Source: Burkholderiales bacterium RIFCSPHIGHO2_12_FULL_69_20 (GTDB taxonomy: Bacteria > Pseudomonadota > Gammaproteobacteria > Burkholderiales > Burkholderiaceae_C). Taken from it: a DNA stretch of 32,221 nt. The notes under the pieces are model-generated. The model did no database searches, was not told the origin of the DNA, and worked only from the letters and a program-made list of their open reading frames with translations. Below are positions 1 to 32,221 of the stretch, in pieces. Position 1 is the first letter of the stretch. Every line of letters starts with the position of its first letter. The translations under genes were made by a program, and so were the position numbers. The stretch spans positions 45,131 through 77,351 of the forward strand of contig MESD01000032.1 in assembly GCA_001770815.1 (NCBI GenBank). Direction: 5' to 3'.

Positions 1-2
1 GC

Positions 3-575
3 TTCGCTGCCGCCGGCATCGGTCGCACCTTCCAGAACCTGCAGGTGTTCTTCAACATGACGGCACTGGAGAACGTGATGACCGGCCGCCACCTGCGCGA
101 GCCGGGGTCGCTGATCGCCTCGCTGTTGCGCCTGCCCAGCCTGGTGCGTGCCGAGGCCGCCTGTCGCGACGCCGCACAGCGGCTGCTGCGCACCGTGGGC
201 CTGGCGGCGTGGGAAGACGCGGCCGCCGACGCCATGCCCTACGGCGCGCTCAAGCGGCTGGAGATCGCGCGTGCGCTGGCGGCCGAGCCGAAGCTGCTGC
301 TGCTCGACGAGCCAGCCGCCGGGCTGAACGCCACCGAGGCGCACGACATCGACGCGCTCATCAAGCGGTTGGCCGCCGAAGGCACGACGGTGGTGCTGGT
401 CGAACACAACATGAAGCTGGTGATGGGCGTGTCCGACCGCGTCACCGTGCTCGACCGCGGCCGCGTGCTGGCCGACGGCACGCCCGACGAGGTGAGCCAC
501 AACCCGCAGGTCATCGAGGCCTACCTCGGCGCGGCCGAAGGCGCCGATGGGTGCCATGGAGTCGCTGATGCTTGA
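3..575 (+). CDS. livG: Branched-chain-type ABC transporter ATPase LivG, 5'-truncated by window edge
   Basis: Cytoplasmic ATPase subunit of a HAAT/branched-chain amino-acid-type importer. The reading frame is open from base 3 and begins with GIGRTFQNLQVF, the Q-loop region typical of LivG, so the Walker A part lies outside the window. Inside it are the signature-like segment YGALKRLEIARAL, Walker B LLLLDEPAAGL and the H-loop VLVEHNMKLVMGVSDRV. The C-terminus (VIEAYLGAAEG) is also LivG-like. It overlaps livF by 8 bases at the preferred livF start. Since phenylacetate-pathway genes follow on the same strand, import of an aromatic acid is a reasonable inference. The substrate cannot be read from the ATPase itself. 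Confidence 0.9.
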   Translation, partial: FAAAGIGRTFQNLQVFFNMTALENVMTGRHLREPGSLIASLLRLPSLVRAEAACRDAAQRLLRTVGLAAWEDAAADAMPYGALKRLEIARALAAEPKLLLLDEPAAGLNATEAHDIDALIKRLAAEGTTVVLVEHNMKLVMGVSDRVTVLDRGRVLADGTPDEVSHNPQVIEAYLGAAEGADGCHGVADA

Positions 576-1260
576 GGTCAAGCGCCTGGAAAGCCGCTAC
601 GGCCGCATCCCGGCGCTGGCCGGCGTGAGCCTGCACGTGGCGGCCGGCGAATTGGTGGCGCTGGTGGGCGCCAACGGCGCGGGCAAGACCACGCTGCTGA
701 AGGCGCTGTCGGGCGTGCAGCCGGTGTGCGGTGGCAGCGTCCGCTTCGACGGCCAGGACATCGGCGCCAGGCACGCGCGCCAACGCGTGCAGATGGGCAT
801 CGTGCAGGTGCCCGAAGGCCGCCAGGTGTTCGCGCCGATGACGGTGCAGGACAACCTCGAGCTCGGCACTTTCGCGCGCGGCAGCCTGCGCACGCTGGAC
901 CGTGTGTACGCGCTGTTTCCGGTGCTGCACGACAAGCGCCAGCAGCTGGCCGGCAACCTGTCGGGCGGGCAGCAGCAGATGCTGGCCATCGGCCGCGCGC
1001 TGATGGGCGACCCCAAGCTGCTGCTGCTCGACGAGCCCAGCATGGGCCTGGCGCCGCGCCTGGTGGCCGAGATCTTCGCGCAGGTGGCGGGGCTGAAGGG
1101 GCAGGGCACGACGATCCTGCTCGTCGACCAGAACGCGCGCGCCGCGCTGGCCATCGCCGACCGCGGCTATGTGATGGAAAGCGGCCGCATCGTGCTCGAC
1201 GGCGCGGCCCAGCAACTGCTGCACGACCCGCAGGTGCAGCAGGCCTACATGGGTTTGTGA
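568..1260 (+). CDS. livF: Branched-chain-type ABC transporter ATPase LivF
   Basis: Second ATPase of the importer, about 230 aa, the usual LivF length. Walker A is GANGAGKTT, the signature is NLSGGQQQMLAIGRAL, Walker B is LLLLDEPSMGL, and the H-loop position is replaced as in LivF (LLVDQNARAAL). The C-terminus QVQQAYMGL is characteristic. I chose the ATG at 568 (MLEVKRLESRYG) because GGAG lies 6 bases upstream and the ATG overlaps the end of livG. Alternative in-frame ATGs occur at 547 and 556. The gene is followed closely by the thioesterase and pad genes, so it looks like part of one transcript for aromatic-acid uptake and activation. Confidence 0.9.
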   Translation: MLEVKRLESRYGRIPALAGVSLHVAAGELVALVGANGAGKTTLLKALSGVQPVCGGSVRFDGQDIGARHARQRVQMGIVQVPEGRQVFAPMTVQDNLELGTFARGSLRTLDRVYALFPVLHDKRQQLAGNLSGGQQQMLAIGRALMGDPKLLLLDEPSMGLAPRLVAEIFAQVAGLKGQGTTILLVDQNARAALAIADRGYVMESGRIVLDGAAQQLLHDPQVQQAYMGL

Positions 1261-1279
1261 ACGGAACAACGGAGTGATG

Positions 1280-1690
1280 ATGAAAAGCAGCCTGCAAGCC
1301 GGCCTCGGTGCCGAATCCACCTTCACCGTCGAGCGCGAGCGCACCATCGACTTCATGGGCGAGGCAGCGCGCGTCTATGCCACGCCGATGCTCGTGCGCG
1401 ACATCGAGATCGCCTGCCGCAACCTGCTGCTCGCGCATCTCGATGCCGGCGAGGATTCGGTGGGCACGCGCGTCGAGATCGACCACATCGCCGCCACGCT
1501 GCTCGGCATGCGCGTGACGCTGAACGTGCGGGTGGCCGAGGTCAACGGCCGCGCGATCACCTTCGAGATCGAGGGCCGCGACGCGGTCGAGCCGATCGTG
1601 CGCGGCAAGCACGCGCGTTTCGTCGTCGATGTCGCCAAGACCGGCCAGCGCCTCGCGGTGAAGGCCGAGAAGGCACGCGCCGCCGGCTGA
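1280..1690 (+). CDS. FlK-like hotdog acyl-CoA thioesterase
   Basis: A 136-aa single hotdog-fold protein resembling fluoroacetyl-CoA thioesterase FlK. With the start at 1280, Thr35 (in VYATPMLV), Glu43 (in DIEIACR) and His69 (in EIDHIAATLLG) have spacings of 8 and 26. This matches the catalytic Thr42/Glu50/His76 of FlK as I recall them. GGAG at 1271-1274 sits 5 bases before this ATG; starts at 1274 or 1277 are possible but too close to the SD. It lies between livF and padB, all on the same strand. Inference: it hydrolyses an aromatic or dead-end acyl-CoA to free trapped CoA. The true substrate is unknown and fluoroacetyl-CoA is not implied. Confidence 0.75.
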   Translation: MKSSLQAGLGAESTFTVERERTIDFMGEAARVYATPMLVRDIEIACRNLLLAHLDAGEDSVGTRVEIDHIAATLLGMRVTLNVRVAEVNGRAITFEIEGRDAVEPIVRGKHARFVVDVAKTGQRLAVKAEKARAAG

Positions 1691-1707
1691 GCCGCGGCAC
1701 ACACGCG

Positions 1708-4452
1708 ATGAGCGCCGCCTCCAACACCAACGCAGCCGCCGCGCGCAGCGAACGCGTGCCGACCTATTGCTACCAGTGCGTGGCCGGCCCCGACCTGCTG
1801 ACCGTGCGTGTGCAGGACGGCGTGGCGACCGAGGTCGAGCCCAACTTCTGCGCCGCCAAGGTGCACCCGGGTGGCGGCAAGGTCTGCGTCAAGGCCTACG
1901 GCCTGGTGCAGAAGACCTACAACCCGAACCGGGTGCTCACGCCGATGAAGCGCAGCAATCCGAAGAAGGGCCGCAACGAAGACCCGCGCTTCGTGCCCAT
2001 CGGCTGGGACGAGGCCTTCGACCTGATCGCGGAAAAGCTCAACCGTATCCGCGCCGAAGGCCTGACCGATGCGTCCGGCTACCCCCGGCTGGCGGCCAGC
2101 TTCGGCGGTGGCGGCACGCCGCAGTTCTACATGGGCACCTTCCCGGCCTTCCTCAGCGCCTGGGGCCCGGTGGACATGGGCTTCGGCTCGGGGCAGGGCG
2201 TCAAGTGCGACCACTCCGAGCACCTGTATGGCGAGTTCTGGCACCGCGCCTTCATCGTCGCTGCCGACACGCCGACCACCCGCTACCTGATCTCCTGCGG
2301 CTCGAACATCGAGGCCTCGGGCGGTGTGGCCGGCGTCTGGCGCCACGCCAATGCGCGCGTGCGCGGCATGAAGCGGGTGCAGGTCGAGCCGCACCTGTCG
2401 GTCACCGGTGCCTGCTCGGCGCAGTGGGTGCCGATCAAGCCCAAGACCGACCCGGCCTTCCTGTACGCGCTGATCCACGTGATGCTGCACGAGATGCCGC
2501 GCGAGCGGCTCGACCTGCCCTTCCTGAAGCAGCGCACCGCCAGCCCCTACCTGGTGGGGCCGAACGGCTATTACCTGCGCGACCGCGCCACGCGCAAGCC
2601 GCTGGTGTGGGACGCGGCACGCGGCATGGCCTGCGCGCACGACACGCCCGGCATCGACGAGGCGCTGCACGCGCAGGTGCAGGTCGATGCGATCGAGATC
2701 GGCGCCGACGACGACGTGCTGGCCGATGGCCTGCTGAGTGGCAGCACCGGCTTCGACCGCCTGGTCGAGCACCTGCGGCCCTATTCGCCCGAATGGGCGG
2801 CCGGCGTGTGCGACGTGCCGGCGGCGACGATGCGCCAGATCGCGCACGAGTACATGGCACACGCCTGCGTCGGCCAGACGATCGAAATCGACGGCCGCAC
2901 GCTGCCCTATCGCCCGGTGGCGGTGACGCTGGGCAAGACCGTCAACAACGGCTGGGGTGGCTATGAATGCTGCTGGGCGCGCACGCTGCTGGCCTGCCTG
3001 GTGGGCGCGCTGGAAGTGCCCGGCGGCACGCTCGGCACCACGGTGCGGCTGGTGCGGCCGATGTCCGAGCGCCACGACAGCGCCGTGCCTGGGCCGGATG
3101 GCTTCATGGCCTACCCGATGAACCCGACCGACAAGGCGACCTGGTCGCCGCGGCCGAACATCCGCAACGCCTACAAGACGATGGTGCCGCTGGTGGGCAA
3201 CGGCGCCTGGAGCCAGGCGCTCGGGCCGACGCACTTCTCGTGGATGTTCCTCGACGGCACGCCCAAGGGCCTGCCCACCGTGACCTTCCCTGACGTCTGG
3301 TTCGTCTACCGCACCAACCCGGCCATTTCGTTCTGGGACACCGACGCGCTGGGCGACAAGATCGCGCGCTTCCCGTTCGTCGTGGCCATGGCCTACACGA
3401 TGGACGAGACGAACCATTTCGCCGACGTGCTGCTGCCCGACGCCACCGACCTGGAAGGCCTGCAGCTGATCCGCATTGGCGGCACCAAGTACGTCGAGCA
3501 GTTCTGGGACCAGCAGGGCTTCGCGCTGCGCCAGCCGGTGGTGGCGATGCGCGGCCAGGCGCGTGACTTCACCGACATCGCCACCGAACTGGCGCGCCGC
3601 ACCGGCGTGCTCGAGCAGTACAACGCCGCCATCAACCGCGGTGCCGGCGGCGTGGCGCTGAAGAGTGCGCACGGCGACTTCTCGCTGCCCACGGCGCAGG
3701 CGCACACGCGCGAGCAGATCTGGGACGCGGTGTGCCGCGCGGCCAGCGCCGAGCTCAGCGACGGTGCGCAGACGCACGGCCTGGATTGGTGGAAAGAGAA
3801 GGGCCTGGCCACCAAGCCCTTTGCGCGCCTGCAGTGGTACCTGTACCCGACGATGGTCGATCGCGGCCTGCGCTTCGAGCTGCCCTACCAGGAGCGGTTG
3901 CAGCGCATCGGCACCGAGCTCGGCCGCCGCCTGCACGAGCACGACATGCACTGGTGGGACAAGCAGATGGCCGAGTACCAGGCGCTGCCGGTGTGGAAGG
4001 ACTTCCCCGCGCTGTGGGAAGGCATCGTCACCGGCGCCGGCGCCAAGGCCGGCGACTATCCGTTCTGGCTGCTCACCGCGCGCAGCATGCAGTACGCCTG
4101 GGGCGGCAACGTCGGCGTGCAGATGATCCGCGAGGTGGCCGACAACGTGGCCGGGCACCGTGGCGTGATCATCAACAGCGGCGCGGCCGAAAAGCTCGGC
4201 ATCGCCGACGGCGACGTCATCGACATCGCCACGCCCAAGCGCAGCGTGCGCGGGCGTGCCGTGCTGCGCCAGGGCATCCGGCCCGACACGCTGCTGCTGA
4301 TCGGCCAGTTCGACCACTGGGCCACGCCGCTGGCCAAGGACTTCGGCGTGCCCAGCCTGAACACGCTGGCCACGATGTCGATGGACCTGACCGACGCCAC
4401 CGGCTCCAGCGCCGACATCGTGCGTGTGGCGGTGCGCAGGGGTCGGTCATGA
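1708..4452 (+). CDS. padB: Phenylacetyl-CoA:acceptor oxidoreductase, molybdopterin subunit PadB
   Basis: A 914-aa DMSO-reductase-family catalytic subunit. It begins PTYCYQCVAGPD and has C21, C24, C48 and C60 (GGKVCVKAYG). The third cysteine expected in the usual CX2CX3C motif is replaced (VAGPD), so the Fe-S ligation is atypical. Other family blocks are the bis-MGD region with YLISCGSNIEASGG and a C-terminal molydopterin-dinucleotide-binding domain (VIINSGAAEKLGIADGDVIDI). No Tat signal is visible. It is followed with 4-base overlaps by a four-cluster ferredoxin subunit and a membrane anchor, then a phenylacetate-CoA ligase. That order matches padBCD plus padJ of Thauera/Aromatoleum, which oxidise phenylacetyl-CoA at the alpha carbon to phenylglyoxylate. 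A related molybdoenzyme acting on another substrate is the main alternative. Confidence 0.82.
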   Translation: MSAASNTNAAAARSERVPTYCYQCVAGPDLLTVRVQDGVATEVEPNFCAAKVHPGGGKVCVKAYGLVQKTYNPNRVLTPMKRSNPKKGRNEDPRFVPIGWDEAFDLIAEKLNRIRAEGLTDASGYPRLAASFGGGGTPQFYMGTFPAFLSAWGPVDMGFGSGQGVKCDHSEHLYGEFWHRAFIVAADTPTTRYLISCGSNIEASGGVAGVWRHANARVRGMKRVQVEPHLSVTGACSAQWVPIKPKTDPAFLYALIHVMLHEMPRERLDLPFLKQRTASPYLVGPNGYYLRDRATRKPLVWDAARGMACAHDTPGIDEALHAQVQVDAIEIGADDDVLADGLLSGSTGFDRLVEHLRPYSPEWAAGVCDVPAATMRQIAHEYMAHACVGQTIEIDGRTLPYRPVAVTLGKTVNNGWGGYECCWARTLLACLVGALEVPGGTLGTTVRLVRPMSERHDSAVPGPDGFMAYPMNPTDKATWSPRPNIRNAYKTMVPLVGNGAWSQALGPTHFSWMFLDGTPKGLPTVTFPDVWFVYRTNPAISFWDTDALGDKIARFPFVVAMAYTMDETNHFADVLLPDATDLEGLQLIRIGGTKYVEQFWDQQGFALRQPVVAMRGQARDFTDIATELARRTGVLEQYNAAINRGAGGVALKSAHGDFSLPTAQAHTREQIWDAVCRAASAELSDGAQTHGLDWWKEKGLATKPFARLQWYLYPTMVDRGLRFELPYQERLQRIGTELGRRLHEHDMHWWDKQMAEYQALPVWKDFPALWEGIVTGAGAKAGDYPFWLLTARSMQYAWGGNVGVQMIREVADNVAGHRGVIINSGAAEKLGIADGDVIDIATPKRSVRGRAVLRQGIRPDTLLLIGQFDHWATPLAKDFGVPSLNTLATMSMDLTDATGSSADIVRVAVRRGRS

Positions 4453-5123
4453 CACGCTGGGCGATGGTCGCGGACTTGCGGCGCTGCGTGGGCTGCCAGA
4501 CTTGCACGGCGGCGTGCAAGCACGCCAACGCCACGCCGCCGGGCGTGCAGTGGCGGCGTGTCATCGACATGGAATTCGGCGAATTCCCCGACGTGCAGCG
4601 CGCCTTCGTGCCGGTGGGCTGCCAGCACTGCGAGGATCCGCCGTGCATGGAGGTCTGCCCCACCACCGCGACGAAGAAGCGCGCCGACGGCATCGTCACC
4701 ATCGACTACGACCTGTGCATCGGCTGCGCCTACTGCGCCGTGGCCTGCCCCTACCAGGCGCGCTACAAGACCGAGCGCGCCAGCTTCGCCTATGGCCAGC
4801 CGACCGAGAACGAGACCCTGCGCCACGACGACGCGCGCATCGCGGTGGCCACCAAGTGCACCTTCTGCGTCGAGCGCATCGACAGCGGGCTGGAGCGCGG
4901 CCAGACGCCGGGCGTCGACCCGGAGGCCACGCCGGCCTGCGTGAACGCGTGCATCGCGCAGGCGCTGGTGTTCGGCGATCGCGACGATCCGCAGAGCAAC
5001 GTGTCGCAGATGCTCGCCACCCACCAGCATTTCCGCATGCATGAAGCGCTGGGCACCGGCCCGGGCTTCCACTACGTGTGGGACACGCTGGACAAACACG
5101 GTGACGGGGAGGGCAAATCATGA
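4449..5123 (+). CDS. padC: Phenylacetyl-CoA:acceptor oxidoreductase, iron-sulfur subunit PadC
   Basis: A 224-aa DmsB/NrfC-type electron-transfer subunit. Four cysteine groups are visible: CVGCQTCTAACKHAN near residue 13, CQHCEDPPCMEVCP, CIGCAYCAVACP, and a final group with CTFCVERI and CVNACIAQALVFGD. They fit four [4Fe-4S] clusters. There is no signal peptide. Its ATG overlaps the padB stop in an ATGA arrangement, and its own stop overlaps the next ATG in the same way, so the three subunits are translationally coupled. Role: carries electrons from the molybdenum site to the membrane subunit and the quinone pool. The family assignment is firm; the Pad identity rests on the neighbours. Confidence 0.85.
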   Translation: MTRWAMVADLRRCVGCQTCTAACKHANATPPGVQWRRVIDMEFGEFPDVQRAFVPVGCQHCEDPPCMEVCPTTATKKRADGIVTIDYDLCIGCAYCAVACPYQARYKTERASFAYGQPTENETLRHDDARIAVATKCTFCVERIDSGLERGQTPGVDPEATPACVNACIAQALVFGDRDDPQSNVSQMLATHQHFRMHEALGTGPGFHYVWDTLDKHGDGEGKS

Positions 5124-5962
5124 GCTTCGGCCCCAACCCCTGGCAGCAGACCAGCTGGGACGCGCGCGCCGCCGGCAACTTCATCGGCGGCGGTGCCGGC
5201 TGCGGCCTGCTCGTCTTCACCTGGCTCGCGCAGGCGCAGGGCAGCCTGCGCAGCGTGCTGATCGTGCTGGCGCTGGCGCTGGTGTCGCTGGGGCTGCTGT
5301 GCGTGTGGGCCGAGATCGGCCGGCCCTGGCGCGCGATCAACGTGATCTTCAATCCGCGCACCTCGTGGATGTCGCGCGAGGCGGCGCTGGCACCGCTGCT
5401 GCTGGGCAGCGGCGCGCTGGCGCTGCTTGGCGTGACGGCAGCGCTGCCGCTGGCGGCCTTGTTGGCCTTGGGCTTTGTCTATTGCCAGGCGCGCATCCTG
5501 CAGGCAGCCAAGGGCATCCCGACGTGGCGCGAGCCGCTCACCGTGCCGCTGCTGGTGGCCACCGGCCTGGCCGAGGGCGCCGGGTTGTTCTGGCTGCTCG
5601 CGCCCTGGTGGGGGCAGGGCAGCAACCTGCTGTGGCTGGGTTTCGGCTTGCTGCTGTTGTTGCGTTTCGTGCTCGGCGTGTGGTGGTACCGGCGCTTGTC
5701 CGCAGCCTTGCGCCCCCGCGCGCTGCAGGCCGTGAACCAGGCCGGGCATGCCTTCAATGCCGGCAGTCTGCTGCCGCTGGCGATCGTGCTGGGCGTGTGG
5801 GCCACGCCGCTGCCGCCGGTCTGGTCGGTCGCGTTGCAGGCGCTGGCCGGTGCGCTGGCCGCGCTGGGCGGCGCGGGTTTCAAGTTCATGCTGGTTACGC
5901 GCGCCGGCTTCAACCAGGGCTTCGCACTGCCGCACCTGCCGGTGCGCGGCGTGCGCCGCTGA
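5120..5962 (+). CDS. padD: Phenylacetyl-CoA:acceptor oxidoreductase, membrane anchor PadD (NrfD/DmsC type)
   Basis: A 280-aa polytopic membrane protein of the DmsC/NrfD kind with about eight hydrophobic segments, for example VLIVLALALVSLGLLCVWAE and LLWLGFGLLLLLRFVLGVWW. It contains the EIGRPWRAINVIFNPRTSWMSRE block typical of DmsC-type quinol-binding subunits, and ends GGAGFKFMLVTRAGFNQGFA before the short tail. Its start overlaps the padC stop by four bases. It should anchor PadBC to the inner face of the cytoplasmic membrane and pass electrons to quinone. No haem-ligand claim is made. Confidence 0.85.
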   Translation: MSFGPNPWQQTSWDARAAGNFIGGGAGCGLLVFTWLAQAQGSLRSVLIVLALALVSLGLLCVWAEIGRPWRAINVIFNPRTSWMSREAALAPLLLGSGALALLGVTAALPLAALLALGFVYCQARILQAAKGIPTWREPLTVPLLVATGLAEGAGLFWLLAPWWGQGSNLLWLGFGLLLLLRFVLGVWWYRRLSAALRPRALQAVNQAGHAFNAGSLLPLAIVLGVWATPLPPVWSVALQALAGALAALGGAGFKFMLVTRAGFNQGFALPHLPVRGVRR

Positions 5963-5984
5963 GCCCTTGCCACTGGGAGATCAC

Positions 5985-7337
5985 ATGGCTGCGTTCGCCG
6001 ACACCCCGATGGTCACCGATCGCACAGCGGTGGGCCTGCATCCCGACGTGGAGTCGATGCCGCGCGAGCCGCTCGAGGCGCTGCAACTGCGGCGCCTGCA
6101 GGCGAGCCTGTGCAATGCCTGGGAGCAGGTGCCCTGGCAGCGCACGCGGCTGCGCGCGGCGGGCCTGGCCCATCCGCAGGAGCTGCGCAGCCTGGCCGAC
6201 CTGCAGCGCCTGCCCTTCATGGTGAAGAGCGACCTGCGCGACCACTACCCCTTCGGCCTGTTCGCGCGTCCGGTGGCTGGGCTGGCGCGCCTGCATGCGT
6301 CGTCGGGCACGACCGGAAAACCCACGGTGGTGGGCTACACACGCGCCGACCTCGACACCTGGGCCGAGTTGATGGCGCGCACGCTGCACTGTGCTGGTGC
6401 GCGCGCCGGCGACGTGATCCACAACGCCTATGGCTATGGCCTGTTCACCGGCGGGCTGGGCGCGCACTGCGGCGCTGAGCGCCTGGGCGGCGTGGTCGTG
6501 CCGGTGTCGGGCGGCTCGACCGAACGGCAGGTGGCGCTGATCATGGACTTCGGCGCGCGCGTGCTGTGCGCCACGCCGAGCTACGCGCTGGCCATTGCCG
6601 AGGTGGCCGAACAGCAGGGCGTGGACCTGCGCAAGAGCGCGCTGCGCGTGGGCATGTTCGGCGCCGAGCCGTGGAGCGAGACCATGCGCCGCGAGATCGA
6701 ATCGCGCCTGGGCCTGCAGGCGATCGACAACTACGGCTTGTCCGAGATCATGGGCCCGGGCGTGGCGGTCGAATGCCCGCAGCAGGACGGCCTGCACGGC
6801 TGGGAGGACCACTTCCTGTTCGAGGTGATCGACCCCAGCACGTTGCAGCCCGTGCCAGAAGGGCAGATGGGCGAACTCGTCATCACCACGTTGACGAAGC
6901 AGGCGCTGCCGATGCTGCGCTACCGCACGCGCGACATGACGCGCATCACCAAGGCGCCCTGTGCCTGCGGCCGCACGCACCTGCGCATGCTGCGCGTGGC
7001 CGGGCGCAGCGACGACATGCTGATCGTGCGCGGCGTCAACGTCTACCCGTCGCAGATCGAGGCGGTGCTGGTCGGCCGCCCGGGCATCGCGCCGCACTAC
7101 CAGCTGGTGCTCGAGCGCCATGGCGCACTCGACCAGGTTCGGCTCGACGTCGAGGCCCTGCCGGCGGTGGCGCAAGCCGACTACGCCCGGCTGGCCGCCG
7201 ACGCAGCGCACCACATCAAATCGCTGATCGGCGTCAGCACCGAGGTCTGCGTGCTGGCGCCGGGCTCGGTGGAACGATCGCAGGGCAAGGCCGTGCGGGT
7301 GCGTGACCTGCGCCCCAAGCTCGCGCCGACGCCATGA
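5985..7337 (+). CDS. paaK: Phenylacetate-CoA ligase
   Basis: A 450-aa AMP-forming ligase of the PaaK family, which converts phenylacetate, ATP and CoA to phenylacetyl-CoA. The nucleotide-binding loop is LHASSGTTGKPTVVGYT, followed by NAYGYGLFTGGLG, the motif NYGLSEIMGPGVA, and the C-terminal hinge GRSDDMLIVRGVNVYPSQIE. Length and motifs are full. A GGGAG sequence lies 8 bases before the ATG. It comes 22 bases after padD, so the ligase supplies the substrate of the preceding oxidoreductase. In the Aromatoleum pad cluster the equivalent gene is padJ. A ligase for another arylacetate is possible, but the position makes phenylacetate the best call. Confidence 0.9.
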   Translation: MAAFADTPMVTDRTAVGLHPDVESMPREPLEALQLRRLQASLCNAWEQVPWQRTRLRAAGLAHPQELRSLADLQRLPFMVKSDLRDHYPFGLFARPVAGLARLHASSGTTGKPTVVGYTRADLDTWAELMARTLHCAGARAGDVIHNAYGYGLFTGGLGAHCGAERLGGVVVPVSGGSTERQVALIMDFGARVLCATPSYALAIAEVAEQQGVDLRKSALRVGMFGAEPWSETMRREIESRLGLQAIDNYGLSEIMGPGVAVECPQQDGLHGWEDHFLFEVIDPSTLQPVPEGQMGELVITTLTKQALPMLRYRTRDMTRITKAPCACGRTHLRMLRVAGRSDDMLIVRGVNVYPSQIEAVLVGRPGIAPHYQLVLERHGALDQVRLDVEALPAVAQADYARLAADAAHHIKSLIGVSTEVCVLAPGSVERSQGKAVRVRDLRPKLAPTP

Positions 7338-7390
7338 CCCGCTGACCCGTCGGCCGCCACCGCGCACGCCCACCCGCAAAGGAGAGACCC

Positions 7391-8173
7391 ATGCCCTTCG
7401 AAGACATCCTGTACGAGGTCCGCAACGGCGTGGCCTGGATCACCATCAACCGCCCGGACAAGATGAACTCGTTCCGCGGCCAGACCTGCGACGAACTCAT
7501 CAAGGCGCTGTACCAGGCCGGCTACGACAAGAGCGTGGGCGCCATCGTGCTGGCCGGCGCCGGCGACCGTGCCTTCTGCACCGGCGGCGACCAGTCGGCG
7601 CATGACGGCAACTACGACGGTCGCGGCACCATCGGCTTGCCGATGGAAGAGCTGCACAGCGCCATCCGCGACGTGCCCAAACCGGTGATCGCGCGTGTGC
7701 AGGGTTACGCCATCGGCGGCGGCAACGTGCTGTGCACGATCTGCGACCTGACGATTTGCTCCGACAAGGCCATCTTCGGCCAGGTCGGCCCGAAGATGGG
7801 CTCGGTCGACCCCGGCTACGGCACCGCGTACCTGGCGCGTGTGGTCGGCGAGAAGAAGGCGCGCGAGATGTGGTACCTGTGCCGCCGCTACAACGGCGCC
7901 GAGGCGGTGGCGATGGGCCTGGCGAATGCGTGCGTGCCGGCTGACCAACTCGACGCCACCGTGCAGCAATGGGCCGAGGAGATCTGCGAGCGCAGCCCCA
8001 CGGCGATCGCCATCGCCAAGCGCAGCTTCAACATGGACACCGCACACCAGAGCGGCATCGCCGGCATGGGGCTGTACGCGCTGAAGCTGTACTACGACAC
8101 CGACGAGTCGCGCGAGGGCGTCAATGCCCTGAAGGAAAAGCGCAAGCCCGACTTCCGCAAGTTTGCCAAATGA
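7391..8173 (+). CDS. badI: 2-Ketocyclohexanecarboxyl-CoA hydrolase BadI
   Basis: A 260-aa crotonase-fold protein that closely follows Rhodopseudomonas palustris BadI from memory, including the same length. Recognisable segments are YEVRNGVAWITINRPDKMNS, VLAGAGDRAFCTGGDQSAHD, VQGYAIGGGNVLCTICDLTI, GQVGPKMGSVDPGYGTAYLA and SFNMDTAHQSGIAGMG. BadI hydrolytically opens 2-ketocyclohexane-1-carboxyl-CoA to pimelyl-CoA. An AAAGGAG ribosome-binding site precedes the ATG. It comes 53 bases after the phenylacetate-CoA ligase. The Thauera-type pathway encoded at 13071-16185 does not need BadI. Its presence, with a BadH-like gene at 27913-28659, suggests a second ring-cleavage branch. A MenB-like enzyme is the wider family alternative. 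Confidence 0.85.
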   Translation: MPFEDILYEVRNGVAWITINRPDKMNSFRGQTCDELIKALYQAGYDKSVGAIVLAGAGDRAFCTGGDQSAHDGNYDGRGTIGLPMEELHSAIRDVPKPVIARVQGYAIGGGNVLCTICDLTICSDKAIFGQVGPKMGSVDPGYGTAYLARVVGEKKAREMWYLCRRYNGAEAVAMGLANACVPADQLDATVQQWAEEICERSPTAIAIAKRSFNMDTAHQSGIAGMGLYALKLYYDTDESREGVNALKEKRKPDFRKFAK

Positions 8174-8192
8174 CGCGGCAGCAGCCCGAGCC

Positions 8193-8659
8193 TCAGTGGG
8201 CCCTCCCGACAGCCGCTGGGCTGGTGCGCAGTCGCCCGGCCATGCGCATCCCGTCGCGCGCGTTCAGGCCCATCAGCGTGAGGTTGGTCGCACCAGCGAT
8301 CAGTTCAATGGCCTGCACCACATAGAAGGTCGTGTCGAATGAGCCGGCCGCAGCCCAGCGGCTGAGCATGATCGCGCACGGCACCAGCACCAGCAGCCCG
8401 TTGGCAGCGATGAACGGCATGCGTTTCTTCTTGGCGTCGACCAGCCGGCCCTTGCGCGACTTGGCGACGAACACGCCGCCGCCACCGGCGGCTGCCATCA
8501 GCGGCATCATGATCCACAGGCCCGGCGCGACGATGAGCGACTTCAGTTGCGCCACCGCCGCGTGCGAGCCGAACAACTCGGTGAGGATGGTGGCCAGAAA
8601 GAAGGGGCGCTGCACAGCGTGGCGAGGATTGCCGCGATGAGATGGGCCTGTTTGGGCAT
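8193..8659 (-). pseudogene. Small integral membrane protein gene with a one-base frameshift
   Basis: On the minus strand an ATG at 8659, preceded by AAAGGACC, begins MPKQAHLIAAILATLCSAP and then falls out of frame. The next frame continues as PFFLATILTELFGSHAAVAQ to the stop at 8193. Restoring one base in the G run at 8604-8607 (a C run on the coding strand) gives a continuous 155-aa protein with about four hydrophobic segments and a basic loop (KSRKGRLVDAKKKR). I do not recognise the family. It is either a real pseudogene or a sequencing error in a homopolymer. Nothing links it functionally to the aromatic genes. Confidence 0.6.
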
Positions 8660-8699
8660 GATGGTCCTTTCAAGGGGTGCCGGGCTCCCATGCCGACAT

Positions 8700-9239
8700 C
8701 AGCGCCGGGATGTCGACCTCGGCCATGCTGAACAGGTGGACTGCGCGCTGCGTGGCGGGCAATTACCGGACTCGCGCTTGCCAGCCCGCCGAGTCGGTCA
8801 CCTGCGCGTTGCGCTGTGTGCCGCACCGCACTACATCGCGCAGCACGGATTGCCCAGCACACCCGAGGACCTGGCCCACCACCATCAGATCGGGTTCGTG
8901 CTTGCGTCCACCGGCAAGGTGCGGCCGGTGACCTTGTCGCGCGAGGGCCGCAAGCTGGCGGTTGACGTGCCGGCGCGCTTTGTCACGACCGACAGCGCAG
9001 CCGCCTTGAGTGCGGGACTGGACGGGCTGGGCATCATCGTGCTGGCGGAGTTCGTGGCCAGCCACTACCTGGCCAGCGGCGCCTTGGTGCGTGTTCTGCC
9101 TGGCTGGCAATGCCCGTCGCTTCCGCTGCACCTGGTGACGCCCACCATCCGCAAGCGCGCCGCAAGGGTGCAGGCGTTCATGGACTGGGCGCACGCCCTG
9201 TTGCTTCGGCGGCTTGGTTCGCAACTGGACACCCGCTGA
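8700..9239 (+). pseudogene. LysR-family regulator remnant, substrate-binding domain only
   Basis: The frame reads RRDVDL...EQVDCALRGGQLPDSRLPARRVG, the start of a typical LysR effector-binding domain. It continues through SAGLDGLGIIVLAEFVASHYLASGALVRVLPGW to the end of the gene. The N-terminal helix-turn-helix and linker (roughly the first 120 residues of a ~300-aa protein) are missing. The sequence upstream of 8700 is not LysR-like in this frame and overlaps the opposing membrane-protein gene. It is read as a 5'-deleted pseudogene that cannot bind DNA. It may have been an ancestral regulator of the nearby catabolic genes, but that cannot be shown. Confidence 0.7.
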
Positions 9240-9296
9240 GGCGGCGCAGCAGCGCAGCCGCAGGCATTCCGGTTTCGCCTTTCTGCCGTCGGCTCG

Positions 9297-9695
9297 TCAA
9301 GCCACGGGCACGACGGCAGTCGCCTCCAGCTCGATCTTGCCCGGGTCGTCCAGAAGGTCGGCGACGAAGATCATGCTCATCGCCGGGTAGTGCTGTCCCA
9401 TGCACGCGCGCCAAACGGCGCCGAGTTGCCTTCGCGCCGCCAGGTAGGCCGGCTTGTCGCAGCAGAAGGCCGTCATGCGGCAGATGTGCCGCGCCTCGCC
9501 GCCGGCCTGCGCCAGTACCGCCAGCACGTTTTTCAGCGCCTGCTCGAACTGCGGCACGATGTCCGCTGACTCGAACTGCTGCTGGGCGTTCCAGCCCACC
9601 TGGCCAGCGATGAAGACGATGCGGCCGGGGGCCACGGCGATGCCGTTGGCATAACCGATCGGCGCGGCCCATCCGGGCGGCAGCAGCACTTGCAT
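9297..9695 (-). CDS. RidA/YjgF-family protein
   Basis: A 132-aa RidA-type protein. Typical elements are GYANGIAVAPGRIVFIAGQVGWN near the N-terminus, FEQALKNVLAVLAQAGGEARHICRMTAFC in the middle, and PAMSMIFVADLLDDPGKIELEATAVV at the C-terminus. The Arg that RidA uses for carboxylate binding is not in the canonical place (MIFVADL rather than RxxVxVxxL), so deaminase activity on imines is doubtful. The ATG at 9695 has GAGGAG upstream and the gene starts 11 bases after the ferritin-like gene, so it is the last gene of the korA-korB operon. Related proteins occur in catabolic operons, but no precise role can be given. Confidence 0.8.
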   Translation of the reverse strand: MQVLLPPGWAAPIGYANGIAVAPGRIVFIAGQVGWNAQQQFESADIVPQFEQALKNVLAVLAQAGGEARHICRMTAFCCDKPAYLAARRQLGAVWRACMGQHYPAMSMIFVADLLDDPGKIELEATAVVPVA

Positions 9696-9706
9696 CGCTT
9701 GTCTCC

Positions 9707-10225
9707 TCAATCGGTGTAGTGGGGTGGGTCCGGGTCGTTGGCCCAATCCTTGTCGGGCTCGGGCACCTTCTTCAGCCAGGCGCGCACCAGTTCGACATGC
9801 TCGCGTTCTTCGTCCTGCATCTCCAGTGCGGCAAGGCGCACCGGCTCACTCGTCGCCATCTGCGCCAGGCGGCCGAAGAAGGCCTCGGCGCGTTGCTCGG
9901 CGGCCAGCGCCAACTGCAGCGCGTGCCAGGGCTGCATCAGGTAGTGCACCTCGTCGATCGGCACCGTCTCGGGGCCTTCCAGGTCGGGCCAGCCGAAGCC
10001 GTCTTCGGGCGGCGGCGGGTCGCTGGCCCAGCCCATCTGCGCCAGGATCTGTTCGACATGCTTGCTTTCGTAGTGCGCCATGGTGCGGAACAGCGCCGCC
10101 ACCTCCTGGTTGTTGTGCACTTCCATGGTGTCGGCAAACTCGGTGTAGCGCGCCACCGCCTCGCGCTCCATGGCCAGCGCCTGCGCCATGAAATCGACCA
10201 GCGTGCGCGGCAGGGAGGCCTTCAT
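9707..10225 (-). CDS. Ferritin-like (rubrerythrin-type) diiron protein
   Basis: A 172-aa four-helix protein. Two half-sites of a ferritin-like diiron centre are visible: an N-terminal Glu (AMEREAVARYTEF) with ESKH, and a C-terminal Glu (LAAEQRAEAFF) with EEREH. The full E...ExxH...E...ExxH ligand set is present. There is no rubredoxin-type CxxC domain and no signal peptide. It starts 8 bases after the korB stop and is followed by a RidA gene. Rubrerythrin relatives reduce peroxide or bind iron. Being in one operon with an O2-sensitive 2-oxoacid:ferredoxin oxidoreductase suggests oxidative protection or iron supply (inference). Similar proteins lie at 27381-27878 and in the N-terminus of the fusion at 29461-31680. 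Confidence 0.85.
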   Translation of the reverse strand: MKASLPRTLVDFMAQALAMEREAVARYTEFADTMEVHNNQEVAALFRTMAHYESKHVEQILAQMGWASDPPPPEDGFGWPDLEGPETVPIDEVHYLMQPWHALQLALAAEQRAEAFFGRLAQMATSEPVRLAALEMQDEEREHVELVRAWLKKVPEPDKDWANDPDPPHYTD

Positions 10226-10233
10226 GGCGGGGC

Positions 10234-11073
10234 TCACAATTCGAACTCCGCGGCCAGTTCGCCCACCGTGCGTATCGCCGGGCTGCGCGGCGCGGCGTAG
10301 GCCTTGCGCTGGCCGGCATAGAGCACGCCGATGTTGAAGCCGTCGTCGGTCATGATGCGTCGCGCGGCGCGGGCGGCGTCGTCGGTGGTGTCCACCGCCG
10401 CCGCGTGGACGTGGTTCTTCCAATCGCGTTGCTCGGGCCTGAAGGTGACGCAGGGGCTGAGGATCTCGATGAACGCGAAACCGGGGTGGCGGATGCCCTT
10501 GGCGATGATCTCGGCCGTGCTGTTGGGGTCGCCCGAGAAGGCGCGCGCGACGAAACTGGCACCGGCTGCCAGCGCGATCACCAGCGGGTGGAACGAGCGG
10601 ATGCCGGTGCCGCCGGGCGAGAGCTTGTTGTCCCAGTCGGGCTCGGTGGTGGGCGAGGCCTGGCCCTTGGTCATGCCGTAGACGTGGTTGTCCATGACGA
10701 TGTAGGTCAGGTCGACGTTGCGTCGGCAGGCGTGCATGAAATGGTTGCCGCCGATCGAGTAGCCGTCGCCGTCGCCGCCGGTGACCAGCACCGTCAGGTC
10801 GGGGCGCGCCACCTTCAGCCCGGTGCCGGCTGCCAGCGCGCGGCCGTGCACGCCGTGGAAGCCGTAGCAGGTGGTGTAGGCCGGGATGCGCGATGAACAA
10901 CCGATGCCCGAGACCACCGCCACTTCGTGCGGCGGCAGCTGCAGGCTGGCCAGCGCCTTGGTGATGGCGCCGAGCACAGTGAAGTCGCCGCAGCCCGGGC
11001 ACCAGACCGGCTTGGTGCCTGACTTGTAGTTCGCCGCGGTCAGTACCGCGAGCGGGGCTGAGACATCGTTCAT
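10234..11073 (-). CDS. korB: 2-Oxoacid:ferredoxin oxidoreductase beta subunit KorB
   Basis: A 279-aa thiamine-diphosphate-binding subunit. It has the CPGCG motif (C25, C28), the TPP/Mg motif in VTGGDGDGYSIGGNHF (about residues 98-112), and the segment YIVMDNHVYGMTKGQASPTT found in Kor/Por beta subunits. Its ATG overlaps the korA stop by four bases. With KorA it should oxidatively decarboxylate a 2-oxoacid, most likely 2-oxoglutarate, to the acyl-CoA and reduce ferredoxin. In Thauera this is the electron source for benzoyl-CoA reductase. A role with phenylglyoxylate cannot be excluded, since PadB-D would make that compound and no padEFGHI is seen in the window. Confidence 0.88.
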   Translation of the reverse strand: MNDVSAPLAVLTAANYKSGTKPVWCPGCGDFTVLGAITKALASLQLPPHEVAVVSGIGCSSRIPAYTTCYGFHGVHGRALAAGTGLKVARPDLTVLVTGGDGDGYSIGGNHFMHACRRNVDLTYIVMDNHVYGMTKGQASPTTEPDWDNKLSPGGTGIRSFHPLVIALAAGASFVARAFSGDPNSTAEIIAKGIRHPGFAFIEILSPCVTFRPEQRDWKNHVHAAAVDTTDDAARAARRIMTDDGFNIGVLYAGQRKAYAAPRSPAIRTVGELAAEFEL

Positions 11074-12899
11074 GCAAATTCCTTCGCGGTTTGGTGCGTG
11101 CGGGCCCAGTCGACGATCGCGGCTGTCAGTTCGGCGGGTCGCAGCGGCAGGGGTCCGGGGCGGTGAAAGCTGGCCGCGCGGCCCGGCAGGTCATGCATCG
11201 CGCGCAGGTAGCGGTAGAGCTGCGCGCCGTGGTTCTGCTCGACGACCAGCACCTGCGTCACGCCAGCCAGCGCCTCGGCCAGGCGCTCGGGCAGCGCCGG
11301 TGCCAGCAGGCGCAGCGCGATCAGCCGCACGTGCACGCCCTGAAGCGCGGCACGCGCCACGGCTTCGCGCACGCCGCCGGTGATCGAGCCGAAGGTGATC
11401 ACTGCCAGCGTGGCGTCGCCGCCCGGCGTCGTGTCGATGTCGGCCCAGCGCGCGCCGTAGTCGTACAGCACCAGCTTGCGTTCGCGCTTGTCGAGCTGCA
11501 TCCGATGGTCACGCGGCTGGCTGCTGGGGATGCCGGCCTCGGTGTGCTCCAGCCCGTCGGCCGTGTAGGCGGTGCCCGGCGCGCCGGGTATGGCCATCGG
11601 CGACACGCCCGACGGCGTGTCTCGATAGCGCTTGTAGTCGGGGGTGTGCGCCGCGGCCGTCAGCCGCCGGGCCGTCGATGCGTCGTCCACCGGGCGGTCG
11701 ATGATCGCGCGCGACTGGCCCATGAACTGGTCCGACAGCACGATCGCCGGTGCCTGCAGCGCCTCGGCCAGTTGCACCGCCCAATGGGTGGTGGCCAGGC
11801 AGTCGGCAATCGAGGTGGGCGCCAGCACCAGCCGCGGCGCGTCGCCATGCAGGCCGCTGACAGCGAAGGACAGGTCGCTCTGCTCGCTCTTGGCCGGGAT
11901 GCCGGTGGACGGGCCGCCGCGCATCACGTCGACCACCACGATCGGCACTTCGGCGCTCACTGCCAGGCCGATCGCCTCGGTCATCAGTGCCAGCCCGGGG
12001 CCGGCGGTGGCGGTGAGCGAAGGCACGCCGCCGTACGAAGCGCCGATGATCATGTTCACCGAGGCGAGTTCGTCCTCGGCTTGCAGCAGCGTGCCACCCA
12101 CCTTGGTCAGCGCTGGCGCCATCCACTCCAGCAGTTCGGTGGCGGGCGTGATCGGGTAGGCGGCGACGAAACGCACGCCGGCGCGCAGCGCGCCGTAGCC
12201 GGCGGCCTCGTTGCCGCTGATCAGCCAGCGCGGGCCGGTGGCGACGGCGCCCTCTGCCGGTTTCGCCAGGCGGGCGATGCCGCTGTGGCCACCATCACCG
12301 GCCAGCTTGCCAGCCTCGGCCAGGCCGGCGCGCAGCGCGGCCAGGTTGGCCTGCAGCCCGGCGTCGCTGCGCTTCCAGGAGGCGCGAAGCGCGGCCTCCA
12401 ACGCGCTTTCGGGGATGCCGGCCAGCCCGCCCGCCAGGCCCAGCGCCAGCATGTTGGTCCAACTGCCGGGGATCGCCTTGGCCATCTTCTTCAGCGGCAG
12501 CGCCACGCAGCGCGCGCCGCTGGCGGCGAAGACTTCGGGCGCGGCGCCCTCGTCGGCGTCGCCCACCACCAGGCTGCCGGTGTGCAGCGGGATCTCGTCG
12601 GCAAAGCGGCTCACGTTTTGCCAGTCGATCGCCAGCAGCAGGTCGAAGGTGTCGTCCAGTGCGTCCATTGGCGCTCGCGCAAAGCGCAGCAGCGCCGCGG
12701 CCTCGCCGCCGCGTATCTGCGGCCCGCTGGTGCGCACCATCAGCCCGTACAGGCCGGCGCGCGCCGCTGCGTCGAGCAGCATCGTGCCGGCGGTCATCAC
12801 GCCGCTGCCACCGCTGCCGGCGATGGCCACCGACACCGAGGTGGCCGCCCCAGTGCCGGCAGCTCGGCCGCGCGGTGTGTCGTGATCAAGAGACTGCAC
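11070..12899 (-). CDS. korA: 2-Oxoacid:ferredoxin oxidoreductase alpha subunit KorA (gamma-alpha fusion)
   Basis: A 609-aa subunit combining a gamma domain (about residues 20-190, GSGGSGVMTAGTMLLDAA and MVRTSGPQIRGGEAA) with an alpha domain (about 225-600, with AAYPITPATELLEWMA and GPSTGIPAKSEQSDL). This is the KorA architecture of two-subunit enzymes. The start is a GTG at 12899 with AAGGAG 7-8 bases upstream. A linker near residue 200-225 (LAKPAEGAVATGPRWLISGN) joins the domains. It heads the leftward operon korA-korB-ferritin-like-RidA, diverging from the benzoyl-CoA operon. Role: with KorB it makes low-potential reduced ferredoxin. The substrate is inferred from context, not from residues. 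Confidence 0.88.
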   Translation of the reverse strand: MQSLDHDTPRGRAAGTGAATSVSVAIAGSGGSGVMTAGTMLLDAAARAGLYGLMVRTSGPQIRGGEAAALLRFARAPMDALDDTFDLLLAIDWQNVSRFADEIPLHTGSLVVGDADEGAAPEVFAASGARCVALPLKKMAKAIPGSWTNMLALGLAGGLAGIPESALEAALRASWKRSDAGLQANLAALRAGLAEAGKLAGDGGHSGIARLAKPAEGAVATGPRWLISGNEAAGYGALRAGVRFVAAYPITPATELLEWMAPALTKVGGTLLQAEDELASVNMIIGASYGGVPSLTATAGPGLALMTEAIGLAVSAEVPIVVVDVMRGGPSTGIPAKSEQSDLSFAVSGLHGDAPRLVLAPTSIADCLATTHWAVQLAEALQAPAIVLSDQFMGQSRAIIDRPVDDASTARRLTAAAHTPDYKRYRDTPSGVSPMAIPGAPGTAYTADGLEHTEAGIPSSQPRDHRMQLDKRERKLVLYDYGARWADIDTTPGGDATLAVITFGSITGGVREAVARAALQGVHVRLIALRLLAPALPERLAEALAGVTQVLVVEQNHGAQLYRYLRAMHDLPGRAASFHRPGPLPLRPAELTAAIVDWARTHQTAKEFA

Positions 12900-12955
12900 G
12901 CTGTGCTCCTTCAGTTCGGGTGACTCAAGTGAAGCCGCAATTTGCGCGGCGCGAC

Positions 12956-13004
12956 CTAATTCAGATCAAGTTTTTTTCATTCGTTTGTGTTGACAATGGC
13001 TTTA
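12956..13004 (+). promoter_or_regulatory. Candidate FNR/AcpR-activated promoter of the had-oah-dch-bcr-fdx operon
   Basis: An FNR-like box CTAAT-TCAG-ATCAA lies at 12956-12969; the right half matches the consensus TTGAT-N4-ATCAA fully and the left half partly. A -10-like hexamer GACAAT is at 12992-12997. If transcription starts near 13004, the box is centred at -41.5, the class II FNR position. A TTGACA at 12990-12995 is the other possible core element but has no good -10 after it. The site is in the divergent korA/had region and could also serve the leftward operon. All of this is inferred from sequence pattern. Confidence 0.45.
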
Positions 13005-13008
13005 ACAC

Positions 13009-13028
13009 GCATTGCGGTACCACAATGC
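13009..13028. promoter_or_regulatory. 20-bp palindrome, candidate operator upstream of had
   Basis: GCATTGCGGTACCACAATGC is an inverted repeat with a single mismatched pair (C/A around GGTACC). It sits between the proposed transcription start and the had ATG at 13071, where a repressor such as a BzdR- or BadR-type protein could block transcription. No regulator gene is intact in the window, so the binding protein is unknown. Confidence 0.45.
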
Positions 13029-13070
13029 AACAATAGCTGCGGTGCAGCGCAAGGTCAAGCAGGTCTGATC

Positions 13071-14213
13071 ATGAACATCGAAGCCCACCGTTGGTTGATG
13101 AAAGCCGTTGGCGCACCGTTCGAACGCGTCGCCTTCGACGCCATGCCAGGGCCCGGCGAAGTGGCGGTGGCCGTCGCCGGCTGCGGTGTTTGCCACACCG
13201 ACCTGGGCTACTACTACGACGGCGTGCGCACCAAGCACGCGTTGCCGCTGGCGCTGGGCCACGAGGTCAGCGGTCGGGTGGTGGCCTGCGGCGCTGGTGC
13301 CGAGGCCTGGGCCGGCAAGGCAGTGATCGTGCCGGCGGTGCTGCCCTGCGGCGAATGTGATCTGTGCCGGCGCGGCCTGTCCACCATCTGCGCGCAGCAG
13401 GAGATGCCCGGCAACGACATCCAGGGCGGCTTTGCCAGCCACATCGTGGTGCCGGCGCGCGGCCTGTGCGGGGTCGACGAGGCCCGGCTGGCAGCAGCCG
13501 GCCTGACGCTGGCGCAGGTGTCGATCGTCGCCGATGCGCTGACCACCCCTTACCAGGCAGTGCGGCGCGCTGGCGTGCCTGACGGCCCCCAGGCTCCCTC
13601 CGGTCGCTGCCCCCCAGGTGGGCGCGAGCCGGCTTGGGAGCGGCCCGGCGCCGGCTCAGGCAGCCTGGCCATCGTCGTCGGCGTTGGCGGCGTGGGCGGG
13701 TACTGCGTGCAGGTGGCGCGGGCCTTCGGTGCCCGCGTGGTGGCCATCGACGTCGACGACGCCAAGCTGGCGGCGGTGGCTGCGCATGGCGCCGCGCTCA
13801 CCTTGAACAGCCGCACGCTCGACGCCAAGGCGCTGAAGGCCGCGGTGCTCGAATTTGCCAAGCAGAACGGACTTCGCAGCACCGAATGGTTCATCTTCGA
13901 ATGTTCGGGCAGTGCCGCCGGGCAACTCAGTGCCTACAGCCTGCTGGTGCACGGCGCCACGCTGTCGGTGGTGGGCTTCACGATGGACAAGGTGGAGTTG
14001 CGCCTGTCCAACCTGATGGCCTTCGACGCGCGCGCGCTCGGCAACTGGGGCTGCCCGCCCGAGGCATACCCGGCTGCGCTGGACCTGGTGCTCGACGGCA
14101 AGGTGCAGATCGCGCCCTTCGTCGAGACGCATCCGCTGGCCGACATCAACCGCGTGTTCGATGCGGTGCACCGTCATGAGATCAAGAAACGCGCCGTGCT
14201 CGTGCCGGCCTAA
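13071..14213 (+). CDS. had: 6-Hydroxycyclohex-1-ene-1-carbonyl-CoA dehydrogenase Had
   Basis: A 380-aa zinc-containing medium-chain alcohol dehydrogenase. Catalytic zinc ligands are C38 (in [14 protein letters not shown]) and the GHE motif at 63-65. Structural zinc cysteines are C93, C96, C99 and C107. The NAD-binding motif is [20 protein letters not shown]. It oxidises 6-hydroxycyclohex-1-ene-1-carbonyl-CoA to the 6-oxo compound. It leads the operon had-oah-dch-bcrCBAD-fdx. The ATG at 13071 (MNIEAHRW) is chosen because conserved sequence begins there. About 24 residues rich in Pro/Gly/Arg (about 172-195) interrupt the fold just before the Rossmann beta strand. They are encoded by a palindromic repeat and are not part of the family. 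Confidence 0.9.
13584..13656 (+). repeat. Palindromic repeat element inserted in frame within had
   Basis: GC-rich segment beginning GGCCCCCAGGCTCCCTCC and ending near CTTGGGAGCGGCCCGGCG (13633-13650). The reverse complement of that end, CGCCGGGCCGCTCCCAAG, nearly matches the core of the elements at 14250-14306 and 29790-29885. Removing about 72 bases joins GVPDG to [14 protein letters not shown] as expected for the dehydrogenase. Confidence 0.65.
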
Positions 14214-14228
14214 CCCAAGGAGCCCTGA

Positions 14229-15416
14229 ATGAACGCCACCGAATCCATGAGCCCGCCGGGCCGCCCCGAGGGCGAATACCGGAGGGCGCAGCCCGAAGGC
14301 AAACCAGTGAGCGCGCTGCGCGAGTTCAAGAACCACGACCTCGTCGACGACATCGCCAAGCCCGGTGTGCGCTTTGAGAAGCGGCCCGCGCGCCGCCCCG
14401 ACGGCAGCGAGGCGGCCGGCCTGTTCAACGCCTGGATCACGCTCGACAACCCGAGCCAGTACAACAGCTACACCACCGACATGGTCAAGGGCGTGATCCT
14501 GGCAATGCGTGCCGCGTCGAACGCGCGCGACGTCAACTGCGTGATCTTCACCGGCGCCGGCGACAAGGCCTTCTGCACCGGCGGCAACACCAAGGAGTAC
14601 GCCGAGTACTACGCCGGCCACCCGCAGGAATACCGCCAGTACATGCGGCTGTTCAACGACATGGTCAGCGCCATCCTGGCCTGCGACAAGCCGGTCATCT
14701 GCCGCGTCAACGGCATGCGCATCGGCGGCGGCCAGGAGATCGGCATGGCCTGCGACTTCTCGGTCGCGCAAGACCTGGCGCGCTTCGGCCAGGCCGGGCC
14801 GAAGCATGGTTCGGCGCCGATCGGCGGCGCCACTGATTTCCTGCCCGTGGCGGTGGGTGCCGAGCGCGCGATGGCGGCGTGCGTGCTGTGCGAGCCCTTC
14901 AGCGCGCACAAGGCCTACCAGATGGGCATCCTCACCGACATCGTGCCGGCGCTGAAGGTGGACGGCAAGTTCGTCGCCAACCCGACCGTCGAAACGCAGC
15001 GGCTGTTCGACGAGTTCGGCCGCAATGCCTACGGCGAGCCGGTCAGCGGCGACGCGCTGGCCGCCGGCAAGGCGCTGATGAAACGCGGCACGGTCGACCT
15101 GTCGATGCTCGACGCCAGGATCGAGGAGCTGTGCGCCAAGATCCTGCTCACCTTTCCCGACTGCACCACCAAGACGCTGGAGGAACTGCGCAAGCCCAAG
15201 CTCGAAGCCTGGAACCGCAACAAGGAAGACTCGCGCGCCTGGCTGGCGCTGAACATGGTGACCGAGGCGCGTAGCGGCTTCACCGCCTTCAACGACGGCC
15301 CGAAGGACGACCGCGAGGTCGACTTCGTGCTGCTGCGCCAGAAGCTGGCCGCCGGCCAGAGCTGGGTCGGCCCCCTGCACGACGAGATCCAGCCGGGCAA
15401 GGCGCAGCATGACTGA
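14229..15416 (+). CDS. oah: 6-Oxocyclohex-1-ene-1-carbonyl-CoA hydrolase Oah
   Basis: A 395-aa crotonase-family ring-opening hydrolase, close to the Thauera aromatica enzyme: LDNPSQYNSYTTDMVKGVIL, GDKAFCTGGNTKEYAEYYAG, VNGMRIGGGQEIGMACDFSV and FGQAGPKHGS are all present. It hydrates and opens the ring of 6-oxocyclohex-1-ene-1-carbonyl-CoA to 3-hydroxypimelyl-CoA. AAGGAG precedes the ATG at 14229. After MNATESM there is an extra Pro/Gly/Arg-rich stretch of about 20 residues, encoded by a repeat element, before the family sequence starts at ALREFKNHDLV. A GTG at 14307 could act as an internal start. The gene overlaps dch by 8 bases. Confidence 0.93.
   Translation: MNATESMSPPGRPEGEYRRAQPEGKPVSALREFKNHDLVDDIAKPGVRFEKRPARRPDGSEAAGLFNAWITLDNPSQYNSYTTDMVKGVILAMRAASNARDVNCVIFTGAGDKAFCTGGNTKEYAEYYAGHPQEYRQYMRLFNDMVSAILACDKPVICRVNGMRIGGGQEIGMACDFSVAQDLARFGQAGPKHGSAPIGGATDFLPVAVGAERAMAACVLCEPFSAHKAYQMGILTDIVPALKVDGKFVANPTVETQRLFDEFGRNAYGEPVSGDALAAGKALMKRGTVDLSMLDARIEELCAKILLTFPDCTTKTLEELRKPKLEAWNRNKEDSRAWLALNMVTEARSGFTAFNDGPKDDREVDFVLLRQKLAAGQSWVGPLHDEIQPGKAQHD
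14250..14306 (+). repeat. Palindromic repeat element inserted at the 5' end of oah
   Basis: Contains CGCCGGGCCGCCCCGAG at 14254-14270, which matches the reverse complement of 29859-29875 (CGCCGGGCCGCCCCAAG) at 16 of 17 bases and is close to the had element. The encoded PPGRPEGEYRRAQPEGKP is foreign to the Oah family. Confidence 0.6.
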
Positions 15417-16185
15417 TGCGGCTTCGTGCCTGCGGGTCTGGCTGGACCGCGACGGCGCGCTGCTGCGCCTGCGGCTGGCGCGGCCCAAGGCCAACATCGT
15501 CGACGCGCAGATGATCGGTGCGCTGCATGCGGCGCTGGCAGCCCACCGCGCCAGCCCCGGCCTGCGGGGTGTGCTGCTCGACGCCGAAGGCCCGCATTTC
15601 AGCTTCGGTGCCAGCGTCGAGGAGCACCTGGCCGATCGTTGCGCGGCGATGCTGGCCGGCCTGCATGCACTGATCATCGCGATGGTCGAGTTCCCGCTGC
15701 CGATCCTCGTGGCCGTGCGCGGACAGTGCCTGGGCGGCGGCCTGGAACTGGCGTTGGCCGGCGGGTCGATCTTCGCGGCGCCCGATGCGCAACTCGGTCA
15801 GCCCGAGATCAAGCTGGGTGTCTTTGCCCCGGCGGCGAGTTGTTTGCTCGGCTGGCGCGTCAACCAGAGCACGGCCGAGGACTTGTTGTGGTCGGGCCGC
15901 AGCATCAGCGGCACCAGCGCGTTGGCGGTGGGCCTGGTGCAGGTGCTGGCCGACGACCCTGAAGCGGCCGCGCTGGCCTGGTTCGACGAACACCTGCTGC
16001 CGCGCAGTGCCGTGGCACTGGCCTGCGCTGTCGCTGCGGTGCGCGCACCGCGGTTGCGCGAGCTTCGCCAACGCCTGGCCGACGTCGAACGCCTGTACCT
16101 CGACACCTTGATGACGACCCACGACGCCAACGAAGGCCTGGCCGCCTTCCTGGCCCGCCGTACCCCTGCCTGGGAGCACCGCTGA
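15409..16185 (+). CDS. dch: Cyclohexa-1,5-diene-1-carbonyl-CoA hydratase Dch
   Basis: A 258-aa enoyl-CoA-hydratase-family protein. The oxyanion-hole segments are HFSFGASVEEHL (about 63-75) and VRGQCLGGGLELALAGGSIF (about 101-120), followed by GQPEIKLGVFAPAAS. It adds water to the dienoyl-CoA made by benzoyl-CoA reductase, giving 6-hydroxycyclohex-1-ene-1-carbonyl-CoA. The SFGASVEEHL version of the motif is the one seen in Dch proteins of anaerobic benzoate clusters. Its start lies inside the end of oah and its stop shares one base with the bcrC ATG, so translation is coupled on both sides. Confidence 0.9.
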   Translation: MTDAASCLRVWLDRDGALLRLRLARPKANIVDAQMIGALHAALAAHRASPGLRGVLLDAEGPHFSFGASVEEHLADRCAAMLAGLHALIIAMVEFPLPILVAVRGQCLGGGLELALAGGSIFAAPDAQLGQPEIKLGVFAPAASCLLGWRVNQSTAEDLLWSGRSISGTSALAVGLVQVLADDPEAAALAWFDEHLLPRSAVALACAVAAVRAPRLRELRQRLADVERLYLDTLMTTHDANEGLAAFLARRTPAWEHR

Positions 16186-17363
16186 TGGACAACACCCCCA
16201 AAGTCACGCAGATCGTGCAGCGTTGCGAGGCGCTGTTCGATGACCTGCATTTCAACGCCGTCAAGGACTGGAAAGCGGCGGTACCCGGGCGCAAGGCCAT
16301 CGGCTACATGCCGGTGTACGTGCCGCGCGAACTGATCCATGCGGCCGGCATGCTGCCGGTGGGCATTCTCGGCGGCGGCGATTCGCTCGAGGTGATCCAG
16401 GGCGACGCCTATTACCAGAGCTACATCTGCCGCATCCCGCGCTCGACCATCGAGCTCGGCCTGACCGGCCGGCTCGACTGCCTGGACGGCATGTTGTTCC
16501 CGTCGATCTGCGACGTGATCCGCAACCTGTCGGGCATGTGGAAGATGCTGTTCAAGGACAAGTACGTGCGCTACCTCGACGTGCCGCAGAACTACCAGGA
16601 CGAGGTCGGCGGCACCTTCTATGTGCAGGAAATGCAGATCCTGCGCGAGGACCTGGCCGAACTGGCCGGCCGACCGATCACCGATGCCGACCTGAATGCC
16701 TCGATCCGCGTCTACAACGACAACCGTGCCGCGATGCGCGAGCTCTACGCCTACCGCGCGGCCAAGCCCTGGCAGGCGCCCACCTCCGAGGTCTACCTGG
16801 TGCAACGCGCCGGCATGGTGCTGCCGGTGGAGGAACACACGCCGCTGGTGCGCGAGTACATCCGCGCCGCCGAGTTGATTCAGCGGCCGAAGCGCGACAA
16901 CGCCCGCGTGGTCATCAACGGCAGCTTTTGCGAGCAGCCGCCGCTGGCGCTGATCAAGTCGATCGAGATGGCGGGCTGCTATGTCGTCGACGACGACTTC
17001 ATGCTCGTCAACCGCTGGCTGCTCGACGAGGTGCCGGCCGACGGCGAGCCACTGCGCGAGCTGTCCAAGGCCTTCCTGCACCGCTCGGCTTCGACCGCTG
17101 CGAAGTACGACCAGACGCGCGAGGAGAAGGGCGTCTTCCTGATGAAGCAGGTGAAGAACGGCGGCGCCGAGGGCGTGATCTTTGCGGCGCCCTCGTTCTG
17201 CGATCCGGCGCTGCTCGAGCGGCCGATGCTGCAGGATGTCCTCTCAAAGCACGGCATCCCGCACACGGCGTTCAAGTACGCCGAGAACACCGGCCAGATG
17301 GCGCCGATTCGCGAACAGGCCGGCACCTTCGCCGACTCCATCAAGCTCTGGAATGCAGCATAA
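16185..17363 (+). CDS. bcrC: Benzoyl-CoA reductase subunit C
   Basis: A 392-aa member of the HgdB/BcrB/BcrC (2-hydroxyglutaryl-CoA dehydratase D-component) family. Recognisable blocks include PGRKAIGYMPVYVPRELIHA, AAGMLPVGILGGGD, QSYICRIPRSTIELGL and FPSICDVIRNLSGMWK, with cysteines suited to a [4Fe-4S] cluster. With BcrB it forms the ring-reducing module that transfers electrons to benzoyl-CoA. Length agrees with the Thauera-class subunit. Start ATG overlaps the dch stop; bcrB follows after 10 bases. This is a class I, ATP-dependent enzyme and not the BamB-I type. Confidence 0.93.
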   Translation: MDNTPKVTQIVQRCEALFDDLHFNAVKDWKAAVPGRKAIGYMPVYVPRELIHAAGMLPVGILGGGDSLEVIQGDAYYQSYICRIPRSTIELGLTGRLDCLDGMLFPSICDVIRNLSGMWKMLFKDKYVRYLDVPQNYQDEVGGTFYVQEMQILREDLAELAGRPITDADLNASIRVYNDNRAAMRELYAYRAAKPWQAPTSEVYLVQRAGMVLPVEEHTPLVREYIRAAELIQRPKRDNARVVINGSFCEQPPLALIKSIEMAGCYVVDDDFMLVNRWLLDEVPADGEPLRELSKAFLHRSASTAAKYDQTREEKGVFLMKQVKNGGAEGVIFAAPSFCDPALLERPMLQDVLSKHGIPHTAFKYAENTGQMAPIREQAGTFADSIKLWNAA

Positions 17364-17373
17364 GGACCGCGCC

Positions 17374-18762
17374 ATGAACACCCCGATCGCCATGCCCAAG
17401 CCCACCGGTTCCGCCAAGAAGCCGCCCGCCGTCCAGAAAGAGGACGCGATGTGGTTGCAGAAGGAACTGATCAACAAGAACTATGCCGAACTCGCCAATG
17501 CCCGCGCCAACAACCAGAAGGTCTCGGCCACCTTCGTGCCGGGCAACCTGAACGAGTTGCTGATGTGTTTCGATTTCGCGCGCAGCCTGCCCGAGACCAA
17601 TGCGCTGCAAAACGGCATGCGCAAGAAGAGCGGCAAGATGATCATGGACGCCGAGCGCGACGGCCAGAGCGAGGACGTCTGCACCTACGTCAAGGCCGAT
17701 CTCGGCATGATGCTGGGCGGAGAGGTCGGCCCCAGCGGCGAGGTGCTGCCCAAGCCCGACATCCTGTTGCTGAGCTACACCGGCTGCTTCACCTTCATGA
17801 AGTGGTTCGAGCTGATCCGCCACAAGTACGGCTGCGAGACGGTGATGCTGCACGTGCCCTACCAAGGCGAAGGCCGCATAGCGCCCAACATGCGCGACTA
17901 CGTGGTCAAGCAGCTCAAGGAAACCGTGATCCCGACGCTGGAGCGCATCTCGGGCGTCAAGTTCGACATCGACCGGCTGCGCCAGTACATGCGCGAATCG
18001 GTCAAGGCCGAAGAGAACCTGGTGGCGGTGCTGCAGTCGGCCAAGCACCGGCCGAGCCCGATCGACGGCTACTTCGGTGCGGTGTACTACATCGGCCCGA
18101 TCTTCACCGCCTTCCGCGGCACGCCCGAGGCCACCGAGTACTACCGCGTGCTGCGCGGCGAGATCGAGGAGCGCATGCGCCTGGGGCTGGGCCCGATCAC
18201 GCCCGACGGTGCGATGGGCGAGGAGAAGTACCGCCTGGTGGTCGAAGGCCCGCCCAACTGGACGAGTTTTCGCGAGTTCTGGAAGATGTTCTACGACGAA
18301 GGCGCGGTGGTGGTGGCCTCGACTTATGCCAAGGTGGGCGGGCTGTATGACTTCGGCTTCCGCCACGACCCCGACCATCCATTGGAGTCACTGGCCGAGT
18401 ACTGCCTGGGTTGCTACACCAACCTGAACCTGCCTTCGCGCGTGGACATGATCTGCCGGTACATCGACGAGTACCAGGCCGACGGCTTGCTGATCAATTC
18501 GATCAAGAGCTGCAACAGCTTTTCGGCCGGGCAGCTGTTGATCATGCGCGAGGTCGAGAAGCGCACCGGCAAGCCCGCCGCGTTCATCGAGACCGACCTG
18601 GTGGACCCACGCTACTTCTCGGCCGCGAACGTGAAGAACCGGCTGGAGAGCTACTTCCAGATGGTCAAGGCCAAGCGCGGCGCGGGCGCGGCGGTGTCCG
18701 CGGCTGCTGCGGCGGAGCTTGCCCGAATGGGGGGCAAGATCATCCCCATCGCCGCCAACTGA
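17374..18762 (+). CDS. bcrB: Benzoyl-CoA reductase subunit B
   Basis: A 462-aa subunit of the same family as BcrC. Key segments are [54 protein letters not shown] and [16 protein letters not shown]; their cysteines probably hold the second [4Fe-4S] cluster of the substrate-binding module. A lysine/proline-rich N-terminal extension of about 20 residues ([14 protein letters not shown]) precedes the conserved part, and an alanine-rich stretch ([19 protein letters not shown]) follows near the C-terminus. The ATG at 17374 is preceded by AAGGA. bcrA starts 14 bases downstream of its stop. Confidence 0.93.
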
Positions 18763-18776
18763 AACGGGGGTTAGCC

Positions 18777-20111
18777 ATGCGCTGCTTCATCGGCATCGAC
18801 CTCGGCTCCACCACCACCAAGGCGGTGGTGATCGACGAGCACCAGAACATCCTCGGTCGCGGCATCACCAACTCAAGATCGAACTACGACACGGCCGCCG
18901 CCATCGCCAAGCAGGAGGCGCTGGTCAACAGCCGCTTCCACCTGTTCCGCGAAAAGCTCGGCAGTACCGGCGCCCTGAACGGCGCGCTCGACGGCTTCAT
19001 CGCGCAGTTGGAGCGCGACTTCCGCTCCGAGCAATACCTGGAGCAACTGGCCGACCTGGAACAGACCTGCCAGCGCAGCCTGGCCACGGCGCACTTTGCC
19101 GGCGCCCCCGTGCGCGAGGCGCTCGACGAGGTCTTCAGGCGCCTGACGGCCGAGGCGCCGGCGCTGTTTGCGCCCGGTGCCAAGCGCAAGTCGGATTTCT
19201 TCCGTGACATCGCCGGCAGCCAGTACCTGGCCACCGGCGAGGTCGTGGCCAAGGAGGTGGGCACGCGTTACGACTACCTGCTGAACCTGTTCGACCGTTC
19301 GATCATCGAGGTCGAGAACCGCGTCTATGCCGATTCGATCCGGCGCCACCTGCTGGCCGCGCTGGAGCGCACCTTCATCGCGCTGCCCGAGACGACCGCG
19401 CGTCGCGCGCAGGTCGAGGCGCCGATCAAGGGCATCCTCGACACCGAGCTGGAGGAAACCTATGTGGTGGGCACCGGCTACGGCCGCGCGCGGCTGCCGT
19501 TCAGCAAGGAGCACATCCGCTCCGAGATCCTGTGCCACGGCCTGGGCGCCCACGTGATGTACCCCGGCACGGCCACGGTGCTGGACATCGGCGGCCAGGA
19601 CACCAAGGCGATCCAGATCGACCCGGCCGGCATCGTCGAGAGCTTCCAGATGAACGACCGCTGCGCCGCCGGTTGCGGGCGCTACCTGGGCTACATCGCC
19701 GACGAGATGAACATGGGCCTGCACGAGCTGGGGCCGATGGCGATGAAGTCGACCAAGGCGATCCGCATCAACTCGACCTGCACCGTCTTCGCCGGTGCCG
19801 AGTTGCGCGACCGACTGAGCCTGGGTGACAAGCGCGAGGACATCATGGCCGGCCTGCACCGCGCCATCATCCTGCGCGCGATGTCGATCCTGGCGCGCTC
19901 GGGCGGGGTGCGCGACCAGTTCACCTTCACCGGCGGCGTGGCCAAGAACGAGGCCGCGGTGAAGTCGCTGAAGGAACTCATCAAGGAGAACTACGGCGAC
20001 GTCACCTTGAACATCGATCCCGATTCGATCTACACCGGCGCGCTCGGCGGGGCCACCTTCGCCTGGCGTGCGGTGGTCGAAGAGGGCCGGTCCGTCGAGA
20101 CCCGAGTTTGA
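18777..20111 (+). CDS. bcrA: Benzoyl-CoA reductase ATPase subunit A
   Basis: A 444-aa ASKHA-fold ATPase of the BadF/BadG/BcrA/BcrD family. It has the phosphate-1 motif [13 protein letters not shown] at residues 5-17, the second phosphate motif [12 protein letters not shown], and [12 protein letters not shown] with C296 and C300. C335 (STCTVF) lies 39 residues after C296. The activator protein of 2-hydroxyglutaryl-CoA dehydratase has its cluster cysteines with the same spacing as I recall it. With BcrD it would bind one shared [4Fe-4S] cluster and hydrolyse ATP to drive electrons into BcrBC. The ATG at 18777 follows a GGGGG stretch. Confidence 0.94.
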
Positions 20112-20122
20112 AGGAGCATCAA

Positions 20123-20962
20123 ATGATCCATACCATCGGCATCGACATCGGCTCCGGCGCCGTCAAGTCCGTTCTCTTTCGCCACGACGACGGCGCGCCG
20201 GTCTGGCTGGCCAAGCGCTGCGAGCGCATCCGCAGCCGCGATCCGATGACGCTGGCGCGCCAGGGCTTCGACGATGTGCTCGCCGACGCCGGCCTCGCGG
20301 CCGACGACATCGACTACACCGCCACCACCGGCGAGGGCGAGAACGTCAAGTTCGCCACTGGGCACTTCTATTCGATGACCACGCACGCCCGCGGCGGCGT
20401 CTTCCTCGAGCCGACGGCGCGTGCGGTGGTCGACATCGGCGCGCTCAACGGCCGCGCGATCTACATCGACGAGCGCGGCAAGGTGCTGAGCTACAAGATG
20501 ACCAGCCAATGCGCGTCGGGTTCGGGCCAGTTCCTGGAGAACATCGCCCGTTACCTGGGCGTGGCGATCGAGGAGATCGGCCCGCTGTCGCAGAGCTCGA
20601 AAGAGCCCGAGAAGGTGAGTTCGATCTGCGCCGTGCTGGCCGAAACCGACGTCATCAACATGGTCAGTCGCGGCATCGCCACGCCCGACATCCTCAAGGG
20701 CATCCACCTGTCGATGGCCTCGCGCATCGTCAAGCTGCTCAAGGTCACCGGCGTCAAGAGCGGCACCGCACTGCTCACCGGCGGCCTGGCGCTGGACAGC
20801 GGGCTGCTCGCGGCCATCCAGGAAGAGATGGTCAACGAGAAGGTCAACGTGCAGGCGATGTCGCACCCCGATTCGATCTACGCCGGCGCCATCGGTGCCG
20901 CGCTGTGGGGCGCTTTCCGGCATGAGCGGCTGGCGGCATTGCAGGAACAGGTCGTCGCCTGA
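20123..20962 (+). CDS. bcrD: Benzoyl-CoA reductase ATPase subunit D
   Basis: A 279-aa ASKHA ATPase subunit. The phosphate motif is GIDIGSGAVKSVLF; the second region reads VVDIGALNGRAIYI rather than the DIGGQDTK of BcrA, which as far as I recall is usual for BcrD. C130 (in TSQCASGSGQF) and C169 (in SSICAVLAE) are 39 residues apart, like C296 and C335 of BcrA, so each subunit offers two ligands to a bridging cluster. AAGGAG lies 6 bases before the ATG at 20123. The ferredoxin gene follows 40 bases downstream. Confidence 0.94.
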   Translation: MIHTIGIDIGSGAVKSVLFRHDDGAPVWLAKRCERIRSRDPMTLARQGFDDVLADAGLAADDIDYTATTGEGENVKFATGHFYSMTTHARGGVFLEPTARAVVDIGALNGRAIYIDERGKVLSYKMTSQCASGSGQFLENIARYLGVAIEEIGPLSQSSKEPEKVSSICAVLAETDVINMVSRGIATPDILKGIHLSMASRIVKLLKVTGVKSGTALLTGGLALDSGLLAAIQEEMVNEKVNVQAMSHPDSIYAGAIGAALWGAFRHERLAALQEQVVA

Positions 20963-21002
20963 AGACATTCATCCCCCCACACCTTCCCACGGAGACGAGA
21001 CC

Positions 21003-21245
21003 ATGGCCCTGCTGATCAACGACAACTGCACCGCCTGCGATGCCTGCAAGCCGGTGTGCCCGAACGAAGCCATCGCCGTCGGCGACCCGATCTACATCAT
21101 CGACGCGCTGCGCTGCACCGAATGCGTCGGCGCCGAGGACGAGCCGCAGTGCAAGCTGGTCTGTCCGGCCGATTGCATCGTGCCCAACCCCGACTTCCAG
21201 GAGTCCCCCGAAGAGCTGATGGCCAAGTACGAGTCGCTGCACTGA
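21003..21245 (+). CDS. fdx: 2[4Fe-4S] ferredoxin, electron donor to benzoyl-CoA reductase
   Basis: An 80-aa ferredoxin. The first cluster motif is C9, C12, C15, C19. The second is C38, C41, C50, C54 with an eight-residue loop between C41 and C50 (VGAEDEPQ), plus C58. This long loop and a C-terminal extension (NPDFQESPEELMAKYE) mark the Allochromatium-type ferredoxins, which have very low-potential clusters. It closes the bcr operon and should carry electrons from KorAB to BcrAD. Its last codons (ESLH and stop) form the first copy of a 13-bp triplication. Confidence 0.94.
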   Translation: MALLINDNCTACDACKPVCPNEAIAVGDPIYIIDALRCTECVGAEDEPQCKLVCPADCIVPNPDFQESPEELMAKYESLH

Positions 21246-21269
21246 GTCGCTGCACTGAGTCGCTGCACT
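21231..21269 (+). repeat. Three perfect tandem copies of a 13-bp unit
   Basis: GAGTCGCTGCACT occurs at 21231-21243, 21244-21256 and 21257-21269 without change. The first copy encodes the ferredoxin C-terminus and half of its stop codon. The extra copies lie after the stop and are probably slippage products at a rearrangement junction. Confidence 0.95.
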
Positions 21270-21464
21270 GAGCGGGTCGGCGACGTGATCGTCGGCGCCG
21301 GCTGCTGCGAAGCCGTGCTGCATGCCTGCGTGGTGCGCCAAGGCGCGTTGGTCGGCATCAACGCCGTGGTCATGGCCGAGGCCAAAATCGGCGCACGGGT
21401 CATCGTCGTCGCCGGCGGGGTGGCAACACGCCTGAGGCGAGTCCGGTTCTACAGGCCCAGATAG
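21270..21464 (+). pseudogene. Remnant of a gamma-carbonic-anhydrase/PaaY-type hexapeptide-repeat protein
   Basis: The frame from 21270 reads GDVIVGAGCCEAVLHACVV followed by GALVGINAVVMAEAKIGARV and IVVAGGV. This is the left-handed beta-helix pattern and the GMNAVVMDEAVIG-like core of gamma-carbonic anhydrases and PaaY. The start and N-terminal half are missing, and the C-terminus runs into the end of the opposing livF. It begins exactly after the 13-bp triplication, so a deletion or insertion joined this fragment to the ferredoxin end. It is not expected to be functional. Confidence 0.6.
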
Positions 21465-22156
21465 GCAAACACCGCGGCATTCGCGGCCACGCCATCGGCC
21501 GCACCGCTCAGCACGACCTGGCCCTTCTGCAGCACCAGCGCCTGGTCGGCATGCGCCAGCACGCGGCGGTAGTCGCGGTCGACGATGAGCGTGGCGATGC
21601 CGTCGCGGCGGATCTCGCCGATGACGCGCCAGATCTCGGCCACGATCTGCGGCGCCAGGCCCTCGGTGGCCTCGTCCAGGATGAGCAGCGCCGGGTGCGT
21701 CATCAGCGCGCGGCCGATCGACAGCATCTGCTGTTCGCCGCCGGACAGCTGTGCTCCCAGGTGATTGAAGCGCTCTTGCAGCCGCGGAAACGTCTGCAGC
21801 ACGCGCTGCAGCGGCCAGTCGTTGCGGCCGTCGCGGCCGCGGCGCGCGGCCATCACCAGGTTTTCGCGCACGCTCAGGTTCGGGAACACGCCGCGGCCTT
21901 CGGGCACATAGGCCACGCCCAGGCGCGACACCTCGTGCGGCCAGGCGCGCGACATGTCGCGGCCAAACATCTGGATCTGCCCGTCGCGCTGCCGCACGTG
22001 GCCCACCAGTGTGCGGATCAACGTGCTCTTGCCCATGCCGTTGCGGCCGAGCAGGCCGACGGTCTGGCCACGCCCGATGCGCAGGCTGACGCCATGCAGC
22101 ACGTGGCTGGAGCCATACCAGGCGTGCAGGTCACGCGCGTCGAGCAGGGTGTCCAT
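21449..22156 (-). CDS. livF: Branched-chain-type ABC transporter ATPase LivF (second copy)
   Basis: A 235-aa LivF ATPase with Walker A GRNGMGKST, signature QLSGGEQQMLSIGRAL, Walker B LLILDEATEGL and the LivF-type D in LIVDRDYRRVL. The C-terminus AAVFAYLGL is typical. It is different in sequence from the copy at 568-1260. Upstream on this strand, where livG, livM and livH would be expected, only a livG C-terminal scrap and a repeat element remain before the binding-protein gene at 22318-23478. It can work only if permease and LivG subunits are supplied from elsewhere, for example by the transporter at the left edge. Confidence 0.88.
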   Translation of the reverse strand: MDTLLDARDLHAWYGSSHVLHGVSLRIGRGQTVGLLGRNGMGKSTLIRTLVGHVRQRDGQIQMFGRDMSRAWPHEVSRLGVAYVPEGRGVFPNLSVRENLVMAARRGRDGRNDWPLQRVLQTFPRLQERFNHLGAQLSGGEQQMLSIGRALMTHPALLILDEATEGLAPQIVAEIWRVIGEIRRDGIATLIVDRDYRRVLAHADQALVLQKGQVVLSGAADGVAANAAVFAYLGL

Positions 22157-22174
22157 GGCGTCGTGATCGCGGGC

Positions 22175-22220
22175 TCACTGTGCACTGCCGAGGTAGGCGG
22201 CTCGCACGGCGGGGATCAGG
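22175..22220 (-). pseudogene. livG: C-terminal scrap of a livG gene
   Basis: Minus-strand reading gives LIPAVRAAYLGSAQ and a stop at 22175-22177. This is the standard LivG ending (DPxVxxAYLG). Sequence further upstream on this strand is not LivG-like and leads into a palindromic repeat at about 22268. The scrap lies 18 bases before the livF start, as an intact livG would. Confidence 0.6.
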
Positions 22221-22267
22221 TGCAAGGGCATGCAAGCGCCGTGGCGCCAGCTTTGCCGGGCCACTGT

Positions 22268-22316
22268 CGATGCCCCCTTGAGCGGGCGCGCGCAGCGCGA
22301 GGGAGGTGGGGGCCAG
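22268..22316. repeat. GC-rich palindromic intergenic repeat
   Basis: Segment from ATGCCCCCTTGAGCGGG to GAGGGAGGTGGGGGCCAG, flanked by complementary GCCCCC and GGGGGC. A central GCGCGCGCAGCGCG is itself self-complementary. The tail GGGAGGTGGGGGCC resembles the tail of the had element (GGGAGCCTGGGGGCC on its reverse strand), so it is probably a member of the same family. It sits at the breakpoint of the lost livG/livM/livH genes and overlaps nothing coding. Confidence 0.55.
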
Positions 22317-22317
22317 T

Positions 22318-23478
22318 TCACATCTTGCAGCCGCGCGCCGGGTCGGTGAGGGCCTTGCTGGCCACGCCGATGACCTTGTTCTCCCTGGCGCCGACCTGGC
22401 GCAGGTAGATGTCCTGCACCGGGTTGTGCGCCGGGGACAGCGAGAACGCGCCGCGCGGGCTGTCGATGCGCGCTTTCTGTGCCGCGGCAATGAACTCGGC
22501 CTTCTTGCTCACGTCGCCCTTCACCGCGGCCAGGCCGCTGCCAAGGATCTGTGCCGCGTCGTAGCCCTGCACGGCGTACACGTCGGGCTGCAGTTTGTAG
22601 CGCTTGGCGTAGGCCAGGCGGAAGGCGTTGTCGCGCGGCGTGTTCAGGCCGTCAGCGTAGTGCAGCGTGGTCTGCACGCCCTCGGCGGCATCGCCTTGTG
22701 CTGCCAACGTGCCGTCGGTGAGGAAGCCTGTGCCGTACAGCGGAATGTTCTTCTTCAACCCGGCCGCGGCGTAGTCCTTGACGAACTTCACCGCACCGCC
22801 ACCAGCGAAGAACGAGAACACCGCCTCGGGCCTGGCCGCGGCGATCTCGGTCAGCAGCGCCTGGAACTCGACGTTCGGGAAGGGCAGGTTCAGCTCCTTC
22901 GTGACCTTGCCGCCGCCCTTTTCGAACGCTTCCTTGAAGCCACGCACCATCTCGTCGCCGGCCGCGTACTTCCAGGTGATGGTGACCGCGTTCTTGACGC
23001 CCTTCCTGGCCAGCACCTCGCCCATCGCGTAACCCGGCTGCCAGTTGCTGAAGCTGCTGCGGAATATGTTCGGCGCGCACATCGCGCCGGTCACGGCGTC
23101 GGCCCCGGCGTTGGGCACGATGAGCAGCGTGCCGCTGTCCTTGGCCACCCGGGCCATGGCCATGGCCACGCCGCTGTGCACGCTGCCGACGATGACGTCG
23201 ACGTTGTCGCGCTTGACCAGCTTGTTGACGTTGTCGGTGGCCTTGGACGGGTCGGACTCGTCGTCGACCTTGACGTACTCGATCTCGCGCCCGCCGAGCT
23301 TGCCGCCTTGCTCGGCCACGTAGAGCCGGAAGCCGTTCTCGATGGCATGGCCCAGCGCCGCGTAGGTGCCGGTGTAGGGCAGCATCAGGCCCACCTTCAA
23401 CTTGGCGGGTGCCTGTGCGCCGGCCGGCGTGAGCCCGAGCGCGGCGGTGGCGAGGATCATCGTGCGCATCAGGCTCAT
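22318..23478 (-). CDS. Periplasmic branched-chain-type ABC transporter binding protein (LivK)
   Basis: A 386-aa periplasmic substrate-binding protein of the Peripla_BP_6 family. The N-terminus MSLMRTMILATAALGLTPAGAQA is a signal peptide with likely cleavage after AQA. The mature part starts with KLKVGLMLPYTGTYAALGHA and contains VDDESDPSKATDNVNKLV and VIVGSVHSGVAMAMA. AAGGAG precedes the ATG at 23478. Proteins of this subgroup are common near aromatic-acid catabolic genes and bind benzoate-like compounds (known for relatives; ligand inferred here). The permease genes that should accompany it are missing from this locus. Confidence 0.88.
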   Translation of the reverse strand: MSLMRTMILATAALGLTPAGAQAPAKLKVGLMLPYTGTYAALGHAIENGFRLYVAEQGGKLGGREIEYVKVDDESDPSKATDNVNKLVKRDNVDVIVGSVHSGVAMAMARVAKDSGTLLIVPNAGADAVTGAMCAPNIFRSSFSNWQPGYAMGEVLARKGVKNAVTITWKYAAGDEMVRGFKEAFEKGGGKVTKELNLPFPNVEFQALLTEIAAARPEAVFSFFAGGGAVKFVKDYAAAGLKKNIPLYGTGFLTDGTLAAQGDAAEGVQTTLHYADGLNTPRDNAFRLAYAKRYKLQPDVYAVQGYDAAQILGSGLAAVKGDVSKKAEFIAAAQKARIDSPRGAFSLSPAHNPVQDIYLRQVGARENKVIGVASKALTDPARGCKM

Positions 23479-23513
23479 GGCATTGCTCCTTGGGGTGGCG
23501 AAGAGGGAATGGC

Positions 23514-24521
23514 TCACAGGCGACGAACCAGGGCCAGCCGCTGCGAGGGTTTGAATCCGGTGCCGAAGAAAAAGCCCCGCAGCGGCAGGTCGCGCGGTGC
23601 CAGCACCGTCTCGACGCGGCCGACCTGCAGCGCGCCCAGATTGGCGAACAGTTGCGACAGCAGCGCATGGCCGACGCCGCGCTGCGCGTAGTCAGGATCG
23701 ACGCCGAGGGTGTCGAGCACGGCCACCGGCTCGGTGCGGCCGAAGTCGCCGAGGTCCGCGCGCGCCATCAGGAAGCCGACGATGGCGCCGTCGAGCCGCG
23801 CTGTCAGCGAGACGCGGATGGCCGAGTCGTCCATCGCCTCGCCCAGCTTTTCGGCGATGTAGTCGCGGCGGTCGTGGCCGGTGATCTGGCGGTCGATGCG
23901 GCAGATCTGCGGCAGGTCTTCGGGGCGCATCGCGCGCACGTCGACCAGCACCTTGCCGACACGCTCGAAATCGTTGGCCTCGGGTGCGCCGTAGTCAATC
24001 TCGCGGCCGCGGCTTTCATCGGCGGGCAGGTCGAGCGCGTCGCCACGCTCGGCTTGGTAGCCGTCGCCGACGGCACATTCGACCACCTGATCGGGCGCCA
24101 GCAAGAAGCCCATCGCCTGCAGCCACGGCAGCATGCGCCGGTCGGTCCAAGGCGCGGTGGTGCGCAGCTCGGCCACGCCGTGGCGCGCGGCATAGTGCGC
24201 CGTCGTCTCCAGCAGTTGCCGGCCCACGCCCTGGCCGCGCCGGTCGTCGCGCACGCCCACCACCTCGAGCCGCAGGCTGGGACGCGGGCGGCCGAATTCA
24301 CCGCTGGTGCGGCGCGCGAGGATGTAGCCGGCCAGGCCCGCGCCGTCCACTGCAGCAAGCTGCACATGCAGTGCCGGCTGCGCCAGCGCTGCATTCAGCC
24401 GGCGCTGGAAGTAGGCACGCCGCGTGCGGCCCTCCGCGGCTGCGTCGATGGCGACGACTGCGTCCAAATCCTGGGCTGTCAATGCACGGACTTCGGTCGC
24501 GTGCCGGGTGTCGTCTGCCAT
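23514..24521 (-). CDS. Tandem-GNAT acetyltransferase
   Basis: A 335-aa protein with two GNAT domains in tandem. The first spans about residues 9-150 with the acetyl-CoA-binding loop RRGQGVG at 94-100. The second spans about 190-335 with QRGVG at 280-284. Each copy opens in the same way (VRALTAQDLDAVVAIDAA and VRAMRPEDLPQICRIDRQ), which indicates an internal duplication. The ATG at 24521 is preceded by GAGGACCGC. It lies 35 bases upstream of livK on the same strand. Some GNATs acetylate acyl-CoA ligases in aromatic-degrading bacteria; that role here is only a possibility. Confidence 0.8.
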   Translation of the reverse strand: MADDTRHATEVRALTAQDLDAVVAIDAAAEGRTRRAYFQRRLNAALAQPALHVQLAAVDGAGLAGYILARRTSGEFGRPRPSLRLEVVGVRDDRRGQGVGRQLLETTAHYAARHGVAELRTTAPWTDRRMLPWLQAMGFLLAPDQVVECAVGDGYQAERGDALDLPADESRGREIDYGAPEANDFERVGKVLVDVRAMRPEDLPQICRIDRQITGHDRRDYIAEKLGEAMDDSAIRVSLTARLDGAIVGFLMARADLGDFGRTEPVAVLDTLGVDPDYAQRGVGHALLSQLFANLGALQVGRVETVLAPRDLPLRGFFFGTGFKPSQRLALVRRL

Positions 24522-24554
24522 GCGGTCCTCGAATGGGTTCGGCCTGCCCTAACC

Positions 24555-25037
24555 TCACGCCGACGCGTAGGCCATGCTCAGCTCACGGTCGGTGTCGTCG
24601 TCGAGCAGGTCGTCGAGCATCGGCAGCAGCGCCATCGTCTCTTTCTGGATATGCGAGACCTGACGCTCGACGATCTCCATCACGCCGCGCTTGAAGGCGT
24701 CGAAGTCGCCGTCGGCCAGCGTGCCCGTGGCCATCGCGCGCGCCAGCGGCAGCAACTCGGCCGCGGCCTCGCGGATGGCATCATGCTCTTCACTCAGCAA
24801 GGCGGCGATGTCAGCTTCGCCGGCATCGACCAAGCGCGGGAACAACTCGCGCTCCTCGAAATCGAAGTGCGCGCCGGTGTCGTGCTCGATCAGCCGCACC
24901 AAGGCGCTGGCCAGGGCGGTGAACTGCGTATCGCCCTCCGGGGCTCGGTTTCGCCGCGCGAGGGCCTGCTCGAGGCGGCCCAGCACATCGAGTGCGGCAC
25001 GGTGCTCGGTGTCGAGCGTCTGGCTGACCTGACCCAT
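24555..25037 (-). CDS. Hemerythrin-like domain protein
   Basis: A 160-aa helical protein with hemerythrin-type iron ligands: TEHRAALDVL near residue 11, a central HDTGAHFDFEERELFPRL, EEHDAIREAA, and QVSHIQKETMALLPML near the end. HxxxE-type spacing and the final H/E pair fit a diiron hemerythrin fold. No signal peptide. Proteins of this kind act in NO or O2 sensing and in Fe-S cluster repair in denitrifiers. Just upstream is a palindrome (25058-25071) and then an NnrS-like gene on the same strand, supporting a nitrosative-stress context. Confidence 0.8.
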   Translation of the reverse strand: MGQVSQTLDTEHRAALDVLGRLEQALARRNRAPEGDTQFTALASALVRLIEHDTGAHFDFEERELFPRLVDAGEADIAALLSEEHDAIREAAAELLPLARAMATGTLADGDFDAFKRGVMEIVERQVSHIQKETMALLPMLDDLLDDDTDRELSMAYASA

Positions 25038-25057
25038 GGGTTGACTTTCTCTAAAAC

Positions 25058-25071
25058 GGTATCGTGATACC
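25058..25071. promoter_or_regulatory. 14-bp palindrome, candidate operator for the hemerythrin gene
   Basis: GGTATCGTGATACC is an inverted repeat with arms GGTATC/GATACC around GT. It lies 20 bases upstream of the hemerythrin ATG (25037), next to a possible -10 TATTCT (minus strand, 25073-25078). That position fits a repressor site. A second perfect palindrome, TGCCTTAAGGCA, is at 25095-25106. The binding regulator is unknown. Confidence 0.4.
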
Positions 25072-25108
25072 AGAATAGCGTCGAATGACGCGAATGCCTT
25101 AAGGCACA

Positions 25109-26416
25109 TCAAGCCACCGGCGGTTTTGCCGATGGCGCCTTCGGTGGTCTTGCGTGCATGCGGCGCCACAGCGCCAGGAAGAAGGCGGCCAGGGCCACCG
25201 CCCCCAGCGTACCCACCGCGGCCGCCAGTGCCGCCAGCGCGGGGCTGTCGGCGACGATGGCCAGCGCCAGGCCGGCCAGCGCGGCCAGGTGCGCGGCAAA
25301 GTGCAGCGCCAGTGGCCGCTGCGCGCTCAAGGCCGACGGCGTGGGCGGGCGCCTGCCGCTGCGCGAGACATGCATCGAGGCCAGGAAGGGCAGAATGCGC
25401 TGCAGCATGCCGAGCAGGAAGCTGAGCAGCCAGCCGCCGATGCAGACCAGCACCCACAGCGTGGATGTGCTGGCGGCATCGATGTCGAGCGCCACGCCCA
25501 GCGCCAGCAGCAGGCTCGCGGCCAGGCCGGTCCAGCCGATGCGCACCAGCGTGAACGAGCGACCGAGCGCGCGCCGCAGCCCTGTGCGCAGCGCAGCCAG
25601 CATCAGGTGCAGATGCAGCGCCACCGCGCTGGCACCCAGCGCCAGTGCGGCCAGGCGCAGCGGCAGCGCCGCGATGCCGAACGCGGCCAGCGCGGCCAGG
25701 CCGAGTGCGGCCACGGTCAGCGCACACGAGGCGATGGCCTGGCGCTCGTCGGGGGTGGCGGACAGCGCGAACATCGGCACCAGGATGTAGGACAAGCCCA
25801 TCGCCAGCAGCCCCATGAAGCCGTAGGCCGCAAACGCGATGTGCAGCGCCAGCGCGGTGGAACGATCGAGCAGCGGCAGGCCCAGGTAGAGCGCTGCCAG
25901 CGCCAGGGCCGAGACCAGCATCACCGCCAGCGCGCCAAGCGCGGCCCAGCCGTGCATCACCACTGCGGGCATGCCGCGCGCGCCACGCAGGTTGGCCGCC
26001 ATCAGCGCGGCCCAGGCCAGCAGCGCCAAGGTCACGGCCACCGCACCGGCGCCCAGCCACCTCGGCCGGCCCAGCCCCATGCCCAGCGCCACGGCCGCCA
26101 CGCCAGGGGTGTACACGGCCCAGATCGCCGCCGGCCAGCGCGTGCTGCGCACCGGCTGGCGCGTGGCCACCGGCAGCAACTGCAGGCTGGCGCCGAGCGC
26201 GGTCATGACCAGCACGCCCAGCGTCACCAGATGCAGAGCGGCCAGCGGCCAGTCAAGCCCGCCCGCGAAGCGCGGCAGGCGCGACGAGCCGGCCAGCAGC
26301 GCCAACCAGGCCAGCAGGTGGAAGACGATGGCCGCGCCGAAAAAGCGGAACGGGATCGACATCGGCAGCAGACGGCTCGTTGCCCCTGCCAGGAACGCAC
26401 CGCCGCCGCGCTTCAC
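25109..26416 (-). CDS. Polytopic membrane protein, NnrS-like/haem-copper-like
   Basis: A 435-aa protein that is hydrophobic almost throughout, with about twelve transmembrane segments. Conserved-looking features are histidines within helices: FHLLAWLALL, LHLVTLGVLVMTALGASLQL, LHIAFAAYGFMGLLAMG and LHLHLMLAALRTG, plus LGMLQRILPFLASMH. These resemble the NnrS/haem-copper-oxidase-like membrane proteins found in denitrification gene clusters, but I recognise the family only by pattern. The GTG start at 26416 overlaps the DUF2249 stop in a GTGA arrangement, so translation is coupled. It ends in a proline- and lysine-rich tail (RPPKAPSAKPPVA). Confidence 0.65.
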   Translation of the reverse strand: MKRGGGAFLAGATSRLLPMSIPFRFFGAAIVFHLLAWLALLAGSSRLPRFAGGLDWPLAALHLVTLGVLVMTALGASLQLLPVATRQPVRSTRWPAAIWAVYTPGVAAVALGMGLGRPRWLGAGAVAVTLALLAWAALMAANLRGARGMPAVVMHGWAALGALAVMLVSALALAALYLGLPLLDRSTALALHIAFAAYGFMGLLAMGLSYILVPMFALSATPDERQAIASCALTVAALGLAALAAFGIAALPLRLAALALGASAVALHLHLMLAALRTGLRRALGRSFTLVRIGWTGLAASLLLALGVALDIDAASTSTLWVLVCIGGWLLSFLLGMLQRILPFLASMHVSRSGRRPPTPSALSAQRPLALHFAAHLAALAGLALAIVADSPALAALAAAVGTLGAVALAAFFLALWRRMHARPPKAPSAKPPVA

Positions 26417-26667
26417 GGGTCACGCTCGAGCCGCAACAGCACCGTGTCCGCATCGGCCTCCAGGCGCTCGGCACGCCAGCCGATCTCGGCCAGCTGCGGA
26501 TACAGCAACAGGGGGTCGCGGTCGTGGTGCACGATGACCACGCCGTCGTCGTCCTGCACTTCGTGCACCAGGCGCAGGATGGCCACCAGCGGCTGCGGCG
26601 GCGGCAGGCCGCGCACGTCGATGTGCTCGCCCTGCGCGTCGCGCCAGCGCTTCGGCTCGACGCCCAT
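26413..26667 (-). CDS. DUF2249 (TusA-like fold) protein
   Basis: An 84-aa protein with the DUF2249 pattern IDVRGLPPPQPLVAIL followed by VVIVHHDRDPLLLYPQLAEIGW. The HHDRDP...LYP core is typical of this domain, which often accompanies hemerythrin-like and NO-response genes in denitrifiers. The ATG at 26667 shares a base with the stop of a short upstream ORF (TGATG), and its own stop overlaps the next GTG by four bases. Function is unknown; the operon context suggests nitrosative or redox stress. Confidence 0.75.
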   Translation of the reverse strand: MGVEPKRWRDAQGEHIDVRGLPPPQPLVAILRLVHEVQDDDGVVIVHHDRDPLLLYPQLAEIGWRAERLEADADTVLLRLERDP

Positions 26668-26819
26668 CAATGATCCCCGAACACGGGCCTGTGCTTGGCG
26701 GCAAAGGCGTGGGGGGCACACTGGAAGTCGTTCGTCTGCATGCGGAGCGCCTGCGCCTCGGCCTGGCTGCATTCACTCAGGCCCGAACCCCGCGCCTGCC
26801 ACAGCAGGGTCTTGGTCAT
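26667..26819 (-). CDS. Possible 50-aa protein with two cysteines, coupled to DUF2249
   Basis: From the ATG at 26819 the minus strand encodes MTKTLLWQARGSGL, then SECSQAEAQALRMQTNDF and QCAPHAFAAKHRPVFGDH. Its TGA overlaps the DUF2249 ATG by one base, as expected of a translationally coupled gene, and the peptide is not low-complexity. Against it: no clear Shine-Dalgarno sequence, and the frame is also open upstream of the ATG. Function unknown. Confidence 0.45.
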   Translation of the reverse strand: MTKTLLWQARGSGLSECSQAEAQALRMQTNDFQCAPHAFAAKHRPVFGDH

Positions 26820-26909
26820 CGCATGGCCGGAGCGCGGGCCGTCGGCCAGGCTCTGGGCCAGCGCGGCGGTCGCATCATAGAATTTCGGCAAACAACCGCG
26901 GGGCACACC

Positions 26910-27329
26910 ATGAGCAAGAGCACGACGATGAATGTCGAGATTCGATTCGGTGATTGCGATCCGGCGGGCATCGTGTTCTTCCCCCGCTACCACCGCTGGA
27001 TGGATGCGTCGTCGTTGCATTTCTTCATGACTTGCGGCGTGCCGCCCTGGCATGTGCTGGAGCACAGCACCGGCATCATCGGCACGCCGCTGCTCGAGCA
27101 CCATGCGCGCTTCGTCAAGAGCGCCACCTACGGTGAACGCCTGACGATCCACACGCAGGTGACGGAGTGGCGCGCCAAGGTCTTCCTGCAGAAGCACACC
27201 GTGACGCGCGGCGACGAGCTGATCTGCGAGAGCACCGAGACGCGCATCTTCTGCGTGCGCGACGCGCAGGACAGGCGTCGCATCCACGCCATCGCGGTGC
27301 CCGAGGACATCCGCCGCCTGTGCGAGTGA
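26910..27329 (+). CDS. 4-Hydroxybenzoyl-CoA thioesterase
   Basis: A 139-aa hotdog thioesterase that resembles the 4-hydroxybenzoyl-CoA thioesterase of Pseudomonas CBS3 along its length: FGDCDPAGIVFFPRYHRWMD, CGVPPWHVLE, GIIGTPLLEHHARFVKSATY and EVPxD-like AIAVPEDI. Asp17 in the CDPAG motif matches the catalytic Asp17 of that enzyme. It hydrolyses 4-hydroxybenzoyl-CoA or related aroyl-CoA to the free acid. In a pathway that makes the same CoA esters it probably relieves CoA trapping. It diverges from the DUF2249/NnrS-like group, and a possible -10 TAGAAT lies about 30 bases upstream. A hcrB fragment at the right edge shows that 4-hydroxybenzoyl-CoA is an intermediate here. Confidence 0.85.
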   Translation: MSKSTTMNVEIRFGDCDPAGIVFFPRYHRWMDASSLHFFMTCGVPPWHVLEHSTGIIGTPLLEHHARFVKSATYGERLTIHTQVTEWRAKVFLQKHTVTRGDELICESTETRIFCVRDAQDRRRIHAIAVPEDIRRLCE

Positions 27330-27380
27330 CACGCCGGGGCGGCGCCTCGGCGATGGTGCGGTGTACATGGCCCGCGGCAC

Positions 27381-27878
27381 CTACCGCGAGCCCGGTCGCT
27401 CGGGGTCGGCGTCGAAGGTGGCCGAGGGCCGCGGCGTGCGTGCCAGCCAGTCTTCCAGCGCTTCGACATGCTCGGTCTCTTCGGCCGCAAATTCGCCGGC
27501 CAGGCGCTTGACCTCGGGGTCGCTGGATTGCTGGCCGACCGAGGCGTAGTAGTCGAGCGCACGCGCTTCGTTCTCGCGCGCGTAGCGCAGCGCGCTGTAG
27601 GCGTCGAGCGTGCTGTCGAAGGCCTCTTCGCCGCCGGCCTCGGGCGGCTGCGTCCAGCGGTACTGCCACGATCGCAGCGTGGGCAGCGCCACGCCGTGGG
27701 CGCGCTCGACGATCGAGTCGTGATGCATGCGCGAGAAGCGCACCATGTCGCGGAACAGCGCCGACACCTCGTCGTTGCGATGCGCTTCCATCATGTCGGC
27801 GAGTTCGAGGTAGCGTTCCGCCGCCTCGTGCTCCAGCGCGATGGCGTGAGCCAGGAATTCGGGCAGCGTGTAGTTCAT
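27381..27878 (-). CDS. Ferritin-like (rubrerythrin-type) protein with one altered iron ligand
   Basis: A 165-aa homologue of the ferritin-like protein at 9707-10225: NYTLPEFLAHAIALEHEAAERYLEL and EVSALFRDM align directly. The C-terminal half keeps its Glu (ARENEARALDYY) and EETEH. In the N-terminal half the ExxH motif is altered: aligned with ESKH of the homologue it reads SRMH, so the Glu is replaced by Ser (other acidic residues nearby may compensate). The iron site may therefore be mononuclear, asymmetric or lost. It starts 34 bases downstream of the badH-like stop on the same strand. Role unknown; an oxidative-stress or iron function is inferred. Confidence 0.82.
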   Translation of the reverse strand: MNYTLPEFLAHAIALEHEAAERYLELADMMEAHRNDEVSALFRDMVRFSRMHHDSIVERAHGVALPTLRSWQYRWTQPPEAGGEEAFDSTLDAYSALRYARENEARALDYYASVGQQSSDPEVKRLAGEFAAEETEHVEALEDWLARTPRPSATFDADPERPGSR

Positions 27879-27912
27879 GGCAACGGGCTTTCGTGGGTGA
27901 CTTGTCTGCCGC

Positions 27913-28659
27913 TCAGCCGGCCATCGTCAGCCCGCCGCTGACGCTGAGCACCTGGCCGGTGACGTAGGCGGCGCCGGGGCCGGCGAAAAACAGCACCGCG
28001 TCGGCCACCTCTTCGGGCTTGCCCAGGCGGCGGAAGGGAATGGCCTTGATCAGCGCGTCCTTCACCTTGTCGGGCACGGCGGCCATCAGCGGCGTGTCGG
28101 TCGGGCCGGGGCAGACGCAGTTGACGTTGATCTGGTAGCGCGCGGTTTCGCGCGCCAGCGATTTGGTGAAGGCGATCAGCCCGCCCTTGGCGCCTGAATA
28201 CACCGTCTCGCCCAGGCTGCCGACACGCCCGGCGTCGCTGGCGATGTTGACGATCTTGCCGCGCGCGCGTTCCATCATGCCTGGCAGCAGCGCCTTGGCG
28301 AGCGTCATCGGGCCAACGAAGTTGAGTGCGACGAGCTTGGCCCAGAACTCAGGCGTGCCCTCGACGAAAGGCGCGGTGCGTCCCCAGCCGGCGGCGTTGA
28401 CGAGCACGTCGATGGCGCCGCACGAGGCTTGCGCAGCCGCCGCGAAGTCGGCGATCGACGCCGCGTCGGTCATGTCGACCCGCATGAAGGTGGCCTGGTG
28501 ACCTTGAGCGCGAATGGCCGCGGCACTGGCCTCGCCGCCGGCCGCGTCGATGTCGGCGACGATCACATGGGCACCGGCCCTGGCCAGGGCCTGGGCCGTG
28601 GCGCGGCCGATGCCGGAGCCTGCGCCGGTGACGATGGCCGTCTGGTGGTCGAAGTTCAT
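27913..28659 (-). CDS. badH: 2-Hydroxycyclohexanecarboxyl-CoA dehydrogenase-like SDR (BadH-like)
   Basis: A 248-aa short-chain dehydrogenase. Cofactor motif TGAGSGIGRATA, then NAAG, catalytic Ser in NIASDAGRVGS and YxxxK as YSGAKGG. It resembles R. palustris BadH more than a generic SDR: GKIVNIASDAGRVGSLGE, VNCVCPGPTDTPL, KAIPFRRLGKPEEVADAV and the ending GQVLSVSGGLTMAG. BadH oxidises 2-hydroxycyclohexane-1-carboxyl-CoA to the 2-keto compound, which is the substrate of BadI (7391-8173). It is 26 bases downstream of the enoyl-CoA hydratase gene, so the two could form a BadK-BadH pair. A generic 3-hydroxyacyl-CoA dehydrogenase is the alternative. Confidence 0.72.
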   Translation of the reverse strand: MNFDHQTAIVTGAGSGIGRATAQALARAGAHVIVADIDAAGGEASAAAIRAQGHQATFMRVDMTDAASIADFAAAAQASCGAIDVLVNAAGWGRTAPFVEGTPEFWAKLVALNFVGPMTLAKALLPGMMERARGKIVNIASDAGRVGSLGETVYSGAKGGLIAFTKSLARETARYQINVNCVCPGPTDTPLMAAVPDKVKDALIKAIPFRRLGKPEEVADAVLFFAGPGAAYVTGQVLSVSGGLTMAG

Positions 28660-28685
28660 GGCGGTCCTGACGAGGTGGGGGTGGA

Positions 28686-29456
28686 TCAGTGGGTGCGTTT
28701 GGCGAGAAAGTCCGACACCCTGAGGCGCGTGTCGGGGTGATCGTAGAGCGTGCGCGTTTCGACGATCTCGTCGGCATAGCCGTCGCGCGCCGGATCGGTG
28801 GCGGCGGCGATGCAGCGCTTGTTGGCGGCCAGCGCGGCCTTCGGCATCGCGGCGTAGCGGCTGGCGATGTCGCGCGCGAAATCGGCCAGCTGTTCGCGCG
28901 GCACGGCCCACTGCACCAGGCCCAGGCGCTCGGCCAGCGCGCCGTCGATGAGCTCGGCGCCCAGGATCAGCCGCTTGGCCACGCCGGGGCCGCACAGGCG
29001 CGTCAGGCGCTGCGTGCCGCCTGCCCCGGGCAGCAGGCCCAGGCGCGCTTCGGGCAAGCCGAGGCGGGCCTCCAGCGCGGCCACGCGCAGGTCGCAGGCC
29101 AGCGCCAGCTCGAGCCCGCCGCCGAGCGCTAGGGTGTCGATCTCGGCCAGCGTGACCAGAGGGGCCGACTCCAGGCGCCAGTACAGCCTTTGCATCTTGC
29201 GCACCACATCGGTCATCGCGTCGGGGCCCTGCGGCGTGGCGAAGCAGGCTTCGATCAACGCCAGATCGGCGCCCGCGCTGAAGGCGCGCTGGTCGCTGCG
29301 CAGGTGCAGCACGGCGACGCCGGTGTCGTCGATCGCGCGATCGACCACCGCGTCGAGCGCCGCAATGAGCTTGTCGTCGAGCGCGTTGACGGGTGGGCGC
29401 GACAGCGTGGCCACCAGCACGTGGCCGATCCGCCGGGTCGAGACGAACGCGGTCAT
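28686..29456 (-). CDS. Enoyl-CoA hydratase/isomerase family protein (possible BadK role)
   Basis: A 256-aa crotonase-fold protein. Oxyanion-hole segments are RAFSAGADLALIEACF (about 67-82) and IDTLALGGGLELALACDLRV (about 102-121). It contains PEARLGLLPGAGGTQRLTRL, where the Glu of GLLPGAGGTQ-type hydratases (PEARLGLLPG) is in place. BadK hydrates cyclohex-1-ene-1-carboxyl-CoA; this protein is not close enough to say so by sequence alone. It starts 4 bases after the fusion-ligase stop and is followed by the BadH-like gene, so context supports a ring-modification or beta-oxidation step. Confidence 0.75.
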   Translation of the reverse strand: MTAFVSTRRIGHVLVATLSRPPVNALDDKLIAALDAVVDRAIDDTGVAVLHLRSDQRAFSAGADLALIEACFATPQGPDAMTDVVRKMQRLYWRLESAPLVTLAEIDTLALGGGLELALACDLRVAALEARLGLPEARLGLLPGAGGTQRLTRLCGPGVAKRLILGAELIDGALAERLGLVQWAVPREQLADFARDIASRYAAMPKAALAANKRCIAAATDPARDGYADEIVETRTLYDHPDTRLRVSDFLAKRTH

Positions 29457-29460
29457 CGAT

Positions 29461-31680
29461 TCAATCCAGCGCGAGGTGCAGTTCCTGCAGCTTGCGCCGC
29501 AGCAGCTTGCCGGTGGGGGTGCGCGGCAGCGCGTCCACGACGTGCAGCCAGCGTGGCCGCTGGTACGGCGGCATCGCCTCGGCTGCGGCGCGCAGCGCGG
29601 CCTCGACCGTGGTGGGGTCGCCGGCGACGAAGAAGAACGCGACCGCATCCACACCATCGGCGTCGGGCACGCACACGGCCGCGGCCTCGGCGATGCCGGG
29701 GGCACGCAGCGACAGACGCTCTTCGAGCTCGACCAGGTTGACCCAGCGGCCGTGGATCTTGACCAGCGAATCCTCTCGACCGGCGAAGCGCCACCCCATG
29801 GGATGTGGCCCCGAGGCGGCCGCTGCGCGACCGCCGCCCCCCGAGGGGTGCAAGTCAACTTGGGGCGGCCCGGCGTTGACTTGGTACTCAATGGCAAACA
29901 GATCGGCCGGGCAGAACGCGCCATCGCGGAAGTGCTCGGACTGGGCCTGCGGCCGGTCGAGGTAGCCCAGCGCCAGCGTCGGTGCGCGGATCAGCAGCCG
30001 CGTCGGTGCTCCGGGCGCCACTTCGGACAGGGGTTGGATGTCGACTCCGGGCGAGGGCGCGAAGCCGTCGCCGTCGCCGCGGTCGATCATCACCAGCACC
30101 AGTGTTTCCGACGCGCCGTAGCCGTTGACGATGCCCAGCCCGGACTGCTGCAGCCAGGCGCTGCGCAGGCTGGCCGGCAGCGCTTCGCCGGCCGACACGC
30201 ACAGGCGCACGCCGGCGGCGGCGATTGCCGGAGCGTGGCCCGCGTGCAGCAGGTTACGGTACAGCGAAGGGACGCTGAAGAGCACCGTCGGGCGCTGCGC
30301 CGCCACCGTGGCAGCCACGCTGGCGGCGGTGGGCCACTGCGGGTCGAGGATCACGGTGGCGCCCAGCTTCAGCCCGGCAAACAGGCTGTTGGTCTGCGGA
30401 TACGAGAAGAAGAGTTTGGAGCTGGCGAACAGGCGGTCGCCAGCGACCAGCCCCAAGCCCTCGCGCGAGACCTGTTCGATCTGCCGCGCGAAGCGATGGG
30501 CGTGCACCACCGCCTTGGGCTTGCCCGAGGTGCCCGACGAATGGCACCACAGCGCCGGCGAGTCCTCGTCCATGGTCTGCGCGGGCAGGGCGGTGCAGCG
30601 GGGCAGCGCGTCACGCCAATCGCCTTGCAGCAGCACGCGCTCGCGCCAGGGCGAGGGCGTGTCGTCGAGCGTCTCGGCCAGGATCAGGCGGAAGCCGGCT
30701 TCGTCGAGGATGTACTGCCAGTCGGCCACCGGCGCGCGCGGGTTGACGCCGACCGCAATGGCGCCGCACCAGATCGTGCCGAGGAAGGCGACCACCCAGT
30801 CGGGCCCGTCGGGCAGCTTGATGGCGACGCGATCGCCGGGCCCGACGCCGTGCGCGCGCCAGCACGACGCGGTGCGCGCCACACGCGCGCGCAGTTCGCC
30901 GTAGTCCAGGCTCTCGCCGCCGTGGCACACCAGGGCGGTGCGCCGTGCGTCCTGCCCGTCGAGCAACAGCGCCGCCGCGTTCATCGTGTGCGCGGCCTGA
31001 TCGCCCGGCCGCGGCGCCGCGGCATGCGGGTCGGTGCCGAGACGGCCGGAGGCCCCGGCCGACCAGCGCGCGTGCGCGTCGGCCAGCAATTCCGCGTGGG
31101 CGCGTTCTTCATCGGCCAGGTCCAGGTACAGGCGCTGCGTCGCCGAGCCTTCACCCGCCAGCGACGCGCGTTCGCTGAAGAAGCGCATCGCCCGCTGCTC
31201 CAGGCCCAGCGCGATGCGGAACAGGTTGTCCGGGTCTTGCGGCCGGTGCTCGATGCCGGCAAAGAGGGCGGCCGCCTGCAATCGCAACGCCGGCGATGGC
31301 GCCGGTGGCTCGACATGGAAGCGCCGCGACAGCGTCTCCATGTGCTCGCCTTCCATCACGGCAAAGCGGCTGAACAGCGCGCGCAGCACAGGGTCGGTGC
31401 TGTCGGCGGCGGCGCGTTGGTAAAACGCGCGGCCACCCAGCTCGATCTCGAAGGCCAGGCGCACGCCTTCGATCGCTGCGGCCTCGGGTGTGCCATCGCG
31501 TCGCGTGTCCAGCTGACGCAGCTTGACGTTGCAGCTTGGGCACAACCCATAGGCGAAGGCGAAGCCCCGGTGGGTCTGGCCGCAAGCGCTGCAATGCCAC
31601 AGGCCGCTGGCGTCGGCGCAGCAGAGTGATCCGGCGTGGTCGTTCACGGCCAGGTCGTGGTGGCATGACGGGCATTGCAT
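29461..31680 (-). CDS. Zinc ribbon-rubrerythrin-benzoate-CoA ligase fusion protein
   Basis: A continuous 739-aa ORF of three parts. Residues 1-50 have cysteines at 3/6, 20/21, 30/33 and 47/50, a zinc-ribbon/rubredoxin-like pattern. Residues about 66-225 are a ferritin-like domain with Glu in FEIELGGRAFY, E110-G-E-H113, Glu in GLEQRAMRFF and EERAH, a full diiron ligand set. Residues 233-739 are an AMP-forming aroyl-CoA ligase of the benzoate-CoA ligase type: CHSSGTSGKPKAVVHAHR, ASSKLFFSYPQTNSLFAG, NGYGASE, WRFAGREDSLVKIHGRWV and catalytic Lys in RTPTGKLLRRKLQ. GAGG precedes the ATG at 31680. The internal Met233 has no SD, so a single polypeptide is likely. About 30 residues at 600-631 come from an inserted repeat. 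Ligase substrate: benzoate or 4-hydroxybenzoate (inference). Confidence 0.85.
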   Translation of the reverse strand: MQCPSCHHDLAVNDHAGSLCCADASGLWHCSACGQTHRGFAFAYGLCPSCNVKLRQLDTRRDGTPEAAAIEGVRLAFEIELGGRAFYQRAAADSTDPVLRALFSRFAVMEGEHMETLSRRFHVEPPAPSPALRLQAAALFAGIEHRPQDPDNLFRIALGLEQRAMRFFSERASLAGEGSATQRLYLDLADEERAHAELLADAHARWSAGASGRLGTDPHAAAPRPGDQAAHTMNAAALLLDGQDARRTALVCHGGESLDYGELRARVARTASCWRAHGVGPGDRVAIKLPDGPDWVVAFLGTIWCGAIAVGVNPRAPVADWQYILDEAGFRLILAETLDDTPSPWRERVLLQGDWRDALPRCTALPAQTMDEDSPALWCHSSGTSGKPKAVVHAHRFARQIEQVSREGLGLVAGDRLFASSKLFFSYPQTNSLFAGLKLGATVILDPQWPTAASVAATVAAQRPTVLFSVPSLYRNLLHAGHAPAIAAAGVRLCVSAGEALPASLRSAWLQQSGLGIVNGYGASETLVLVMIDRGDGDGFAPSPGVDIQPLSEVAPGAPTRLLIRAPTLALGYLDRPQAQSEHFRDGAFCPADLFAIEYQVNAGPPQVDLHPSGGGGRAAAASGPHPMGWRFAGREDSLVKIHGRWVNLVELEERLSLRAPGIAEAAAVCVPDADGVDAVAFFFVAGDPTTVEAALRAAAEAMPPYQRPRWLHVVDALPRTPTGKLLRRKLQELHLALD
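29790..29885 (-). repeat. Palindromic repeat element inserted in frame within the ligase domain
   Basis: Contains CTTGGGGCGGCCCGGCG at 29859-29875, whose reverse complement CGCCGGGCCGCCCCAAG matches the oah element at 16 of 17 bases and the had element closely. It also contains GCGGCCGCTGCGCGACCGCC, a dyad. It encodes a Gly/Ala/Pro-rich insertion between ADLFAIEY and GWRFAGRED, two blocks that are nearly adjacent in related ligases. Confidence 0.65.
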
Positions 31681-31707
31681 CGTGGACCTCGGAGTTCTCA
31701 AGCCAAT

Positions 31708-31766
31708 GTGGCTTTGCCACTGTGCTTGACCCCAGGGGGCGGGAATGACGACGTCATTTCCTGGGG
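31708..31766 (-). terminator. Hairpins between hcrB and the fusion-ligase gene
   Basis: An outer stem CCCCAGG (31730-31736) with CCTGGGG (31760-31766) encloses a perfect palindrome AATGACGACGTCATT (31744-31758). A second hairpin, GTGGC-TTT-GCCAC, is at 31708-31720. There is no T-run, so these may attenuate or process a shared transcript rather than end it. The first may be another small repeat. Confidence 0.35.
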
Positions 31767-31770
31767 GGAC

Positions 31771-32221
31771 TCAATGCGGCGGCCGCTCGCCGGCCAGCTC
31801 TCGCAGCAGGCGCTGCGCATGAACGGCGGCGACGAGGCGGCGGTAGTTCGACGGCGTGACCGTCGTGCGCATCGGGCTGACCTGCTTTTGCACCAGCTTG
31901 CCCAACGACGCCAACGCCGCGTCGTCGACCGGCTTGCCGAGCAGCGCGTCGGTGCCCTGCAGGTGCAGTGGGTGCGAGTTGGTGCCGCTCAAGGCCAAGC
32001 GCAGGGCGCCGAGCACGCCGCCGCTCACGCGCAGCGCGACGGCCACGCCGGCCAGTGGAAAGTCCATCGCGCCGCGCACGCGTGCCTTGCGGTAGCCGCT
32101 GATGAATCCCGCGGCAGGCGCCGGCACCTGCACGCGCACCAGCACTTCATCGCGTTCGACCGCCAGGTGCGCCGCACCGTCGTCGCGATAGCAGTCGGCC
32201 AGCGCGAGGCGGCGTGTGCCA
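31771..32221 (-). CDS. hcrB: 4-Hydroxybenzoyl-CoA reductase beta (FAD) subunit HcrB, 3' part
   Basis: The frame is open from the right window edge to the stop at 31771, giving about the last 150 residues of a ~320-aa flavoprotein of the xanthine-dehydrogenase family. The sequence resembles Thauera aromatica HcrB: GYRKARVRGAMDFPLAGVAVAL, LRLALSGTNSHPL, GTDALLGKPVDD and RTTVTPSNYRRLV. The N-terminal FAD-binding half lies outside the window. HcrABC removes the phenolic hydroxyl of 4-hydroxybenzoyl-CoA reductively to give benzoyl-CoA. The fusion ligase downstream, 90 bases away on the same strand, could make 4-hydroxybenzoyl-CoA or benzoyl-CoA. Confidence 0.87.
   Translation of the reverse strand, partial: GTRRLALADCYRDDGAAHLAVERDEVLVRVQVPAPAAGFISGYRKARVRGAMDFPLAGVAVALRVSGGVLGALRLALSGTNSHPLHLQGTDALLGKPVDDAALASLGKLVQKQVSPMRTTVTPSNYRRLVAAVHAQRLLRELAGERPPH

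Follow-up and report, generated by a model that had tools for sequence, protein, structure and literature searches.

To our knowledge, little is understood of the means by which facultative anaerobes maintain the O2-sensitive benzoyl-CoA pathway when oxygen levels fluctuate. In rubrerythrins the ligands of the diiron site are spaced as E, ExxH, E, ExxH. Four glutamates and two histidines form that site according to PMC11926857, which also describes HydR of Clostridium perfringens, a chimera of [FeFe] hydrogenase and rubrerythrin, as an H2-driven H2O2 reductase, and PMC4257069 describes diiron hemerythrins that protect Por/Oor from O2. Two further systems involve the flavoprotein Nfn. AadN, a pattern B Nfn homologue of Rhodopseudomonas palustris, is required for anaerobic growth on benzoate and 4-hydroxybenzoate (PMC9973337), and the NCBIfam family NF009413/PRK12775 comprises Nfn-like proteins (FNR plus GltD) that end in a ferritin-like domain.

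The stretch of DNA analyzed here, which we call the window, comprises 32,221 nucleotides of Burkholderiales bacterium RIFCSPHIGHO2_12_FULL_69_20 (assembly GCA_001770815.1, contig MESD01000032.1, positions 45,131 to 77,351). On its minus strand, a single frame of 739 residues without internal stops (translation of window positions 29461–31680) begins with an eight-Cys rubredoxin-like ribbon, continues through a four-helix bundle of diiron type, and ends in an aroyl-CoA ligase; a rubrerythrin-type unit is thus attached to an enzyme whose own reaction is not a redox one. The features concerned are as follows.

29461–31680, minus strand: whole fusion gene, 739 codons and the stop codon (open reading frame translation and 36 full-length homologues)
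31687–31690, minus strand: Shine–Dalgarno (SD)-like motif GAGG, 6 nt 5′ of the ATG (motif reading)
31507–31680, minus strand: N-terminal ribbon, residues 1–58, with C3, C6, C20, and C21 followed by the rubredoxin-like C30, C33, C47, and C50
31060–31488, minus strand: diiron rubrerythrin-like four-helix bundle, residues 65–207 (PF02915, AlphaFold2 helices, C-terminal part of PRK12775)
30982–31059, minus strand: variable linker, residues 208–233, its last codon (30982–30984) being Met233
29464–30981, minus strand: aroyl-CoA ligase of the ANL family, residues 234–739 (Pfam, Foldseek, invariant residues)
29803–29883, minus strand: in-frame insert of 27 codons, residues 600–626, in the window copy only (a dispersed genomic repeat)
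31786–32220, minus strand: 3′ part of hcrB (4-hydroxybenzoyl-CoA reductase beta), directly upstream of the fusion and running off the contig end
28686–29456, minus strand: enoyl-CoA hydratase, directly downstream of the fusion
27381–27878, minus strand: stand-alone rubrerythrin-like gene, RbrB (PF02915 above cut-off)
16185–20962, plus strand: class I benzoyl-CoA reductase, bcrC–bcrB–bcrA–bcrD

A scan of genome contigs with two peptide patterns, which would miss diverged fusions elsewhere, yielded 44 loci, from which we kept 36 full-length fusions besides that of the window, in 33 assemblies (three pairs share one). Dropped were L096, L098, and L101 (module only), L080 (a near copy), L083 (a different architecture), and L065, L092, and L093 (cut by contig ends). 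Because 36 further full-length fusions were collected, the gene is not a local accident of frame, and the fusion of a rubrerythrin-type module to an aroyl-CoA ligase is confirmed as real. The absence of a stop between the parts, claimed in the preliminary description, holds for 37 aligned, intact proteins; its proviso that homologous loci might always keep the parts as separate genes fails on the same alignment. That the joint was made by assembly or annotation is hardly credible: the homologues come nearly all from metagenome-assembled genomes, but these are numerous separate assemblies and genera, one of the hosts is a cultured strain (Ramlibacter monticola KACC 19175, L074), both parts are under purifying selection, and the homologues already contradict such an origin. 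The ATG at 31680 aligns with the starts of the homologues, and an SD-like 4–5-mer precedes 34 of the 37 fusion starts; for internal ATG codons, taken as a control, the figure is 56 of 305. An alternative in-frame TTG start upstream, at 31701, is possible. A 920-residue plus-strand frame across the same DNA was considered and set aside as a GC-rich open frame. Our literature search did not find a paper on a rubrerythrin–aroyl-CoA ligase fusion.

The bundle has the sequence features expected of a putative diiron site. The preliminary description had the expected Glu and His ligands complete, and indeed each of the six putative ligands (E80, E110, H113, E161, E192, and H195) is present in 37 of 37 fusions. 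PF02915 (Rubrerythrin) scores above its gathering threshold (29.7 versus 22.8 bits) and matches 34 of the 37 at E 0.001, and AlphaFold2 predicts four helices (65–93, 97–121, 150–174, and 180–207). The ribbon had been called a zinc ribbon; a CxxC-rich ribbon with eight cysteines is there, but zinc is not established, and the metal may be Zn or Fe. Four of the cysteines form a rubredoxin-like CxxC-x13-CxxC (C30, C33, C47, and C50, invariant in 37), and the other four are nearly as constant (C3 in 36, C6 and C20 in 35, and C21 in 34); the RUBY_RBDX model on residues 28–53 stays below its cut-off (17 versus 26.5 bits). The fusion shares with rubrerythrin the Glu and ExxH ligand pattern of a diiron bundle and has a rubredoxin-like Cys4 motif, but its Cys domain is N-terminal and carries four extra cysteines, and the match in the fold search is weak: Foldseek of the module returned no PDB match at E 0.001, with 2fzf and 2oh3 best and rubrerythrin 1ryt at rank 39 (E 0.13). 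The fusion also matches PRK12775, whose model positions 798–1005 match residues 2–213 with 238 bits, so that the module corresponds to its C-terminal part; the whole-protein cut-off of 1895 bits is not reached. By sequence the fusion shares the module of PRK12775 (Nfn plus ferritin) and is not a member of that family. In PRK12775 the module forms the C-terminal tail of a flavoprotein, whereas in the fusion it forms the N-terminal head of the ligase.

Between module and ligase lies a linker whose residues 215–228 have a pLDDT below 50 in the AlphaFold2 model. The start of unfused ligases probably falls at or beside the place of residue 233, and in one of the fusions, L072, this place is taken by a GTG preceded by AAGG; both observations would fit an internal start that also yields free ligase from the same frame. 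Such a second product is nonetheless very unlikely, since Met233 occurs in only six of the 37 fusions, none of the six has an SD before it (as the preliminary description had said of the window copy), and the remaining 31 have no Met at the place.

The C-terminal part is a complete ligase. AMP-binding (PF00501; 196.8 bits over residues 245–574) and AMP-binding_C (35.7 bits over residues 658–725) both exceed their cut-offs and at E 0.001 match 37 and 19 of the 37 fusions, respectively; AlphaFold2 gives a ligase fold, and H380, K389, E525, D593, and K725, the last presumably the catalytic Lys of the ANL C-terminal domain, are invariant. Rubrerythrin, AMP-binding, and AMP-binding_C all exceed their Pfam cut-offs in the one 739-residue protein. 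The best Foldseek matches are anthranilate- and benzoate-CoA ligases, and the best named neighbors, TIGR02262 (benzoate-CoA ligase) and NF053567 (3-hydroxybenzoate-CoA ligase HbdA), share the ANL fold, but the fusion falls under both curated cut-offs (234 versus 375.25 bits and 309 versus 1000 bits) and has some 230 extra N-terminal residues. Specificity for benzoate is therefore not established. Elsewhere in the window's genome a plain benzoate-CoA ligase lies near boxC and a gene for a BoxR/BzdR-type regulator. Given this separate ligase and the adjoining hcrB, the fused enzyme probably does not serve as the general benzoate-CoA ligase; its substrate is probably a hydroxybenzoate. The insert makes its stretch 33 residues long in the window copy, as against a median of 6, has a pLDDT below 50, and recurs as a repeat at 15 other places in the same genome (E < 0.01).

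The neighborhood is that of an anaerobic aromatic pathway, as had been proposed: BcrC scores above its cut-off (TIGR02263, 650 bits), followed by genes that, from their order and look, we take to be bcrB, bcrA, and bcrD. The truncated hcrB matches positions 179–319 of TIGR03195 (164 bits). Other diiron-type genes in the window are RbrA beside korB, RbrB, and a hemerythrin. In 40 loci used for neighborhood counts (the 44 less L080, L096, L098, and L101), enoyl-CoA hydratase has homologues in 25 and RbrB in 13. The hosts appear to be mostly Burkholderiales with an anaerobic benzoyl-CoA pathway. BcrC is above cut-off in 30 of 36 fusion genomes; against the link, it is not so in the other six, one of these having a contig-edge fragment. 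Of the 36 further fusions, 32 are labeled Burkholderiales or below, and the labels of the other four are less specific (L060, uncultured bacterium; L070, Pseudomonadota; L072, Gammaproteobacteria; L091, Proteobacteria). An apparent occurrence outside the order, L080 in an "Anaerolineales" assembly, is a probable misbinning, since it shares 94% identity with L081 across 2.7 kb at the end of a contig. The fusion is rare: in a sample of 399 genomes of the order it was found in the window's genome alone, and in the window's genus it was found in two of 21 genomes; the module was found in two of 398 genomes of a phylum sample (E 1e-20), one again the window's. A search of plasmids matched 1784 records, all below 60% identity, the best 10 being of NRPS/adenylation type or unannotated.

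Where does the module come from? In 11 of 11 cases read, the unfused module accompanies an Nfn/AadN-like flavoprotein: its gene follows directly downstream at L096, L098, and all seven loci L103–L109, and the two share one frame at L101 and L130. The Nfn-like protein matches PRK12775 positions 1–780 with 1397 bits, the module positions 798–1005, and aligned unfused modules have the ribbon cysteines and putative ligands in common with the fusions. This tie makes it probable that the module fused with the gene that followed it, which encoded an aroyl-CoA ligase and had hcrB and benzoyl-CoA reductase genes as neighbors. AadN is comparable in its small-plus-large layout, the one described for PRK12775, and in its place beside hba genes; the likeness is drawn from layout and gene position, and "ferritin" occurs 0 times in the main text of PMC9973337. 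Nfn is the nearest recognized upstream gene in 21 of the 40 fusion loci, within 138 bases in 20 of them, and hcrB is nearest in 10. Nfn was not found (E 1e-100) in eight of 41 genomes, including the window's (G000), although one of the eight, G458, has a fragment beside L085; some others of the 41 have only the GltD half. Alternation of Nfn with KorAB was rejected as the cause of a missing upstream Nfn, KorA being found in 38 of the 41 genomes (E 1e-60) with or without Nfn. In trees from quick searches with SH-aLRT support only, a same-genus ligase without the module (starting MPCPPCH) nests among the fusions, the unfused L117 groups with the fused L084 (support 88, in a tree without L122 and with a long-branch warning), and the module tree sets the unfused L103 beside the fused L060 (88) and leaves 16 forks open. 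A single gain of the fusion appears likely, with one clear reversal in G003, where the pathway is kept and the module was apparently lost again. The genomes thus form a series in which the module is part of Nfn, stands beside it, is joined to the ligase, or has apparently been lost again.

We also compared substitution rates in 13 hand-chosen pairs, close relatives plus two pairs with the window copy. Values of dN/dS were 0.08–0.30 for the bundle, 0.10–0.28 for the ligase, and 0.06–1.6 for the linker, which indicates purifying selection on both module and ligase and a variable linker. In 37 of 37 fusions no substitution is seen at the six putative diiron ligands, at the four cysteines of rubredoxin type, or at the five ligase residues tested. 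The window's own module, ribbon included, looks less constrained than most: its ribbon gives 0.36–0.52 in its two pairs versus 0.02–0.45 in the other 11, and it sits on a long end branch of the module tree (0.67 versus a median of 0.14), its end branch in the ligase tree (0.22) not being long.

These results suggest that an O2-sensitive aromatic pathway is safeguarded against oxygen at its entry step. In the reading we prefer, to which we give about an even chance, a rubrerythrin-type peroxide or O2 reductase, fed with electrons and tethered to the aroyl-CoA ligase, guards the entry of the anaerobic pathway. Electrons would pass from a pyridine-nucleotide flavoprotein or from ferredoxin/rubredoxin to the Cys4 site and on to the diiron site, where H2O2 (or O2) would be reduced to water close to the entry enzyme. 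On the return of oxygen, less oxidant would then reach 4-hydroxybenzoyl-CoA reductase, benzoyl-CoA reductase, KorAB, and their ferredoxin; the ligase would carry out its normal ATP/CoA reaction. In all this we infer which metals are bound, that the module acts as a peroxidase, what its electron donor and the ligase's substrate are, and that the tether brings a benefit. HydR likewise has a rubrerythrin unit fused to an unrelated enzyme and able to act as a peroxidase (PMC11926857); there, however, the partner is a redox enzyme that feeds the diiron site, whereas an acyl-CoA ligase makes no electrons, and the likeness is one of architecture. The tie of the unfused module to Nfn/AadN-type flavoproteins favors an electron-fed scavenger over a pure sensor; the Nfn-like gene missing beside the window's fusion and the apparently weaker constraint on the window's module count against it. 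The join might instead be passive, a neutral merger of neighboring genes that only fixes co-expression while the module continues its ancestral job. Nfn upstream in 21 of 40 loci, the variable linker, the reversal in G003 together with a loss of the ribbon in L083, and the weaker constraint on the window's ribbon would all fit, but 37 aligned proteins keep the parts together, as against a single clear reversal, and the join persists without an upstream Nfn, in the window and in the 10 loci with hcrB nearest upstream; we consider a passive join possible but doubtful.

A peroxide or O2 role for the module is plausible; a ligase that responds to O2 is speculation. The latter, bolder reading is a redox gate: the diiron/rubredoxin unit would detect O2 or peroxide and control the ligase tethered to it, aroyl-CoA would be admitted to the anaerobic pathway only when oxygen is absent, and under air the ligase of the box cluster would do the work. 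Such a gate would accord with selection on both joined parts and with the window's genome having its anaerobic-cluster ligase fused and the ligase near boxC unfused. It is unlikely, however, for the linker is variable and of low confidence, so that a conserved coupling surface is not evident, and unfused relatives of the module lie in or beside an electron-transfer enzyme. Less probable still is that the diiron switch turns aroyl-CoA formation off, the choice between the box and benzoyl-CoA reductase routes being made at the level of protein and not only of transcription. The electron-fed safeguard can be approached experimentally, as a conserved, cloneable 80-kDa protein and the genomic series make the question of oxygen protection testable, and the ferritin-like tail of PRK12775/Nfn proteins gains a functional setting.

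Finally, we note that the module and BcrC overlap across the order. Among the 399 genomes the module is strong in seven, BcrC is above cut-off in 13, and both are found in five (Fisher p 3e-7, or 7e-6 without the window's genome, uncorrected for kinship). Counting against the overlap, outside the window's genome the module is always unfused, and its contig is not the one that carries BcrC. Nor is the module specific to aromatics, since two genomes (G357 and G422) have it without BcrC and a NifJ-type gene lies beside five of seven unfused modules.

The protein consists of an eight-cysteine ribbon (residues 1-58) and a diiron-type bundle (65-207), together termed the module, which are joined by a linker (208-233) to an aroyl-CoA ligase (234-739). 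The fusion is real and conserved. The preliminary description had claimed a single uninterrupted frame; indeed, all 739 residues are open, and 36 further full-length fusions are each encoded in one frame. Its remark that Met233, a possible separate start for the ligase, lacks an SD motif proved correct as well: a methionine precedes N234 in 6 of the 37 fusions, and none of these has an SD. An SD-like motif precedes 34 of the 37 fusion starts as compared with 56 of 305 internal ATGs, which served as a control.

Features of the window bearing on the fusion
29461-31680, minus strand: fusion gene, open frame of 739 residues
29803-29883: dispersed-repeat insert in the ligase, in frame and GC-rich, 27 extra residues
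9707-10225: RbrA, stand-alone rubrerythrin-like gene beside korB
27381-27878: RbrB, stand-alone rubrerythrin-like gene (homologues in 13 of 40 fusion loci)
about 24555-25040: hemerythrin gene (homologues in 12 of 40 fusion loci)

The Pfam families AMP-binding, AMP-binding_C and Rubrerythrin all score over their cut-offs in the window fusion. The N-terminal 215 residues match positions 798-1005, the C-terminal part, of PRK12775 (NCBIfam; an Nfn-like flavoprotein) with 238 bits, and among the NCBIfam matches listed at E 1e-5 there was one other, which was weak. In an AlphaFold2 model of the whole fusion (37 rows, mean pLDDT 79.1), the ribbon is poorly determined and residues 215-228 are of low confidence; the model has four long helices and a ligase domain, to which anthranilate- and benzoate-CoA ligases are the closest PDB structures. 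Modeled by itself (26 rows, mean pLDDT 78.1), the module matched no PDB structure at E 0.001; 2fzf and 2oh3 ranked highest and rubrerythrin 1ryt was at rank 39. In the 37-row alignment the putative diiron ligands (E80, E110, H113, E161, E192 and H195), four ribbon cysteines (C30, C33, C47 and C50) and ligase residues H380, K389, E525, D593 and K725 are invariant, and mean pairwise identity is 0.65 for the ribbon, 0.65 for the bundle, 0.29 for the linker and 0.67 for the ligase. The 13 chosen pairs gave dN/dS (NG86) values of 0.08-0.30 in the bundle, 0.10-0.28 in the ligase, 0.02-0.52 in the ribbon and 0.06-1.6 in the linker; three pairs exceeded 0.22 in the ribbon, and the window copy takes part in two of them (0.36 and 0.52). 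The 27-residue insert is peculiar to the window fusion, being absent from the other 36, and its repeat recurs in the same genome at 15 further places at E <0.01 (40 at E 10), the top copy being 91% identical over 65 bases.

Within the window, BcrC, dienoyl-CoA hydratase, Oah, Had and BadI each score over curated cut-offs, a PaaK-like ligase scores below its own, and hcrB (4-hydroxybenzoyl-CoA reductase beta) is partial; bcrBAD, korAB and padBCD are presumed names, based in part on gene order or Pfam. Besides the fusion, this benzoyl-CoA cluster holds three diiron-type genes (RbrA, RbrB and the hemerythrin gene). Another contig of the genome carries a canonical benzoate-CoA ligase (808 bits) that is unfused, with one BoxR/BzdR-type regulator gene between it and boxC. 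Thus, in this genome the oxygen-using box gene has a plain ligase nearby and the anaerobic cluster a fused one. The window's own contig also has a 740-aa open frame (L129:340-2562) in which an acyl-CoA synthetase match is confined to 193-739.

With two peptide patterns, we scanned a single genome for each species (84,980 species according to the tool's description) and obtained 44 loci. Leaving out three with the module only, one near copy, one of different architecture and three cut at contig ends left the 36 fusions, of which 32 are labeled Burkholderiales or a family or genus within it and four more broadly; one comes from a named cultured strain, Ramlibacter monticola KACC 19175. The fusion occurred in 1 of 399 sampled genomes of the order and, within the genus, in 2 of 21. 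It is rare, yet no chance product, and none of the papers that we came across in full-text searches of the open-licence PMC library describes it. BcrC scores over its cut-off in 30 of the 36 fusion genomes (33 of all 41 examined). Among the 399 order genomes, the module is strong (>200 bits) in 7 and matched at E 0.001 in 20, and BcrC is over its cut-off in 13 and matched at E 0.001 in 20. Both strong module and BcrC are present in five (Fisher p 3e-7, or 7e-6 minus the window genome, kinship ignored in both); in the overlap genomes other than the window's, the modules are unfused and on different contigs from BcrC.

The module shares one frame with an Nfn-like protein at two loci (L101 and L130) and is a separate gene immediately downstream of an Nfn-like gene at two others (L096 and L098), as are the unfused modules of all seven genomes from the order and genus searches (L103-L109), five of which have an adjoining NifJ-type pyruvate:ferredoxin oxidoreductase gene. 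The row of Nfn-like, module and NifJ-type genes at L105-L109 is apparently a low-potential electron cassette. With our set of query genes, the nearest recognised upstream gene was Nfn-like in 21 of 40 fusion loci (20 within 138 bases, L063 at 1064) and hcrB in 10, as in the window; none was found in eight, some at contig ends. At L083:4146-7058, HcrB (418.7 bits; cut-off 404.55), bundle and ligase form a single 971-aa frame that has lost the ribbon; the locus sequence is free of N. The four unfused ligases L117-L120 probably begin at the Met233 position or beside it; in the ligase tree three of them lie outside the fused group and L117 joins fused L084. The ligase of a genome of the same genus (L003:1501-3000), in which a search found no module, nests within the fused group (SH-aLRT 99 and 100, 14-row set), and its N-terminus, MPCPPCHPP, is apparently what remains of the ribbon. 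This series of architectures suggests one merger followed by later changes.

We favor the view that the module would be a rubrerythrin-type peroxide or O2 reductase tethered to the pathway's entry enzyme; the analysis shows sequence, conservation and setting, whereas metals, turnover, electron donor, substrate and benefit are what we infer. A hydrogenase-rubrerythrin chimera reportedly reduces H2O2 in an H2-dependent manner (PMC11926857), and in Campylobacter hemerythrins are reported to shield 2-oxoacid oxidoreductases from O2 (PMC4257069). The window fusion belongs with the known rubrerythrin chimeras, here with a non-redox partner. Since R. palustris is described as needing AadN, an Nfn relative, for anaerobic growth on benzoate and 4-hydroxybenzoate (PMC9973337), the Nfn-like protein, the module's usual partner, is by analogy a plausible electron source. 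Against a reductase role, however, no Nfn-like gene lies beside the window fusion, a search of its genome at E 1e-100 yielded none, the module also occurs next to NifJ-type genes, and the window's own module has evolved faster than most. The join of module and ligase may instead be a neutral merger.

Finally, we note that five assemblies have two fusion loci each (L073 and L088, L069 and L094, L100 and L102, L076 and L093, L070 and L092) and that L077 apparently holds two fusions. Neighboring hcr and ECH (enoyl-CoA hydratase) genes are absent at L088, L094 and L100, whose fusions may act on another aromatic acid. A Burkholderiales-like fusion at a contig end of an 'Anaerolineales' MAG (L080), 94% identical to L081, reflects either misbinning or recent transfer.
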